Positions 1 to 64,000 of a DNA stretch of 64,000 bases are shown piece by piece (the first letter of the stretch is position 1; the number at the start of each line of letters is the position of its first letter). The notes under the pieces were generated by a model that was not told the origin of the DNA, made no database searches, and saw only the letters and a program-made list of their open reading frames with translations. The position numbers and the translations under genes were made by a program. Source of the DNA: Gallionella sp. (GTDB taxonomy: Bacteria; Pseudomonadota; Gammaproteobacteria; Burkholderiales; Gallionellaceae); the NCBI GenBank assembly GCA_023259035.1, contig JAHFRA010000009.1, positions 28,889 through 92,888 on the forward strand. Reading direction: 5' to 3'.

Positions 1-1
1 A

Positions 2-853
2 GACATCGAAGCGATTCGCGCCGGTTGTATCAAAAAGATACTTGGATTGCTCGAAGACTTGGCGGCGAATGACCAGGAGAAATACGCCAAGTTTTGGGGT
101 GAATTTGGTTTGGTTTTGAAAGAAGGAGCAGGGGAGGATTTTGTCAATAAGGAAAAAATCGCTGCTCTGCTGCGCTTCGCCTCGACCCATGCGGATACTG
201 ATGCGGAAACCGTTTCCTTGCCCGATTACATCGGGCGCATGAAGGAGGGGCAGGACAAGATTTATTACATCACCGCCGAAACTTTCAATGCCGCCAAGAA
301 CAGCCCGCATCTGGAAGTGTTCCGCAAGAAGGGTATCGAGGTGCTGCTGCTTTCTGAGCGTGTAGACGAATGGGTGGTGGGTTCGTTGACCGAGTTCGAC
401 GGCAAATCGCTGGTCTCCGTCGCCAAAGGCGGTCTTGATCTGGGCAAGCTTGAAGATGAAGCCGAGAAGCAGGAACAGGAAAAACAGGCCAGTGACCACA
501 AAGACCTGACCGAAAAAATAAAAAACAGTCTCGCAGAACGCGTCAAGGAAGTCAGGGTGACCCACCGCCTGACTGATTCACCCGCCTGTCTGGTGGCCGA
601 CAAACATGATATTGGCGGAAACATGGCGCGTATGCTCAAGGCCGCCGGGCAGAAGGCACCCGTTACACGACCTATCCTGGAGATTAACCCGAACCATCCG
701 GTGGTGAAGCGTTTGAAGGAAGAAGAAAAGCATTTTGACGACTGGGCGGCTGTACTGTTTGATCAGGCATTGCTGGCGGAAGGCGGACAATTGGACGATC
801 CGGCCGGTTTTGTCAAACGGGTCAACCATCTGATGCTCGAAATGCGTGGCTGA
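2..853 (+). CDS. htpG: Chaperone HtpG (Hsp90), C-terminal part, 5' end outside window
   Basis: This is the C-terminal part of the ATP-dependent cytosolic chaperone HtpG, the bacterial Hsp90. The frame is open from the first bases of the window, reading [14 protein letters not shown] before the track's nominal start, so the gene is cut by the window edge and 47 is not the true start. The visible part covers the end of the middle domain (residues such as IYYITAE and the [12 protein letters not shown] stretch) and the C-terminal dimerisation domain ([12 protein letters not shown], then [11 protein letters not shown]). The N-terminal GHKL ATPase domain is missing. It ends at a TGA, followed by a 63-base gap to the next gene on the same strand. 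Confidence 0.95.
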
Positions 854-916
854 TAAATCTGTCCGCTAAGCCGGGCTCCGGACAATTTTCAGGGGCTGGT
901 TCACAGGGGGTAGGTA

Positions 917-2125
917 ATGCAACGATCGAGAATGTCCGTGGGGGTAGACACTCCATCGCTTGAGGCACGACACCAGCCGTCCGGGTTGAATACCGGATTC
1001 AACGGCAGCGGACTGACGTTTGCGGATTACGTGGCACACACCCGCGACATGCTTGCCAAGGCACACGCCAAAACTGCTGCGGCTGACCTCGCCAAAATAA
1101 TCGACGGCAACGCGCCGTTCGAACTGAAGCCGGTCGCCGGCGCTTCTGCCGGACGTAAAAAAACCTTCCGGCGCGGCGTGCTGCTCACCCACGGGCTGAC
1201 CGACTCCCCTTATTTCATGCGCCCTCTGGCCGAGTTGTTCCGGCACAACGGCTTCCGTGTCATGGCGGTTCTGTTGCCGGGACACGGCACGCAACCCGGC
1301 GATCTGCTCGATGTGCGCTGGCGGGATTGGGCCGAGGCGGTGGCCTACGGCACCGACCGGCTGGCGGAAGAAGTCGACGAAGTTTATCTGGCCGGTCTCT
1401 CCGCCGGAGCCGCGTTGAGCATCTGCCAGAGCCTGCGCGACGACCGCGTACAAGGCCTGTTTTTGTTTTCACCCGCACTTAAAATATCGCCACGGGCGAA
1501 GTGGGCCAACTTGCACAAATTTTATAGCTGGCTGATCCCATCGGCGAAGTGGGTCAACATCATGCCCGACCGCGACATCTACAAATACGAATCCTTGCCG
1601 AAGAATGCCGCCGCGCAGATGCATGCGCTGACCGAAGAACTGCGCACCAGATTGCAGACGCATGGGCTGAATATCCCGGTATTCGCCGCCGCCAGCGCAG
1701 ACGATGCGACCGTCGACATAGCGGCAACCGTGGAATTCATGGCGCGCACGCAGCATCCCTCCAGCAGGCTAGTGCTGTACTCCACAGAACCGGACAAAGC
1801 ACTGCCCGGCATTCCCGCCGAAAAACTGGAGCGGGTGAATAGCGTGCTACCCGCACAGAAAATATTAAGCTCCGCACACACCGCCATCGTGCTGCCTGCC
1901 GATGATGCGCACTATGGCGCGGCGGGAGAGTATGCCAATTGTGCGCATTATTATCCCGGTGATATGAAAAAATATTCGGCTTGCGTTAAGCATCCCGAGC
2001 AAACTTGGCAAGGGGAAATCACCGAGAAAAACCTTAAGGCCGCTATTCTGCGCCGCCTGATGTACAACCCGAATTTTGCGGCGCTTGAAATTTCGCTGCG
2101 GCGGTTTATTGAGAATTTGCCATGA
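917..2125 (+). CDS. Alpha/beta hydrolase (carboxylesterase/lipase-like)
   Basis: A 402-residue alpha/beta-fold hydrolase, probably an esterase. The oxyanion region HGLTDSP lies near residue 92, and the nucleophile elbow GLSAG places the catalytic serine at residue 162. An acid-containing stretch SADDATVD and a His-containing DDAHYG segment lie in the C-terminal half. No signal peptide is seen, so it is probably cytoplasmic. Start 917 follows a G-rich Shine-Dalgarno-like GGGGTAGGT; an internal ATG six codons later is possible. The C-terminus (LRRLMYNPNFAALEIS) matters because a decayed DNA copy of it lies 1 kb downstream beyond a toxin-antitoxin pair. The substrate cannot be told from sequence. 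Confidence 0.85.
   Translation: MQRSRMSVGVDTPSLEARHQPSGLNTGFNGSGLTFADYVAHTRDMLAKAHAKTAAADLAKIIDGNAPFELKPVAGASAGRKKTFRRGVLLTHGLTDSPYFMRPLAELFRHNGFRVMAVLLPGHGTQPGDLLDVRWRDWAEAVAYGTDRLAEEVDEVYLAGLSAGAALSICQSLRDDRVQGLFLFSPALKISPRAKWANLHKFYSWLIPSAKWVNIMPDRDIYKYESLPKNAAAQMHALTEELRTRLQTHGLNIPVFAAASADDATVDIAATVEFMARTQHPSSRLVLYSTEPDKALPGIPAEKLERVNSVLPAQKILSSAHTAIVLPADDAHYGAAGEYANCAHYYPGDMKKYSACVKHPEQTWQGEITEKNLKAAILRRLMYNPNFAALEISLRRFIENLP
1996..2125 (+). repeat. Copy 1 of duplicated hydrolase 3' end
   Basis: The last 130 bases of the hydrolase gene match 3124-3228 closely. The match begins at CGAGCAAACTTGGCAAGGGG and runs to the stop codon. This is the intact, in-frame copy. Confidence 0.85.
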
Positions 2126-2211
2126 TCAGGCTTGGTGGCGGTGTTACGCAAAACTTCTGGACGGATGCCGACGAGACTCGTATGATGTAACTACTCGTGT
2201 AACCACTTCAC

Positions 2212-2580
2212 ATGACTAACATGACTAACATGACTAATTCAACTCAATCACACTCGGAACAATATGGCGGGAAAGTCACGCCGGTTGGCAACTCCAAAGG
2301 CATTCGGCTTGATGCTGCTTTCTTCAAAGCGCATCCCGAGTTCAACGGCGAGGTGCGCGCTACCGTGCTGGCGGACGGTCAAGTCCTGCTCTCCGCCAAA
2401 TCCGCTGCTCGCCGCCCGGCCAAGGATGCCGATGCCGATCCGCTCATGCTCGGGTTCCTGCAATTCCTTGAAAAACAGATGGCAGAACACCCCAGCCTGA
2501 TTGAGCCGGTAGATCACGCCCAGCTTGCCCGCATCGGCAAACTGGTCAAGGATGTTAAAGCCGACGATCCGCCTCACTGA
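2212..2580 (+). CDS. prlF: PrlF-family antitoxin (AbrB-type DNA-binding)
   Basis: A 122-residue antitoxin of the PrlF/SohA type. An AbrB/SpoVT-like swapped-hairpin domain is visible around residues 17-60 (KVTPVGNSKGIRLDAAFF, then EVRATVLADGQVLL). Such domains bind operator DNA, and the rest neutralises the partner toxin. The next gene, 12 bases downstream, encodes a YhaV-type toxin, as in the known PrlF-YhaV module, so autoregulation of the pair is expected. The start is ambiguous because a 9-base tandem repeat gives MTNMTNMTN, so three in-frame ATGs compete. Identification rests on the AbrB motif plus the toxin partner. Confidence 0.8.
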   Translation: MTNMTNMTNSTQSHSEQYGGKVTPVGNSKGIRLDAAFFKAHPEFNGEVRATVLADGQVLLSAKSAARRPAKDADADPLMLGFLQFLEKQMAEHPSLIEPVDHAQLARIGKLVKDVKADDPPH

Positions 2581-2592
2581 GCCGGGCGCATC

Positions 2593-3123
2593 ATGGCTTC
2601 AAAACGGAGCGAAGCGGAGTTTCAGAGCAGGCTAACGCCCGCTCGAGCGGGCGTTACGCCGAAACTAAAAGCAACTCATGCTACCTGGCAACTGTTCTAC
2701 TTCAAATTATTCAAGGCCGCACTGGACGAGCTTGAGCAGACCGTCACCCAGCTCGCCCGGCAGCATCCCACCACCTACACATCGCATCCCAAAACGAGAC
2801 TACTGGCATCGGTGTACAAAAGCATCACCCAGCTTGTACCAGCCAACCCGGATCATCCCGATTTCCGGCTGGGCAAAACACTGGGTGCCGGATACGCCAA
2901 CTGGCGGCGCGTAAAAAAGGGCATGCCCGACCGTTACCGCCTGTTCTTTCGTTTTGCCTCCAGCCCGGTTCAGTTGATCGTGTACGTCTGGTTTAACGAT
3001 GAAGACACGTTGCGCAAGGCAGGCTCCAAGACCGATGTGTATGAGGTATTCAAGCGCATGCTGATGCGCGGTGAAGTGCCGACTTCTATCAATGCTCTGC
3101 TGACCGAAAGCCGGAAGGCATAA
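2593..3123 (+). CDS. yhaV: YhaV-family ribonuclease toxin
   Basis: A 176-residue toxin of the YhaV family, a RelE-superfamily ribonuclease that E. coli pairs with PrlF. The family core is clear: LLASVYKSITQLVPANP, FRLGKTLG, then YRLFFRF, VWFNDEDTLRKAGSKTDVYEVFKRML and the RGEVP tail, matching E. coli YhaV block for block. The protein is longer than the E. coli one because of about 28 extra N-terminal residues. Part of this extension (LTPARAGVT) is encoded by a perfect 24-base palindrome. The true start could therefore be further in, but no better ATG precedes the core. It follows the antitoxin gene by 12 bases and is probably co-transcribed. Confidence 0.87.
   Translation: MASKRSEAEFQSRLTPARAGVTPKLKATHATWQLFYFKLFKAALDELEQTVTQLARQHPTTYTSHPKTRLLASVYKSITQLVPANPDHPDFRLGKTLGAGYANWRRVKKGMPDRYRLFFRFASSPVQLIVYVWFNDEDTLRKAGSKTDVYEVFKRMLMRGEVPTSINALLTESRKA
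2633..2656. repeat. Perfect 24-bp palindrome inside yhaV
   Basis: The sequence TAACGCCCGCTC is followed at once by its exact reverse complement, giving a 24-base palindrome without a loop. It lies in the first 25 codons of the toxin gene and is translated in frame. It could be an operator, a transcript hairpin limiting toxin translation, or a small inserted palindromic element. Confidence 0.8.
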
Positions 3124-3228
3124 CGAACAAGCCTGGCAAGGGGAAATAACCGACTGCGCCGCCTGATGTACAACCCGAATTTTGCCGCGCTTGAGGTTTC
3201 GATGCGGCGGTTTATTAAGCAGCTGTAG
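3124..3228 (+). pseudogene. Decayed copy 2 of the hydrolase 3' end
   Basis: This 105-base stretch repeats the last 130 bases of the hydrolase gene at 1996-2125. It starts immediately after the yhaV stop codon. Relative to copy 1 it has lost 22 bases after ...AACCGA, which breaks the frame, and it has several substitutions. It still ends with codons for LRRLMYNPNFAALEVSMRRFI and a TAG stop. It has no start and no upstream portion of the gene. It is best read as a remnant left when the toxin-antitoxin segment was inserted, or of a tandem hydrolase copy that was replaced. Confidence 0.8.
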
Positions 3229-3271
3229 TGGTTGAGATTTGGTCTGACAGGTATCATCAAACCATTGGTTC

Positions 3272-3377
3272 GTGTAGGGTGCAATAAGCCTGTCCTGAGC
3301 ACAGTCGAAGGGCGTAGCGCATTGCACCGGATGAAAATACATACGGCGCAATGCCCGTTGGTTATTGCGCCCTACAC
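3272..3377. repeat. Palindromic element with imperfect 16-bp terminal inverted repeats and a nested second repeat
   Basis: The outer arms GTGTAGGGTGCAATAA and TTATTGCGCCCTACAC are inverted repeats with one mismatch. Inside the left half lies CCTGTCCTGAGC-N3-GTCGAAGG (3289-3311), a different dispersed motif also found in rseP and fabZ. It separates GTAGGGTGCAATAA from GCATTGCACC, which look like two halves of one hairpin. The element resembles REP sequences mobilised by RAYT transposases, one of which is encoded at 52 kb. Confidence 0.7.
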
Positions 3378-3442
3378 TGGCTATTTTCAATAGCACTGAC
3401 CGCTTGGTCAGCCTAATAACTATTAGCCTTTTTGAGCGCAGC

Positions 3443-4165
3443 ATGACAGAACCAAGTACCCCACCAGAGATCAAGAATATGGACGAACTTTTCCGCCAAG
3501 CTCGACGCGACCGTCCACAGCCAAGCGAACTAGATGCGCGTTTTCTCGCGCTTAGAGATGTTTCCGAATTACGACGTATGGTTGAAGCGTCTGCTTCTGA
3601 AACAGACCTTGATCACTTCATTCGAGGAGAACCAAACCTACTGTCTTCACTGCTTCATTTCGTAAGCACTGGCCATCACGGTGGCAAAGTTTATCCTCAA
3701 CAGACGATTAGACCAAGTGTTGCCGGTGAGCAGAGAGGCCTTATACCTGACTACCTAATCAGCGGTCAAAGCTCGGAAGGCACAACATGGTGGGTGCTGG
3801 AACTGAAGGGGCCAAGTGAAAAACTCTTTTCGGGTACTGGGCAAAAAATCCGCCTTAGTGATACTGCAAACAAAGGTCTCGTGCAAATTCACCAGTACGT
3901 TGAATTCTGCAATGAACATCAATCCTCGCTTCGTGAGGCATTACAACTAAAGGATTTTTCCATACCGATGGGCATCCTCTTGATGGGTCGTGAAAGCGAG
4001 CTCGTGGATCCTCACCGCAGGAAAATGAAAAAGGCTCTTGGCGGCCCAATGTCACCGATACGGATTCGAACTTGGGATTCTTTACTCCGTTCGCTAGAGC
4101 ATAAGCTTGCCTTTTATGGGCACATTGGGCATGACCCACTACAAGGCCGCCAACTCGAAGATTGA
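3443..4165 (+). CDS. Shedu-like (DUF4263) nuclease-domain protein
   Basis: A 240-residue protein resembling the SduA nuclease domain (DUF4263) of Shedu anti-phage systems. The visible core is GLIPDYLISGQ, then WWVLELKGPSE, the D...ExK arrangement of a PD-(D/E)XK nuclease, followed by the helical GLVQIHQYVEFCNEH segment typical of the family. The ORF track starts at 3365, but those first 26 codons lie in the palindromic repeat, so I prefer the ATG at 3443 (MTEPSTPPEI). The gene is visibly more A+T rich than its neighbours, which suggests transfer. It stands alone, 215 bases from the toxin-antitoxin remnant. Some Shedu systems work as one gene. A defence role is inferred, not shown. Confidence 0.7.
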   Translation: MTEPSTPPEIKNMDELFRQARRDRPQPSELDARFLALRDVSELRRMVEASASETDLDHFIRGEPNLLSSLLHFVSTGHHGGKVYPQQTIRPSVAGEQRGLIPDYLISGQSSEGTTWWVLELKGPSEKLFSGTGQKIRLSDTANKGLVQIHQYVEFCNEHQSSLREALQLKDFSIPMGILLMGRESELVDPHRRKMKKALGGPMSPIRIRTWDSLLRSLEHKLAFYGHIGHDPLQGRQLED

Positions 4166-4226
4166 CCAAGCGATGGAAATGCATAGCTCTGCACCCAAGT
4201 GGGCAAAAGTGCGCAGAAAGCAGAAG

Positions 4227-4255
4227 TTGAGCCGGATATTTCCTGTTAATAAAAT
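4227..4255 (+). promoter_or_regulatory. Candidate sigma70 promoter for the glycerol genes
   Basis: TTGAGC, a 17-base spacer and TAAAAT lie 24 bases before the phosphodiesterase start codon. Both hexamers are near consensus with ideal spacing. Prediction by eye only. Confidence 0.45.
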
Positions 4256-4278
4256 CTGGATTAATACAACGAACCACC

Positions 4279-5100
4279 ATGACCCAATCCCTGATCTTCG
4301 CCCATCGCGGCGCCAATAACGAAGCGGCGGAAAACACCCGCGCCGCGTTCGACAAGGCGCTCACATACGCCATCGACGGCATCGAAACGGACGTGCAGCT
4401 CAGCCGCGATGATGTGGCGGTGCTGTGGCACGACCGCTTCCTGAACAAGGTCGGTTTGCCCGGCAAGCACATCGACGATTTCGATTATGCGCAGTTGCAG
4501 ACGATGGATTTCGCCGCGCATTTTTCTCCGGGAACGGAACCGCACTGCATCATGACCTTGCAGGAATTTATCGATGCCTACCGCAAGCGCTGCCGCCTGT
4601 TGCTCGAAATAAAGAACCGCGACTGGGAGACTCCCGCACGTCATGCAATAAAGGTCAGGCAAACCATGGACATGGTCGGCGTGGTGATCGACGACGCCAT
4701 CATGGTTTCCTCGTTCAACCTCGCCAGCCTGATCTATGCCAACCAATACCGTCCTGGCTTCCCGCTGGTTTACAATTTCGAGCCCGAGCAGACGCTGGAA
4801 GATGCGCGGCGCGTGCTGGCCGAGCAGTCGTTCCTGCACGGGCTGTGCCTGCCGATCGAATCGCTCGACGACGCGATGGTCAAGCTGCTGCGCGGCCACG
4901 GCAAAGGCATCGCGGTTTACACCTGCAACAGCGCTGCGGAGATCAATAAGGCACTGGAATTGGGCGTGGATATTTTGATCAGCGATGTGCCGGAGAGGGC
5001 GTTGCAGATACGCGCGAACATCCAAACTTCTTGCAACCCACCGTCTTCACTCCCCTCTCACACTTGTGGGAGAGGTGCTGGGGGAGAGGGAGGTGTGTAG
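4279..5100 (+). CDS. Glycerophosphodiester phosphodiesterase (cytosolic GDPD type)
   Basis: It hydrolyses glycerophosphodiesters to sn-glycerol-3-phosphate and an alcohol, feeding the dehydrogenase encoded next. Catalytic GDPD motifs are present: HRGANNEAAENT near residue 9, then GIETDVQLSRDDVAVLWHD with the metal-binding Glu and Asp and the second His, and later LLLEIK. No signal peptide is present, unlike periplasmic GlpQ. The enzyme fold ends near VPERALQIRA; the last 25 or so residues (ending THTCGRGAGGEGGV-like sequence) are encoded by a dispersed inverted repeat into which the frame runs, so the tail is probably not functional. It is the first gene of a glycerol-use cluster with glpD and a kinase. 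Confidence 0.88.
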   Translation: MTQSLIFAHRGANNEAAENTRAAFDKALTYAIDGIETDVQLSRDDVAVLWHDRFLNKVGLPGKHIDDFDYAQLQTMDFAAHFSPGTEPHCIMTLQEFIDAYRKRCRLLLEIKNRDWETPARHAIKVRQTMDMVGVVIDDAIMVSSFNLASLIYANQYRPGFPLVYNFEPEQTLEDARRVLAEQSFLHGLCLPIESLDDAMVKLLRGHGKGIAVYTCNSAAEINKALELGVDILISDVPERALQIRANIQTSCNPPSSLPSHTCGRGAGGEGGV

Positions 5101-5162
5101 AAAAATGTGCCTTCCTCAACGACTCACCCTCTCCCTAACCCTCTCCCGCAAGCGGGCGAGGT
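5050..5162. repeat. GGGAGAGG-family inverted repeat overlapping the phosphodiesterase 3' end
   Basis: CTCCCCTCTCACACTTGTGG-AGAGG... is mirrored by CCCTCTCCCGCAAGCGGGCG downstream, giving a long imperfect inverted repeat. The left arm is coding (tail of the phosphodiesterase); the right arm lies before glpD. Related sequences occur at 41655-41721 and 62461-62545. Confidence 0.75.
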
Positions 5163-5186
5163 GATTCTCCTAAAAATGAGAGAAAT

Positions 5187-6752
5187 ATGAAACGCGACTT
5201 CTCATTACTCGGCAACAAGCAATTCGACTTGCTGGTGTGCGGCGGCGGCATCTATGGCGCGTGGACGGCTTATGACGCGGCGTTGCGCGGCTTGAGCGTC
5301 GCACTGGTGGAACAGGGCGACTGGGCGAGCGCGACTTCTTCCGCGTCCACCAAACTGATCCACGGCGGACTGCGCTATCTGGAGTCGCTCGATTTCAAGC
5401 TGGTCAAGAAGGCGCTGGCGGAACGGCAGATGCTGTTGTCGGTTGCGCCGCACCGTGTCTGGCCGCTGCGCTTCGGCGTGCCGGTGTATGCGGACAGCCG
5501 CGTCGGCACACTCCAGTTGAAGGCGGGGTTGTCGATGTACGATTTCCTCGCGGACAATCCCGGCCCGGACATGGTGCATCACCACTTCGATGACAAAGCC
5601 TTTGCCGGGCGCTTTCCGTTTCTCGGCAGCGATGGGCTGAAAGGCGGCTTTACCTATGCCGATGCGCAGACCGACGATGCGCGGCTGGTGCTGGAACTGG
5701 TCTCCGGCGCGCTGGCCGCCGGGGCGGTGTGCGTGAATTATTGCAAGCTGACCGGCATGATCGAAACGGACGGGCGGGTCAGCGGCGCAACGGTTCAGGA
5801 TCAACTCGGCCACACCAGCGCGAAAGTTTCCGCGAAGCAAATCGTCAACACCACCGGACAGTGGACTGCCGCATCGGAGCAGGGGCGCGGCTGGTGCCAA
5901 CTGGACAAGGGCGTGCATCTGGTGATGCCCGCGCTGCCGACCGACGAGGCTTTGCTGCTGACCGCCAAGTCCGATGGCCGGGTGTTTTTCATGATCCCCT
6001 GGTATGGCATGACGCTGCTCGGCACCACCGATGCGGATTACAGCGGCGACCTCGACCATGTCGTGGTCGAACCAAAAGAAATTGCCTATCTGCTGGGCGA
6101 AGCCAACCACTACCTCAAGACCGCGTGGACGGAACAGGATGTGGTCGGGAGCTACGCCGGTTTGCGCGTGATGAAGCACAGCGACAAGGCGTTGCCGTCC
6201 TCGGTCAGTCGCGACTGGGAGCTGAAAACTGCCGACAACGGCGCGCATTATTCCATCGGTGGAAAGATCACCTCGGCGCGCGAAGATGCGGCGTGCATCG
6301 TCAATACGGTGTGCGCACAACTGGGTGTCGCTACACTTTGCGCCACCAAAAACCGCACCTTTCCGTGGGCGCCGGAGGCCGACTATGCGCGGTGGTTCGT
6401 CGCCGCCAGCACCCAGGCAACACAGCTCGGTATCGACCTGGACAGCGCCAAATGGCTGATACGCCGCCACGGAAAAAAGATCGGCGAGGTGTTCCGCATC
6501 ATCGAGAATGATCCGCGTTCCGCCGAACGCATCGTGCCCGCGCTGCCGTTCATATACGCTGATTTGCTGCTGTGCGCCCGCAACGAAATGGCCGTGCATC
6601 TCGACGACCTGTTGCGCCGCCGCATGCCGCTGCTGATTCTGGCCAAGCTGGAGGAAAGCACCTTGCGCCGTCTCGCCGAAACGGTTGCGGCGGCGATGGG
6701 ATGGAATGAGGCTGATGTGAATCGGGAAATAGAAACTTGTAGGATGCGGTGA
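5187..6752 (+). CDS. glpD: Aerobic glycerol-3-phosphate dehydrogenase
   Basis: The FAD-dependent membrane-associated enzyme oxidises sn-glycerol-3-phosphate to dihydroxyacetone phosphate and passes electrons to quinone. The 521-residue length is normal. The N-terminal dinucleotide fold reads LLVCGGGIYGAWTAYDAALRG, followed by the GlpD signature ATSSASTKLIHGGLRYLE near residues 50-67. LLGTTDADYSGD and YSIGGKITSAREDA mark the middle and C-terminal parts. It lies between the phosphodiesterase and an FGGY kinase. Its last codons (ETCRMR) and stop fall inside a palindromic repeat, so the natural C-terminus may have been altered by that element. Confidence 0.94.
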   Translation: MKRDFSLLGNKQFDLLVCGGGIYGAWTAYDAALRGLSVALVEQGDWASATSSASTKLIHGGLRYLESLDFKLVKKALAERQMLLSVAPHRVWPLRFGVPVYADSRVGTLQLKAGLSMYDFLADNPGPDMVHHHFDDKAFAGRFPFLGSDGLKGGFTYADAQTDDARLVLELVSGALAAGAVCVNYCKLTGMIETDGRVSGATVQDQLGHTSAKVSAKQIVNTTGQWTAASEQGRGWCQLDKGVHLVMPALPTDEALLLTAKSDGRVFFMIPWYGMTLLGTTDADYSGDLDHVVVEPKEIAYLLGEANHYLKTAWTEQDVVGSYAGLRVMKHSDKALPSSVSRDWELKTADNGAHYSIGGKITSAREDAACIVNTVCAQLGVATLCATKNRTFPWAPEADYARWFVAASTQATQLGIDLDSAKWLIRRHGKKIGEVFRIIENDPRSAERIVPALPFIYADLLLCARNEMAVHLDDLLRRRMPLLILAKLEESTLRRLAETVAAAMGWNEADVNREIETCRMR

Positions 6753-6802
6753 TAACCGCATCGTTCGCGATTGATGCGGTTCGTGCCTCACCACATCCTA
6801 CA
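6738..6802. repeat. Double palindrome at the glpD 3' end
   Basis: The outer arms TGTAGGATGCGGTGA and TCACCACATCCTACA pair over 15 bases with one mismatch. The inner arms AACCGCATC and GATGCGGTT pair perfectly. This BIME-like element includes the stop codon of glpD. It could also end transcription or protect the mRNA 3' end. Confidence 0.75.
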
Positions 6803-6828
6803 GCACTGTACATAATGGTAAATATAAA

Positions 6829-8214
6829 ATGATTTCCGCCATCGCGCTCGACCTCGGCACCACGTCGGTCAAGGCTGGTCTGCTTGACCACAAAGGTGCG
6901 CTCGGCCACATCGTCGCAAAACCCGCGCCAAGAATTACCGTCAGCGATGGGCATTACGAGAGCGATGCGCTGGCTTACGCGGCGGCAGCCGAACAGGTGC
7001 TGAGTGAGTGCATCACGCAGGCCGGTGATTGCAAGGCGCTCGGCCTGTGCAGCCAGCGCTCGTCGTTTCTGGTCTGGGAGCGTGCCAGCGGCCAGCCGCT
7101 CACGCCACTGATTTCCTGGCAGGACAATCGCGGCGCGGCGAGCTGTGATGCGTTGCGCGCGCATGAAAATTTGATCCGCGATCTCACCGGCCTGCCGCTG
7201 ACGCCGTATTATTTCGCGCCGAAGCTGCGCGTTATGTTGCTGGAAAATCCGGTGTGGCAGGCAAGGCTGGAGCGCGGCGAATTGCTGGCAGGCACGCTGG
7301 ATACGTTCCTGATCTGGCGCTGGAGCAGCGGCAGGCATTTCTTCATGACCGATGCGTCGATGGCCGCGCGCACTTTGCTGATGGACATCCGGCAGCGGCA
7401 ATGGTCGCCGCGACTGTGCGAGCTGTTCGGTATCCCGCCAAGCATACTGCCGGAGATCAAACCATCCGCAGGACTGGATTTTAAATTGGGCAACGGCCTG
7501 ATCCTGCAAGCCAGTGTCGGCGACCAGTCCGCCGCGCTCGTCGCCAGCGTCAGCGAAGAGCGCGCCGAGGCCTTGGTCAATCTCGGCACCGGCTGTTTTG
7601 TGGTGCGTTATCTGCCTGATGAAAAATCCACATTGGATGGCTACTTGCGCACGCTGGTGTATCTGGACAGCGCACAGCACACCCATCTCGCTATCGAAGG
7701 CACGCTCAACTCCACCGCCGCCGCGCTTGCCCCCTACCCCGTCGGCGAATGCCGGGTAGAAGACTTTTTCACAGGCGATATTTTCTGTCTCGCCGAACCC
7801 AGCGGGCTCGGCGCACCCTACTTCAGAAACGATATCGGCCTTCGCTTTTCCCGCCCGGTCGAGCACCTGACACAGCGCCAGATCGCCGCGCTGCTGCTGG
7901 AAGGCGTCATCTTCCGCGTGGCGCGCATACTGGAAGATTTCCACCGCGAGGCCGCCATCGAACGCGTGTATCTTTCCGGCGGGTTGTCCGAACTGGCCTG
8001 CTTGCAGCAGGGCATCGCCCGGTGCGTGCCGTTCGATGTCTACCGCCTAGCGCAGGCCGAATCCAGCCTGCAAGGCGCCGCGCTGCTCGCCGCCGGGATG
8101 GCTCCGGCATTCCATAGGGAAGCAGAAAAAATATCTTCAGCACAAAAAGCCCAAGCGCTACCGGAAAAATACCAGCGCTGGAAGGAATGGTTCGACGCTT
8201 TGTTGGACTGCTGA
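6829..8214 (+). CDS. FGGY-family carbohydrate kinase, probably glycerol kinase
   Basis: A 461-residue sugar/polyol kinase of the FGGY family. The N-terminal phosphate-binding loop reads IALDLGTTSVKAGL, a substrate-domain block reads SWQDNRG near residue 98, FAPKLRVMLLENP corresponds to the FSATKL block of glycerol kinases, and the second ATPase domain has NLGTGCFVV and YLSGGLSE. Its place after a glycerophosphodiesterase and glpD points to glycerol as substrate, making glycerol-3-phosphate. It is shorter than typical GlpK (about 500 residues) and lacks the classic GlpK N-terminal QGTTSSR, so the substrate stays unproven and no symbol is given. No glpF or glpR lies nearby. Confidence 0.82.
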   Translation: MISAIALDLGTTSVKAGLLDHKGALGHIVAKPAPRITVSDGHYESDALAYAAAAEQVLSECITQAGDCKALGLCSQRSSFLVWERASGQPLTPLISWQDNRGAASCDALRAHENLIRDLTGLPLTPYYFAPKLRVMLLENPVWQARLERGELLAGTLDTFLIWRWSSGRHFFMTDASMAARTLLMDIRQRQWSPRLCELFGIPPSILPEIKPSAGLDFKLGNGLILQASVGDQSAALVASVSEERAEALVNLGTGCFVVRYLPDEKSTLDGYLRTLVYLDSAQHTHLAIEGTLNSTAAALAPYPVGECRVEDFFTGDIFCLAEPSGLGAPYFRNDIGLRFSRPVEHLTQRQIAALLLEGVIFRVARILEDFHREAAIERVYLSGGLSELACLQQGIARCVPFDVYRLAQAESSLQGAALLAAGMAPAFHREAEKISSAQKAQALPEKYQRWKEWFDALLDC

Positions 8215-8354
8215 CTAATGGCGTCACAAGACGCAGATTGCTGTGCGTATCAAAAAACATTCGCGGTATAATGTCAAATTGAGAGGTAAGAAAAAACTGC
8301 ATCGCGGGATACAAATACCCGACAATTCGGTTCTGGGCATTGCCCAATAAACCC

Positions 8355-8446
8355 GCCCGGGTGGTGAAATTGGTAGACACAACGGACTTAAAATCCGTCG
8401 CAACCGTAAAACGTGCGTACCGGTTCGATTCCGGTTCCGGGCACCA
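8355..8446 (+). tRNA. tRNA-Leu (UAA)
   Basis: A 92-base class II tRNA with encoded CCA. The acceptor arm GCCCGGG pairs with TCCGGGC (one G-U pair), the D arm contains TGGTAGACAC, the anticodon loop CTTAAAA carries TAA, a long variable arm follows, and the T loop is GGTTCGATTCC. A TATAAT box at 8267-8272 is a likely -10, but no good -35 is visible. Confidence 0.96.
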
Positions 8447-8619
8447 TCCATGCGGCTTTTGAGCCATTCAGCGATCATGCTTTTTCACTACCTGTTTCGC
8501 TGACTGTAGCCGAAATGCAACCCACATCGACAGATTCTAATCTTGCTGCCGCTTGTGCTAGACGGCCTGGTGCTACATGAGCGGAAAAATTAATACAGCC
8601 ATGATGTTTTTATAAAAGA

Positions 8620-10731
8620 ATGCAAGACATGACTTCATCTCTGCTATGGTTTCGCCGCATAGGCTTCTGGCTGATGCTCGCCCTGAGCTTCAGTGCTGTT
8701 GCGGCCTTCGCTCAAACCGAACGCAACCCGGTTCATAACGTACGTCTTGGCGAACCAGCCGATGCGGCACGCGTTATCGTCAAGTTCAAGCAGGGCTCCG
8801 CGCTGCTACGCAAACACGCGCTGTCATCCACGGCGAGCGCGAGCGAAACGCTCGACGCGGTAACGGCGCGTGCCAATTCTCTGGGTGCGCGTCTGGGCGT
8901 GAGCTTGCGCGCTGGTCGCGCACTCAACGTGCATACGCAGGTCGTCAGCGCGGGCGGAATCAGTAGCGCCGCACTGGCAGAACGCCTGGCTGCAGAGGCC
9001 GATGTCGAATACGCGGTCGTCGACCAGCGCCGCACGCACTTCGCGGTACCAAACGATCCTTTGTATACGCAGGGACCGCCAATCAGCGGCAGCACGGGAG
9101 GCCCCGCTGTCGGCCAGTGGTATCTGCGCGCTCCTGCGGGTGAGGTTGTATCCAGTATCAACGCAACCAGTGCCTGGGATCTGACCACCGGCAGCTCGAA
9201 CATCGTTGTTGCGGTGCTTGATACGGGAGTACGTCCGGAACACCCGGATCTTGCCAACAGGCTATTGGCTGGCTATGACATGGTGAGCGACATACCGACG
9301 GCTAGTGACGGCAATGGCCGCGAAGCGGATGCCTCTGACCCGGGTGACTGGATAACGGCGAGCGAGTCCAATAACCAGTCGGGCCCGTTCTACCAGTGCG
9401 GAGCGGGGGACAGCTCATGGCACGGTACCAAGACAGCTAGCCTGATAGGGGCGTCGACCAACAATGGCGTCGGAATGGCGGGTGTGGCGGGGGGTATAAA
9501 ATTGCTGCCGGTGCGAGTGCTCGGCAAATGCGGTGGTTTTGATTCCGACATCATTGCCGGCATGAACTGGGCTGTTGGTTTGCCCGTGCCGGGTGTGCCG
9601 TCTAACCCCACCCCGGCGCGGGTCATTAACATGAGTCTGGGCGGCAGTGGTGCATGTCCCCGGAGTTATTTTGATGCGGTCAACGCGATTATCAGCAAGC
9701 AAAATCCCGCAGTTGTCGTGGCGGCGGCCGGCAATAGCACCGGTCACGCGGTCAGCGTACCCGCCAACTGTCCGGGAGTGATTGGCGTGGCGGGTTTGCG
9801 CCACATCGGAACCAAGGTCGGCTTTTCTGACCTGGGGCCGGAAATCAGCATCAGCGCACCCGGTGGCAATTGCGTTAACACAACTTCAGGCGCGCCGTGC
9901 CTGTACCCGATCCTCGCGGCAACCAACACGGGCATTACCACACCGGCAGCCTCTTCCTACACTGACGGCTTCAACGCCAGCGTTGGCACCAGCTTTTCGG
10001 CGCCGCTCGTGGCCGGAACCGTGGCCTTGATGTTGTCAGTCCACCCGTGGCTGACACCGACCGAGGTCAAAGCGGCGCTGCAAAGTTCGGCGCGTGCCTT
10101 TCCGCCCCGTATCGCCGGCATTTCTCAAACCGGAGCGATCCCGGACTGTCACGCGCCCGACAACAGCGACCAATTGGAGTGTTTCTGCACCACGTCGACT
10201 TGCGGGGCAGGTATGCTCGATGCTGCTGCGGCAGTGGCTTCTGTAACGCCAACCGGCAACGTTGTCGAATTCTACAATACCAACCTTGACCACTACTTCA
10301 TTTCCGCTGATTCAAACGAAGCAATGGCCATCGACGGCGGCAGCGCGGGGCCGGGCTGGATACGCACCGGCAATAGCTTCAAGTCAGGCGGCAGCGCGCC
10401 CGTCTGTCGCTTCTACGGTAGCATGTCACCCGGCCCAAACTCGCATTTCTATACTGTGGATGCCGGCGAGTGCGACTACCTCAAGCGATTACAGGCAAGC
10501 ACGCCATCCAAACAAAAACGCTGGAATTTCGAGAGCCTGGATTTTTCCTCGACACTGCCGACCAACGCCTCCTGTCCCAGCTGGACCGTGCCGGTCTACC
10601 GCGCCTATAACAATGGATTCGCCAGAGGTATCGATAGCAATCACCGCATCACCAGCAGTACGACTGCGATACAGGAGGTGGTGAACCGCGGCTGGAGCAA
10701 CGAGGGTGTGGTGATGTGCGCGCCGAATTGA
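8620..10731 (+). CDS. Secreted subtilisin-like (S8) serine protease with C-terminal DUF5648-type domain
   Basis: A 703-residue exported protease. The N-terminus has a charged start, a hydrophobic core (FWLMLALSFSAVAAF) and an AFA-Q cleavage site near residue 31. An inhibitor-like propeptide follows (ARVIVKFKQGS). The S8 triad is complete: Asp201 in VLDTGVRPEHPD, His268 in SWHGTKTA, and Ser458 in VGTSFSAP, with the oxyanion Asn in AAAGNST. Residues from about 545 to 703 form a separate domain (EFYNTNLDHYFISADSNEA to EGVVMCAPN) rich in Tyr, Phe and His. The same domain closes the next gene, with near-identical DNA at the end. The domain probably mediates surface or carbohydrate attachment, which is inference. 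Start 8620 is preferred; ATG 8629 is possible. Confidence 0.9.
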   Translation: MQDMTSSLLWFRRIGFWLMLALSFSAVAAFAQTERNPVHNVRLGEPADAARVIVKFKQGSALLRKHALSSTASASETLDAVTARANSLGARLGVSLRAGRALNVHTQVVSAGGISSAALAERLAAEADVEYAVVDQRRTHFAVPNDPLYTQGPPISGSTGGPAVGQWYLRAPAGEVVSSINATSAWDLTTGSSNIVVAVLDTGVRPEHPDLANRLLAGYDMVSDIPTASDGNGREADASDPGDWITASESNNQSGPFYQCGAGDSSWHGTKTASLIGASTNNGVGMAGVAGGIKLLPVRVLGKCGGFDSDIIAGMNWAVGLPVPGVPSNPTPARVINMSLGGSGACPRSYFDAVNAIISKQNPAVVVAAAGNSTGHAVSVPANCPGVIGVAGLRHIGTKVGFSDLGPEISISAPGGNCVNTTSGAPCLYPILAATNTGITTPAASSYTDGFNASVGTSFSAPLVAGTVALMLSVHPWLTPTEVKAALQSSARAFPPRIAGISQTGAIPDCHAPDNSDQLECFCTTSTCGAGMLDAAAAVASVTPTGNVVEFYNTNLDHYFISADSNEAMAIDGGSAGPGWIRTGNSFKSGGSAPVCRFYGSMSPGPNSHFYTVDAGECDYLKRLQASTPSKQKRWNFESLDFSSTLPTNASCPSWTVPVYRAYNNGFARGIDSNHRITSSTTAIQEVVNRGWSNEGVVMCAPN

Positions 10732-10822
10732 CCCGGCAGTTTATAGCGGTGCGCATGAGGACAATCCCCCCTCCCTGGCCATTCATTGAACTCCTGTTTC
10801 GGAAAAGATTGACCAATTATTC

Positions 10823-12352
10823 ATGATAAATAACCGATTACTATTCGCAGCGCGGGATGTCAGGGACATGATCGTGGCTTCACGCTTGCTGAGAAGCATG
10901 GGGCTGATGTTTGTCGCAACTATTGCATGGCTTGGCGGGCTTTCAACGCCTGTGGTTTTTGGAGCCATTGATGATGTCGTGTATCAGAACAGCTTCCCGG
11001 TCTCTACGGCCTCAAGTTTGACCCCAGCAAATCTGATCATCAACGGAGAATCCAGGGCCTTGCTGATATACCGGCCTTCAGGTAGCCAGTCTCAGCCGCT
11101 TCTGATCTTCTATAGCGGCACAGGCGGAACCCTGGAATACAACATAGCAGATGAAATTGGGCGCGATACTCTGCGCAATTTTGCGGACAGAGAAAATGTA
11201 ATAGTTGCAATCCCGATTCAACGTGTAATGTCGTATGGCGACTGGGATAATCATTCTGCCGGAACCCCATACTGGGAAACCTCTGTGGGGGAAGCAACTT
11301 CAAGCGCTGCCAGCAGCAACCCTGATACCAATCCTGACCTTCTCTTTACCCGTGCCATAATAAAGGAAGCCTCTGTTGCTTACGGCGCTGACCTTGCTCG
11401 GGTCTATGTAAACGGTTTTTCCAACGGAGCTTTCTTTTCGTATTTTGTTGCTGCAACACTGAGCAACAGGATTGCGGCCTTTGCCGAGACAGGAGGGGGA
11501 TTGGTGATGAGCCAGACTACAGCCGGTGAGCCAACTCCATGCACCCCAACCGCCTTGCCTGCTGCGCCAAACGCAGTACGCAGCTGCGCAGAAGCAGGCT
11601 GGAGTATCGGCTTATGTTCCACTCCCGGCGCAATGGCGCGTCCGATAGCACCGGGTGCTGTTGTCATGGTGCCTCCAGGGTTCATGGAGGCTAATGACGA
11701 TGATAATAGCGTACCGTTTGCGCATACCTGTAACCTCGCAAATGCCCTGCCTGTTTCAACCGCCTACCAGGTCAGGATCGCTCACAGCGGCATCGGGCAT
11801 GCCATGAATGGAGATTATCTCGACAACTCATGGAGTTTTATGAAGAACTTTCGCACTGCTACTTCAACGGTCATCGAGTTCTTCAATACCAACCTCGACA
11901 ACTACTTCATCACCGCCGACTCAAACGAAGCGGCGCAGATCGACGGCGGCGCGGCGGGACCGGGCTGGAGCCGCACCGGCTATACATTCAAGTCGGGCGG
12001 CACTACTTCTGTTTGCCGTTTCTACGGCAGCTATTCGCCCGGCCCGAACTCGCATTTTTACACGGTCGATCCGGCGGAATGCCAAGGGCTGAAAGACCAG
12101 CAAATCCCCGCAGGCGATCCGCGCAAACTCACTGTAAAGAGCTGGAATTTCGAGAGCCTTGATTTCGTCTCGACTCCGGCGACAAACCAAACTTGCCCCA
12201 CCGGCACCGCGCCGGTCTACCGCGCCTATAACAATGGATTCGCACGGGGCGTCGATTCCAACCACCGCATCACCAGCAGTACAACCGCGATACAGGAGGT
12301 CGTGACGCGCGGCTGGAGCAACGAGGGCGTGGTGATGTGCGCGCCGAATTGA
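10823..12352 (+). CDS. Exported PHB-depolymerase-like esterase with C-terminal DUF5648-type domain
   Basis: A 509-residue predicted extracellular alpha/beta hydrolase. A signal peptide is seen around residues 20-47 (LLRSMGLMFVATIAWLGGL, then VVFG-A), so translation may start at the internal ATG at 10868 rather than at 10823. The nucleophile elbow is GFSNG with Ser200, and a late His occurs in HSGIGHAMNG, as in poly(3-hydroxybutyrate) depolymerase and feruloyl esterase relatives. From about residue 352 the protein carries the same C-terminal domain as the upstream protease (EFFNTNLDNYFITADSNEA to EGVVMCAPN). The gap to the protease gene is 91 bases, so the two may be co-expressed. The true substrate is unknown. 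Confidence 0.82.
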   Translation: MINNRLLFAARDVRDMIVASRLLRSMGLMFVATIAWLGGLSTPVVFGAIDDVVYQNSFPVSTASSLTPANLIINGESRALLIYRPSGSQSQPLLIFYSGTGGTLEYNIADEIGRDTLRNFADRENVIVAIPIQRVMSYGDWDNHSAGTPYWETSVGEATSSAASSNPDTNPDLLFTRAIIKEASVAYGADLARVYVNGFSNGAFFSYFVAATLSNRIAAFAETGGGLVMSQTTAGEPTPCTPTALPAAPNAVRSCAEAGWSIGLCSTPGAMARPIAPGAVVMVPPGFMEANDDDNSVPFAHTCNLANALPVSTAYQVRIAHSGIGHAMNGDYLDNSWSFMKNFRTATSTVIEFFNTNLDNYFITADSNEAAQIDGGAAGPGWSRTGYTFKSGGTTSVCRFYGSYSPGPNSHFYTVDPAECQGLKDQQIPAGDPRKLTVKSWNFESLDFVSTPATNQTCPTGTAPVYRAYNNGFARGVDSNHRITSSTTAIQEVVTRGWSNEGVVMCAPN

Positions 12353-12371
12353 TAGGGCAAGATGCGGCGCG

Positions 12372-12494
12372 CTTAACCCGGATATTTCGCCGGATCGCGG
12401 AAGGCCTGCGCTACAAACCGGATTTCACTCTTGTTGGCTTGCACCCCTGTATTCATGCCGCTTCCCATTGATTTTAGGGCCGCTCCGGGTTAAG
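12372..12494. repeat. Perfect 11-bp inverted repeats 123 bp apart, possible MITE or IS remnant
   Basis: CTTAACCCGGA (12372-12382) and TCCGGGTTAAG (12484-12494) are exact inverted repeats bounding a 123-base non-coding segment between two convergent genes. No transposase is present. It could be a small non-autonomous element or a remnant of an insertion sequence. Confidence 0.5.
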
Positions 12495-12562
12495 TGACGA
12501 AGCTCTATGCATACATCCGTGCCGCACTCGCCAAGCCTGCACTTCAACCGCCAATCAACAAA

Positions 12563-13135
12563 TCAAAACAGTTCGATATCGTCGGCATGATCTTTCATTT
12601 GGGTCATGAATTTTTCGAGAGCTTCTTTTACCGGTATGCCGCCCAATACTGCCTCAAACATTTCTGTTTCTTCGCGCATCGTGTATTTGGAACGGATTTT
12701 TTCTTGTAATGCGGCCCATTCATAAGGGCTGTATATTCGTGAGTCGTCGTTGACCAAAGCGGAAAGTGAAGCCAAGCTGTGATTTACGTGAGAGAGACGC
12801 TGCACCAATTTGTCGTAAAACTGGAAAGCGATGATCGCTTTACGCACCATGCCGGAGACGTTTTCAGTGGTGCTAAGCAAATTGGCTTTGGTATCGCCAG
12901 ATTCGCCCCCGTCGGGAAGTGTTGCAATCGTATCGTTGATCATGCGCATATAGCCAGCCATCGTAGTAAATACATCGGTTAACACTTCGACCGAGCTGTT
13001 GCTGTCTTTCATTGCGGCCTCAATCTGTCCAGCGGACAGTTCAATCATCAACACCGTTTCCCGTACCTGACTCCAATCGAGATCCGGCGCACGTGTTTGA
13101 GTGTCATGTGGATTATCTGTTGCCTTTGTCATCAT
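12563..13135 (-). CDS. CheZ-like protein, possible second CheY phosphatase or partner
   Basis: A 190-residue, largely helical protein that I do not recognise by name. Lines of evidence tie it to chemotaxis. It lies 77 bases downstream of cheZ on the same strand. Its AFQFYDKLVQRLSHV segment keeps the F-x-D-x3-Q spacing of the CheZ catalytic helix (EFRDVAGQ in the neighbouring CheZ), where Asp and Gln help remove phosphate from CheY. Its C-terminus DDIELF resembles the acidic CheY-binding tail of CheZ (DDLLASMGF). It may be a paralogous phosphatase or a CheZ regulator. Function is inferred from the motif and position only. Confidence 0.6.
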   Translation of the reverse strand: MMTKATDNPHDTQTRAPDLDWSQVRETVLMIELSAGQIEAAMKDSNSSVEVLTDVFTTMAGYMRMINDTIATLPDGGESGDTKANLLSTTENVSGMVRKAIIAFQFYDKLVQRLSHVNHSLASLSALVNDDSRIYSPYEWAALQEKIRSKYTMREETEMFEAVLGGIPVKEALEKFMTQMKDHADDIELF

Positions 13136-13212
13136 GTGATCCTCTTAAGAAATGCATCCCGCCGCAAAATACGGGCTATTCGGTAGCGCAGGTCAATTGA
13201 TCCGGAAACTGG

Positions 13213-13833
13213 TCAGAATCCCATGGAGGCAAGCAAATCATCCACTTCGTCTTGCCCGCTGATGTTGTCCGATTCGGCTTTAACTGCGGGACCTGACGTC
13301 AGCCCTTCGTTTGATATGAGGGAGTCTTTGTGGTTCGGAGCATATTCACGCAGAATATCGAGCAGGATCACTTCGATCTCTTCCGCAGCGCCCAGAATCT
13401 TATTGACCATTTGACCGGCAACATCACGAAATTCCTGCGCTTCCATAATCAGCATCAGGTTATGGTGTATGGCTTCTTCTGCAGAGGCTATCTCTCCCAG
13501 GCGAGAGATGGCTTTCTGAATCAGCGCATGGTGTGACAGGTCTTCTGCTTTTGATAATTGTTTGGCCAGGCGGGCGCAGGATTTGCGTGTGGCATCGGTG
13601 AGTGGCAATGAGTTTTCCACGGCGCTGAGGGTTTTTTCCGAGGCCTCATGCATCGTTTGATCGATAAAGCTTAACCGTGCACGCGCATCCGGCATGGTGG
13701 ATGCGCTTCGCTCCAGCCCTTTGACATGGCCGAGCTCTTTGAGCAAGCGATGGAGCCGGGCAGCGGCACGGCCGATATCTTCGACCTTGGTTTGCGAGAG
13801 GTTGGGAGGTGTTTTGCGCGTAGCCATCATCAA
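13213..13833 (-). CDS. cheZ: CheY-P phosphatase CheZ
   Basis: A 206-residue four-helix-bundle protein that dephosphorylates CheY-P and so resets the flagellar motor signal. The catalytic helix reads LIMEAQEFRDVAGQMVNKIL, with the conserved Asp and Gln, matching QDFQDLTGQ in E. coli CheZ. The C-terminal peptide QDEVDDLLASMGF is the typical CheY-docking tail after a flexible linker. No cheY is present in this window, so the response regulator must lie elsewhere. Transcription runs toward the CheZ-like 190-residue gene. Confidence 0.9.
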   Translation of the reverse strand: MMMATRKTPPNLSQTKVEDIGRAAARLHRLLKELGHVKGLERSASTMPDARARLSFIDQTMHEASEKTLSAVENSLPLTDATRKSCARLAKQLSKAEDLSHHALIQKAISRLGEIASAEEAIHHNLMLIMEAQEFRDVAGQMVNKILGAAEEIEVILLDILREYAPNHKDSLISNEGLTSGPAVKAESDNISGQDEVDDLLASMGF

Positions 13834-13951
13834 TTTCCCCGAGTGCTTTGCGGGAATGATAACAAAATCAGCTCGGGATAGGTAATGCCTGATGAATATT
13901 CAGGGTTGATGTGACCCCGGTGCGACCGGATGACGGATCACCATGGATATT

Positions 13952-16372
13952 TCATGGCTGCTTGAATTGATGCATCCAGTAACGGCGATGCGTTTTGCGG
14001 TAACGCTCCACCTGCACGCCCTGCACGTTCATTTCGGCCAGGATTGCGCCGTCTTTATCCGAGCGCAGCAGTTCCGCGCCGCTGTCGGTGTAGCGTTGCA
14101 GCACCTCCGGTTTTGGATGGCCGAAATGGTTGCGATAGCCTACGGTGAATACCGCGTAGTCGGGCAGGGTGGTTGCAACAAATTCGACAGTGGACGAGGT
14201 CTTGCTGCCGTGGTGCGGCACAACCAGCAAGGTGGCGGACAATTTGTCGGCGTGTTCCTTGATCAGCCGCTGCTCGGATTCTTTTTCAATATCTGCAGCC
14301 AGCAGAATGTGTTGTTGGCCTATACTGATGCGCAGCACACAGCCCCGGTTGTTTTTGCTGATTTTTTCTTGTGCATAGCTTTCAGGCGACGGGTGTAACA
14401 GCTCGAAATGCACGCCATCCCAATCCCAGCTCTGTCCATCGGCGCAACGCTTCAGGTTATGTGACTGCTGCAGAATGGGGCTTTGCTCGGGCAGTGAAGA
14501 AGACAGCCAATCGACAGGCATGGCCTGCATCACGGAAAGCGCGCCGCCGGTGTGGTCGGTGTCGTCGTGCGTGAGCATCAAGCCGTCGAGTTGCGCGATG
14601 CCGAGTGCGCGCAAGCCGGGAATCAGGATACGGTTGCCGCTGTCTGCATCGCCGCTGAAATCCGGCCCGGTGTCGTAGAGCAGTGCGTGATGTCGGGTTT
14701 GTGCGGCGACGGCCATGCCTTGCCCGACATCAAAAACAATCAAACGCAGTGTGCCTTGTGCGGGTGGTTCGGGTGAGTTCAGGAACATCGGCAGCATCAG
14801 TGGCAGACCGAGCCAGCGTGCCGGGAAGCCGCGTGGCAGCAATATCCACAACGCGCCCAGCATACCCGCCGCAATGCTCCATGCAGGCGGCGCATGTTGT
14901 GTCCACACCGCTTGCGGCAAGGCGCTCAGCCATCCCAGCAAAACCATCGTCCAGTCCATCACGATGTGTGCCAGCCACAGTGGCACATCCAGAGGCAGCA
15001 TAGCGCCGAGCAGGGTGAGCGGCACGACGACCAGGCTCACCAGTGGAATGGCGAAGACGTTGGCGATCGGCGAGACCAGCGATACTTGCTGAAAAAGCGC
15101 CAGCAGCATCGGAATCAGGCCGACGGTCATCGCCCATTGCACCGTGATGTATTCGTCCAGTACCCACAAGAAGCGAGCGGACGGATGCCCGGCAATTTCG
15201 CCGTCGCCTTTTCTCGGTCGGTGGCTGTTATTGATGCGATGCGCGGTGACGTAAAGGATGATCGCCACCGCGCCGAACGACAGCCAGAAACCGGGCGACA
15301 TCACCGCCCACGGGTCGGGAATCAGCACGCCGAGCAAGGCGATGCTGAGGATTTGCCCGAGCGAAAAATTGCGGTTCAGCCACAACGCGGCGGCGACCGC
15401 ACCGACCATGTACACGGTGCGCTGCGCCGGGACGGCGAAACCGGACAGCAGTGCGTAGCCCAACGCCACCAGCAACGCCAACAATGCGGCGGCTTTGCGC
15501 GCGGGTAACAACAAGGTGAGCCGCGTGCTGCGCCGCCACAGCCAGTAGGCAAGCGCGAAGCCAAAGCTGGCGAGCATGGTGATGTGCAGGCCGGAGATGC
15601 TCATCAGGTGATTTACGCCGGTACGCGTGAATATCTGCCACTGTGCCGATGGGATGCGGCTCTGGTCGCCGATAGCCAGCGCGCTCAATACGCCGGAGTA
15701 GGGCGCGCTGCCGAGCGTGGCGCTGAACTTGTCGCGCACCGTTTCACGCCATGACTCGATGCGATAGAAGCAGCCCTCGGCCAATGCATCCTGGCGTAAA
15801 TTGTTACCACTGTTATGCACATAACCGACTGCGCGCACATTGTTTTCCAGCGCCCACATTTCGAAATCGAAACCGTGAGGGTTGCTGCTGCCATGGGGTT
15901 GCTTGAGGCGCAGCGTAAGCCGCCAGCGTTCTCCGGCACGCAGTGTTGGCGTTGCGGTTTGCTTGTCGAGGTAGGTGCTGAGATATACATGCGGCGGCAC
16001 GCTGACTTGCGGCGTGAGAATTTTTTCGATATTGAAACTGAAACGCTGGCCGCTTTCGTGGTTGCGTGGCAACTCCGCGACTACGCCGATTACCTCGATG
16101 TCGCGCCCCTGCCATTCATCCGGCAGGCTAACAGCGAGGCGCTGTTCGGCTTGCCATGCGGCGTGATAGAAGCCGATACCCGACGCAAAAATGGCGAGCA
16201 GCAGGGGGTGGATAAATCTGGCAAGCAGGCTATTTTTGGGTAGAAAAAACGGGAAAAAAATGAAGGGAGAAAGCGCCAGCAGCCATACCCAGGCAAAGTC
16301 CGGCAACGCGGCCTGCTGTTGCAACAGCCATGCGCCCAAGGCAAAGAAAGCGGTGAAGATAACCATGCGCAT
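13952..16372 (-). CDS. comEC: ComEC/Rec2 DNA-uptake channel protein
   Basis: An 806-residue inner-membrane protein that carries single-stranded DNA into the cytoplasm during natural transformation. The N-terminal DUF4131 region with early membrane helices comes first, then the Competence domain (LSGVLSALAIGDQSRIP, HLMSISGLHITML), with many hydrophobic segments up to about residue 510. A C-terminal metallo-beta-lactamase-like domain follows: LIVFDVGQGMA and LTHDDTDHTGG. The length is normal. It is transcribed away from the DUF2062 gene with only 24 bases between the starts, so promoters probably overlap. No other competence genes are adjacent. Confidence 0.94.
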   Translation of the reverse strand: MRMVIFTAFFALGAWLLQQQAALPDFAWVWLLALSPFIFFPFFLPKNSLLARFIHPLLLAIFASGIGFYHAAWQAEQRLAVSLPDEWQGRDIEVIGVVAELPRNHESGQRFSFNIEKILTPQVSVPPHVYLSTYLDKQTATPTLRAGERWRLTLRLKQPHGSSNPHGFDFEMWALENNVRAVGYVHNSGNNLRQDALAEGCFYRIESWRETVRDKFSATLGSAPYSGVLSALAIGDQSRIPSAQWQIFTRTGVNHLMSISGLHITMLASFGFALAYWLWRRSTRLTLLLPARKAAALLALLVALGYALLSGFAVPAQRTVYMVGAVAAALWLNRNFSLGQILSIALLGVLIPDPWAVMSPGFWLSFGAVAIILYVTAHRINNSHRPRKGDGEIAGHPSARFLWVLDEYITVQWAMTVGLIPMLLALFQQVSLVSPIANVFAIPLVSLVVVPLTLLGAMLPLDVPLWLAHIVMDWTMVLLGWLSALPQAVWTQHAPPAWSIAAGMLGALWILLPRGFPARWLGLPLMLPMFLNSPEPPAQGTLRLIVFDVGQGMAVAAQTRHHALLYDTGPDFSGDADSGNRILIPGLRALGIAQLDGLMLTHDDTDHTGGALSVMQAMPVDWLSSSLPEQSPILQQSHNLKRCADGQSWDWDGVHFELLHPSPESYAQEKISKNNRGCVLRISIGQQHILLAADIEKESEQRLIKEHADKLSATLLVVPHHGSKTSSTVEFVATTLPDYAVFTVGYRNHFGHPKPEVLQRYTDSGAELLRSDKDGAILAEMNVQGVQVERYRKTHRRYWMHQFKQP

Positions 16373-16396
16373 AGATTAACCCACTAGAATAGAGTC

Positions 16397-16942
16397 ATGC
16401 GCAAATTCTTCCGCCGAGTCCTGCCACGCCACGAAACGGTGCAAAGTCACCGCTGGCTCAAGCCGTTTGGCGGCTTGCTGTCCCATCACAACCTGTGGCA
16501 TTTGCATCGCCGTTCGGTGGCTGGCGGTGTCGCGATCGGGTTGTTTTGCGGCCTGATTCCGGGCCCGTTACAGATGATTTCCGCTGCGCTGTTGGCGGTG
16601 CTGCTGCGGGTCAATCTGCCGGTGGCGGTGTTCACAACGCTCTATACCAATCCGTTTACCATCGTGCCGCTGTACGTGCTGGCCTATGAACTCGGTGCGT
16701 GGGTGAGCGGCGCGCGTAACGGAGCGACAGTGGCGCAATTGTCATTTCCGGAAATGCATTGGCACAGCTGGCCGAGCGAGATGTGGGAATGGTTGGTCAT
16801 GCTGGGTAAACCGTTTTTGATCGGCTTGCCGCTGCTCGCCATAAGCTTGGCAATCATCGGATATGTTGCGTTGCGAGTGGCGTGGCGGGTTGCGGTGGTA
16901 TGGAAGTGGCGCGCCAGAAGGCGGCGACGCATTGCCACATAG
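16397..16942 (+). CDS. DUF2062 membrane protein
   Basis: A 181-residue predicted inner-membrane protein of the DUF2062 family. The conserved opening HRWLKPFGGLLSHHNLWHLHRRSVAGGVAIGLFCGLIPGP is recognisable as the family pattern. Hydrophobic helices occur near residues 45-100 and 140-170, and the C-terminus is very basic (WKWRARRRRR). Members are often found near comEC or glycosyltransferases, but no biochemical function is established. It is divergent from comEC. Confidence 0.85.
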   Translation: MRKFFRRVLPRHETVQSHRWLKPFGGLLSHHNLWHLHRRSVAGGVAIGLFCGLIPGPLQMISAALLAVLLRVNLPVAVFTTLYTNPFTIVPLYVLAYELGAWVSGARNGATVAQLSFPEMHWHSWPSEMWEWLVMLGKPFLIGLPLLAISLAIIGYVALRVAWRVAVVWKWRARRRRRIAT

Positions 16943-17072
16943 TTGCTGCCGGGCGTATCGAAAGCAGCAGCGATATTCTTGCTGCACGGGGACATGGCTT
17001 ACGCAGAAGCGAATCTCAATAGCGAACCGCTATTGTTATTTTTTCCATTTTCCAAACAACCCGGAATTGGAA

Positions 17073-17486
17073 TTACTTGCTCTGACCGCCTTGTTCGCCG
17101 AAGATATTTCGCAGCAATAAGTCAGCAGTTTGCGCAAGCAGTGCAACATCCAAGGTGCCAATACATTGTTCGGCCATGTCAATTCCGCTGAGAATAGGGG
17201 GAAGTTCATCCTTGGTTATTTCCCATATGCCGGTTTCATCCCCTTTTTTTCGTACTGCCTGCAGGGTTTCGATGGCCTCATCCAGGGTCTCAATGGCAAG
17301 GGGGATCTTTGTCTGGTTTTGCTCGAGTGCGGAGCGGACAACGGAGATGGCTGCTGCCAGACGGCCAAAAGCAACAACATTAAATTGTCCGAGGCTGGCG
17401 GCCTGATAAGCAAGCCGCATATCCATCGCATATATATCTTTTAGGCCGCGTGTAACCGGAATGCGAAGTTTGCTTATTCTTTTCAT
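17073..17486 (-). CDS. Hypothetical helical protein
   Basis: A 137-residue protein without a family I can name. It appears helical and soluble, with no signal peptide or membrane segment. Motifs include GLKDIYAMDMRLAYQAA, QFNVVAFGRLAAAISVVRSAL and AETADLLL-like C-terminal helix sequence (LLAQTADLLLRNIFGEQ). Coding status is supported by length, by balanced codon use and by a start at an AT-rich leader with a purine-rich stretch upstream. It is transcribed away from the giant coiled-coil gene, with a 401-base gap between them. Confidence 0.6.
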   Translation of the reverse strand: MKRISKLRIPVTRGLKDIYAMDMRLAYQAASLGQFNVVAFGRLAAAISVVRSALEQNQTKIPLAIETLDEAIETLQAVRKKGDETGIWEITKDELPPILSGIDMAEQCIGTLDVALLAQTADLLLRNIFGEQGGQSK

Positions 17487-17887
17487 TTTCGATTTTCCGA
17501 CTCAGACGATAGAAGAGAATGCTTCATCCTGCTTGTGGTTTGTTGTCAGTATCATGGTTTAAATACCGGCCTGCGGGGAGCGGAGAATAACGCGTAATTC
17601 CAGCGCGCCACCCAAGTATAACCTATCGTTAGCAAGCATACGGTGGGCAAAATTCAACTGTCTGATAATTCAATTGGTTACACGGTTTGCCGTATCAGCA
17701 AGTCTTAAAGTGCTTGCTGACCTGTAGGAATTTCACTTACTCGATCCTTCTCAAGCCCAATGAAATAGGGCGTTTACCTTGCGTTATTCAACGTTTCACT
17801 TTTTATCCAAGCTGCTATCTTGGCATCGTAGCAATGGGTACAAGTGAGTGCGATACGTCAGCTCGCATAGCATAAGGGGATAACACC
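17487..17887. other. 401-base non-coding gap upstream of the coiled-coil gene
   Basis: No credible gene is seen; the 62-codon ORF on the track has no family resemblance. The gap is AT-richer than its surroundings and should hold divergent promoters for the hypothetical gene and the coiled-coil gene. Only weak -35/-10 pairs can be picked by eye, so none is called. A clear ribosome-binding site (AAGGGGAT) precedes the ATG at 17888. Confidence 0.5.
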
Positions 17888-20800
17888 ATGTCAAAAGCAG
17901 CCTTAGTTCGATTAGTCAGCAACGACAGCGAAGAATATATCGCCGAGTCACAAGCCATCCAGGAAGCGCGCGGGCGCATTGAGGCCGAGGTGCAAGCCGA
18001 TCTTTCCGCCCAGGCACGTGCTCGTGCCGAGGCGCATGCACGGGCGGTAGCACAGGCGCGCGCGCGCGCCGAAGCGGAGCTGACTGCACAGATTGAGGCG
18101 AAATGTCAGGATGAAGCGAGGCTTGCCGACGTGGTTCTAGCCAAGATCGAAGCAGAACAGAAGTTGGCATATGAATTACAGGAAAAGTTGGCCTGTGAAT
18201 TGCGGCTCCAGGAAGAAAACCAGGCAAGGCTGCGTGCTGAACAGCAAGCGCAAGACGAATTGAATCAACGTTTTCAACAGGAACTGATTGCCCGTGCCGC
18301 CGCTGAGAGCAAGACCCGTGCGGAACGCGAATTAATGGCATTGATTGAGCAGCAAAGTAGGGCGGAACATGATGCCCAGTTGCGCGTTGAGGCTGAAATA
18401 CATGCCGTCCAGGCGGCTATTGCCGAGATAATGGCCAGCGCTGAACAGGCCAGCGCGGAGCGTCGCGCAGCCGAGCAAGCGCAAAAGCACCATGCGGAAG
18501 AAAAATTGAAGCTGGAATTACAGTTTCGTGATATGGCGGCACAGCGGGCGGAAAGCGAAGCTGAAGAAGCTCGTGCCGCAAAGAATCGGGCGGATATCGA
18601 ACGGCATGAACTGGAGCAGATAGGTAAACGTGTCGAGGCTGAGCAGCGCGCCGCACAGGCAGCGGAGAACCGCGCAAAGCTCGAACAAGAAACCGCCAAA
18701 TTGGTGCAAGAAAAAGAGTCGACAGATCGGGCCATTGCGCATGCTGTGCAAGAGAAAATTCGCAAAGAACAGGATGCTATAGCATTAAGCAACGCCAAAC
18801 TCATGGCCGAGCAGGTTGCAGTCGAAGCCGTGGATGCGCGCAAGCGTGCCGAAGCGCTTGCGCTGAGTGAAATCGAAGCGCGGCTCGCCGCCGACCGGGA
18901 TGCCGAGCAGGCTGCGCTGGCACGCTCGGCGGCAGACCGGTCCGCTGCAGATTTTGCCGCTCAGCGCAAGCTTTCCGAGGAGCAGGCCAAAATTGATGCC
19001 GAAGAACGTGAACGCAGTGAGCGTCTGGCTTATGAGGCGGCAAAACAACGGGCTGAAGCGGAGGCGATCGCGCGAGTTGGCGTCGAACGTAAACTCAAGG
19101 CCGAGCAGGAGGCTGGAGCGCTATTGTTATCCCAAGCCGATATCAACAGAAAAGCATTGAAGCAACAAGAGGAAACCAATGCTTTGTTGCGTCAGGCTGA
19201 ACATGAGGCAAAAGATCGTTTGGCTACCGAAGCGATGGCCAACCAGGCTGCGGCGCACAAGCTGCAAGCTGAACGCGACTTGACTGTGCTTGCACAACAA
19301 CGCGCCGAGGCGGAATTACAGGCGGCACACGAGGCTGAGCTAAGGCTGCAGGCTGAAGCGCAAGCGATTGCTGTAGCCAATGAGCTTGCCGCTGCTGCGC
19401 AAGAGGCATTGCGCATCGCTCGGAAAAATACCGAATGTAAGAGCGCCTTGCTGCGGATTGAACAGGATCGCGTCGAGGCAGAGCGGCAAGCCGAACAGAT
19501 GTTGCTGGAAAAAACACAAACTGAAAACGCTGCGTTCCAATCTGCGCAGTTGCGCGCCGAAGCTTTATACATTGAACGCTTGGCGATTGAACGGAACATG
19601 GCTGCCGAACAGGCTGAGATTTCAGCGGCGCAACAAAAAGCACGGGCACTCGAAGAAGTTGCCGATGCGGTAATGCAACGTGCAGACAAGGAGAACGAAC
19701 TGCGGCAGGTTGCCGAAGCCCAGATTGAAACCGAGATGCGGGCGATCGCCGAGATCGAAGCGCGAATGGCTGCCGAACTGCGCGTCATCGAGGCAGATAA
19801 CCAGCGCATTGAACTCGAGGTGCGTGCCAGAGAGGTTGCCGAGGCAGCGGAAAAATTGAATGAGCAGGCTGTTCAAGTTGCGCGCGACCAGGAAAAGGCC
19901 GCGGTGCGCGTGCTGAACATGGCCAAGGTTCGTGCGGATGCGGAAATTCTGGCACTCAAAGCGGAGGAAGAAAAGATTCATGCCGAGGCTCTTGCTGCCG
20001 TTGCTTTCCGCAAACAGATTGTCGAGGCGGAACTGGCGCGCGATACCGCAATGGCACGCGCCGAGAACATGGCGAAGCTGCGGGTTGAGGAGGAGCGTAA
20101 AGCCATCGAGGCAGAGCAGGAGCGCGTTCGTTGTGAGGCGCTGGCCACGGTTGCCGCGCGCAAGCGTAGCGAAGCTGCCGAGCTTGCGCGGCAGGAAGCC
20201 ATTCAGCGCGCGCAGATTGAAACCCAATTGCTGGCGCAGCAACAGCATCATTTCGACCAGGAACATGAATTGCTGGCGCAAGCCGAGCAACGCCAAGCCG
20301 CGGCATTGGAAGCGGAACGGGCCATGCAGGCTCGCATTGATGCGGAACGCCTGGCAGTGCAAGCGGAACAGGATATGGTTGCAGCGGAGCAGGCTGCCAT
20401 GAACCGTGCCAGGGAGCTCATTGAAACGTCAAAGCGGTTGCGTGAAGATGCCGAGAGCTTTGTTGTGGAAGCCACCGAACAACGCGTTGCCGAAGATCAA
20501 CGGGCCACGCAGGTAGAGCAGGCGCAACTGCAAGCCGAGCAGTCCGCACTCAAATTTGCGCGCGACAGGGTCGCCATTGCGGAGCAGACCGAAAAAATTG
20601 CGTTGCGTCAGCGGAATGAAGAGCACAAATTACTGGTGCAGCAGCAGGTGAGATTGGAAACCGAACAGCGGGTATTGGCTGAAATCGAGAATCGTGTAAA
20701 GGCCGAAGTACAAGCCAGTGCGGCTGCGGAAGAACGCGAAGTGGCCGAACAGCGCGCCCGTGACACAGCACAAACAAAGGCAATGCTGGAAAATGAAGCA

Positions 20801-21199
20801 AAGCTGGCTGCACAGCAACATGCCGAGTTGGATGAGCGGGAAAATACCCGGCTTCGCGCACAAATAGAACAGTCGCGTGCTGAAGTCGTCGCGCATCAAC
20901 TGATGGCGCGTCTGCGCAACAACAAAAAAATCGGTCGGCTGGTGAAATCTGCCGGGCTGGTTTCGGCTATGGCATTTATCGGATTTTCACTGCCGGTATT
21001 TAATGAACAGCAAGCGGTTTCAGCACAGCTTGCCGCAGTTGGCCAACCGATCCGCTCCGACATGAAACTGGCCATGAATCTGACAGACAAGAAGATGGTT
21101 ACCGTGGCGCTGCCCGAATCAAAAATCGAGCAAGTCGAGCAGTCTGGTTATCCGGCATTGGACAATCTGAAGCTGAGCGATCAGCTTGGGCAAAACTAG
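17888..21199 (+). CDS. Giant Ala/Glu-rich coiled-coil protein with a C-terminal membrane segment
   Basis: A 1103-residue protein of unknown function. Residues from about 20 to 1010 are an almost unbroken helix dominated by Ala, Glu, Gln and Arg (recurring RAEAE and AEQ motifs), with very few Pro or Gly, so a very long coiled coil is predicted. A tandem duplication is visible: residues 678-727 and 728-777 are 50-residue copies, both starting MAKxR and sharing EALAxVAxRK. After NNKKIGRLVKSAG comes one hydrophobic segment (about 1017-1040, SAMAFIGFSLPVF), then a 60-residue tail. It could be a TolA-like or cytoskeletal filament anchored at the membrane. Its stop codon overlaps that of glnD. The start follows a good Shine-Dalgarno AAGGGGAT. 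Confidence 0.85.
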   Translation: MSKAALVRLVSNDSEEYIAESQAIQEARGRIEAEVQADLSAQARARAEAHARAVAQARARAEAELTAQIEAKCQDEARLADVVLAKIEAEQKLAYELQEKLACELRLQEENQARLRAEQQAQDELNQRFQQELIARAAAESKTRAERELMALIEQQSRAEHDAQLRVEAEIHAVQAAIAEIMASAEQASAERRAAEQAQKHHAEEKLKLELQFRDMAAQRAESEAEEARAAKNRADIERHELEQIGKRVEAEQRAAQAAENRAKLEQETAKLVQEKESTDRAIAHAVQEKIRKEQDAIALSNAKLMAEQVAVEAVDARKRAEALALSEIEARLAADRDAEQAALARSAADRSAADFAAQRKLSEEQAKIDAEERERSERLAYEAAKQRAEAEAIARVGVERKLKAEQEAGALLLSQADINRKALKQQEETNALLRQAEHEAKDRLATEAMANQAAAHKLQAERDLTVLAQQRAEAELQAAHEAELRLQAEAQAIAVANELAAAAQEALRIARKNTECKSALLRIEQDRVEAERQAEQMLLEKTQTENAAFQSAQLRAEALYIERLAIERNMAAEQAEISAAQQKARALEEVADAVMQRADKENELRQVAEAQIETEMRAIAEIEARMAAELRVIEADNQRIELEVRAREVAEAAEKLNEQAVQVARDQEKAAVRVLNMAKVRADAEILALKAEEEKIHAEALAAVAFRKQIVEAELARDTAMARAENMAKLRVEEERKAIEAEQERVRCEALATVAARKRSEAAELARQEAIQRAQIETQLLAQQQHHFDQEHELLAQAEQRQAAALEAERAMQARIDAERLAVQAEQDMVAAEQAAMNRARELIETSKRLREDAESFVVEATEQRVAEDQRATQVEQAQLQAEQSALKFARDRVAIAEQTEKIALRQRNEEHKLLVQQQVRLETEQRVLAEIENRVKAEVQASAAAEEREVAEQRARDTAQTKAMLENEAKLAAQQHAELDERENTRLRAQIEQSRAEVVAHQLMARLRNNKKIGRLVKSAGLVSAMAFIGFSLPVFNEQQAVSAQLAAVGQPIRSDMKLAMNLTDKKMVTVALPESKIEQVEQSGYPALDNLKLSDQLGQN

Positions 21200-23838
21200 T
21201 TATTCAGCAACGCGCTGCGCAACGCCTCCGTTTGATCAGGTTCAGCGAGAGCTGCGCCGCTGATCCAGAAAACGTCCTCTGCGCGGCTGCCCAAGGTGTT
21301 GATTTTTGCGCGGTGCAGGCGGATATCGTGGGCGGCCAAAATCAGCGCGATGCGTGCCAGCAAACCGGGGCGGTCTCCGGCAACCAGCGACAGTACATAC
21401 ATTCCTTTGTTGTCCGGTTTTATCTCGACTTCGGTGGTGATCGGGAAGTGCTTGAGTTGCCGGCTGACGCGCCCGGGCGTAGCGAGCACAATCGGCTTGG
21501 CTTGATCAATTTGTTGCGCCAACTCAAATTCGATATAAGTCATGATGTCGCGGTATGCTGTGTCGCCGCGCGCGGCTTCCATGATCTGAAAACTGTCCAG
21601 CGCGTAGCCGTGCTGCGTGGTGTGAATCTTGGCCTCGACAATGGTGTAATTCATGCGCGCGAAAAAATTACAAATGCGTGCAAACAAGCCGCGCTGATCC
21701 GGGCAATACACCATCACCTGCAAACCTTCGCCAGCGCGGCTTAGGCGCGCCTTCACGATAGGCGCGGCGGCGTTGACCTTGAATGCCAGCAACCGGGTAT
21801 GCCAGGCGATTTCCTGGGGCGCATGATCCAGAAAATAGCTGTCGTCGAGCTGTGCCCATAACAACTGGTAGGAATCGGGGGGCAGCGCGTAAAGGTTGAG
21901 CGCGTCGGCCGCCGCACGGCGAATTTCTCCGAGTTGGTCGGCAACCTTGCCGTCGCTCAAATAGCGGCGTGTCAGGTGGAACAGGTCTTCCATCAACCTG
22001 GCTTTCCACGCGCTCCATATTTCCGGGTTGGTGCCGCGCACATCCGCGACGGTCAACAAATACAGCGCGACCAGATAGCGGTCGTTTTTGATCTTTCCGG
22101 CGAAGTCGGCAATCACCTCGGGGTCGGACAGATCCTGCTTCTGTGCGGTGGCCGACAAGGCGAGATGGTGCTCGACCAGCCACATGATCAGGTCGGTGTC
22201 GACGCTGCCGAGTCGATGCTGGATGCAAAATGCGCGCGCATCTTTCTTGCCCAGCTGCGAATGATCGCCGCCGCGCCCCTTGGCAATATCGTGGAACAGC
22301 CCGGCGATATACAGCGCCTCCGGCCGGGCGAATTCGCCCATCAATTTGCTGCATAGCGGAATTTCCTGCGCATGTTCCGGCGCGGCAAAACGGCGCAGGT
22401 TGCGCACCACCATCAGGATATGTTCGTCCACCGTATAGACATGGAACAGGTCGTGCTGCATTTGGCCGACAATGCGCCCGAAAGCCGGGATATAGCGGCC
22501 CAGAATGCCATACTGGTTCATCCTTCGCAGCGCGTGGAGGACTCCCTGTGGCTGGCGCAGGATTTCCAGAAAGCGCGCGTGGTTCAGCGGATTGCGGCGA
22601 AACTTGAAATCGATATTGCGTTGTGCGCGCCACAGCGCGCGTAGCGTTCTGGCGCTCAAATCCGTCAATTCAGGATGCTGCTCCATCAGCAGGAACAACT
22701 CGAAAATCGCTTCTGGAGTGCGTTCGAATAACTGCTCGTCGCGGATATCCAGCAAGGTGCCGATAATCCTGAATCGCCCGTTCAGCGTGCGTTGCGTCGG
22801 CGTTTCATGGAACAAGTAGTCATGCAGGTTCTGCAGCATGATGGTGTTGAACTGGCGCACTGCCAGCCTGGTGCGGTAATAGTGTTGCATCATGTGCTCG
22901 CTCGCGCGGCGGTTGGCCGAGGCATTGATACCCATCTGTTCGGCGAGCAGCGTTTGAAAATCGAACAGCAGGCGATCTTCGTGCCGCTTGGCGAGGTAAT
23001 GCAAACGGATGCGCAGTGTCGCCAACAGGGCGCTGTGGCGCGCGATTTGGCGCGCCTCGGTAGTCGTGAGCAGCCCGATTTGCGCGAGCTCGCTCCAGTG
23101 CGTTCCCAGGCTGGCCGCGCGCGCGATCCAGGTGACGGTCTGCAAATCGCGCAGGCCGCCCGGACTTTCCTTCAGGTTGGGTTCGAGGTTGTAGTCCGAC
23201 TCGGCGTAGCGCGCATGGCGACGCTGCTGCTCTTGCAGCTTGGCAAGATAAAATGCGCGGAGGTCGAGGCGCTGTTGCACGCTGTCGCACAATTCATCGA
23301 ACAGTTCCTTGTTGCCGCAAAGCAGGCGCGCTTCAAGGAGGTTGGTTTGCACGGTGATATCGGCGGACTCCTTCATGCATTGCCCGACGGTGCGGACGCT
23401 GTGGCCGACTTCCAGCCCGATATCCCATAACACCCCGATTAACTGATGCAATTGTTGCTGCAAGGCATCATCAGGCGGGTGTCCGGCCATAACCAGCGGA
23501 TTGGCGAGTGTTGTTTGCTCGCCCAGGCGAATGGCTAGTGGTTCCATCAAGAGTTTTTCGGATTCGGCATCCAGCAGGATCAGCAGATCGATATCCGATC
23601 TGGGGTATAGCTTGCAGCGTCCGTAGCCGCCCACTGCCGCCAGTGCGATGCGTCGAGGCATGGCGAGTTGCCGCCAGACGCGGCGCAGGTAGCGGTCGAT
23701 CAGCCGGGTGTGCGCAGCGAGTAAACGCGCTGCGTTTTTATGTTCCAGAAAACTCTGCTCGAGCGCCGTACGGTCGCCGCGTAACGACTCGCGCAGCGCG
23801 GCTATATCGTCACGGTGCAGGCGGGGGCGGGCAGCCAT
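21196..23838 (-). CDS. glnD: Bifunctional [protein-PII] uridylyltransferase/uridylyl-removing enzyme
   Basis: The nitrogen sensor that uridylylates or deuridylylates PII according to glutamine. At 880 residues it is of normal length. The nucleotidyltransferase domain shows GGYGRCKLYPRSDIDLLIL near residue 68, the GlnE-like linker follows (ESPGGLRDLQT), the HD phosphohydrolase has LFHDIAKGRGGDHSQLG, and two C-terminal ACT domains begin around QVMVYCPDQRGLFARI and LSLVAGDRPGLLARIA. Its start overlaps the 3' end of map by 29 bases, so the two are co-translated. Its stop codon overlaps by two bases the stop of the convergent coiled-coil gene. Confidence 0.96.
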   Translation of the reverse strand: MAARPRLHRDDIAALRESLRGDRTALEQSFLEHKNAARLLAAHTRLIDRYLRRVWRQLAMPRRIALAAVGGYGRCKLYPRSDIDLLILLDAESEKLLMEPLAIRLGEQTTLANPLVMAGHPPDDALQQQLHQLIGVLWDIGLEVGHSVRTVGQCMKESADITVQTNLLEARLLCGNKELFDELCDSVQQRLDLRAFYLAKLQEQQRRHARYAESDYNLEPNLKESPGGLRDLQTVTWIARAASLGTHWSELAQIGLLTTTEARQIARHSALLATLRIRLHYLAKRHEDRLLFDFQTLLAEQMGINASANRRASEHMMQHYYRTRLAVRQFNTIMLQNLHDYLFHETPTQRTLNGRFRIIGTLLDIRDEQLFERTPEAIFELFLLMEQHPELTDLSARTLRALWRAQRNIDFKFRRNPLNHARFLEILRQPQGVLHALRRMNQYGILGRYIPAFGRIVGQMQHDLFHVYTVDEHILMVVRNLRRFAAPEHAQEIPLCSKLMGEFARPEALYIAGLFHDIAKGRGGDHSQLGKKDARAFCIQHRLGSVDTDLIMWLVEHHLALSATAQKQDLSDPEVIADFAGKIKNDRYLVALYLLTVADVRGTNPEIWSAWKARLMEDLFHLTRRYLSDGKVADQLGEIRRAAADALNLYALPPDSYQLLWAQLDDSYFLDHAPQEIAWHTRLLAFKVNAAAPIVKARLSRAGEGLQVMVYCPDQRGLFARICNFFARMNYTIVEAKIHTTQHGYALDSFQIMEAARGDTAYRDIMTYIEFELAQQIDQAKPIVLATPGRVSRQLKHFPITTEVEIKPDNKGMYVLSLVAGDRPGLLARIALILAAHDIRLHRAKINTLGSRAEDVFWISGAALAEPDQTEALRSALLNN

Positions 23839-24604
23839 CGGAAACGGTCAGAATTTCAAAGCCGGTATCGGTGACGAGTATGGTGTGTTCGTATTGCGCT
23901 GACAGGCTGTGGTCCTTGGTGACCACCGTCCAGCCGTCGCCGAGATGCTTGATGGCTGCTTTGCCGACATTGATCATCGGCTCGATGGTGAAGGTCATGC
24001 CGGCTTCCAGTTTTAACCCGGTTTTCGGGCGGCCGTAGTGCAATATTTGCGGCTCTTCATGAAAACGCCGGCCGATGCCATGCCCGCAGAATTCGCGCAC
24101 CACGCTATAGCCGAGCGGTTCGACAAAACTCTGGATGGCATGGCCGATGTCGCCCAGATACGCGCCTGGCTTGACCGCACGGATGCCGCGCCATAGCGAT
24201 TGATAGGTGATCTCACATAACCGCCTGGCCTGAATCGACGGCTCGCCGACACAAAACATCCGGCTGCTGTCGCCATGGTAGCCGTCCTTGATAACGGTGA
24301 TGTCCAGATTGACGATGTCGCCATTTTTGAGCGCTTTGTTGCTTGGCACACCATGGCATACCTGATGGTTGATCGAGGTGCAGATGGATTTCGGGTACGG
24401 CTTATGTCCGTCGGGAGCGTAGTTAAGCGGTGCAGGTATCCCGTGTTGCTTATCGACAATCAAGTTGTGGCACAGCATGTTCAGCTCATCGGTCGTTACC
24501 CCCGGCTTGACGAACGGGGTTATGTAATCGAGCACTTCACTGGTCAGGCGACCGGCGACTCGCATTTTTTCAATTTCTTGCGGGGTCTTGATGGAAACGG
24601 GCAT
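23810..24604 (-). CDS. map: Methionine aminopeptidase, type I
   Basis: It removes the initiator methionine from nascent proteins. Metal ligands of the pita-bread fold are present: Asp pair in NLDITVIKDGYHGDSS, His in GHGIGRRFHEEP, Glu in FTIEPMINVG and Glu in SAQYEHTILV, plus the substrate His in CHGVPS. The ORF track starts 34 codons earlier, but MPVSIKTPQEIEKM is the family's normal N-terminus, so I use the ATG at 24604 (264 residues). It overlaps glnD by 29 bases. In most bacteria map stands beside rpsB-tsf or glnD; here gltX and a PilZ gene lie between it and rpsB. Confidence 0.95.
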   Translation of the reverse strand: MPVSIKTPQEIEKMRVAGRLTSEVLDYITPFVKPGVTTDELNMLCHNLIVDKQHGIPAPLNYAPDGHKPYPKSICTSINHQVCHGVPSNKALKNGDIVNLDITVIKDGYHGDSSRMFCVGEPSIQARRLCEITYQSLWRGIRAVKPGAYLGDIGHAIQSFVEPLGYSVVREFCGHGIGRRFHEEPQILHYGRPKTGLKLEAGMTFTIEPMINVGKAAIKHLGDGWTVVTKDHSLSAQYEHTILVTDTGFEILTVSDGCPPPPAP

Positions 24605-24909
24605 ATGATTTGTGCTTCTTTCGGAGGAGCCACTTTCAGGATAGTCGAGAATATCATGCGATTTAAACTCACGCCATTCTTTGACCAAACAACCTGAATC
24701 CGGCAATCAGGCCGGACATCGAACAGTGAAACCCAGCATTCCCGGTTCTTTCGTCGGTGGGAATCTCGATGACGGATTCATCACTCGTCAAGGTGAAACG
24801 CTGGCAGCATAAATCCTGTTCGTTGAAAGACTAAAGGCCGAGGAAACCTCGCCAAAATCTGCCGTTCAGATTTGAATCCGCCTATGTATAATCCGCATCG
24901 TCGAAATAA
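24605..24909. other. 305-base divergent intergenic region between map and the PilZ gene
   Basis: No gene is supported. It must contain the map promoter on the minus strand and carries a candidate promoter for the PilZ gene at 24865-24892. No repeat or RNA motif was recognised. Confidence 0.5.
24865..24892 (+). promoter_or_regulatory. Candidate sigma70 promoter for the PilZ gene
   Basis: TTCAGA, a 16-base spacer and a perfect TATAAT end 18 bases before the ATG at 24910. This would leave a very short leader, which favours the second ATG at 24922 as the start. Confidence 0.45.
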
Positions 24910-25371
24910 ATGAATGACACGATGAGCAGTACTGACGACAATTCTCTTGAGGCGTTAAACGCTTTGGACGATATATCGCCGATCAGGTCGTCGCCACCGA
25001 AAGGCACCAAGGAGCACCGCAAGGAAACCCGTTACAGGGCTTCTTGGGGAGTTGCCATCGCCGTCGAAGGCCATGACTTGCATGAGGGGAAAATCAAGGA
25101 CATTTCCCTGCATGGGACGGCAACCATTCTGAACGGGCGCAACCTTAAATCCGGCATCAGCGTAAAGCTGCACATTTGCATACCGCCATTGATCGGCCCT
25201 GGCGCGCCGAAGATTCTGATAGTTGATGGCAAGACGTCTTACGCAATCCATGATGCGGATGATCTGCGTTTCAGAGTTGGTGTTACTTTTGTTAAATTCG
25301 AGTTGGCATCAGACCGCGCCTTTCTGGAAGCGCGTCTTACCAACCACCATACGCAGGTGCAAGCCGGTTGA
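24910..25371 (+). CDS. PilZ-domain protein (c-di-GMP binding)
   Basis: A 153-residue single-domain PilZ protein. The c-di-GMP signature is present as an RxxxR-type KETRYRASWG near residue 40 and DISLHGT near residue 64, matching [DN]xSxxG. The first 30 residues are acidic and probably disordered. It would act as a cytosolic receptor controlling motility, pili or exopolysaccharide; the target is not evident from the neighbours (map and gltX). The start may be ATG 24910 or the ATG four codons later. Confidence 0.85.
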   Translation: MNDTMSSTDDNSLEALNALDDISPIRSSPPKGTKEHRKETRYRASWGVAIAVEGHDLHEGKIKDISLHGTATILNGRNLKSGISVKLHICIPPLIGPGAPKILIVDGKTSYAIHDADDLRFRVGVTFVKFELASDRAFLEARLTNHHTQVQAG

Positions 25372-25421
25372 TGGCGGAACACAGAGCGTACTGACAACTT
25401 AAATATAAAGCGCAAAAAGTT

Positions 25422-26813
25422 ATGACTATTCGCACTCGTTTCGCTCCCAGCCCCACCGGTTATCTGCATATCGGCGGCGCACGCACCGCTTTGTTCTCCT
25501 GGGCATACGCCCGTAAGCTGGCTGGCACTTTCATTTTGCGTATCGAAGATACCGATCTGGAGCGTTCCACGCAGGAGTCGGTGCAGGCGATTCTGGACGG
25601 GATGTCCTGGCTGAATCTGGATTACGACGAGGGGCCGTTCTACCAGATGCAGCGCATGGATCGCTACAAGGCGGTGATTCAGCAGATGCTCGACGAGGGC
25701 ACGGCTTATTACTGCTATACCGCGCCGGAAGAATTGGATGCACTACGCGAAGCGCAACGCGCGCGCGGCGAGAAGCCGCGTTATGACGGACGCTGGCGGC
25801 CCGAACAGGGCAAGGTTCTGCCTGCACCGCCGGAGGACATCAGGCCGGTGGTGCGTTTCAAGAATCCGCTGCACGGCGTGGCAGCGTGGGACGATTTGGT
25901 TAAAGGCAAGATCGTGTTCGAGAACAGCGAGCTGGATGATCTGATCATCGCCCGCGCCGACGGCACGCCGACTTACAATTTCTGCGTGGTGGTGGACGAT
26001 CTGGATATGGGTATCACACAGGTCATCCGCGGCGACGACCATGTCAACAACACGCCGCGCCAGATCAATATCCTCAAGGCATTGGGCGCGACGCTGCCGC
26101 AATATGCGCATGTGCCGATGATCCTCGGCAGCGACGGCGAACGGCTGTCCAAGCGACATGGCGCGGTCAGCGTGATGCAATATGCCGAGGAAGGTTTCCT
26201 GCCGGAGGCGCTGATCAATTATCTGGCGCGCCTGGGCTGGTCGCACGGCGACGAGGAGATCTTCTCCATACAACAACTCGTCGAATGGTTCGACTTGCGC
26301 CACATCAGCAAATCGGCGGCGCAGTTCGACCCGGACAAGCTGCGCTGGCTGAACCAGCACTACATCAAGCTGGCCGACAACACGCGTTTGGCCAAACTGG
26401 TGCGCAAACATCTGGCCGAGCGCGGCGTGCAGGCAAGCAACGCGCCGCAACTGGAAGCGGTGATCGCATTGTATAAAGAACGCGCCGCGACGCTGCTCGA
26501 ATTGGCGGACGAAGCGGAAGTCTTTTATGTTGAAATACACCCGGCGCAGGAACTGCTGGATGCGCATCTTGTACCCGAAGTCATTCCCGCGTTGCGCGAA
26601 CTCGCCGAACGTTTTGCCGATGTCGCATGGGAAGCTCCCGCGCTGGGCGCGCTGGTAAAAGAATTGCTGGCTAAACATAACTTGAAAATGCCCAGGCTTG
26701 CAATGCCGTTGCGCGTGATGCTGGTCGGGCAGACGCACACCCCGTCGGTAGATGCCGTGTTGGCATTGTTCCCACGCGAGACTGTGCTGGCGCGCATAAA
26801 GAGATACCTGTAA
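25422..26813 (+). CDS. gltX: Glutamyl-tRNA synthetase
   Basis: It charges tRNA-Glu with glutamate. The 463-residue protein shows the class I HIGH signature in [18 protein letters not shown] at the N-terminus, the KMSKS equivalent [11 protein letters not shown] near residue 245, and the [11 protein letters not shown] block between them. The C-terminal anticodon-binding region continues to a normal end (VLARIKRYL). It has its own start 50 bases after the PilZ gene, and is followed by a 408-base repeat-rich gap. Confidence 0.97.
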
Positions 26814-27221
26814 TTAATCTCTAGAAAATCGTGTTTCGTGTCGCCATTCCGGCCTTGAGCCGGAATCCATGCAAGTCAAAAACTGGATGCCGGATCAAGT
26901 TCCGCATGACGAAGTTTATAGAGGAACCCTAAAACCTGGATGCTGGCTCCCGGATCAAGTCCGGGGTGACGTAGTCCGGCATGACGGATTTTTTTGGGAG
27001 AGCCAGAGTTTTTAGAGGTTCCGTAAAGGAAGCCTCCAGAGTCAGTTGACTGCGCGCGTCAGATGAAGTTGAGCGAAGTGCAGCTTAGTGCTAGAATGCG
27101 CGCCGCTTCGGGATAGTCCCAATAATTATCTGGAGCAAATTCCCCCGCTCGCGCAAGTTGGGGTGCTCGAAAGAGTCAGGCTGGCGAGCGGTAGTTTATA
27201 ACCCTTACGATTGGAGTTTTC
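26814..27221. other. 408-base gap with dispersed repeats and the rpsB leader
   Basis: The first half (about 26840-27020) is repeat-like: ATTCCGGC-N5-GCCGGAAT at 26846-26866, then two similar units, CTGGATGCCGGATCAAG and CTGGCTCCCGGATCAAG, each followed by a GCATGACG or GGGTGACG end. This pattern is common to dispersed repeats in many proteobacteria. The second half holds the rpsB promoter and a roughly 120-base leader. No gene is supported. Confidence 0.6.
27069..27097 (+). promoter_or_regulatory. sigma70 promoter of the rpsB-tsf operon
   Basis: TTGAGC, a spacer of exactly 17 bases and TAGAAT lie about 125 bases before the rpsB start. A GC-rich stretch after the -10 box (GCGCGCCGC) resembles a stringent-control discriminator. 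The leader of about 118 bases could host S2 autoregulation, but no specific fold was confirmed. Confidence 0.65.
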
Positions 27222-27953
27222 ATGGCTGTAACTATGCGTCAAATGCTGGAGGCCGGTGTTCATTTCGGCCACCAAACCCGTTTCTGGAATCCCAAGATGG
27301 CACCATTTATCTTTGGCCACCGCAACAAGATTCACATTATTAATCTGGAAAAGACCGTCACGCTGTTTGCCGAAGCGGAAAATTTCGTGCGCAAGCTGTC
27401 GGCGAAGAAGGGCACCATCCTGTTTGTGGCGACCAAGCGCCAGGCGCGCGATATCCTGCAAGAGGAAGCCGTGCGCGCGGGTTCGCCGTTCGTGAACCAT
27501 CGCTGGCTGGGCGGTATGCTGACCAACTACAAGACCGTGCAACAATCCATCAAACGTCTGCGGGATCTGGAGCAGATGACTCTCGATGGCACGAATGAAA
27601 AAATTTCCAAGAAAGAAGCGTTGATGATGAAGCGCGAATTGGAAAAGCTGGATCGCAGCCTGGGCGGCATCAAGGATATGCCAGGTTTGCCGACCGCACT
27701 GTTCGTGATTGATGTTGGCTACCAGAAGGGCGCCATCGTTGAAGCACAAAAACTGGGCATCCCGGTAATCGGCATCGTTGACACCAACAATTCACCGCTC
27801 GGTGTGGACTTCATCATTCCGGGCAACGACGACTCCACGCAAGCGATTCGTCTGTATGCCCGCGGTATTGCCGATGCGGTGCTGGAAGGTCGTGCGCAAG
27901 CCTTGAACGAATTGGTCGAACAAGTGGCAGCAACAGAAGAACAAGCCGCCTAG
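27222..27953 (+). CDS. rpsB: 30S ribosomal protein S2
   Basis: A 243-residue small-subunit protein placed between the head and body of the 30S particle. Family motifs are complete: [22 protein letters not shown] at the start, [17 protein letters not shown] near residue 90, and [25 protein letters not shown]. It begins after a weak ribosome-binding site (TTGGAGTTTTC). It heads the rpsB-tsf-pyrH-frr operon, with a terminator before tsf. Confidence 0.98.
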
Positions 27954-27970
27954 TCTTTACCACGACGCAT

Positions 27971-27994
27971 AAAGGGGCGCGAGCCCCTTTTTTT
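27971..27994 (+). terminator. Rho-independent terminator/attenuator between rpsB and tsf
   Basis: AAAGGGGC, loop GCGA and GCCCCTTT are followed by more T residues (TTTT). The stem is eight base pairs. It lies 17 bases after the rpsB stop and 24 before tsf, so it probably lowers downstream expression by partial termination. Confidence 0.85.
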
Positions 27995-28017
27995 ATAAGT
28001 ATTTTACGGAGTTTGAG

Positions 28018-28932
28018 ATGGCAGAAATTACTGCAAGCATGGTGAAGGAACTGCGCGAGGCAACCGGCCTCGGCATGATGGAATGCAAAAAGGCGCTGGT
28101 CGAATCCAACGGCGATTTCAAAATGGCTGAAGAGCAAATGCGCATCAAGAGCGGAGCCAAGGCTAGCAAGGCATCTTCCCGCGTAGCCGCTGAAGGCGTG
28201 GTCAGCACATTTATTTCCGTGGACGGCAAGACCGGCGCGGTGGCGGAGGTGAACTGCGAAACCGACTTTGTCGCGAAGAACGATGATTTTGTGGCATTTG
28301 CAAAAAACGTTGCCGAGACCGTGGCGAAAAACAACCCGGCCGATATTGCCGCATTGTCCGATATGGCGCTTGCCAACGGTTCGGGTAGTGTAAGTTCGGG
28401 CAGCGTGGAAGAAACCCGCAAGGCATTGGTGATGAAGCTCGGCGAGAACGTCAGCATCCGCCGCTTCGAGCGCTATGCGACCACTACGGGCAAATTGTCC
28501 AGCTATCTGCACGGCAGCAAAATCGGCGTGTTGCTGGATTACACCGGCGGCGACGAGGCACTTGGTCGAGACCTTTCCATGCATATCGCGGCGAGCAAGC
28601 CGAAGTCGATCGACGCATCCGGCGTGAATCCGGAAGAGATCGCCACCGAACGCCGCATCGCCATCGAGAAGGCGCGTGAAGCCGGCAAACCAGACGCGAT
28701 GCTGGAAAAAATCGCCGAGGGCACGGTGCAGAAATTCCTCAAGGAGGTGACGTTGTTGGGGCAGGTGTTTGTCAAGGCGGAAGACGGCAAGCAGACCATC
28801 GAACAATTGCTGAAGGTCAAGGGTGCATCGGTAACTGCATTCCAGATGTTTGTGGTGGGCGAGGGCATCGAGAAGAAGGTTGAAGATTACGCGGCGGAAG
28901 TGGCGGCAACGATAGCAGCGGCCAAGAGTTGA
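28018..28932 (+). CDS. tsf: Translation elongation factor Ts
   Basis: The nucleotide-exchange factor for EF-Tu. It has 304 residues. The N-terminal UBA-like domain reads [23 protein letters not shown], and the core contains [18 protein letters not shown], the conserved TDFV motif that contacts EF-Tu. HIAASKPK and [20 protein letters not shown] mark later domains. It starts with a good leader (TACGGAGTTTGAG) and its stop is six bases before the likely pyrH ATG. Confidence 0.98.
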
Positions 28933-28937
28933 CCACC

Positions 28938-29657
28938 ATGAGTTCGCCCGCCTATAAACGCATTCTGCTCAAGCTCAGCGGCGAAGCCCTGATGGGCGAT
29001 GACAGCTACGGCATCAATCGCGAGGTGATTGAACGCATTGTGGCCGAGATTGCGGAAGTGGTCGGACTGGGTGTGCAAGTGGCGATTGTGATCGGCGGCG
29101 GCAATATTTTCCGTGGCGTGGCTCCGGCTGCGGCGGGGATGGACCGGGCAACCGCCGATTACATGGGCATGCTGGCCACGGTGATGAATGCGATGGCGTT
29201 GCAGGATGCGATGAAACACGCCGGGCTGGATTGCCGCGTACAGTCAGCATTGAACCTGGAACAAGTTGCGGAACCGTTTATCCGCAACAAGGCCCTGCGT
29301 TATCTGGAAGACGGCAAGGTGGTGATTTTTGCGGCCGGCATCGGCAGCCCGTTCTTTACCACCGATACCGCCGCCGCCTTGCGCGGTGTGGAAATGTCCG
29401 CCGAGGTGGTGATCAAGGCTACCAAAGTCGATGGCGTTTATACCGCTGACCCCAAAAAAGACTCCAGTGCGACCCGCTATCAAAGCCTGTGCTTTGACGA
29501 AGCAATCAGCAAGAATCTCAAGGTGATGGATGCGACGGCGCTGACGCTGTGCCGCGACCAGAAGTTGCCGATTATCGTATTCAGTATTTTCAAGCCGGGC
29601 GCGCTGAAGCGCGTGGTGATGGGTGAAGGCGAAGGCACATTAGTACGCTGTGATTGA
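28938..29657 (+). CDS. pyrH: UMP kinase
   Basis: It phosphorylates UMP to UDP for pyrimidine supply. It is an amino-acid-kinase-fold protein of 239 residues with [14 protein letters not shown] at the start, [11 protein letters not shown] and the [19 protein letters not shown] block. The ORF track uses a TTG at 28929, overlapping the tsf stop. The ATG at 28938 ([16 protein letters not shown]) gives the standard N-terminus and is preferred. It sits between tsf and frr as in most proteobacteria. Confidence 0.96.
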
Positions 29658-29672
29658 TTTCGGAGATATGCC

Positions 29673-30230
29673 ATGATTACGGACCTCAAAAAAAACACCG
29701 AGCAAAAAATGCAAAAGTCGCTGGATGCGCTGAAAGCTGACTTGGGCAAAGTACGTACCGGGCGGGCGCACACCGGTTTGCTGGATCATGTGATGGTGGA
29801 TTACTACGGCAACCCGACACTGGTGACACAAGTCGCCAACATCACACTGGTTGACTCGCGCACCATCGGTGTGCAGCCTTGGGAAAAGAACATGGTCGGC
29901 CCGGTCGAGCGCGCGATCCGTGATGCGGACTTGGGCCTGAATCCGGCGACCAACGGCGACCTGATTCGTGTGCCGATGCCGATGCTCACCGAAGAGCGTC
30001 GCCGCGATCTGATCAAGGTGATCAAATCCGAGGGCGAAAACGCCAAAATTGCGGTGCGCAATATTCGCCGCGATGCCAATCATTCGCTCAAGGAGGCTCT
30101 CAAGAATAAAGAGATTGCGGAAGATGTAGAGCGGCGCTTGCAGGATGAAGTGCAAAAGTTGACCGATCGCTTTGTGGCAGAAATCGACAAGGCATTGGCA
30201 GCGAAAGAATCCGACCTGATGGCCGTTTGA
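29673..30230 (+). CDS. frr: Ribosome recycling factor
   Basis: It splits post-termination ribosomes together with EF-G. The 185-residue length is exactly that of the family. Diagnostic stretches are [20 protein letters not shown], then [35 protein letters not shown]-type sequence, and [33 protein letters not shown] ribosome-binding site lies seven bases before the ATG. A long inverted repeat follows directly after its stop codon. Confidence 0.98.
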
Positions 30231-30356
30231 TATCAGAAGACAGATGACAGAAGACAGAAGACAGAATATTGTGTGGCTTCGCCACGACTTTATTAATACA
30301 AAACTGCGCAGCAGACAAAGTTCTGCCCTCTGTCTTCTGTCATCTGTCTTCTGATA
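30231..30356. repeat. Long perfect inverted repeat filling the frr-uppS gap
   Basis: The arms 30231-30257 (TATCAGAAGACAGATGACAG...) and 30330-30356 are perfect 27-base inverted repeats made of an ACAGAAG-type short unit. The right arm ends at the base before the uppS ATG, so no normal ribosome-binding site precedes uppS. The loop is 72 bases and contains a small hairpin GTGGCTTCGCCAC. If transcribed, the whole gap would fold into one strong hairpin. Confidence 0.88.
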
Positions 30357-31151
30357 ATGGTAAATCTTCCACCCAGTTCCACCCGCATCATCCCTGACAT
30401 AACCAGCGTCCCGCGCCATATCGCCGTCATTATGGATGGCAATGGACGCTGGGCGAAACAGCGTTTCATGCCGCGTGTGGCCGGGCATCAGCGCGGGGTG
30501 GAAGCGTTGCGCGAAGTGGTGATCGCCTGTCGCGAGCTGGGTGTGGAGTATCTGACCGTGTTTGCCTTCAGCAGCGAAAATTGGCGGCGCCCTGCCGACG
30601 AAGTTTCTTTCCTGATGTCGCTGTTCCTGAAGATGCTGGAACGCGAAGTCGCCAAATTGCACAAAAACAGCATCCGCCTGAAGATCATCGGCGACCGCAG
30701 CCGCTTTGATGACAAGCTCCGGCAGACCATGCTGGATGCCGAGCAACTCACCGCCAATAACACCGCATTGACGCTGACCATCGCCGCCAATTACGGCGGA
30801 CGCTGGGATGTGATGCATGCGGTGCAAGCCATGCTCAAGGAGCACCCGCAACTCGCGCAAACCTTTACCGAGGCAGATTTGCAACCCTACCTGTCGATGA
30901 GCGACGCGCCCGAGCCGGATTTGTTCATCCGCACCGGCGGCGAGCAGCGCATCAGCAATTTCATGCTGTGGCAACTGGCCTACACCGAATTGTATTTCAC
31001 CGATACTTTGTGGCCGACATTTGGCCGTAAGGAGCTGGAGGCGGCGATTGCTTCTTATCAAAAACGTGAACGGCGCTTTGGCCGCACCAGCGAACAGGTG
31101 AATGACAAACGGTTGCCGGTTGAACAGCCGCAGGCGAAAGCCGATGCTTAA
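30357..31151 (+). CDS. uppS: (2E,6E)-farnesyl-diphosphate-specific undecaprenyl diphosphate synthase
   Basis: It makes the C55 lipid carrier precursor for peptidoglycan and O-antigen synthesis. In 264 residues it shows the catalytic loop [16 protein letters not shown] near residue 22, [11 protein letters not shown], and the C-terminal [23 protein letters not shown] block. The start at 30357 directly abuts an inverted repeat and has no visible Shine-Dalgarno; the N-terminal length fits homologues. It overlaps cdsA by eight bases. Confidence 0.96.
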
Positions 31152-31968
31152 ATCGCGGGTGATTACCGCTGCCATTTTATTGGCGTTATTGTTGACGGCA
31201 TTGTTTGCGCTGCCGCCCGCCGCGTGGGCAGTTCTGATTGTCGTGATGGTCATGCAGGGAGCCGTCGAGTGGTCGCGCCTGTCAGGTTTTGTCGGCAGGA
31301 AGGCGGGCCTTTACTGGGGGATGACCTTGCTGCTGATGGCCGGGTTGTTATGGATGGATGCAGGCGCAACCGAAGCACAACATGTTTACACCCGTTTGCT
31401 GGTTTATGCTGCATCAGCCCTGCTGTGGCTGATCATCGTACCGACTTGGTTGATGGCCGGTTGGAAGGTCAGGCAACCGGTCTTAATGGCACTGGTCGGT
31501 TGGGCGGTGCTGCTCCCGACCGGTTTGGCGATGCTGGATTTGCGCGCTGCCAGCCCGTGGATACTGTTGTTCGTGATGTGCCTGGTGTGGGTTGCGGACA
31601 TTGCGGCTTTTTTTGCCGGGCGCAAATTCGGCAAAAACAAACTTGCCCCCAGCATCAGCCCGGGCAAGACCTGGGAAGGCGTGGCTGGCGCGCTGCTCGG
31701 CGTATCGGTTTATGTGGTTCTGGTGTGGAGCTTCAGCCCTGATTTTGCCTATCGTGAAATATTGCCGATTTTGCTGCTGGCTTCGTGGTGGTGGGTGGGG
31801 TTGGCGGTAATCGGCGATCTGTTCGAGTCTGCGGTCAAGCGCCAGGCTGGTGTCAAGGACAGCGGCGCGTTGCTGCCGGGGCACGGCGGGTTGCTGGATC
31901 GTATCGATGCACTGACCTCGACTCTGCCGCTCGCCGCACTGGCGCTGTTGCTACAGAAACTTGGCTAA
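31144..31968 (+). CDS. cdsA: Phosphatidate cytidylyltransferase
   Basis: This inner-membrane enzyme makes CDP-diacylglycerol from phosphatidate and CTP. About seven hydrophobic segments are visible from residue 5 onward, with [13 protein letters not shown] in the middle and the family signature [26 protein letters not shown] near the end. The track start at 31102 lies inside uppS; the ATG at 31144 ([12 protein letters not shown]) is the normal N-terminus and gives 274 residues. It overlaps uppS by eight bases and ends four bases before the dxr ATG. Confidence 0.96.
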
Positions 31969-31972
31969 CGAC

Positions 31973-33148
31973 ATGCAAAATCTGGTTATTCTCGGCTCCA
32001 CCGGCAGCATCGGCACCAGTACCTTGGATGTAGTGGCACGCCATCCCGATAAATTCAGGGTCGTTGCGCTGACGGCAAACAGCCAGATCGACTTGATGTT
32101 CATGCAATGCATGCAGTTCAAGCCGCGCTATGCGGTAATGCTGGATGAGGGTATTGCTACGCGGTTGCGCCAGCGCCTGCGCGAAGCGGGGCAGGCTATC
32201 GAGGTGTTGAGCGGCGCGGCAGCATTGGAACAGGTTTCCGTCCTGCCCGAGACAGATACGGTAATGGCCGCCATCGTCGGCGCGGCAGGCCTGCAGCCAA
32301 CACTGGCGGCGGCGCGTGCCGGCAAGAAAATCCTGCTGGCGAACAAGGAGACGCTGGTGATGGCGGGCAACGTGTTCATGGATGCGGTGCGCGCCAGCGG
32401 CTCGGTATTGTTGCCCATCGACAGCGAGCACAACGCGATTTTCCAGGCGCTGCCGCGCGGCTACAACGGCGACCTGGCGGGCAACGGCGTGCGGCGCATC
32501 CTGCTTACCGCATCCGGCGGGCCGTTCCGCAATACGCCGCTCGACGAACTGCAAAACGTCACGCCGGAACAAGCCTGCGCGCACCCCAACTGGGTGATGG
32601 GGCGCAAGATTTCGGTGGACTCGGCGAGCATGATGAACAAGGGGCTGGAGGTCATCGAGGCGCACTGGCTGTTCAATGCGGGCGCCGACGACATTCAGGT
32701 GGTGGTGCATCCGCAGAGCGTGATTCACTCGCTGGTCGAATATGTGGACGGCTCGGTATTGGCGCAACTCGGCAACCCCGACATGCGCACGCCGATCGCT
32801 TACGGCTTGGCCTATCCCGAGCGCATCGATGCCGGGGTGGCGCCGCTGGATCTGTTCAAGGTGGCGACGATGAATTTTACCGCACCCGACCTCGGACGCT
32901 TCCCCTGCCTGGCATTGGCCTATCGCGCCTTGCGCGCGGCAGGCACGGCTCCGGCAATATTGAATGCGGCGAACGAGGTGGCGGTGGCTGCCTTCCTCGA
33001 TAAGCGGATTTCTTTCTTGTCGATACCGCGTGTCATCGAAGCGGTGCTGGATGCGCTGCCGGTAAATGCGGTCGGCAGCCTGGACGATGTGCTGGGTGCG
33101 GACGGCGAGGCGCGCCGGGCCGCGCAACAACAAATCAGGCAATTATGA
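31973..33148 (+). CDS. dxr: 1-deoxy-D-xylulose 5-phosphate reductoisomerase
   Basis: This enzyme catalyses the second step of the MEP isoprenoid pathway, using NADPH and a divalent metal. The NADPH fold reads [18 protein letters not shown] at the N-terminus, [12 protein letters not shown] lies near residue 120, [12 protein letters not shown] holds metal-binding residues, and [15 protein letters not shown] is also diagnostic. The TTG at 31961 proposed by the track overlaps cdsA; the ATG at 31973 (MQNLVILGS) is preferred, giving 391 residues. A short repeat separates it from rseP. Confidence 0.97.
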
Positions 33149-33179
33149 ACCCACACTTTGCAATTCGTGAGCAGGTTTC

Positions 33180-33236
33180 TGTAGGTCGAGTTTCAGTCCG
33201 ATACGAGAGTAGCGCCGGGCTTCAGCCCGACCTACA
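33180..33236. repeat. GTAGGTCG-type palindromic repeat between dxr and rseP
   Basis: TGTAGGTCG and CGACCTACA form the outer arms, and CGGGCTTCAGCCCG is an inner palindrome. It resembles the widespread GTAGGTCGGGCTTCAGCCCGA-type REP elements. It ends about ten bases before the rseP start. Confidence 0.75.
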
Positions 33237-33245
33237 ACTACAGCC

Positions 33246-34637
33246 ATGATTACCTTGTTCGCATTTGTCGGTGCAATCGCGCTTCTGGTGATATTCCATG
33301 AACTCGGTCACTATTGGGTGGCACGTCGCTGCGGTATAAGAGTGCTGCGTTTTTCTGTGGGCTTTGGCAAAGTGATTTTCAGCAAGCGCTTTGCCAACAA
33401 AGCCGCTTCGACAAGCTCAGGACAGGCTCAGGGCGTGGGCACCGAGTGGGTTATTTCGGCAGTTCCGCTGGGCGGCTACGTCAAGATGCTCGACGAGCAC
33501 GAGGGAGAGGTTGCTCCGGAAGACCTGAAATATGCTTTCAACCGTAAGCCGGTGTTGCAGCGTATGGCTGTTGTGGTCGCTGGGCCGATAGCGAATTTTA
33601 TGCTGGCTATTTTGTTGTATTGGATTTTGTTTATGCACGGTGTGCAAGGGTTAAAGCCTGCTCTAGGCGAGGTGCCGCCAGGCTCTCCGGCTGCTACCGC
33701 ACAGATGCAATCCGGCGAAACCATTCTCAGCATCAATGGCGAGGCAATTCCGAGCTGGCAGGAACTACGCTGGACGCTGCTGGAGCTGGCCCTTCGACAA
33801 AGCGAGGTCAAGATCGAAGCGCGCAGTGTGCAAGGCGAGCAACTTTTTCATCTGCTCGACATGAGCGGCCTGGAGGCAAAAGATCTGGACGGCGAATTTC
33901 TCGATAAACTTGGGCTGCATCTTTATCAACCAATCATCCAGCCCGTCATCGGCAAAGTTGCCGAAAACAGTGTCGCACAGCGCGCCGGATTGCAGGAGGG
34001 AGACCACGTCCTGCGGGCCAATGGCATAACGATGCTGCGTTGGCTCGAGGTAGTGGAAATGGTGCGCACGCATCCCGGGCAAACTGTGCAGCTTGATATA
34101 CGGCGCGGGGAAAAAACCCTGAGCATAGCGGTGGTGCCGCAAGCCGTGACCGAAGCCGGCAAGACCACGGGTAAAATTGGAGCCGCCCCGCAAGTTGATA
34201 ATGCAGCATGGCAGGCGATGTTGACCGAGGTAACTTATGGCCCATATGAAGCGCTTGCCCGGTCTTTGCGCAAGACGTGGGAAACTTCTGCCATCAGTCT
34301 GAAAATGATGGGCAAGATGTTGATGGGTGAGATTTCGATAAAAAATCTGAGCGGCCCGATTACTATTGCTGACTATGCTGGACAGTCCGCCGAAATGGGC
34401 GTGGCGGCTTACTTGGGCTTTTTGGCTTTGATTAGTATTAGTCTCGGGGTGTTGAATTTGCTGCCTATTCCCTTATTGGATGGGGGGCACTTGCTGTATT
34501 ATGTCGCCGAATTAGTCAAGGGCAGTCCAATCTCCGAACAAGCTTGGGAAATTGGCCAGAAGATCGGTATCGCGCTACTCGGTACTTTGATGGTTTTTGC
34601 CATGTACAACGATATTAATCGCCTTATTTCAGGTTAG
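33246..34637 (+). CDS. rseP: Site-2 protease RseP
   Basis: An inner-membrane zinc metalloprotease that cleaves anti-sigma factors and remnant signal peptides. The active site HELGHYWVARRCG lies near residue 18, two PDZ domains occur around residues 125-290 (GSPAATAQMQSGETILSINGE; SVAQRAGLQEGDHVLRANG), and NLLPIPLLDGGHLLYY forms the second metal-binding segment. At 463 residues it is slightly long. About nine to thirteen residues (KAASTSSGQAQGV) before GTEWVISAVPLGGYVKMLDE are absent from typical relatives and are encoded by a dispersed repeat inserted in frame. It is followed by bamA after three bases. Confidence 0.95.
   Translation: MITLFAFVGAIALLVIFHELGHYWVARRCGIRVLRFSVGFGKVIFSKRFANKAASTSSGQAQGVGTEWVISAVPLGGYVKMLDEHEGEVAPEDLKYAFNRKPVLQRMAVVVAGPIANFMLAILLYWILFMHGVQGLKPALGEVPPGSPAATAQMQSGETILSINGEAIPSWQELRWTLLELALRQSEVKIEARSVQGEQLFHLLDMSGLEAKDLDGEFLDKLGLHLYQPIIQPVIGKVAENSVAQRAGLQEGDHVLRANGITMLRWLEVVEMVRTHPGQTVQLDIRRGEKTLSIAVVPQAVTEAGKTTGKIGAAPQVDNAAWQAMLTEVTYGPYEALARSLRKTWETSAISLKMMGKMLMGEISIKNLSGPITIADYAGQSAEMGVAAYLGFLALISISLGVLNLLPIPLLDGGHLLYYVAELVKGSPISEQAWEIGQKIGIALLGTLMVFAMYNDINRLISG
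33406..33427. repeat. Dispersed CCTGTCCTGAGC-type repeat inserted in frame in rseP
   Basis: CTTCGACAAGCTCAGGACAGG is the reverse complement of the CCTGTCCTGAGC-N3-GTCGAAG motif at 3289 and 39039. Here it encodes the extra residues ASTSSGQA in a loop of RseP. Confidence 0.8.
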
Positions 34638-34640
34638 AAA

Positions 34641-36914
34641 ATGAAATTGAAGAAATTGGTGGGATTGATTTCCCTGCTTTGCATGTCTCCCGCTTGGGCC
34701 ATTGAGCCGTTCATCGTCAAGGATATTCGCGTCGAGGGCATTCAGCGCACGGAAGCCGGTACGGTGTTCAGTTATCTGCCCATCAAGGTCGGCGACACGA
34801 TGGATGACGAACAGGCCGCAGCAGCGATTCGCGCCTTGTACGCTACCGGGTTTTTTAAGGACGTGCGTCTGGAAGTCGAGCAGGGGGTGCTGATCGTGCT
34901 GGTGCGCGAACGCCCTTCGATAGCCAGTATCGAAGTCAATGGCGTGAAGGATTTCCCCAAGGATCAACTCAAGGACAATATGAAATATGCGGGCTTGGCA
35001 GAAGCGCGCATATTCGATAAAGGCGCGCTGGACAAGGCTACCCAGGAGCTGAAACGCCAGTATGTGGCGCGCGGCAAATATGCTGTGAGCGTGACAGCCG
35101 CCATCACAGAATTGGAGCGCAATCGCGTCGGCATTGTGTTTAATGTAGTGGAAGGCGAAGTTTCCAAAATCAAGCAAATCAATATGGTTGGCAACCAGGC
35201 CTATAAAGAAGATGAGTTGCTGGATATGATGAAACTCAGCACGCCGGACTGGATGAGTTGGCTCAACAAGAATGATCAGTATTCCAAGCAAAAACTGACT
35301 GCCGACATGGAGACCATGCGTTCTTTCTATATGGATAACGGCTATCTGGAATTCAACATTGATTCCACGCAAGTTTCCATCACGCCGGACAAGAAGGATA
35401 TTTACATCACCATTAATATAACCGAAGGCGCGAAATACACTGTATCCAAGGTGGGTGTATCCGGTAATGCCTTGATCGCCAAGCAGGAGATTGAAAAACT
35501 TATTCAGGTGAAAGCGGGCGATACCTTCTCGCGCAAGGCGTTGACCGAGACCAGCAAGAAAATCGGCGAGCGTTTGGGGCAGGAGGGTTACGCCTTTGCC
35601 AACGTCAGTGCGACTCCAGAGGTGGATAAGGAGAAGCATGAAGTGGCTTTCAATTTTGTGGTTGATCCCGGTCAGCGCGTATACATACGCCGTATTAATA
35701 TCGGGGGCAATGACAAAACGCGGGACGAGGTCATCCGCCGCGAGTTCCGCCAGGTTGAGGGCGCGTGGTTCGATGTGGAGAAAATCAAGAAATCCAAGCA
35801 GCGCGTGGACAAGCTGGATTTTTTTGCTGAAGTCAATGCGGAAACACCTCCTGTGCAGGGCAGCACGGATCAGATGGACGTGAACGTCTCAATCAAAGAA
35901 AAGTCTACGGGAAATATTTCGGTAGGCGCAGGCTTTTCCCAAGGCGAAGGGTTGACGCTGACTGCCGGGGTCACGCAGGCCAACTTGTTCGGCAGCGGCA
36001 ACCATCTTTCCACACAAATAAACACCAGCAAGGTCAACCAGATTTATTCGCTTTCTTATACCAACCCATATTTTACCGATGACGGTGTGAGCCGCGGGTT
36101 CGATATTTACAAACGTAATACCGATTCGAGCAGCACTGCGGTGAGCCAATATTCATCACATACTTTTGGGGGCGGCGTGCGTTTCGCCGTGCCGATAGCG
36201 GAGGATGAGTCGATCAATTACGGTCTGGCATTTGAAAACACCAAATTGGGTTTGCTGACAAATCCTTCAGCGCGCTTGATAGAGTATGTCAATACTTTTG
36301 GTGCATCCAACAGTAATTTGTTGGGAACAATCGGCTGGGGCAGGGATAGCCGTGATAGCGCAATTTACACTACCGAGGGTACTGTGCAGCGCGCCTTTGC
36401 GGAAATTGCGCTGCCGGTGTTCGACATTCGCTATTACAAGCTGAATTACCAGCACCAGTGGTTCTATCCGGTGAGCGGCGATGTAACCCTGCTATTGAAC
36501 GGCGAGGCCGGTATGGGGGGCGGTTACGCGGGCAAGCCAATGCCGTTCTTCAAGAATTTTTATGCCGGCGGCACCGGCTCGGTGCGGGGGTATGATTCCA
36601 ATTCGCTGGGTCCGCGTGATTCGACAGATGCGGTATTGGGCGGCACAAAGCGCGTGGTCGGCAACGTGGAGTTGCTGGTGCCGTTTCCGGGAATCAAGGA
36701 AAAATCAGTGCGCTTGAGCGGCTTCTTTGATGCGGGCGCTGTTTATGGTTCCGGTGATCTGCCGGGCACCGCAGGATTACGCTATTCTACGGGTGCTGCT
36801 ATTACCTGGATTTCCCCGATGGGGCCGATTAAATTCAGTTATGCCGTGCCACTTAACAAGCAGTCGGTGGACAAGTTGCAGAAATTCCAGTTTAGTCTGG
36901 GTTCGATGTTCTGA
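34641..36914 (+). CDS. bamA: Outer-membrane protein assembly factor BamA
   Basis: The central Omp85 component of the BAM complex inserts beta-barrel proteins into the outer membrane. A signal peptide (LVGLISLLCMSPAWA-IEPF) is followed by five POTRA domains across residues 22 to about 420 (opening IVKDIRVEGIQRTEAGTVFSYL), then a 16-strand barrel. The barrel contains the loop-6 RGYD motif in GGTGSVRGYDSNSLGP, and the protein ends in Phe (FSLGSMF), the usual barrel-targeting end. At 757 residues the length is normal. It is followed by skp and lpx genes, the standard envelope order. Confidence 0.97.
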   Translation: MKLKKLVGLISLLCMSPAWAIEPFIVKDIRVEGIQRTEAGTVFSYLPIKVGDTMDDEQAAAAIRALYATGFFKDVRLEVEQGVLIVLVRERPSIASIEVNGVKDFPKDQLKDNMKYAGLAEARIFDKGALDKATQELKRQYVARGKYAVSVTAAITELERNRVGIVFNVVEGEVSKIKQINMVGNQAYKEDELLDMMKLSTPDWMSWLNKNDQYSKQKLTADMETMRSFYMDNGYLEFNIDSTQVSITPDKKDIYITINITEGAKYTVSKVGVSGNALIAKQEIEKLIQVKAGDTFSRKALTETSKKIGERLGQEGYAFANVSATPEVDKEKHEVAFNFVVDPGQRVYIRRINIGGNDKTRDEVIRREFRQVEGAWFDVEKIKKSKQRVDKLDFFAEVNAETPPVQGSTDQMDVNVSIKEKSTGNISVGAGFSQGEGLTLTAGVTQANLFGSGNHLSTQINTSKVNQIYSLSYTNPYFTDDGVSRGFDIYKRNTDSSSTAVSQYSSHTFGGGVRFAVPIAEDESINYGLAFENTKLGLLTNPSARLIEYVNTFGASNSNLLGTIGWGRDSRDSAIYTTEGTVQRAFAEIALPVFDIRYYKLNYQHQWFYPVSGDVTLLLNGEAGMGGGYAGKPMPFFKNFYAGGTGSVRGYDSNSLGPRDSTDAVLGGTKRVVGNVELLVPFPGIKEKSVRLSGFFDAGAVYGSGDLPGTAGLRYSTGAAITWISPMGPIKFSYAVPLNKQSVDKLQKFQFSLGSMF

Positions 36915-36946
36915 TGCAACTACTAGCCATATATGTTGTAGTTGCA
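36915..36946. repeat. Inverted repeat after bamA
   Basis: TGCAACTAC (36915-36923) and GTAGTTGCA (36938-36946) are perfect 9-base arms around a 14-base loop directly after the bamA stop. A second small hairpin CACCC-CTAC-GGGTG follows. No T-run is present, so it is not a classical terminator; it may be a repeat or an mRNA-stabilising hairpin. Confidence 0.6.
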
Positions 36947-37011
36947 CCAATCACCCCTACGGGTGAGCGATACCGATCAGGTGGCAGGTCATGATGCGTA
37001 AGGAGCAAAAA

Positions 37012-37536
37012 ATGAAAACGATGATTAAAGCAGGCCTATTGGTTGTATTGCTGAGTGCGTGGCCGGTGCTGGCAGGAGATTTCAGGGTGGGCGTGGTGGA
37101 CACCGAACGCGTGTTACGCGAGTCCGCGCCGGCAGTGAAGGCGGAAAAAAAGATTGAAAAGGAATTTTCCGGGCGCGATCAGGAAATCAAGAAGCTGATG
37201 AAACAGGCGAAAGAGTTGCAGGCATTGCTGGAAAAGGATGGAGGCACGCTGCCAGATGCCGATCATCGCAATAAAGAGCGCGAGTTGACCGGCATGAATG
37301 TCAATTTACAGCGCATGCAACGCGAGTTCCGCGAAGATTTGAATTTGCGCAAAAACGAAGAGCTGGCCATTGTGCTGGAGCAGGCCAACAAGGCAATCCA
37401 AACAATTGCCGAAACGGAGAAATACGACCTGATCTTGCAGGAAGCGGTATATCGCAATCCCAAAATAGACATCACCGACAGGGTGATCAAGTATCTTGGC
37501 GGCGATAAAGTTGACAGCAGCAAGGACAGCAAATAA
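37012..37536 (+). CDS. skp: Periplasmic chaperone Skp/OmpH
   Basis: It binds unfolded outer-membrane proteins in the periplasm and delivers them to BAM. A signal peptide (MIKAGLLVVLLSAWPVLAG) precedes RVGVVDTERVLRESAPAVKAEKKIEKEF and a long charged helical tentacle region, ending YDLILQEAVYRNPKIDITDRVIKYL. The track begins seven codons earlier at 36991; the ATG at 37012 has an AAGGAG ribosome-binding site at proper distance and is preferred (174 residues). It lies between bamA and lpxD as in most proteobacteria. Confidence 0.94.
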   Translation: MKTMIKAGLLVVLLSAWPVLAGDFRVGVVDTERVLRESAPAVKAEKKIEKEFSGRDQEIKKLMKQAKELQALLEKDGGTLPDADHRNKERELTGMNVNLQRMQREFREDLNLRKNEELAIVLEQANKAIQTIAETEKYDLILQEAVYRNPKIDITDRVIKYLGGDKVDSSKDSK

Positions 37537-37548
37537 GCGCTACGCAGG

Positions 37549-38601
37549 ATGAATATTTCTTATCGGTTGGCTGACATCGCGGCACAATTTGGCGGGCGCG
37601 TGCTGGGGGATGCCGGGGTGCTCATCGCACAAATTGCCACACTGGAAAAAGCGCAGTCGAATCACATCAGCTTTCTAACCAACAGCAAATATCGCGCACA
37701 ACTTGCCGGCACGCGGGCAGGCGCGGTGATTCTTGGCGAGGCGGATGCGGAGGCAACCGATCTGCCGCGCATTGTTTCGGATAACCCCTACGCCTATTTC
37801 GCCAAGGTTTCGGCCTTGCTCAACCCCTTGCCGGAAGCCAAGCCGGGAGTGCATCCCAGTGCAATAGTCGGCACGGGCGCGCAGATCGCCCCGACTGCCA
37901 GCATCGCCGCGACGGCGGTAATAGGGGATGGCGCAACAATCGGCGCGCACAGCGTGATCGGCGAGGGCTGCTGCATCGGCGCGAATACGGTGATCGGCAA
38001 TCATGCCAGGCTGTACCCGCGCGTGGTGGTTTATCATGGCTGCATTATTGGCGACAACCTGATTGCGCATTCCGGCGCGGTGATCGGTTCGGACGGTTTT
38101 GGCATCGCGATGGATGACGGACGCTGGATCAAGATTCCGCAAATTGGCCGGGTGGTAATCGGCAACGATGTCGAGATCGGCGCGAACACTACCATTGATC
38201 GCGGCGCGCTGAACGACACGGTAATCGAAGACGGCGTGAAGCTGGACAACCAGATACAGGTCGCGCATAACGTGCGCATCGGCGCGCATACCGCCATTGC
38301 CGGATGTGCCGGCATCGCCGGCAGTGCGGTGATTGGGCGCTATTGCATGATCGGCGGTGGCGCGCGAATTCTGGGGCATCTGGAACTGGCCGACCACGTC
38401 GAAATTGCCGCCCATACGCTGGTCGGAAAATCCATTCGCGAAGCCGGCTCTTACGCGGCCATTTTTCCATTCAGCAAGATTGATGACTGGCGCAAGAATG
38501 CTGTGCATCTGCGGCATTTAGACGATCTGGCAAAGCGCATCAAAACATTGGAACAGGAACTTAAATCATTAAATTCGGAATCATTGAAAGGGCAAAACTG
38601 A
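37549..38601 (+). CDS. lpxD: UDP-3-O-acylglucosamine N-acyltransferase
   Basis: The third lipid A enzyme, it N-acylates UDP-3-O-acyl-glucosamine with acyl-ACP. The N-terminal uridine-binding domain ends near [13 protein letters not shown] (about residue 85). A left-handed beta-helix of hexapeptide repeats follows ([24 protein letters not shown]), with the catalytic His region [19 protein letters not shown]. The 350-residue length is normal. Its TGA overlaps the fabZ ATG by one base. Confidence 0.97.
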
Positions 38602-39074
38602 TGAGCACGCAAATGGATATCCACGCAATTCTCGAACACTTGCCGCACCGCTATCCGTTCCTGTTGGTGGATCGCGTATTGTCGATCGAACCGGGCAAGG
38701 ATATCGTCGCGTTGAAGAACGTCACCATCAACGAACCATTTTTTCCCGGCCACTATCCGCACCATCCGGTGATGCCCGGCGTGCTGATCATCGAGGCGAT
38801 GGCGCAGGTCGCCGCGCTGCTGTCATTTAAATCCATGGGCAATAAACCGGACGACAAGTCGTTGTATTACTTTGCCGGCATCGATGGCGCGCGCTTCAAG
38901 CGCCCGGTCACTCCCGGCGATCAACTGATTATCAAGGTAACGCTGGTGCGCAGCATGCGCGGGGTGTTCAAGTTCAGCGCCAAAGCGGAGGTCGATGGGC
39001 AACTGGCTGCCGAGGCGGAATTGATGTGTGCCGTGAAACCTGTCCTGAGCCATGTCGAAGGACAGGTGGCGTGA
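38601..39074 (+). CDS. fabZ: 3-hydroxyacyl-[ACP] dehydratase FabZ
   Basis: It dehydrates 3-hydroxyacyl-ACP in fatty acid elongation and shares substrates with LpxA and LpxD. The hot-dog fold shows [14 protein letters not shown], the catalytic His in [23 protein letters not shown] and the Glu in the following helix. The normal fold ends at AAEAELMCA. The last residues, [12 protein letters not shown], are encoded by the same dispersed repeat found in rseP, so the tail is acquired. It overlaps lpxD by one base; lpxA starts 22 bases after its stop. Confidence 0.97.
39039..39066. repeat. Dispersed CCTGTCC...GGACAGG repeat at the fabZ 3' end
   Basis: CCTGTCCTGAGC-CAT-GTCGAAGGACAGG has perfect 7-base inverted ends (CCTGTCC/GGACAGG). 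It forms the last codons of fabZ and is the most complete of the three copies seen in this window. Confidence 0.85.
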
Positions 39075-39096
39075 TTTTGTATTTCAAGAGGTATTC

Positions 39097-39867
39097 ATGA
39101 TTCACCAGACCGCCATCGTCCATCCGGACGCGAAGCTTGCCGATGATGTCGAAGTGGGCGCGTATTCCATTATTGGCGAGCATGTCGAAATCGGCGCCGG
39201 TACGGTGATCGGCCCGCATGTGGTAATCAACGGGCGCACGCGCATCGGCCAGCACAACCGTATTTTCCAATTCTGTTCGCTGGGTGAAGTCCCGCAGGAC
39301 AAAAAGTACGCCGGTGAGCCGACGCGCCTGGAAATCGGCGACCACAACACCATCCGCGAATTCTGCACTTTCAATCTCGGCACCGCGCAGGATGTCGGCG
39401 TGACGCGTGTCGGCAACCACAACTGGATCATGGCCTACGTGCATCTGGCGCACGATTGCCAGGTGGGCAACCACACCATCTTCGCCAACAACGCGCAGTT
39501 GGCCGGGCACGTGGAGGTCGGCGATTACGCGATACTGGGCGGCTTTACCGTGGTGCATCAGTTCGTCAAAATCGGCGCGCACATCATTACCGGCATGGGC
39601 ACGATCCTGTTGCAGGACTTGCCGCCTTACGTGCTGGCTTCCGGCAACCCTTCCGCACCTCATGGCATCAATGCCGAAGGGCTGAAGCGGCGCGGTTTTT
39701 CCAGCCCCGCCATTATGGCGATCAAACGTGCCTACAAGGCCCTGTATAAATCCGGTTTGAGCTTGGCGGATGCCAAAGCCGCCATTCAGTTGCAGCTTGC
39801 GGAGCACGCCGAGTTGCAGCCGCTGGTAGATTTCCTCGCCAGTTCGGAACGCGGCATTATTCGCTGA
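39097..39867 (+). CDS. lpxA: Acyl-[ACP]-UDP-N-acetylglucosamine O-acyltransferase
   Basis: The first enzyme of lipid A synthesis, a left-handed beta-helix trimer. Hexapeptide repeats begin at once ([23 protein letters not shown]), and the catalytic His lies in [44 protein letters not shown] and the C-terminal helices are present. The track starts at 39052 inside fabZ; the ATG at 39097 follows an AAGAGGT ribosome-binding site and gives the usual 256 residues. It lies between fabZ and lpxB. Confidence 0.97.
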
Positions 39868-39890
39868 CCGGATCATTCAATGGTTTACTC

Positions 39891-41054
39891 ATGCAGCAGA
39901 AAAAAACAGTAATCGGCATCGTCGCTGGCGAAGCCTCCGGTGACCTGCTCGGCAGTCACTTGATGGCAGCTTTGAAGGAAGCGCGCCCCGATGTGCAGTT
40001 CGTTGGCATCGGTGGCCCCAGGATGCAATCCGCCGGAATGGAAGTGTTGTTTCCGATGGAAAAACTGGCGGTGCGCGGCTACGTCGAAGTGCTGCGCCAC
40101 TATCGCGAGATAGTCGGCATTCGCCGCAAACTGAAAAAATACTTTTTAGCCCATCGCCCGGACATCTTCATCGCGGTGGACGCGCCGGATTTCAATCTCG
40201 ATCTGGAGCTGCTGCTCAAACAGCACGGCATCCCCACCATCCATTACGTCAGCCCGTCGATCTGGGCGTGGCGCGGCGAGCGCATCAACAAAATCAAGCG
40301 CGCCGTGTCGCATATGCTCGCCGTGTTCCCGCACGAGCCGAAGCTGTACCAGCAGGCTGGTGTGCCGGTGGCTTATGTCGGCCATCCGCTCGCCGACATG
40401 TTGCCGGAGTATCCGAAGCGTGTCGAAATGCGCGAGACGATGCGTATCCCGCTGCAGGCGAAGGTATTCGCACTCCTGCCCGGCAGCCGCCAGAGCGAAG
40501 TCAAACATCTGGCGCACACCTACATCGAGACTGCCAAGCTGGTGCTGCAACAGATGCCCGGCGCACGCTTCCTGGTGCCGCTGGTCAGCCGCGAGACGCG
40601 CGGCATTTTCGAGCAGGCGCTTTATGATTGCGATGCGCAACAATTGCCGATCACACTGCTGTTCGGCCATGCGCAGGACGCGTTGATTGCCGCCGATATT
40701 GCGCTGGTCGCATCCGGTACGGCGACACTGGAGTGCGCCTTGCTCAAGCGCCCGATGGTCATCACTTACAAGATGCCGGCGCTTTCCTGGTGGATGATCA
40801 AGCGCAAACGCTATCAACCTTATTTCGGCCTGCCCAATATTTTGTGTGAACGCTTTGTCGTGCCGGAGCTGATCCAGGAAGATGCCACGCCGGAGAATCT
40901 CACCCAGGCGTTGCTCAATCTGGTCAATGATAAGGATGCTGTGGCGCAGCTCGAAGAAACGTTCCACAAGTTGCACCAGACCCTGCGCCAGAATACTGCA
41001 CAGAAAGCGGCAGCGGCTATCTTGCCGTATCTGCCTGCGCATGAGAACCTCTAA
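39891..41054 (+). CDS. lpxB: Lipid-A-disaccharide synthase
   Basis: It condenses UDP-2,3-diacylglucosamine with lipid X to form the lipid A disaccharide at the inner-membrane surface. It is a GT-B glycosyltransferase of 387 residues. Markers are [17 protein letters not shown] at the N-terminus, [13 protein letters not shown] (as [10 protein letters not shown]), [25 protein letters not shown] and [22 protein letters not shown]. It starts 23 bases after lpxA and is followed by rnhB. Confidence 0.97.
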
Positions 41055-41086
41055 TAATCTGCTGCGCGATTCTTAGAGGTTCACAT

Positions 41087-41677
41087 ATGACCAATGTTGT
41101 GCTTATCTGCGGCGTGGACGAAGCCGGGCGCGGCCCGCTGGCCGGACCGGTAAGCGCGGCGGCAGTGATCCTCGACGCAAATAATCCCATTGAAGGCTTG
41201 GCCGATTCCAAAAAACTTTCCGAGCGCCAACGTGATCAACTCGCCCCGATTATTCGCGAACGCGCGCTGGCCTGGGCGGTGGCCTATGCCGAAGTCGACG
41301 AAATAGACCGGATCAACATCCTGCAAGCCACGCTGCTGGCGATGCGCCGCGCCGTGCTGGCGCTGAATATACGGCCGCATCAAGTGCTGGTGGATGGCCT
41401 GTATTGCCCGCAGACCGGCATTCCCAGTCAGGCGATAGTGAAGGGCGATAGCAAGGTCGCGGCAATTTCCGCCGCTTCGATTCTGGCGAAAACCGCGCGT
41501 GACGCGCTGATGCTGCAACTGCACGAACAGTATCCGCATTACGGTTTCGCCGATCACAAAGGCTATCCCACCGCTGCGCATCTCGCCGCGTTGCGGGAAC
41601 ATGGCGTTTCGGCAGTGCATCGCAGAAGTTTCAGGCCGGTGCGGGAGCTTTTATCCCCTCTCCCGCTTGCGGGCTAG
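41087..41677 (+). CDS. rnhB: Ribonuclease HII
   Basis: It removes ribonucleotides and RNA from RNA-DNA hybrids. The catalytic motif is [19 protein letters not shown] near residue 10, with further acidic sites in VLVDGLYCP and AKTARDALM, and the block [22 protein letters not shown]. The fold ends at SFRPVREL; the last residues (LSPLPLAG) and stop are encoded by a GGGAGAGG-family repeat, so the C-terminus has been replaced or extended. It closes the lpx operon. Confidence 0.96.
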
Positions 41678-41721
41678 TAGTTCCATCAGTTGTTTCACTC
41701 AGAGGGGTAGGGGAGAGGGCG
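41655..41721. repeat. GGGAGAGG-family repeat at the rnhB 3' end
   Basis: CCCCTCTCCCGCTTGCGGG at the left and GGGGTAGGGGAGAGGG at the right form an interrupted inverted repeat. It encodes the end of RnhB. It is related to the copies at 5050-5162 and 62461-62545. Confidence 0.7.
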
Positions 41722-41769
41722 GTTTTCAGGTATCGTGCTATCCAACCAACAGTCGCCCAATACAAAACC

Positions 41770-42225
41770 ATGACCCTGTTTAAACTCATCCACCTGCTGG
41801 CCGTCCTGATCTGGGTGGGCGGCATGTTCTTCGCCTACGTGGTGTTGCGCCCTGCGGCCATGGACATGCTCCAGCCGCCGGAACGTCTGCGCCTGTGGGA
41901 TAGCGTGTTTCGCCGTTTCTTCAAATGGGTGTGGGTCGCGGTTGGCGCGATACTGGTCACAGGTCTTTACCTGATTTACCTGTACGGCGGCATCGCACAC
42001 GTCGCGCGCCACGTCCATATCATGCTGGCATTGGGGTTGGCGATGATGGCGATTTACGGCTACGTATTTTTTGCCTGCTACGTGCCGCTCAGTTTGCATG
42101 TTGCCAAGCAGCGCTGGAAAGAGGCGGGAGAAATATTGGGCTGGATTCGCAAGCTGGTCGCGCTGAATCTGGCGCTGGGGTTGCTGACCGTGTGCGTGGT
42201 GGTGATTGGTATGTCGCCGGGTTGA
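41770..42225 (+). CDS. CopD-like integral membrane protein
   Basis: A 151-residue membrane protein with four hydrophobic segments (near residues 5-27, 52-74, 82-105 and 125-148). The opening LFKLIHLLAVLIWVGGMFFAYVVLRP matches the CopD domain pattern. CopD proteins are implicated in copper transport, but no copper genes lie nearby, and the family also contains members of unknown role. It is convergent with msrA, whose end lies four bases away. Confidence 0.75.
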   Translation: MTLFKLIHLLAVLIWVGGMFFAYVVLRPAAMDMLQPPERLRLWDSVFRRFFKWVWVAVGAILVTGLYLIYLYGGIAHVARHVHIMLALGLAMMAIYGYVFFACYVPLSLHVAKQRWKEAGEILGWIRKLVALNLALGLLTVCVVVIGMSPG

Positions 42226-42228
42226 GCG

Positions 42229-42744
42229 CTATTCTCCCAAATCCATCCGCCTGATGTAGTGGCAGGTATATCCGCCGCGATGCTTGACCAGATATTTCTG
42301 GTGGTATTCCTCGGCGCGGTAAAACTCCTTGAACGGCACGACTTCGGTGACGACTTTGGCTTTCCATTCGCCGGAGGCATCCACGGTCTTGATGACTTCT
42401 TCGGCGGTGTGTTTCTGTTCTTCGCTGAGATAAAAAATCGCCGAGCGGTATTGCGTGCCGATGTCGTTGCCCTGCTGGTTGCGCGTGGTGGGGTTGTGCA
42501 TGCGGAAAAACTCGAACAGCAGGTGACGGTAGGTCAGTTGCACGGGATCGAACACGATCTTCAGCGATTCGGCATGGCCGGTGCGCCCGGTCTTCACTTG
42601 CTCATAGGTAGCCGCCGGTGTGCCTCCGCCGGTGTAACCGACTTCGGTTGCCAGCACGCCGGGAATCTCCCGCACCAGCTCTTCCATCCCCCAGAAGCAG
42701 CCACCGGAGAGGTAGGCGGTTTGTTTGGTTTCGGTCGTGGTCAT
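42229..42744 (-). CDS. msrA: Peptide-methionine (S)-S-oxide reductase
   Basis: It repairs oxidised methionine (S-epimer) in proteins. The catalytic motif is GGCFWGMEELVREIPGV, followed by EVGYTGG and FEFFRMHNPTTRNQQGNDIGTQYRSAIF. The open frame runs 25 codons further upstream to 42819, and those residues (PRLPLFLLLALLSTASLAQ) look like a signal peptide. However, an AAGGAG ribosome-binding site stands just before the ATG at 42744, which gives a normal cytosolic MsrA of 171 residues. Both starts might be used; the shorter one is chosen. Confidence 0.93.
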   Translation of the reverse strand: MTTTETKQTAYLSGGCFWGMEELVREIPGVLATEVGYTGGGTPAATYEQVKTGRTGHAESLKIVFDPVQLTYRHLLFEFFRMHNPTTRNQQGNDIGTQYRSAIFYLSEEQKHTAEEVIKTVDASGEWKAKVVTEVVPFKEFYRAEEYHQKYLVKHRGGYTCHYIRRMDLGE

Positions 42745-42843
42745 GGCGGCTCCTTTCGGTTGGGCGAGGCTGGCGGTTGAGAGTAGCGCCAGCAGGAGGA
42801 AGAGGGGGAGGCGGGGCATTTGGGGTTTATGTTTGGTAGCTTT

Positions 42844-43761
42844 TTAACGTGAAGCTAAGGGTTGGGCACGCTGGCGCTGAACATGTTTCGCTAAACTTGG
42901 AATGGAAAGCATCGGATCGGATCGATGAATGATGCGGTGGCAGTTTGAGCAAACAATTGCTAGATCACCTAATTCTGTTTTTACCACTCCATCAGCTTTG
43001 GATAACGGCTGAAGGTGGTGAACCTCACAAAACCCATCGCCGAATTCTCCGTAAACCTCTTTGAAATCGAATCCGCATGCCTCGCAGCGGAGTTTTCCAG
43101 TGGCTCGTAGGGTTGCGTCCTTCTTGGCTTTGATAATCGCCAAATTTCGCTCGCGCCGAAGGTGTGCGACGAGACGAGGGTTACCTTCAAGAATAGACTG
43201 GCTTTGATCGATATCCGGGAGAGTGGGAATAGTGCCTACATTGATATGCGTAATGACGCGGTTCACAATCTCTTGGCTTTCCTCCTTGTCCGCGAACCAA
43301 ACATTGCTTTGGCCAATTCCGCCTTTTACGGCTCTCGGAATCATTAGTTCTCGCTGCTCTACTGGAAGTAGTACCGCTTTATCAGCGGGTGCCTTGATTC
43401 GGTAGCTGCTAACGCCATTCTTTTTTTGAATTGCGCTTGGCTTTGTGATCGTCTGTGCTTCACGATAGACAGTCGCATCCTTGTACCAACCGACGACAAC
43501 TGTTCCCCCACTTTCAGGTCCGGCTGTCCATACGACGGTTACACCGCTTACAAAATCATCCTTCTTACCGGCACCCAGTTTCTCGATCTTAATTTGGCCT
43601 GTTGGCTGGACGTATCCGTAAAGGGTGCCTGCGTTGTTACTGAAGTTGCAGACTTCGTGGCCTATTGAGTGCTGGTTGTATTTGCCGCCTCGTTCGATTT
43701 GGTCACCGTCATTACCGTTGTAGTGATTCATCCATCCGACATTACAAAACATAATTGGCAT
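42844..43761 (-). CDS. HNH endonuclease with an uncharacterised N-terminal domain
   Basis: A 305-residue protein. The C-terminal half (about 215-290) is an HNH nuclease with a CxxC zinc pair in LRCEACGFDF, the catalytic EVHHLQPL and DLAIVCSNCHRIIHR. The N-terminal half (MPIMFCNVGWMNHYNG..., GHEVCNF) is a separate domain rich in aromatic residues that I cannot name; such modules on HNH nucleases often recognise modified DNA, but this is a guess. The ATG at 43761 has an AGGAG ribosome-binding site, so it is preferred over the track's 43782. The gene is visibly more A+T rich than its neighbours, consistent with recent acquisition. Confidence 0.78.
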   Translation of the reverse strand: MPIMFCNVGWMNHYNGNDGDQIERGGKYNQHSIGHEVCNFSNNAGTLYGYVQPTGQIKIEKLGAGKKDDFVSGVTVVWTAGPESGGTVVVGWYKDATVYREAQTITKPSAIQKKNGVSSYRIKAPADKAVLLPVEQRELMIPRAVKGGIGQSNVWFADKEESQEIVNRVITHINVGTIPTLPDIDQSQSILEGNPRLVAHLRRERNLAIIKAKKDATLRATGKLRCEACGFDFKEVYGEFGDGFCEVHHLQPLSKADGVVKTELGDLAIVCSNCHRIIHRSDPMLSIPSLAKHVQRQRAQPLASR

Positions 43762-43978
43762 GGCAACTCCTAAAGTGCCCAACGTAAACTAGACACCCAA
43801 AGTGTCTGATAATCTGGAACCGAATGTCGCATAATTTTGCTGTGCTCAGGTAAGAAGCCTCTAACAACACAAGCCTGAATGCTGCGCTAAAACTACCTCA
43901 AGAACAATATGCCAAACGGCCTATTTGTGTCTCGCGTTTGGCGGCCTGCTTGTGGCTCCGGCCGCCCGCGCTGCTTGG

Positions 43979-44428
43979 CTAGCGGCGCTCTTTCTTCATC
44001 GCCTGTGCGGCTTCACGTTTGGAATCTTTTTCTTTCTCGGTGGCGCGCTTGTCGTGTTGTTTCTTGCCTTTGGCGAGGCCGATTTCCAATTTGACGCGCC
44101 CACCTTTGTAGTGCATGTCCAGCGGCATCAGCGTGTAGCCTGCGCGCTGTACCTTGCCGATGATCCTGTCGATTTCCAGTTTGTGCAGCAGCAGCTTGCG
44201 GGTGCGCACCGGGTCGGGATGGATATGCGTGGAAGCGTTCAGCAACGGGCTGATGTGCGAGCCGAACAGGTACAGCGCGCCGTCTTTTACGGTGACGTAA
44301 GCCTCCTTGAGTTGTGCGCGCCCGGCGCGGATGGCCTTGACTTCCCAGCCTTCCAGCATGATGCCGGCTTCATATTTATCTTCAATGAAGTATTCGTGAA
44401 AGGCCTTTTTGTTTTGTACGATGCTCAT
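43979..44428 (-). CDS. smpB: SsrA-binding protein SmpB
   Basis: It delivers tmRNA to stalled ribosomes in trans-translation. At 149 residues it shows the family hallmarks [40 protein letters not shown] and [13 protein letters not shown], ending in a lysine/arginine-rich tail needed for tmRNA binding. It is divergent from ratA. No tmRNA gene was recognised beside it, although ssrA and smpB are often close. Confidence 0.97.
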
Positions 44429-44496
44429 TAACAGGTGAGTTTTGCGGTGTGTTCGGCTATTCTACCAGTCTTTGGTTTTGCAACTTTAGACAGTCA

Positions 44497-44934
44497 ATGG
44501 CGTTGGTAGAAAAAACGGTACTGGTTCCGCACAGCGCGGAGCGGATGTTCAATCTGGTGGATCGTGTGGAGGAATACCCGCAGTTCCTGCCTTGGTGCGG
44601 CGGGGCAAGCGTCACCAATCTGGATGAGGCCACGGTGCACGCCACGGTGCATATCGATTATCACCACATCAAGCAGCATTTCACCACCAGGAATGTGCGC
44701 ACGCCGCCGCATCAGATCGACATGAATTTGCAGGATGGGCCGTTTAAGCATCTGGACGGAAATTGGCGATTCATACCGTTGAGCGATTCAGCCTGTAAAA
44801 TAGAGTTCCGCCTGCATTATGAGTTTTCCAGCAAGTTGCTGGAAAAGCTGGTCGGGCCGGTGTTCCACTATATAGCCAGCAGTTTTGTGGATGCTTTCAT
44901 CCATCGTGCAGAAAAGGTTTATCCGAAAACATGA
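44497..44934 (+). CDS. ratA: RatA-family SRPBCC protein (Coq10-like)
   Basis: A 145-residue START-like (SRPBCC) protein. The pattern VPHSAERMFNLVDRVEEYPQFLPWCGGASV is typical of RatA/Coq10. E. coli RatA was described as a toxin that blocks 70S assembly, while Coq10 relatives bind ubiquinone; which applies here is unknown. The track's start at 44449 adds 16 unlikely residues; MALVEKTVLVP at 44497 is the family start. It overlaps the next gene by four bases and lies opposite smpB, the usual arrangement. Confidence 0.9.
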   Translation: MALVEKTVLVPHSAERMFNLVDRVEEYPQFLPWCGGASVTNLDEATVHATVHIDYHHIKQHFTTRNVRTPPHQIDMNLQDGPFKHLDGNWRFIPLSDSACKIEFRLHYEFSSKLLEKLVGPVFHYIASSFVDAFIHRAEKVYPKT

Positions 44935-45239
44935 GCGGCAAAATCAATATCGAAGTGGTGTATGCCCTGCCCGATGAGCAAATCCTGTTCAAGCAACAAT
45001 TGCCTGAAAGCGCAACGGTTGCGGAAGCCATCAAACTCTGCGGCGTGCTCGACAAGCACCCCGAGATCGATCTGAACGCCAACAAACTGGGCATTTTCGG
45101 CAAGCTGACCAAGATAGATGCCACGCTACGCGACAAGGATCGCGTCGAAATCTATCGCCCGCTGATCGCCGATCCCAAGGAGGTGCGCCGTAAGCGCGCG
45201 GAGGAGGGGAGAGCCATGAAGAAGAGCGGCAAAATCTGA
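44931..45239 (+). CDS. RnfH-family ubiquitin-like protein
   Basis: A 102-residue beta-grasp protein of the RnfH (RatB) family. INIEVVYALPDEQILFKQQLPESATVAEAI and GIFGKL, then DRVEIYRPLIADPKEVRRKRAEE are diagnostic. The function is unsettled; it consistently pairs with ratA, as here with an ATGA overlap. The stop overlaps the start of the PHP gene by one base, so the three genes form an operon. Confidence 0.9.
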   Translation: MSGKINIEVVYALPDEQILFKQQLPESATVAEAIKLCGVLDKHPEIDLNANKLGIFGKLTKIDATLRDKDRVEIYRPLIADPKEVRRKRAEEGRAMKKSGKI

Positions 45240-46102
45240 TGCTGGATTACGATCTGCATTGCCATTCCAGTATTTCCGACGGCACACTCACTCCAACAGA
45301 ACTGGTGCAGCGCGCTGCCGAACGCGGCGTGAAGGTGCTGGCGCTGACCGATCACGATGATATGGATGGGCTGGATGAGGCGCGCGCCGCTGCCGTACGG
45401 CACGGCATGACTTTCATCAACGGCGTGGAAATTTCCGTGTCGTGGCGCACGCATACTGTGCATATTGTCGGGTTGAACATCGATCCGGAATATCCGCCGT
45501 TGGCGGAAGGATTGCACAGTGTACGCAGCGGGCGCGGCGAGCGCGCCCGGAAAATGGCCGAGGAACTGGCGAAGACCGGCATCGGCGGTACGTTGCAAGG
45601 TGCATACCATTATGCGGGGAACCCGAACATGATCGGACGCGCCCATTTCGCGCGCTATTTGGTCGAGACCGGGCATTGCAAGGACGTGAAGAGCGTGTTT
45701 AACCGTTATTTGGCGAGGGGTAAGCCGGGTTATGTGCCACACCAATGGGCGACTTTGGCTGATACCATCGGCTGGATCTGCGGCAGCGGCGGAGTGGCGG
45801 TGCTGGCGCATCCCGGCCGTTATATGGTCGGGCGCAACAGCATGGGCAAGAAGACCATGCATGAGTTGTTGACCGAGTTCGCCGAATGCGGCGGGCAGGC
45901 GATCGAGGTGGTGAGCGGTAGCCACACGCCGGAACAGTATGCCGAGTTTGCGCGTTATGCCGGGGAATTTAACCTGTTGTGTTCCTGCGGTTCGGATTTT
46001 CACGGTCCGGGCGAGAGCTACCGGGACATGGGGCGGCTGCCGGATTTCCCGCTGGATTGCAAGCCGGTATGGCAACTATGGGAAGCAAGCCAAGCAACAT
46101 GA
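45239..46102 (+). CDS. PHP-domain phosphoesterase (RNase AM/YciV family)
   Basis: A 287-residue PHP metallo-phosphoesterase. Metal ligands appear in DYDLHCHSSISDG, LALTDHDDMDGL, FINGVEIS, VLAHPGRY and CSCGSDFHGPG. E. coli YciV (RNase AM) relatives remove nucleotides 5' to 3' or hydrolyse 3',5'-bisphosphonucleotides. It is the third gene of the ratA-rnfH operon and comes shortly before yciO, which is also its neighbour in other genomes. Confidence 0.9.
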   Translation: MLDYDLHCHSSISDGTLTPTELVQRAAERGVKVLALTDHDDMDGLDEARAAAVRHGMTFINGVEISVSWRTHTVHIVGLNIDPEYPPLAEGLHSVRSGRGERARKMAEELAKTGIGGTLQGAYHYAGNPNMIGRAHFARYLVETGHCKDVKSVFNRYLARGKPGYVPHQWATLADTIGWICGSGGVAVLAHPGRYMVGRNSMGKKTMHELLTEFAECGGQAIEVVSGSHTPEQYAEFARYAGEFNLLCSCGSDFHGPGESYRDMGRLPDFPLDCKPVWQLWEASQAT

Positions 46103-46110
46103 TAAATAGA

Positions 46111-46240
46111 GCTTTTGAAAATGGGCGCAGGAAAATTCAGAGTTCGCCCAAATGCAAGGCGCGGGAAAAATTTCGCCGCGCCGCATATGGGTTATATGCA
46201 AGCAAGGAATTTTTTCTGCAACGCAGCAGTTGGGATGAAA
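46111..46240. repeat. Probable dispersed repeat between the PHP gene and yciO
   Basis: The sequence containing AATGCAAGGCGCGGGAAAAA, ATATGGGTTATATGCAAGCA and CGCAACGCAGCAGTTGGG matches, from memory, a dispersed non-coding repeat of other proteobacterial genomes. No second copy is seen in this window, so the call rests on recall only. Confidence 0.4.
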
Positions 46241-46250
46241 TCTGAGTTTT

Positions 46251-46880
46251 ATGTCGCAATTCTTTACCATTCACCCGGACAACCCCAATCCGCGCCTGAT
46301 CCGCCAGGCGGCGGCTGTGCTGCGCGAGGGCGGCATCGTGGTGTATCCCACCGATTCCTGCTACGCGCTGGGCTGCCATCTGGACGACAGGGATGCCGTC
46401 ACGCGCATCCGCCAGATCCGCCAGTTGGACGAACAGCATCACCTGACGCTGATGTGCCGCGACCTGTCGGAAATCTCGCGTTACGCGCACGTGGACAACA
46501 GCAAATTCCGCTTGCTGAAAAGCAATACGCCGGGCAATTACACCTTCATTCTGGAGGCGACCAAAGAAGTGCCGAAACGCCTGCAGCATCCCAAGCGCAG
46601 CACCATCGGCATCCGCGTTCCAGATCACCCGGTGGCGTTGGCGCTGTTGGAAGAACTGGGTGAGCCGATGTCCAGTTCCACGCTGATCTTGCCGGATGAG
46701 GAATGGCCGCTGAATGATGCCGAACGGATTCGCGAATTGCTGGAAAAGAAGGTTGATGTGGTGATTGATGGCGGAGCGGTAGGTTCGGACTTCACCACCG
46801 TAATTGATTTGACCGGCGCTACACCGATATTGCTGCGCCGGGGTATGGGCGACATCACGCCTTTTGGAATCAAAGAATAA
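46251..46880 (+). CDS. yciO: YciO, Sua5/YrdC-family protein
   Basis: A 209-residue protein of the Sua5/YrdC/YciO family, which share an RNA- and nucleotide-binding fold. It parallels E. coli YciO along its whole length, including SQFFTIHPDNPNPRLIRQA, VVYPTDSCYALGC, LMCRDLSEIS, NTPGNYTFILEATKEVP and GIRVPDHPVALALLE. YrdC members make threonylcarbamoyl-AMP for tRNA t6A; YciO itself probably does not do this efficiently, so its role is uncertain. The stop lies ten bases before the M50 protease gene. Confidence 0.93.
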   Translation: MSQFFTIHPDNPNPRLIRQAAAVLREGGIVVYPTDSCYALGCHLDDRDAVTRIRQIRQLDEQHHLTLMCRDLSEISRYAHVDNSKFRLLKSNTPGNYTFILEATKEVPKRLQHPKRSTIGIRVPDHPVALALLEELGEPMSSSTLILPDEEWPLNDAERIRELLEKKVDVVIDGGAVGSDFTTVIDLTGATPILLRRGMGDITPFGIKE

Positions 46881-46890
46881 TGGGAATCTA

Positions 46891-47538
46891 ATGCAAGCCT
46901 ATCAATTAATTCAAACCGTTTCTCTCGCAGCAATTCCCATCCTGTTTGCCATCACCCTGCACGAAGCGGCGCACGGCTATGTGGCGCGCCATTTTGGCGA
47001 TATGACCGCCTACCAGCAGGGGCGCATCAGCCTGAATCCGCTGCGCCACATCGACCCTGTTGGCACGATCCTGTTTCCGCTGCTTTCCCTGTGGCTGGGG
47101 GGCATCCTGTTCGGCTGGGCAAAGCCGGTGCCGGTCAACTTCGGCGCGTTGCGCCGTCCCAAAAAAGACATGCTGTGGGTAGCGATTGCCGGACCGGCCT
47201 CGAATTTATTTATGACACTGTGCTGGGCATTAATTTATAAAATGGCGATATTGGTACCAGGTAATTATTTTTCCGAGCCGATGATGGGCATGGCCGAATG
47301 GGGGATCAGGATCAATGTCGTGCTGATGGTGTTGAATATGCTGCCGTTGCCGCCGCTGGATGGCGGGCGCGTCGCGGTCAGCCTGCTGCCGCATCGCCAG
47401 GCGTATCAACTGGCAAGGATCGAGCCGTACGGCATGTTCATCCTGATCTTTCTGGCAATCACGCCGGTGTTAAGCTTAGTGCTTTCGCCGCTGGTGAATT
47501 TGACGTTTAAATTGATTTCGTTGTTATTTGGGATTTAA
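46891..47538 (+). CDS. Site-2 protease family (M50) membrane protein
   Basis: A 215-residue polytopic zinc metalloprotease lacking PDZ domains. The active-site helix reads ITLHEAAHGYVARHFGD near residue 22, and the second metal-binding segment is MLNMLPLPPLDGGRVAVSLLP-like sequence near residue 150. Five or six hydrophobic segments are visible. It belongs to the small M50 group with a conserved WAKPVPVN motif. The substrate is unknown. The track start at 46864 overlaps yciO; the ATG at 46891 is preferred. trpS starts two bases after its stop. Confidence 0.9.
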   Translation: MQAYQLIQTVSLAAIPILFAITLHEAAHGYVARHFGDMTAYQQGRISLNPLRHIDPVGTILFPLLSLWLGGILFGWAKPVPVNFGALRRPKKDMLWVAIAGPASNLFMTLCWALIYKMAILVPGNYFSEPMMGMAEWGIRINVVLMVLNMLPLPPLDGGRVAVSLLPHRQAYQLARIEPYGMFILIFLAITPVLSLVLSPLVNLTFKLISLLFGI

Positions 47539-47540
47539 GA

Positions 47541-48743
47541 ATGTTTGCTGATCGAGTCTTATCGGGAATGCGCCCCACCGGAAGTTTGCATCTGGGGCAT
47601 TACCACGGGGTGTTGAAAAACTGGGTGCAGATGCAGCACGAACACGAATGCCTGTTTTTCGTGGCTGACTGGCACGCGCTGACCACGCATTACGACACGC
47701 CGCAAATCATCGAACAAAACGTGTGGGACATGGTGGTGGACTGGCTGGCGGCGGGAGTCGACCCCGCGCAAGCCACGCTGTTTATCCAGTCGCGCGTACC
47801 GGAGCATGCCGAGTTGCACCTGCTGCTGTCGATGATCACGCCGTTGGGCTGGCTGGAACGCGTACCGACCTACAAGGATCAGCAGGAAAAACTCTCCGAG
47901 AAAGACTTGAGCACCTACGGCTTTCTCGGCTACCCGTTGCTGCAAAGCGCGGATATTCTGATTTACCGCGCCACACATGTGCCGGTGGGCGAGGATCAAG
48001 TGCCGCATGTCGAATTCACCCGCGAGATTGCGCGCCGCTTCAATCATATCTATGGACGCGAACCCGGCTTTGAGGAAAAGGCCAAAGCGGCGACCAAAAA
48101 ACTCGGTGGAAAAAAGGCCAAGTTGTATGACGAACTGCGCGTTCGTTTTCAGGAACAGGGTGATAGCGAGGCGCTGGAATCCGCAAAATCCCTGCTGGAT
48201 GAACAACAGAGCCTGAGCTATGGCGACCGTGAACGGCTGTTTGGCTACCTTGAAGGAGGCGGTAAAATGATCCTGTCCGAGCCGCAAGCGATGCTCACCG
48301 CAGCCTCGAAAATGCCCGGGCTGGACGGGCAGAAAATGTCCAAGTCTTACAACAACACCATCACGCTGCGCGAGGATGAGGCCAGTGTGACCAAGAAAAT
48401 CCGCACCATGCCGACCGACCCGGCGCGTATCCGCCGCACCGATGTGGGCAATCCGGACAAATGCCCGGTGTGGCAGTTGCATCTGGTGTATTCCGGCGAG
48501 CAGACCAAACAATGGGCCATGCAGGGCTGCAAGAGCGCCGGAATCGGCTGCATCGAATGCAAACAGCCGGTGATCGACGCGGTGCTGGCAGAGCAACGCC
48601 CGATGCGCGAACGCGCGCAACTGTATCTGGACGACCCGTCACTGGTGCGCAACATCATCGCCGACGGCTGCGAAAAGGCGCGCAAGCTGGCCTCGGAGAC
48701 CATGCGCGATGTGCGCGAGGCGATGGGGCTGAGCTACGGCTAA
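47541..48743 (+). CDS. trpS: Tryptophanyl-tRNA synthetase
   Basis: It charges tRNA-Trp. The class I HIGH motif is PTGSLHLGHYHGVLKNW at the N-terminus and KMSKS appears intact in GQKMSKSYNNT. At 400 residues it is about 60 longer than the E. coli enzyme; the extra segment (about 180-240, including KKLGGKKAKLYDELRVRFQEQ) precedes KMSKS, an insertion I associate with betaproteobacterial forms. It is followed by scpA three bases later. Confidence 0.96.
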   Translation: MFADRVLSGMRPTGSLHLGHYHGVLKNWVQMQHEHECLFFVADWHALTTHYDTPQIIEQNVWDMVVDWLAAGVDPAQATLFIQSRVPEHAELHLLLSMITPLGWLERVPTYKDQQEKLSEKDLSTYGFLGYPLLQSADILIYRATHVPVGEDQVPHVEFTREIARRFNHIYGREPGFEEKAKAATKKLGGKKAKLYDELRVRFQEQGDSEALESAKSLLDEQQSLSYGDRERLFGYLEGGGKMILSEPQAMLTAASKMPGLDGQKMSKSYNNTITLREDEASVTKKIRTMPTDPARIRRTDVGNPDKCPVWQLHLVYSGEQTKQWAMQGCKSAGIGCIECKQPVIDAVLAEQRPMRERAQLYLDDPSLVRNIIADGCEKARKLASETMRDVREAMGLSYG

Positions 48744-48746
48744 CCG

Positions 48747-49556
48747 ATGATGAGCAATCTGCAGCTGCCACTCAATCCGATCGCGCGCATCCACGGCGAA
48801 CCGCTGCTGGAGCTGCCGCAGGATTTGTATATTCCGCCGGATGCGCTGGAACTGGTGCTGGAGAATTTTCAGGGGCCGCTGGACTTGTTGCTGTACCTGA
48901 TCCGCAAGCACAATCTCGATGTGCTGGATATTCCGATGGCGGAGCTGACCCGGCAATACATGACTTACATCGAGATGATGCGGCAGCATCGCCTGGAGCT
49001 GGCGGCAGAGTACCTGCTGATGGCGGCGGTGCTGATCGAGATCAAGTCGCGCATGTTGCTGCCGCGCCCGCCCAAGGTCAGCGAGGAAGGCGGCGAAGAC
49101 CCGCGCGCCGAGCTGATGCGCCGCCTGCTGGAATACGAGCAGATGAAACTCGCCGCGCAAAAGCTCAACGAGTTGCCGCAGGCCGGGCGCGATTTTGCGA
49201 TCGTGCAGGTGCTGATCGAGCGCACCGTGCAGGAACGCCTGCCGGAAGTCAGCGTGGAAGATTTGCGCCAGGCCTGGCTGGGGCTGCTGGCGCGCGCCAA
49301 GCTCCACACGCATCACAAGGTGCGCCGCGAACAGTTGTCGGTGCGCGAACAGATGACGCATGTGCTGCGCTGTTTGCAGGGCGGCGAGTATGTCGCGTTC
49401 GACAAGCTGTTCGATGTGGAAGGCGGCGTGGCAAAACTGGTGGTTACCTTCATCGCCATCCTCGAACTGGCCAAGGAATATCTGGTGGAAATCCAGCAAA
49501 GTGAAATATTGGGGAGCATTTATGTCAGAACAAGCCGAGCCATTACCGCAGAGTGA
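48747..49556 (+). CDS. scpA: Segregation and condensation protein A
   Basis: The kleisin subunit of the SMC-ScpAB condensin complex. [37 protein letters not shown] opens the protein after a 30-residue lead, and [21 protein letters not shown] is the conserved helix. The C-terminal winged-helix part ends [23 protein letters not shown]. In 269 residues the length is normal. It overlaps scpB by 35 bases. The presence of ScpAB implies an SMC protein elsewhere. Confidence 0.95.
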
Positions 49557-50184
49557 AACGCCACTGCCCGTGGAGACCGGAGCCAGCCATGACGAGGTTT
49601 CGATCCTCACGGATTTGTTTGGCGGGAAGATGAATACCGAGCAATTCAAGCGCGTGCTCGAGGCCGCGCTGCTGACCACCACGGAGCCGCTGCCGGTGTC
49701 GGAGCTGAAGAAACTCAGCGATGTGTCGCTGGACAATCGCCAGATGGAAACGCTGCTCGAAGAACTCGCGCAGGACTGGCAAGGGCGCGGTGTGGAACTG
49801 ACCCGTGTGGCCAGCGGCTGGCGCTTTCGCGCCAAACCGGAAATGCATCAATACCTCGACCGGCTCAACCCGCAAAAACCGCCGCGCTACTCGCGCGCGG
49901 TGCTGGAAACGCTCGCCATCATCGCCTACCACCAGCCGGTCACGCGCGGCGACATCGAGGAAATACGCGGTGTGGCGGTATCCTCGCAGGTATTGAAAAC
50001 TCTCGAAGCGCGCGGCTGGGTGGAAGTGGTCGGTACGCGCGACACGCCGGGCAAACCGGAATTATTCGCCACCACCAAACATATGCTCGACGACCTTAAC
50101 CTGCGCGCCTTGCAGGAACTGCCGTCGCTGGACGAAATCGGTGCATTGCTGGAACAGGAAACAAACGCAGGCGCGCAAGCGTAA
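49522..50184 (+). CDS. scpB: Segregation and condensation protein B
   Basis: The second accessory subunit of SMC condensin, made of two winged helices. [24 protein letters not shown], then [54 protein letters not shown] and [15 protein letters not shown] are typical. The track extends back to 49360 through scpA in another frame; the ATG at 49522 (MSEQAEPLP) follows GGGGAG and is chosen, giving 220 residues. A REP pair follows its stop. Confidence 0.95.
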
Positions 50185-50191
50185 TTTGTTT

Positions 50192-50289
50192 TGTAGGGGC
50201 GCGATTCATCGCGCCCAAGATGCAGTGCCCAAGATGCGCCCAAATTAATAATAACGCGACAAACCGGGCGCGATAAATCTCGCCCCTAC
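50192..50289. repeat. Inverted pair of REP palindromes (GTAGGGGCGCGATTCATCGCGCCC family)
   Basis: Unit 1 at 50192-50216 (TGTAGGGGCGCGATTCATCG...) and unit 2 in reverse at 50266-50289 (GGGCGCGATAAATCTCGCCC-CTAC) face each other. Each is itself palindromic. The same family occurs three times inside and beside the RAYT gene at 52 kb. Confidence 0.9.
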
Positions 50290-50362
50290 GGCATGTGCAA
50301 TGCATCTCGATTCATCACCCCGATGATCCGATGACCGCCACACCTTTTCGGGAACTGTATTT

Positions 50363-51967
50363 ATGACCGCACCCCGCAAACCCGCAGGCCGCACACTGGC
50401 CGAATTCGAATTACAAGGACTCTCTCTGGCTGAACAGAAGCTGCTGGAGCACTGTCGGCTGGGGACCGTTGCGGACATTTCGGCTGAACGCCCCGAAGCG
50501 GCGACTGACGACAATACCGTGCGTGCCGCCTTCCTGCGCTTTCTCGCGCTGGGTGGGGACGAGCAAGCTCCGGTGCACGAACACGGTGTGCAATTAGTCG
50601 GCGCATGGATTGAGGGCGTATTGGATATGGAGGCGGCAAGAATTCTCTCAGACCTTACTATTAAAGCTTGCTACTTCGATAAGTCCCCTCTGTTTAGTAG
50701 AGCAAGGATTGCAGGGACACTTGATCTCAGTGATTGTGATCTTCTTAACTTTTCCGGGGATTCTCTTGTTTGTGATGGCGACTTGTTGTTGTGTCGCTGT
50801 TTAAGCTCATTCCTTGGAGTGCGACTTATGAACGCACAGATCGGTGGAAATCTCCAATGCAACGGCGCGAAATTTGATGGAGATGGTGGCGTTGCACTAT
50901 TGGCAGATCATGTCGTAATTAAGGGTAGCGTATTTCTGAGCGATGGCTTCTCTGCCACGGGGAAAGTGCGACTGCAAAGCGCACAGATTGCTGGAAACTT
51001 GGTATGCGACGGCGCGAAATTCGACGGCAAGGATGGTGATGCCTTGTCAGCAGATGGCATGATAGTCGAAGGAACTTTCTTTTTTAGAAACTTAGCTCCT
51101 TCGGTTAATGGCGTTTTCCTCGCTGCTAGCCATGTTGGATGTTTGGCAGACGATAAGGATAGTTGGGGCGAACGGCTCGTTCTAGATGGCTTTGTTTACG
51201 GCGGTATTATTGGTGTCGCCTGTAAAGCTCCAACTGACGCAGCTACCCGCCTCGCATGGCTGGATAAGCAAAGACCGGAACACGCCGGGCTCAACGGTGA
51301 TGGCGCAGACTTTAGACCTCAGCCTTGGCGGCAGCTTGCCAAAGTGCTACGGGAAATGGGCCATGCAGAAGATGCACGGCAAGTGGCGATTGCTTTCGAG
51401 CATCGCTTGCGTAGGGCAAGTTTGGTCAGGTATCCGCTTATACATTGGCTATTCGGTATATTTACCGGTTATGGTTATCGCCCCATGCGCCTACTGATTT
51501 CGATAGTTGTCGTATGGCTGTTCTGTGCGATGTTCTATTGGTATGCGGCCGCAGGGCAGGGCGTGTTTGCGCCGTCCAATCCGCTGGTGTTTCAAAATCC
51601 GAACTACGCCGTATGCGCGCCGGGCTATGTTGTGCCCGCCCCACAGGCCGAAAATGCCGCCCCGCCGACCGTGCAAGGTGCAGGCAACTGGTATTTGTGC
51701 GAAAAATTGCCTGAGGAATATTCTGGCTTCAGCCCACTGGCTTATTCGCTGGACGTGATCCTGCCGTTGGTGGATTTGCAGCAGGAAACCAGTTGGTCGC
51801 CGTTGGTTCCGACGCCCAAAGCCGTTTGGTATCAGGAATTATTCTCCTTCTGCGATTGGAAACATTTCACCCGTTTGGTGTTGTGGTTTGAAATCCTGTT
51901 CGGCTGGGTGTCCAGCCTGTTGCTGGTGGCGGTGGTTTCCGGTTTGACCAAGCGGCGCGAAGAATGA
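50363..51967 (+). CDS. Beta-helix repeat protein with C-terminal membrane/channel-like region
   Basis: A 534-residue protein of unknown role. Residues about 85-260 contain right-handed-helix-like repeats of roughly 20 residues with hydrophobic periodicity (VRLMNAQIGGNLQCNGAKFDGDGG; VRLQSAQIAGNLVCDGAKFDGKDG). A linker with WRQLAKVLREMGHAEDARQVAIAFEHRLRR follows, then hydrophobic segments near residues 355-395 and 500-525 flanking a loop (LAYSLDVILPLVDLQQETSW) that resembles a pore region of ion-channel-like proteins. Relatives are often annotated 'membrane-associated oxidoreductase', but no redox motif is visible. It is flanked by REP pairs and the RAYT gene; the 3' end overlaps the RAYT frame by four bases. 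Confidence 0.75.
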   Translation: MTAPRKPAGRTLAEFELQGLSLAEQKLLEHCRLGTVADISAERPEAATDDNTVRAAFLRFLALGGDEQAPVHEHGVQLVGAWIEGVLDMEAARILSDLTIKACYFDKSPLFSRARIAGTLDLSDCDLLNFSGDSLVCDGDLLLCRCLSSFLGVRLMNAQIGGNLQCNGAKFDGDGGVALLADHVVIKGSVFLSDGFSATGKVRLQSAQIAGNLVCDGAKFDGKDGDALSADGMIVEGTFFFRNLAPSVNGVFLAASHVGCLADDKDSWGERLVLDGFVYGGIIGVACKAPTDAATRLAWLDKQRPEHAGLNGDGADFRPQPWRQLAKVLREMGHAEDARQVAIAFEHRLRRASLVRYPLIHWLFGIFTGYGYRPMRLLISIVVVWLFCAMFYWYAAAGQGVFAPSNPLVFQNPNYAVCAPGYVVPAPQAENAAPPTVQGAGNWYLCEKLPEEYSGFSPLAYSLDVILPLVDLQQETSWSPLVPTPKAVWYQELFSFCDWKHFTRLVLWFEILFGWVSSLLLVAVVSGLTKRREE

Positions 51968-52680
51968 ACGGGCGCGGTGGAACAGGGTGCGAAAACAAGG
52001 GCGCGATGAATCGCGCCCCTACGAGATTTCGCACTGTAGGGGCGCAATTTATTGCGCCCGATTTGCCGCCAAAATTTATTACATCCGATTCATCACCTGA
52101 CCCATCAACATTCCATCACGACATCCACCATCGCCGTTCCATCCGGCTGCGCTACTATGATTATTCGCAGGCCGGGGCGTATTTCATAACGCTGTGTACG
52201 CAAAAACGGGAATGTCTGTTTGGTGCGGTGGTGGGTGATGATATGCGGTTGAGCGATGCCGGGCGCATGGTGCAGGATATTTGGGATGCGTTGCCCGGTC
52301 ATTATTCCTGCGTTGAATTGGATTGTTTCGTTGTGATGCCTAACCATATCCACGGTATTGTGGTGTTGAACGGTGTAGGGGCGCAATTCATTGCGCCCAA
52401 TCATGATGGCGCGACAAACTCGGGGGCGATAAATCGCGCCCCTACGGTGGGTGAAATCATCCGAGCATTCAAGGCGCGTTGTACGCACAGGATCAATCAA
52501 TTGCGCGATATGCAAGGTGCGTCAATTTGGCAGCGCAATTATTACGAGCACATCATTCGCAGCGAATCCTCGTTGCAAGAAACCCGAGAGTATATTGCCA
52601 ATAACCCGGCACAATGGGCTAATGACCGTGAAAACCCGGATGCCGTAGGGGGCGCGATGAATCGCGCCCCCTACGGGTGA
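51964..52680 (+). CDS. REP-associated tyrosine transposase (RAYT, Y1 family)
   Basis: A 238-residue frame encoding a TnpA-REP transposase, a relative of IS200/IS605 enzymes that processes REP palindromes. The core starts near HHRRSIRLRYYDYSQAGAYFITLCTQKREC. The catalytic HUH pair is CFVVMPNHIHGIVVL, and the Tyr lies in WQRNYYEHIIRSESSLQETREYIANNPAQW. Three translated segments, the N-terminal leader (about 1-35), an internal stretch (GVGAQFIAPNHDG to GAINRAPTV) and the C-terminal GGAMNRAPYG, are REP palindromes read in frame. The true start may be a later TTG. This is the only mobile-element enzyme in the window. Confidence 0.88.
   Translation: MNGRGGTGCENKGAMNRAPTRFRTVGAQFIAPDLPPKFITSDSSPDPSTFHHDIHHRRSIRLRYYDYSQAGAYFITLCTQKRECLFGAVVGDDMRLSDAGRMVQDIWDALPGHYSCVELDCFVVMPNHIHGIVVLNGVGAQFIAPNHDGATNSGAINRAPTVGEIIRAFKARCTHRINQLRDMQGASIWQRNYYEHIIRSESSLQETREYIANNPAQWANDRENPDAVGGAMNRAPYG
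51999..52059. repeat. Inverted REP pair at the RAYT 5' end
   Basis: GGGCGCGATGAATCGCGCCC-CTAC at 51999-52022 and TGTAGGGGCGCAATTTATTG... at 52035-52059 are oppositely oriented family members. They encode KGAMNRAPTR and VGAQFIAPD of the annotated frame. Confidence 0.9.
52374..52445. repeat. Inverted REP pair inside the RAYT coding region
   Basis: TGTAGGGGCGCAATTCATTG... (52374-52398) and GGGGGCGATAAATCGCGCCC-CTAC (to 52445) are inserted in frame between the catalytic HUH motif and the tyrosine helix. Confidence 0.9.
52645..52674. repeat. Single REP palindrome at the RAYT 3' end
   Basis: GTAGGGGGCGCGATGAATCG-CGCCCCCTAC is palindromic apart from its central four bases. It encodes the last residues before the stop codon. 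Confidence 0.88.
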
Positions 52681-52693
52681 AAGGCATTAAGGC

Positions 52694-53470
52694 ATGAAGC
52701 ACATCCAGTCGCGCGACAACCCATTCTTCAAGGAACTCGCCAGGCTTGCCGGTTCGGCGCGGCAACGCGGCAAGGTGAAGCAAACCTTGCTGGACGGCGC
52801 GCATCTGCTGGCGGCGTATCTGGATTCTCAAAAACAGCCTCAACATATTCTGCTGAATGCAGCCGCGTTGCATGACGCGGAAATATCGGCTCTGCTCGAG
52901 CGAGCCGCCGCTGTGCCGGTAACGCAACTGGATGACAAGCTGTTCGCGGAACTCAGCGAACTGAAAACACCGAGCGGTATTCTCGCATTGATCGATCTGC
53001 CGCAGCCGTCGGGAACGATAGCCGCTAGTTGCTTCGCGCTGTTGCTGGAGGACATTCAGGATCCCGGCAATCTCGGTTCGATGTTGCGTTCGGCGGCGGC
53101 GGCGGGGTGTGATGCGGCGTTCCTTTCCACGGGCTGCGCCGATGCGTGGTCGCCAAAAGTGCTGCGCGCCGCAATGGGCGGGCATTTCGCGTTGCATATC
53201 CACGAGCGGCAGGATTTGTTGGGTGTGGCGAAGATGTTCTCCGGCGCGCTGCTGGCAGCCAGCCTGCAAGCCACGTGCAGCCTATATGACTGCGACTTGC
53301 GTGGCAGGGTGGCGTTCCTGATCGGCAACGAAGGGGCGGGGCTGTCTGCCGACTTGTTGAATCTTGCCACACGTCAAATTGCCATCCCGATGCCCGGCAA
53401 GATTGAATCGCTGAATGCCGCCGCGGCGGCGGCAGTCTGTTTGTTCGAGGTTGTGCGGCAGCGTAGCTAA
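52694..53470 (+). CDS. TrmH/SpoU-family RNA 2'-O-methyltransferase
   Basis: A 258-residue SPOUT methyltransferase using S-adenosylmethionine. The N-terminal substrate-binding domain (about 1-95, VKQTLLDGAHLLAAYL) is followed by the knotted SPOUT domain with all three motifs: LLLEDIQDPGNLGSMLRSAAAAG, FLIGNEGAGLSADLL and IPMPGKIESLNAAAAAAVCLFE. It probably modifies rRNA; the target base cannot be assigned. In related bacteria such a gene follows rnhB, whereas here it follows the RAYT locus. Confidence 0.92.
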   Translation: MKHIQSRDNPFFKELARLAGSARQRGKVKQTLLDGAHLLAAYLDSQKQPQHILLNAAALHDAEISALLERAAAVPVTQLDDKLFAELSELKTPSGILALIDLPQPSGTIAASCFALLLEDIQDPGNLGSMLRSAAAAGCDAAFLSTGCADAWSPKVLRAAMGGHFALHIHERQDLLGVAKMFSGALLAASLQATCSLYDCDLRGRVAFLIGNEGAGLSADLLNLATRQIAIPMPGKIESLNAAAAAAVCLFEVVRQRS

Positions 53471-53527
53471 TTCCCAGCGGCACTTTGGACGCATGCAGTG
53501 ATGATCGCTTGACTAACTCGATGCACC

Positions 53528-54406
53528 ATGAGAATGTCCCGCATTATGGAATCTAATATTACTGTTGTTGATCTGGTGAAGGGGGTGGGCGGGCTGGTTA
53601 CGCTGCCGAATGTGTTTATCCGTATTAACCAACTGATCGGAAACCCGAATAGCAATACCACCGATATCGCCAAGGCGGTGAGCCAGGATCCTTCGTTTAC
53701 CGTGCGCCTGTTAAAAGTTGCCAATAGCCCGTTTTATGGTTTCTCCTCTACCATTGACACCGTTGCCAAGGCCGTTTCGGTGATTGGTATCAACCAGATA
53801 CGCAATCTGGCGCTGTCGATGTCCGTTGCAAGCTCTTTCGCCGGATTGCCCAACAATCTGGTGTCGATGGACAACTTTTGGCGTCACAGTTTGTATTGCG
53901 CCCTGACAGCACGCATTTTGGCAAGGCAGGCGCGAAAATGCGACCCGGAGGCGGTATTTACCGCAGGGCTGTTGCATGATATCGGCGAGTTGATCATTTT
54001 TAACCGTCTGCCCGAACAGGCCAAGGAATCTTTGCTGCTGGTGCTGGATCAAGTGGACGATTTGCCGATTTATCAAGCCGAGTTGCAGGTCATCGGTTTC
54101 GACCACGCACAAGTGGGAGGGGAGCTGGCGCGCCAGTGGCATCTGCCTCCGTTGCTGGAGGAATGCATCGCCTACCACCACTCCATCGGCGAGGCACAAC
54201 GTTACCCACGGGAAACCGCACTGGTGCATCTTGCCAATATCCTTGCTCAAATGGCGGAGGTAGACACGCTGGACAGCGGCGATGTATCCCCTATTGATCC
54301 CCAGGCCTGGGAAATCACCGGCCTGGATGAAGCCGTCATCGAACTGGTGGTACGCGAGGCACAGGAAGAAATTATCGAAGCCGAAAAATTATTCCTTGGC
54401 AACTAG
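53528..54406 (+). CDS. HDOD-domain signalling protein
   Basis: A 292-residue protein consisting of one HDOD domain, a catalytically inactive HD relative used in signal transduction. Recognisable parts are VTLPNVFIRINQLIGNPNSN, AVSQDPSFTVRLLKVANSPFYGF, TVAKAVSVIGINQIRNLALS and AGLLHDIGELIIFNRLP. No output domain is fused. It precedes cheD by 41 bases on the same strand, which suggests a link to chemotaxis or motility. The start is uncertain because no good ribosome-binding site precedes 53528; the ATG six codons later (MESNITVVD) is possible. Confidence 0.88.
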   Translation: MRMSRIMESNITVVDLVKGVGGLVTLPNVFIRINQLIGNPNSNTTDIAKAVSQDPSFTVRLLKVANSPFYGFSSTIDTVAKAVSVIGINQIRNLALSMSVASSFAGLPNNLVSMDNFWRHSLYCALTARILARQARKCDPEAVFTAGLLHDIGELIIFNRLPEQAKESLLLVLDQVDDLPIYQAELQVIGFDHAQVGGELARQWHLPPLLEECIAYHHSIGEAQRYPRETALVHLANILAQMAEVDTLDSGDVSPIDPQAWEITGLDEAVIELVVREAQEEIIEAEKLFLGN

Positions 54407-54447
54407 CCGGTCACGCCTTGCGAACCGCTTTATAGAAAATTGACATT

Positions 54448-55083
54448 ATGGCTATCTCTCCCATTCCGCGCCCCCCCCTCGTTTTGCCGGGCTTCGAGCA
54501 TGTTCGGAGAAACTGGAATAATACTTACGAGACTTATGCTGCACGGCTTCTTCCCGGCGAGTATTACGTCACGATTAACGATGAAGGTGTCTATACCACG
54601 CTGGGTTCGTGCATCTCCGCCTGTATCCGCGACCGGGTTACCGGTGTCGGCGGCATGAATCATTTTATGTTGCCAGCTTCCGCAGATGCGGACGGCTGGA
54701 AATCGACCAGCCTGAGCGCGGCTACGCGTTATGGCAATTTTGCCATGGAGCATCTGATCAACGTTATCCTGAAAAATGGCGGCCAGCGCCAGAATCTGGA
54801 AGTCAAACTTTTCGGCGGCGGGCGTATTTTGCAAAACATGACTGATGTCGGCATGCGCAATATTACCTTTGCCCGTGATTACATTCAGACCGAAGGACTC
54901 AGGGTGGTGGCGGAGGATGTGGGGGATATTTATCCGCGCATGGTGGTTTATTTTCCCGCCACCGGGAGAGTGAAGGTAAAGCGGTTGCGCTCCTTGCACA
55001 ACAACACCATTGTTGAAGAAGAAATTCGTTACATCAGTACCGTTGAAAGCAAGCCGGTGGGAGGCGACATTGAGCTATTCTGA
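54448..55083 (+). CDS. cheD: Chemoreceptor glutamine deamidase CheD
   Basis: It deamidates glutamines on chemoreceptors to tune their signalling. The catalytic Cys lies in YTTLGSCISACIRD and the His in GVGGMNHFMLP near residue 70. ATRYGNFAMEHLINVIL and VKLFGGGRI complete the family pattern. The 211 residues include an extended N-terminus (about 30 residues rich in Pro). It follows the HDOD gene. cheZ lies 40 kb away, so chemotaxis genes are scattered. Confidence 0.93.
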   Translation: MAISPIPRPPLVLPGFEHVRRNWNNTYETYAARLLPGEYYVTINDEGVYTTLGSCISACIRDRVTGVGGMNHFMLPASADADGWKSTSLSAATRYGNFAMEHLINVILKNGGQRQNLEVKLFGGGRILQNMTDVGMRNITFARDYIQTEGLRVVAEDVGDIYPRMVVYFPATGRVKVKRLRSLHNNTIVEEEIRYISTVESKPVGGDIELF

Positions 55084-55142
55084 CGTTGCTCCATTACGCT
55101 ATTATCGGCAGGGTGCAATTAAAAGTGTCGGTAATTCTATGG

Positions 55143-55201
55143 GTAGCGTGCGCTGTGCGCACGGCAATACGACCGTAAATCGTGCGCACAGCACACGCTA
55201 C
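55143..55201. repeat. Long inverted repeat after cheD
   Basis: GTAGCGTGCGCTGTGCGCACG and CGTGCGCACAGCACACGCTAC pair over 21 bases with one mismatch around a 17-base loop. It is not followed by a T-run. It resembles dispersed GTAGCGTGCGC-type palindromes. Confidence 0.8.
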
Positions 55202-55283
55202 GAACGAAAGCAATCCTGAAGCTCCAGGAATTGTTATCATGTCCGACCTTAACTTTTAATATTGCAATAAATTAGGATCGCAA

Positions 55284-55439
55284 ATGGCCAAACCAAATTA
55301 CACCTTCGAAAAACGTCAAAAAGAGATCGCCAAAAAAAAGAAGCAGGAAGAAAAACGGCTGAAGAAAACTGCACCACAGGGCGAGCAACCCCAAGATGAT
55401 CTGCCGCAACCTCCCGCTGATCCAGCAATGGCCGTCTGA
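55284..55439 (+). CDS. Small basic conserved protein (51 residues), missing from the ORF track
   Basis: An ATG at 55284 opens a 51-codon frame ending TGA at 55439, below the track's length cutoff. The product begins MAKPNYTFEKRQKEIAKKKK and continues with a Lys/Glu-rich helix, then an acidic, Pro-rich tail. From memory, this start (MAKPNY.F.KRQ.E..KKKK) recurs as a small uncharacterised protein across betaproteobacteria, which supports it as real. A weak AGGAT ribosome-binding site precedes it. The function is unknown; a nucleic-acid-binding or ribosome-associated role is only a guess from its charge. Confidence 0.75.
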   Translation: MAKPNYTFEKRQKEIAKKKKQEEKRLKKTAPQGEQPQDDLPQPPADPAMAV

Positions 55440-55543
55440 TCACTCGGCACGGCACGCTCTGCGCATCGCTACACCCGTGCAAAGAATTTCCTCTCCGCCG
55501 CACAAGCTATTAAACTTGAACCATTCAATTTGGATGGTAAGCC

Positions 55544-57319
55544 ATGACTAAAGAGGGTTTTATCGCCGCACAGCAGGGCCATAAATTGACGCTGGAGTTT
55601 GTTTTGCGCTGGTTGGCGCGGGACGATATGGTTTCGGCGGAGGAGGCGAAGAAGCTCGCCAAGAATCACAAGACCGATCATGCTCATCCGCTGGTGGTAA
55701 TCAGTGAACAAAGCTGGCGCAGCCCATTGCCACCTAACAAGCTACTCAGCGTCGAGTTTCTCACCGAGTGGCTGGCTGCGCATATTGGCATGCCGTATTT
55801 TCATATCGATCCGCTGCAATTGAATTTCGGTGGTATCGCCAATATTGTTTCCAAGTCTTATGCCGAGCGGCTCAAGATTATGCCGGTCAAGGTCGGCGGG
55901 GGCGAAGTGACCATTGCCACCGCCGAGCCGTTTCTCACCGATTGGGTGGCCGAACTGGAGCGTATCCTCAACCTGAAGATCAAGCTGGTATTGGCCAGTC
56001 CGCTCGACATTAGTCACTATCTGCCGGAAATCTACAGCCTCGCCAACTCGGTGCAGCTCGCCAGCAAAGCGAGGGCTGGGCAGGCAGTCGGTGTACAGAA
56101 TTTCGAGCAGTTGGTCGAGTTGGGCAAGAACAAAAACCTGGATGCCAACGAGCAGCACATCGTCACGCTGGTGGACTGGCTGTTCAAGTATGCCTTCGAT
56201 CAGCGCGCCAGCGACATCCATCTGGAGCCGCGCCGCGACATCGGTATCGTGCGTTTTCGCATTGACGGCGTGTTGCACCAGGTCTATCAGCTTCCCGCCA
56301 CCGTTAACAACGCCATCACCAACCGCATCAAGCTGCTCGGGCGCATGGACATGGTGGAGAAACGCAGGCCGCAGGATGGCCGCATCAAGACCGTGAGCGA
56401 CGATGGCGATGAAGTCGAGCTGCGCCTTTCCACGATGCCGACGGCTTTTGGCGAAAAACTGGTGATGCGGATTTTCGATCCGGAAATTCTGGTGAAGAAT
56501 TTTACCGACCTCGGATTCTCACGCGAACAAACTGCGCTGTGGAACGCCTGGACGCGACAACCCAACGGTATCATTCTGGTGACCGGGCCGACCGGCTCCG
56601 GCAAGACCACCACGCTGTATTCCACACTGAAGCAGATTGCCACGCCGGAAGTGAATGTCTGCACGGTAGAAGACCCGATTGAAATGATCGAGCCGGCATT
56701 CAACCAGATGCAGGTGCAGCACAACATCGGGCTGAATTTCGCCGACGGCGTACGCACCCTGCTGCGGCAAGATCCGGACATTATCATGGTCGGCGAAATC
56801 CGCGATGCGGAGACCGCCGAAATGGCGATACAGGCGGCGCTTACCGGACATCTGGTATTGTCGTCGCTGCACACCAACGATGCGCCTTCCGCCGTCACGC
56901 GTCTGCTCGAACTTGGCGTGCCTGCCTATTTGCTCAATTCGACACTGCTGGGGGTAATGGCGCAACGTCTGGCGCGTACCCTGTGCCCGCACTGTAAAAC
57001 CAAAGGCGAAATCAGCGACGAAACCTGGCAAGAACTGGTCAGTCCGTGGAAAGCGGCAAAACCCACGCAGATCTACGTGGCCACCGGCTGTCTCGAATGC
57101 CGCATGACCGGCTATCGCGGTCGCACCGGTATTTACGAGATGCTCTCGCTCAGTGCGGAAATGCAAAAACTGGTGGTCAAGGATGCCGATCTCGCCAAGA
57201 TCAAGGCATTGGCGCAACGCGAGGGCATGAAACCCTTGCGCCTGAGCGGAGCGGAAAAAGTTGCGGCGGGATTGACCACGGCGGAGGAAATCATCAAGGT
57301 CGCGCCGCCTATGGATTAG
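55544..57319 (+). CDS. GspE/PilB-family secretion or pilus ATPase
   Basis: A 591-residue hexameric ATPase of the type II secretion/type IV pilus family. An N-terminal MshEN-like region (about 1-180) precedes the motor. Walker A is GPTGSGKTTTLYSTL near residue 348, the Asp box HLEPRRDIGIVRFRIDGVLH lies near 225, Walker B is LRQDPDIIMVGEIRDAETAEMAIQAALTGHLVLSSLHTND-type sequence, and a tetracysteine zinc site occurs in LCPHCKTKG and GCLECRMTGYRGRTGIYE. No other pilus or secretion genes are adjacent, so whether it drives pili or secretion cannot be told. Confidence 0.92.
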   Translation: MTKEGFIAAQQGHKLTLEFVLRWLARDDMVSAEEAKKLAKNHKTDHAHPLVVISEQSWRSPLPPNKLLSVEFLTEWLAAHIGMPYFHIDPLQLNFGGIANIVSKSYAERLKIMPVKVGGGEVTIATAEPFLTDWVAELERILNLKIKLVLASPLDISHYLPEIYSLANSVQLASKARAGQAVGVQNFEQLVELGKNKNLDANEQHIVTLVDWLFKYAFDQRASDIHLEPRRDIGIVRFRIDGVLHQVYQLPATVNNAITNRIKLLGRMDMVEKRRPQDGRIKTVSDDGDEVELRLSTMPTAFGEKLVMRIFDPEILVKNFTDLGFSREQTALWNAWTRQPNGIILVTGPTGSGKTTTLYSTLKQIATPEVNVCTVEDPIEMIEPAFNQMQVQHNIGLNFADGVRTLLRQDPDIIMVGEIRDAETAEMAIQAALTGHLVLSSLHTNDAPSAVTRLLELGVPAYLLNSTLLGVMAQRLARTLCPHCKTKGEISDETWQELVSPWKAAKPTQIYVATGCLECRMTGYRGRTGIYEMLSLSAEMQKLVVKDADLAKIKALAQREGMKPLRLSGAEKVAAGLTTAEEIIKVAPPMD

Positions 57320-57376
57320 CGATGTGTTTTTAACGCCCATGCCGACACCTGCAAAACTGTCGCAACAAGTTGTTAT

Positions 57377-57404
57377 TTGGAATTTTGGGCAACTTTGATA
57401 CAAT
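57377..57404 (+). promoter_or_regulatory. Candidate sigma70 promoter of acpP
   Basis: TTGGAA, a 16-base spacer and TACAAT lie 42 bases before the acpP start. A dedicated promoter fits, because acpP here is not preceded by fabG. Confidence 0.5.
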
Positions 57405-57445
57405 GCCGCAGCTTTTTTGAAACTAAAATAGGGTGGGAGATAAAG

Positions 57446-57679
57446 ATGTCAATTGAACAACGCGTTAAAAAGATCGTTGCCGAGCAACTTGGCGTGAACG
57501 AATCGGAAGTCAAAAACGAATCTTCTTTCGTCAACGATCTGGGTGCAGATTCTCTGGATACAGTCGAACTGGTGATGGCTCTGGAAGAAGAGTTCGAATG
57601 CGAAATCCCCGATGAAGACGCAGAAAAAATTACCACCGTACAACAAGCCATCGACTACGTCCTGGCACACCAGAAATAA
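57446..57679 (+). CDS. acpP: Acyl carrier protein
   Basis: The 77-residue carrier of fatty acyl chains. The phosphopantetheine Ser is in the invariant [20 protein letters not shown]. The N-terminus [17 protein letters not shown] is standard, so the ATG at 57446 with a GGGAGA ribosome-binding site is used instead of the track's 57377. It is strongly acidic. fabF follows. The upstream plsX-fabH-fabD-fabG genes that usually precede acpP are absent. Confidence 0.98.
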
Positions 57680-57730
57680 TCCTTCTTCTTTTCCTGTTTT
57701 CCCCCATCAATTTTATTTGGCGGAGTCAGT

Positions 57731-58963
57731 TTGTCTAAACGCAGAGTTGTCATTACCGGGCTGGGGATCGTATCCCCGGTCGGGATAGGGATTACCACGG
57801 TCTGGCAGAACATCGTCGCGGGTAAGTCCGGCATTGCCAGAATCACGCACTTCGATCCCGGCGCAATGGCAGCGCAGATCGCCGGCGAAGTGAAAGATTT
57901 CGATGTCACGCAATACCTTTCCGCCAAGGATGCGCGCCGCATGGATCGGTTTATCCATTTCGGTCTGGTGGCAGGAATGGAGGCGTTCAAGGATTCCGGC
58001 CTGGAAGTTTCCGAGCAAAATGCCGAGCGCATCGGCGTAAACATCGGCTCGGGTATCGGTGGCCTGCCGATGATCGAGGACACGCACAACGATTATCTGG
58101 CCGCAGGGCCGCGCAAAATATCGCCGTTCTTTATTCCGGGAACCATCATCAACATGATTTCCGGCAATCTGTCCGTGATGTACGGGTTGAAAGGCCCGAA
58201 TCTGGCGATGGTCTCTGCCTGCACCACCGGGACGCATTGCATCGGCGAATCGGCGCGCATCGTCGAATATGGCGATGCGGATGTAATGATTGCCGGAGGC
58301 TCTGAAGCGACTTTATGCGCGTTGGCGGTAGGCGGTTTTTCTGCCGCACGGGCGCTTAGCACGCGCAATGATGATCCGGCCACCGCCAGCCGCCCTTGGG
58401 ACAAAGACCGCGATGGCTTTGTGATGGGCGAGGGCGCGGGGGTGATGGTGCTGGAAGAATACCAACATGCCAAGGCGCGCGGAGCCAGAATTTATGCCGA
58501 ACTGGCGGGTTATGGCATGAGCGGCGACGCCTACCATATCACCTCGCCGAATACCGATGGCCCCAAGCGCAGTATGTTAAACGCGCTACGCAACGCAGGA
58601 TTGAATCCGCAGGATGTTCAGTACGTCAACGCGCACGGCACTTCGACGCCGCTGGGCGACAAGAACGAAAACGATGCTATCAAGCTGGCATTTGGCGATC
58701 ATGCCAAAAAGCTGGTGGTGAACTCCACCAAGTCGATGACCGGCCATCTGTTGGGCGGTGCAGGCGGAATCGAGTCGATATTCTGCGCGCTGGCGGTGCA
58801 TCATCAAATTTCACCACCGACCACCAACATCTTCGAGCAGGATCCGGAGTGTGATCTGGACTATTGCGCGAATGTGGCGCGCGACATGAAGATCGATGTC
58901 GCGGTTAATAACAACTTCGGCTTCGGCGGAACGAACGGTTCTCTAGTGTTCCGCAAGCTATAA
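57731..58963 (+). CDS. fabF: 3-oxoacyl-[ACP] synthase II
   Basis: It condenses acyl-ACP with malonyl-ACP in fatty acid elongation. Catalytic Cys lies in VSACTTGTHCIGESARIVEYG, with His residues in VNAHGTSTPLGDKNE and NSTKSMTGHLLGGAGG, and the C-terminal NNNFGFGGTNGSLVF. Translation begins with TTG at 57731 (reading MSKRRVVITGLGIVSP), preceded by GGCGGAG; no alternative ATG gives the full N-terminus. At 410 residues it is normal. It lies between acpP and pabC. Confidence 0.97.
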   Translation: MSKRRVVITGLGIVSPVGIGITTVWQNIVAGKSGIARITHFDPGAMAAQIAGEVKDFDVTQYLSAKDARRMDRFIHFGLVAGMEAFKDSGLEVSEQNAERIGVNIGSGIGGLPMIEDTHNDYLAAGPRKISPFFIPGTIINMISGNLSVMYGLKGPNLAMVSACTTGTHCIGESARIVEYGDADVMIAGGSEATLCALAVGGFSAARALSTRNDDPATASRPWDKDRDGFVMGEGAGVMVLEEYQHAKARGARIYAELAGYGMSGDAYHITSPNTDGPKRSMLNALRNAGLNPQDVQYVNAHGTSTPLGDKNENDAIKLAFGDHAKKLVVNSTKSMTGHLLGGAGGIESIFCALAVHHQISPPTTNIFEQDPECDLDYCANVARDMKIDVAVNNNFGFGGTNGSLVFRKL

Positions 58964-58978
58964 CCCTTTCACTCCGCG

Positions 58979-59803
58979 ATGCTGGTCAACGGTGTACCCG
59001 GCAACTCGATCAGCATCCGCGACCGCGGCCTGCTCTACGGCGACGGGGTATTCCGTACCCTGCGCGCCGACAAGGGCAAGGCGTTGCATTGGCCGTTGCA
59101 TTACCTGAAACTCAAGCGTGACTGCACCGCGCTGGGCATAACCTGTCCTGATGAGGCGTTGCTGTGCGCCGAACTGGATAAAGTGCTCGCGCAACACCCC
59201 GACGGCGTGGTGAAGCTGATCGTCACACGCGGCGCGGGTGCACGGGGTTATACGCCTTCTGCCGATGTGACTCCCACACGCATCTGGGATTTTTCACCTT
59301 TGCCGGACTATCCGCCGGAATGGATGACGCAAGGCATCAAAGCGCGCCTGTGCAACTTGCGCTTGTCCATCCAGCCTCGCTTGGCATGTGTCAAACATCT
59401 CAACCGTCTGGAAAACGTGCTGGCGGCAGCGGAATTGCACGATGCGCAGTCGCATGACCATCAGCTTGCCGAAGGGCTGTTGCTGGATGCAGATGGTCAT
59501 CTGATAGAGGGAATACGCAGCAACCTGTTTCTGGTGTCACAAGGGAAGTTGACCACACCCGATTTGTCGCGCTGCGGCGTGGCGGGGATACAGCGCGGAC
59601 GGGTTATGGCGTGGGCGTTGCAGCATGGCATGGCGCTGCAAGTGCGCGATATCGGCCTGGAGGAGGCGTTGCATGCCGACGAGATATTCATCGTGAACAG
59701 CGTCATCGGGTTGTGGCCGATACGTGAACTGGAACAACGTTACTGGAGCCATTTTCCGGTTGCCGCACAAATCCGCCATGGCCTTGACCGGCAGGACACA
59801 TGA
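58979..59803 (+). CDS. pabC: Aminodeoxychorismate lyase
   Basis: A PLP-dependent fold-type IV enzyme that makes p-aminobenzoate for folate. DRGLLYGDGVFRTLR is the N-terminal signature, the PLP Lys is in RLACVKHLNRLENVLAAAE, and EGIRSNLFLV and FIVNSVIGLWPI follow. In 274 residues it is a normal length. It sits between fabF and mltG, the usual position, and its stop overlaps the mltG start. Confidence 0.94.
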   Translation: MLVNGVPGNSISIRDRGLLYGDGVFRTLRADKGKALHWPLHYLKLKRDCTALGITCPDEALLCAELDKVLAQHPDGVVKLIVTRGAGARGYTPSADVTPTRIWDFSPLPDYPPEWMTQGIKARLCNLRLSIQPRLACVKHLNRLENVLAAAELHDAQSHDHQLAEGLLLDADGHLIEGIRSNLFLVSQGKLTTPDLSRCGVAGIQRGRVMAWALQHGMALQVRDIGLEEALHADEIFIVNSVIGLWPIRELEQRYWSHFPVAAQIRHGLDRQDT

Positions 59804-60780
59804 TGCAACGGCTATTCACCCTGATCATTATACTGGCGCTGCTCGCCGCAGCCGGGCTGGGCTACTACGCTTACCGCCCATTGCCGTTGCCCACTACGCC
59901 GTTTGAATTTGAATTAAAGCAGGGCAGCAGCTTGAAGAGCATGGCGCGGGATATGCATCAGAATGGCCTACTGGAACAAGACCAGTTGTTTGTCTGGCTG
60001 GGGCGCTTGCTGGGTAAATCGACGCAACTCAAAGCGGGTAATTACGCGCTGGAGCGCCCGGTTACGCCGCTCGAACTGCTGGAAATGTTTACCAAAGGCG
60101 ATGTCAGCCAGAATCAGATGAGCGTAATTGAGGGCTGGACGTTCAAACAGTTACGTGCCGCGCTGAATGCCAGCCAGGACATCGTACATGACACAATAAA
60201 TCTGACCGATGCGGAAATATTGCAGCGCATCGATGCGACAGAAAACCATCCCGAGGGTTTGTTTTTCCCCGATACATATTATTTTGCTGCAGGCAGCAGC
60301 GACCTGGCCATCTTCAAGCGCGCCTACCGGGTCATGCAGCAGCACCTGCAGGAAGCATGGGCAGCGCGTGAAGCGGGCTTACCCCTGCAAACGCCTTATC
60401 AGGCGCTGATTCTGGCTTCTATCGTCGAGAAGGAAACTGGTACACCCGGCGACCGCGCCAAGATTGCCGGAGTGTTCGTAAACCGCTTGCGCAAGGGCAT
60501 GTTGCTGCAAACCGACCCGACCGTGATTTACGGCTTGGGCGACAAGTTCGATGGCAACCTGCACAAACGCGATTTGCTGGCCGACACCGCTTACAATACC
60601 TATACACGCGGCGGGTTAACGCCCACGCCGATTGCGTTGCCGGGCACGGCCGCGTTGCAGGCGACTTTGCACCCGGCACAGACCGACGCGTTATACTTCG
60701 TGGCGCGCGGTGATGGCAGTTCACAATTTTCCAGCAACTTGAATGCGCACAATCGGGCGGTGAATCAATACCAGAAATGA
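59800..60780 (+). CDS. mltG: Endolytic murein transglycosylase MltG
   Basis: An inner-membrane-anchored enzyme that cuts nascent glycan strands. An N-terminal membrane anchor ([21 protein letters not shown]) is followed by a LysM-like domain and the YceG catalytic domain, with [12 protein letters not shown], the catalytic Glu in [26 protein letters not shown] and [12 protein letters not shown]. The length of 326 residues is normal. Two adjacent ATGs (59800 and 59803) are possible starts. It overlaps pabC and tmk by four bases each. Confidence 0.96.
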
Positions 60781-61400
60781 ATAAATTCATAACATTTGAG
60801 GGTGTCGACGGGGCTGGCAAAAGCACCCATCTGGCGTGGTTTGCCGATGCGCTGCGGCAGCGCGGCCTCGATGTGGTGGTCACGCGCGAACCGGGCGGCA
60901 CGCTGCTCGGCGAGCAACTGCGCGAGATACTGCTGCATCAGCCGATGAACATCGGCACCGAGGCGCTGCTGATGTTTGCGGCGCGCCTGGAACATATCGA
61001 ACAGGTCATCAAGCCCGCATTGAGCGCGGGCAAGTGGGTGATTTCGGACCGTTTCAGCGATGCCAGCTTCGCCTATCAGGGCGGCGGCAGGGGGCTGGAT
61101 TGGAGCAAGTTGAGCCAGCTTGAACAATGGGTGCATCCCGACCTGCAACCCGATCTGACGCTATTTTTTGATCTCCCGGTCGAGGTGGCAAGGCAACGCC
61201 TGAGGTCTCCTGACAAAACAAGGCCGAACAATACTTCACTGGATCGCTTCGAGCAGGAGCAGGCCGATTTTTTCGAGCGGGTGCGTGCCGGATACCATAA
61301 ACGCGTGCGGCAAAATCCGCTACGTTACACGGTCATTGATGCAGCACAGCCTATAGTTTCAATTAAACAAAAACTTGAAGAAATAATTGTATTACTTTGA
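60777..61400 (+). CDS. tmk: Thymidylate kinase
   Basis: It phosphorylates dTMP to dTDP. The P-loop is [20 protein letters not shown], the DR(Y/F) region is [33 protein letters not shown] binds the substrate, and [11 protein letters not shown] is the conserved late block. In 207 residues it is normal. It overlaps mltG by four bases (ATGA), and holB follows immediately. Confidence 0.97.
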
Positions 61401-61401
61401 T

Positions 61402-62415
61402 ATGAAAGAAATATATCCATGGCAAGAAAGTGACTGGGCACGTTTGCAAGAGCTGCGTAAACGCCCGCTGCATGGCCTGCTGTTCAAAGGAACCAAGGGC
61501 ATCGGCAAGCTCGACCTGGCGATGAATTTCGCCCAAAGCCTGCTGTGCCAGCATCCGGATGAAGCCGGTTTTGCTTGCGGCAAATGCCCTTCGTGCCACT
61601 GGTTTGGACAAGGTTCGCACCCGGATTTTTGTTTGCTGCAACCGGATGCGTTGAGTCTGGATGGCGAGGAAAGCGATGATATTAAGCCCGCATCCGGCAA
61701 GAAACCCAGCAAGCAGATTTCCGTCGACCAGGTGCGCGGGCTGGCCGACTTCTCCGGGATGTCCGCTCATCAGGGCGGCAGGCGCGTGGTCGTCATCCAC
61801 CCCGCCGAGGCGATGAACACCAACGCCGCGAATGCGCTACTGAAAAACCTCGAAGAACCGCCGCCGGGCTTGCTGTTCATCCTGGTGTCGCACAAGCCGC
61901 AGCAGCTGTTGCCGACCATCCTGAGCCGCTGCCTGTCGTTCGCGCTGCCCGCTCCCGATGCGGAAAGTGCCGCGCGCTGGCTGGCGCAGCAGGGTGTGAA
62001 AACCCCCGCCGAGGCGCTCGCAGCCTCCGGTTTTGCGCCGTTACAAGCGGTTCAACTGGACGAGCAACTGGGCGGCGAAGAGCGTGATAAATTGCTGCGC
62101 GCCGTGCGCCAGCCCGCCGCGCTGGACGTGTTCGCGCTGGCCGAGGCATTGCAGAAAACCGAGCAGGTAGTGGTCGTGCAATGGCTGCAACAATGGAGCT
62201 ATGATTTGAGCGCGATGAAGCTGGCGGGCAGGCTGCGCTACCATCCCGGCGAAGAAGCCGCAGTCAAGAAGCTGGTCGAATCCATCGCGCCGCTAAACCT
62301 GGCGCGGCTGCAAAGCTATCTGCAAGGCGCGAAGCGCGAAGCGCAGCATACGCTCAACCCCAAGCTGTTTCTGGAGTCGCTGCTGTTCTCCTATCGCCAG
62401 CTCATGGTTGAGTAA
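61402..62415 (+). CDS. holB: DNA polymerase III subunit delta'
   Basis: A clamp-loader subunit. It has a degenerate P-loop (LFKGTKGIGKLDLAMNFA), a cysteine cluster CGKCPSCHWF of the zinc module, the sensor-1 region in NAANALLKNLEEPPPGLLFILVSHKP and the SRC motif TILSRCLSF. The track's TTG at 61387 overlaps the tmk end; the ATG at 61402 (MKEIYPWQ) is preferred, giving 337 residues. The order tmk-holB-tatD is conserved; the PilZ gene often found between them is absent, replaced by a repeat-containing gap. Confidence 0.94.
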   Translation: MKEIYPWQESDWARLQELRKRPLHGLLFKGTKGIGKLDLAMNFAQSLLCQHPDEAGFACGKCPSCHWFGQGSHPDFCLLQPDALSLDGEESDDIKPASGKKPSKQISVDQVRGLADFSGMSAHQGGRRVVVIHPAEAMNTNAANALLKNLEEPPPGLLFILVSHKPQQLLPTILSRCLSFALPAPDAESAARWLAQQGVKTPAEALAASGFAPLQAVQLDEQLGGEERDKLLRAVRQPAALDVFALAEALQKTEQVVVVQWLQQWSYDLSAMKLAGRLRYHPGEEAAVKKLVESIAPLNLARLQSYLQGAKREAQHTLNPKLFLESLLFSYRQLMVE

Positions 62416-62460
62416 CGTGCATAGAAAGTAGCCACTCTTCATGATGAAACTCCCCATGCC

Positions 62461-62545
62461 CGTTCCCTCTCCTCAATCCTCTCCCGAAGAAAAGCCCCCC
62501 TATCCAACTTTCCCCCGCAAGCGGGAGAAAGGGCAAACGAGAAAG
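62461..62545. repeat. GGGAGAGG-family repeat, diverged copy between holB and tatD
   Basis: CGTTCCCTCTCCTCAATCCT and CCCGCAAGCGGGAGAAAGGG form a diverged version of the family seen at 5050-5162 and 41655-41721. The gap holds no gene. Confidence 0.55.
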
Positions 62546-62607
62546 GCAATCTTCAATTCCTGCGGGCGAGGAGGCGGACGAATCGCTACGCGAGTTTTAT
62601 TTTAACC

Positions 62608-63381
62608 ATGCCATTTATCGACTCCCACTGCCATCTTAATTTTCCCGGGCTGGCCGAAAATATGGCCGACGTGCTGGCACAAATGCGGCATAACGACGTG
62701 GACGGCGTGCTGTGCGTCTCGGTTAACTTGGCGGATTTTCCGCAGGTGCTGGCGCTGGCTGAACAGCACCCGAACATCTATGCCTCGGTGGGTGTGCACC
62801 CCGATTACGAAGGAGTTGAGGAGCCGGATGTCGCCCGCCTGGTCGAACTGGCGCAGCATTCCGAGGTGATAGCCATCGGCGAAACCGGCCTGGATTATTT
62901 CCGTCTGAAGGGCGATCTGGAATGGCAGCGCATGCGCTTCCGCACCCACATCCGCGCGGCGCGTGAATGCGGCAAACCGCTCATCATCCATACCCGAGAA
63001 GCGGCGGCGGATACGTTACGCATCATGGCGGAGGAAAATGCCGTCGGGGCGGGCGGGGTGATGCACTGTTTTACCGAAACATGGGAAGTGGCTGAAGCCG
63101 CGCTGGCGATGGGGTTTTACATTTCTTTCTCAGGTATCGTCACCTTCAAGAGCGCCAAACAAATCAAGGAGGTGGCGCAACGCGTGCCGTTGGAGCGCAT
63201 GTTGCTCGAAACCGACGCGCCTTATCTCGCTCCCGTTCCGCATCGCGGCAAGCTCAACCAGCCGGCGTATGTGAAATATGTCGCTGAGGAGATTGCCCTG
63301 TTGCGCGGCATCGGCGTAGATGAAGTAGGGCGGCGTACCACGGAGAATTTTATGCGTTTATTCGGGTCGCGGGCGATTTAA
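62608..63381 (+). CDS. TatD-family metal-dependent hydrolase
   Basis: A 257-residue TIM-barrel enzyme of the TatD/YcfH family, which acts on DNA or D-aminoacyl-tRNA in different members. Metal ligands are visible in FIDSHCHLNFPG, IAIGETGLDYFR, PLIIHTREA, GVMHCFTE and LLETDAPYLAPVPHRGKLNQPAYV. It follows holB, the usual position of ycfH. The start follows an AT-rich leader without a clear ribosome-binding site. Confidence 0.93.
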   Translation: MPFIDSHCHLNFPGLAENMADVLAQMRHNDVDGVLCVSVNLADFPQVLALAEQHPNIYASVGVHPDYEGVEEPDVARLVELAQHSEVIAIGETGLDYFRLKGDLEWQRMRFRTHIRAARECGKPLIIHTREAAADTLRIMAEENAVGAGGVMHCFTETWEVAEAALAMGFYISFSGIVTFKSAKQIKEVAQRVPLERMLLETDAPYLAPVPHRGKLNQPAYVKYVAEEIALLRGIGVDEVGRRTTENFMRLFGSRAI

Positions 63382-63406
63382 CAACAAAAATTTCCCGGTA
63401 AAATTA

Positions 63407-63434
63407 TTGACAGGAATTTGAATACCCCTATAAT
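63407..63434 (+). promoter_or_regulatory. Strong sigma70 promoter of tRNA-Gly
   Basis: A perfect TTGACA, a 16-base spacer and a perfect TATAAT are followed by the tRNA 15 bases later. GC-rich bases (GCGCC) after the -10 box fit stringent control. Confidence 0.8.
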
Positions 63435-63448
63435 GCGCCACTCGTTTT

Positions 63449-63524
63449 GCGGGAGTAGCTCAGTTGGTAGAGCGCAACCTTGCCAAGGTTGAGGTCGAGA
63501 GTTCGAGACTCTTCTCCCGCTCCA
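63449..63524 (+). tRNA. tRNA-Gly (GCC)
   Basis: A 76-base tRNA with encoded CCA. Acceptor GCGGGAG pairs with CTCCCGC, the D arm is AGCTCAGTTGGTAGAGC, the anticodon loop TTGCCAA carries GCC, and the T arm contains GAGTTCGAGACTC. Confidence 0.97.
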
Positions 63525-63529
63525 AATCC

Positions 63530-63555
63530 AAGGGAAAGCATCCTCGCTTTCCCTT
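63530..63555 (+). terminator. Hairpin between the two tRNA genes (terminator or processing site)
   Basis: AAGGGAAAGC and GCTTTCCCTT pair perfectly over ten bases with a six-base loop. Because no T-run follows, it may be a processing signal rather than a terminator. Confidence 0.45.
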
Positions 63556-63584
63556 AATCATTTAAAGCCAGTGTTCTGTAGCAC

Positions 63585-63658
63585 GGCGCGATAGCAAAGC
63601 GGTTATGCACCGGATTGCAAATCCGATTAGCCCAGTTCGACTCTGGGTCGCGCCTCCA
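63585..63658 (+). tRNA. tRNA-Cys (GCA)
   Basis: A 74-base tRNA with encoded CCA. Acceptor GGCGCGA pairs with TCGCGCC, the anticodon loop TTGCAAA carries GCA, and the T arm is CCAGTTCGACTCTGG. It is probably co-transcribed with tRNA-Gly, 60 bases upstream. Confidence 0.96.
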
Positions 63659-64000
63659 CCAAAAACTCAATAACCACGCCACTTTAGCGGCAATGCGAAA
63701 AGATTCCGGCACGAAGGCGTGCAACAGCATTTGCAGCGCATTAACCAACCATATCGGCGCGCCAACTCTGCAGAGCAAAACCACCAGACGAAGATAGCAA
63801 CCAGCGAAGCCGACTATCAAAATTTCCCTCATAACAGCCTCCTGAAGCAGAACGGGCAGACCGGCAAAATCCCCAAAGTTGTTGGCGCCGAAAGAAATGT
63901 GATCACCTGTACCGATTGAATTCTGACCAGGCAATAGATAGCGTAGCGTACTACGCGGCTGTGGATAAGTCGACCAGACTATGATTGGTATATTGACCTC
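63659..64000. other. 342-base end of window without a supported gene
   Basis: Neither strand shows an ORF with recognisable family content. The minus-strand ORF at 63554-63934 reads through tRNA-Cys and is rejected. A gene starting beyond 64000 may use this region as its leader. Confidence 0.5.

Follow-up and report, generated by a model that had tools for sequence, protein, structure and literature searches.

DUF5648 (PF18885) is a widespread C-terminal auxiliary domain of secreted proteins with a (beta3-alpha)3 architecture, or three-bladed beta-alpha propeller, whose function rests on indirect hints. It constitutes the C-terminal domain of BSAP-2 and BSAP-3, O-antigen-targeting toxins of Bacteroidales (PMC12853789), and serves as an auxiliary domain in GH70 glucan enzymes and an endolysin (PMC12853789, PMC11299179, PMC13379245); glycan binding by the domain is a proposal, reached by inference in two of these studies (PMC12853789, PMC11299179). 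The copies described here share with the known family the Pfam match, the three beta-beta-alpha-beta units and the role of a C-terminal auxiliary domain of secreted proteins, but they represent a divergent, four-cysteine form, 27-28% identical to canonical DUF5648, that is present in 13 or more copies per genome and bears the marks of blade-wise gene conversion. The C-terminal domains of BSAP-2 and BSAP-3 belong to the same Pfam family and are likewise terminal on secreted proteins; however, those proteins are pore-forming toxins aimed at the O-antigen of other cells, whereas the carriers considered here are mostly enzymes, cytochromes and propellers. A further parallel is the GlyGly-CTERM/rhombosortase system, a known exchangeable surface-sorting tag of type II secretion system (T2SS) proteases (PMC13393428). 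It too is an exchangeable C-terminal module of many exported proteins, and tails resembling it replace DUF5648 in orthologues of the protease, but it is a short cleaved motif (a glycine-rich stretch, a hydrophobic helix and a basic end), whereas DUF5648 is a folded domain, and a profile search of the present genome for rhombosortase (TIGR03902) returned no match.

The window analysed here, a stretch of 64,000 nucleotides, is part of contig C8 of a Gallionella sp. genome of 2.88 Mb in 68 contigs. It contains two co-directional genes, separated by 91 bases, which encode a protease of 703 residues and an esterase of 509 residues:

8355-8446, + strand: tRNA-Leu(TAA), context only (ARAGORN)
8620-10731, + strand: secreted S8 (subtilase) protease with signal peptide and C-terminal DUF5648 (PF00082, E 2.8e-51; PF18885, E 5.4e-12)
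10261-10731, + strand: DUF5648 of the protease, with blades at 10261-10398, 10399-10587 and 10588-10728, then the stop codon (Pfam, alignment, AlphaFold2)
10823-12352, + strand: secreted alpha/beta-hydrolase, PHA-depolymerase- or feruloyl-esterase-like, with C-terminal DUF5648 (NF050058, E 2.1e-13, below its cut-off)
11870-12352, + strand: DUF5648 of the esterase, with blades at 11870-12007, 12008-12208 and 12209-12349, then the stop codon (Pfam, alignment)

The tRNA gene lies immediately upstream of the pair; tRNA genes are common integration sites. The protease translation displays a signal peptide and the DTG, HGT and GTSFSAP motifs (Asp/His/Ser) of Peptidase S8, and the esterase a signal peptide and a GFSNG nucleophile motif, along with a match to the feruloyl esterase 9j07 (E 0.0026). 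The N-terminal parts, Peptidase_S8 and alpha/beta hydrolase, are unrelated, as the earlier note had stated of the catalytic domains.

The C-terminal domain common to the two proteins spans about 157 residues and is recognised as DUF5648 at 46.5 and 56 bits (Pfam gathering cut-off 25 bits), with a similarity between the two far beyond chance (blastn E 9e-100). The earlier note had described it as a single nearly identical domain: the sharing is borne out, but over its whole length the identity is 75% at the nucleotide and 77% at the protein level. The near-identity that the note had located in the last stretch does hold there, over the final ~47 codons (89% nucleotide and 94% amino acid identity), with an identical run of 33 nucleotides around GTCTACCGCGCCTATAACAA, and this stretch corresponds exactly to the last of three structural blades. 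An AlphaFold2 model built from 22 aligned copies (pLDDT 91.8, pTM 0.85) comprises three beta-beta-alpha-beta units, and the same order of units is predicted (pLDDT 93.3) for a sister protease whose tail is canonical DUF5648, with 27-28% identity to both window domains. Cysteines 49, 71, 105 and 153 (numbering of the protease domain) are nearly invariant across the 22 copies, which would fit an oxidising, extracytoplasmic location. Foldseek searches with the model against the PDB and viral models yielded nothing significant, and a sequence search of the PDB gave no match for the domain. The chain of both proteins stops with the last strand (...GVVMCAPN), and there is no membrane helix or basic tail; neither has, at its extreme C-terminus, the short motif with a hydrophobic helix and a basic tail that defines GlyGly- and PEP-CTERM signals.

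A genome-wide search for other carriers, as the earlier note had suggested, recovered 13 full copies of DUF5648 and three fragments. The carriers are unrelated to each other, and the majority are non-enzymes: besides the S8 protease and the esterase, they include several RCC1-repeat proteins, a DUF5122 propeller, a multihaem CXXCH protein, a cytochrome-c-like protein, and CARDB and TIG/PPC proteins, among others. All 13 have a signal-peptide-like N-terminus (identified by script in 12 and by eye in the remaining one, which starts with GTG), and in three of the 13 the domain is internal. Several carriers also have a near-identical signal-peptide region (MRLxIIRLFILLGL...), with 85-91% DNA identity (L021 5046-5092, L024 1224-1287, L025 1994-2057), and the multihaem CXXCH protein (L020 6079-6911), in which DUF5648 is terminal, is composed of tandem units of ~141 nt that are 78-85% alike. 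For most pairs of copies, the DNA homology begins within 0-6 nt of the domain border, and where the gene ends with the domain the blastn matches extend 3-33 nt beyond the domain end, past the stop codon:

12353-12374, + strand: non-coding 3' flank co-copied with the domain (AGGGCAAGATGCG...; blastn matches to other copies)

A few pairs additionally share an adjoining Ig-like or RCC1 stretch. For example, the otherwise different carriers at L020 15291-15995 and L022 5100-5792 have in common DUF5648 and ~215 bases of the preceding Ig-like stretch, a block 82% identical over 706 nt; going by these sequences, larger module blocks are evidently shuffled too. Contigs C13 and C52 (L028 and L027, bases 1-120) open with 120 identical bases inside blade 3 and diverge directly after the stop codon, the shared 3' flank being kept in C13 and absent in C52. 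As both begin in blade 3, where the assembly breaks at the repeat, the true number of copies is probably at least 15. C52 also contains, at L027 3314-3460, an open frame of 48 codons that consists of blade 3 only and its 3' flank; it lies ~3.3 kb from another blade-3 end and resembles a relic or partial copy.

Within this family, the two neighbours of the window are not each other's closest relatives. The copy closest to the protease domain is C14 (83% amino acid identity), and those closest to the esterase domain are C7-RCC1 and C57 (91%), as against 77% between protease and esterase; seven other genomic copies are nearer to the protease domain, and several others to the esterase domain, than the two are to each other. 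Segments with different histories, the signature of a family under gene conversion, were recovered by PHI, AU and max-chi2 tests. Across 12 copies, PHI gave p = 0.001 with all sites and 0.001-0.08 at third positions depending on the test window (0.001 at w = 10), and in AU tests the data of each blade rejected the topologies of the other two. Max-chi2 placed breakpoints in both window domains:

10567-10731, + strand: putative converted tract (blade 3) in the protease, from C10CXXCH/C14-like to C57/esterase-like (max-chi2 p = 0.0035 at all sites, 0.006 at third positions)
12032, + strand: mosaic breakpoint in the esterase, C10-RCC1-type on the left and C7-RCC1/C57-type on the right (max-chi2 p = 0.0005)

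The protease breakpoint corresponds to alignment column 120 (window position ~10567), just before blade 3. Of the diagnostic sites in the esterase, 16/19 to the left of ~12032 and 0/33 to the right match C10-RCC1 (the p of 0.0005 being the permutation floor), while 33/33 on the right match C7-RCC1; at third positions, the matches to C10-RCC1 number 6/8 on the left and 0/22 on the right. The parent pairs for these breakpoints were picked after inspecting the identity table. A systematic run of all 55 parent pairs at third positions returned seven pairs below 0.001 for the esterase and, for the protease, none below 0.001 and two below 0.01, which makes the esterase mosaic firm and the protease mosaic moderate. 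We take gene conversion to be real and family-wide, with both the protease and the esterase domains being mosaics as judged from their aligned sequences. The domain copying or gene conversion surmised in the earlier note is thereby upheld as a process operating among unrelated exported genes, but not as a pairwise exchange between the protease and esterase genes, for which the longest-run test gave no significant result (p = 0.20) and which both have nearer copies elsewhere. A direct recent exchange between them is not favoured over other donors, and a C57-cytochrome-type donor accounts for the last blade of the protease equally well as the esterase does.

The same kind of pattern is seen in G113, a finished, single-contig genome from another family of the order, which has 31 DUF5648 copies. 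Three genes clustered at 4.446-4.453 Mb have domains that are 91-100% identical in nucleotide sequence per blade and N-termini that are 32-38% identical at the protein level, and a fourth shares blade 3 only (86-90% DNA identity vs 50-55% in blades 1 and 2). As this assembly is a single contig, an artefact of MAG binning or contig joining is an unlikely cause. Copies of the Gallionella type occur in 4/76 genomes of the genus, which indicates that the family is not essential for export or anchoring in the genus. The Pfam family as a whole was found in 17/250 genomes of the order, several with 8-18 matches; a scattered occurrence, combined with expansion in the genomes that do have the family, is common. 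In a tree of 83 copies from eight genomes, clustering by genome exceeds that in shuffles, with no one-clade-per-genome pattern, and a search of a plasmid collection with the domain gave no match.

Orthologues of the protease switch tails at one junction (TCGAGMLDA...). That in L059 has the same form of the domain as the window and that in L060 canonical DUF5648, while in L061 it is another repeat domain; in L062-L065, L067 and L070 the tail is GlyGly-CTERM-like, with a glycine-rich stretch, a hydrophobic helix and an arginine-rich end. Against the NCBIfam GlyGly-CTERM model, one of five such tails came near the cut-off (15.0 vs 15.5) and the others gave nothing firm; a firm GlyGly-CTERM call was accordingly dropped and only the label '-like' retained. 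In the L061 orthologue (3935-6292) the C-terminus consists of a repeat, GLWAIDAENxxQSGRGFQIE..., present twice and matching no Pfam family; L069 encodes a more distantly related S8 protease that terminates in a similar repeat.

Could the likeness of the last blade be due purely to conservation of the protein, with no conversion at all? Across all pairs, blade 3 does have the highest mean protein identity (0.86), whereas the mean synonymous difference is equal across the blades (0.35, 0.37 and 0.35), and the run test of the window pair points the same way. The higher protein identity of blade 3 is in part constraint, and the equal synonymous differences imply that it is no special hot spot in this genome. 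However, constraint as the whole explanation is at odds with the PHI result, which includes third positions (w = 10), with the AU rejections and with the third-position breakpoints. The protease and esterase also use the same codon for shared residues 24/33 times in blade 1 (13.7 expected), 19/39 times in blade 2 (16.5 expected) and 33/42 times in blade 3 (16.6 expected); with matches near chance in blade 2 and at double chance in blade 3, blade 2 is saturated and blade 3 is not. Synonymous differences spread evenly at background level, which the earlier note had named as evidence against its idea, were not seen: they number 9/42 in blade 3 vs 29/72 elsewhere (Fisher p = 0.043, which is weak alone and pairwise). 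Given also that the homology crosses the stop codon, the breakpoints and flanks largely refute pure constraint, which we regard as highly improbable. A diversity-generating retroelement rewriting 3' ends would account for repeated gene ends of ~120 nt and for the lone blade-3 fragment on contig C52, but the differences between copies are often synonymous and not confined to adenines; with no match to reverse transcriptase (PF00078) in the assembly, this candidate was rejected, and its probability is practically negligible.

As to function, the earlier note had offered a sorting or an attachment signal, and of these attachment is, as far as sequence can indicate, the most likely role. Instead of binding a ligand, the domain might be what a single transport machine recognises on its cargo, a signal for secretion or sorting comparable to PEP-CTERM, GlyGly-CTERM or the T9SS C-terminal domain. 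Such a role would suit a single, mostly C-terminal domain on many unrelated exported proteins, the GlyGly-CTERM-like tail that occupies the same place in orthologous proteases and the missing rhombosortase match in this genome. It is hard to reconcile with a folded domain that has no hydrophobic helix or basic tail and is internal in 3/13 carriers, features that make a cleaved tag in particular unlikely, and with the absence of the family from 72/76 genomes of the genus; moreover, enzymes of Gram-positive bacteria and endolysins of phages, which use different export routes, also contain DUF5648. We therefore judge a sorting signal distinctly unlikely. Somewhat less so, though still unlikely, is that the domain recognises enzyme substrates, with targets on other cells or on polymers, in the manner of a CBM or a toxin receptor-binding domain, and not the surface of the producer. 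The BSAP toxins do use this fold on target cells (PMC12853789), and the endolysin and GH70 examples are in line with this; against it, the cytochrome, RCC1 and DUF5122 carriers have no obvious substrate, and one homogenised domain across all carriers argues for a common ligand.

On balance, we favour, with modest confidence, a folded module by which exported proteins stay attached to the cell surface or matrix, probably through the binding of a glycan. This reading builds on computed features, namely the identity and predicted fold of the domain, its occurrence in 13 or more exported proteins that are otherwise unrelated, DNA homology beginning at the border of the domain and crossing the stop codon, and the mosaic histories with internal breakpoints. 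The signal peptides would export the carriers, probably via Sec and then type II secretion (GspG-type T2SS genes are present in the genome), after which the folded DUF5648 would retain them on a polysaccharide of the surface or matrix; carriers ranging from proteases and esterases to propellers and cytochromes may in this way be kept at one place. Cytochromes and proteases are such dissimilar carriers that the simplest reading would be one ligand common to all, on the surface or matrix of the producing cell; such a ligand is presumably a glycan, with the T2SS as the probable route. Conversion, in turn, may be maintained because all carriers need to recognise one ligand, although such mosaics could also arise by plain homologous recombination between long repeats, without ligand-driven selection. 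A decidedly more tentative extension, which we think rather doubtful, is that DUF5648 acts across the genome as a tag for docking to glycans and is thus the folded equivalent of the CTERM sorting systems. Some lineages would have expanded it to 10-30 unrelated exported proteins and would keep it uniform by blade-sized conversion, so that upon a change in the surface polysaccharide all carriers could shift their docking specificity jointly.

While the domain itself is known, its blade-wise homogenisation across unrelated exported genes appears to be unreported. The genome offers a natural experiment, with many unrelated exported proteins bearing the same domain in one cell and protease orthologues with and without it, and the role of the domain thereby becomes directly testable. 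Recombination seems to homogenise the domain in tracts roughly one structural repeat long, and this may provide a way for a bacterium to confer one attachment property on a whole set of exported proteins.
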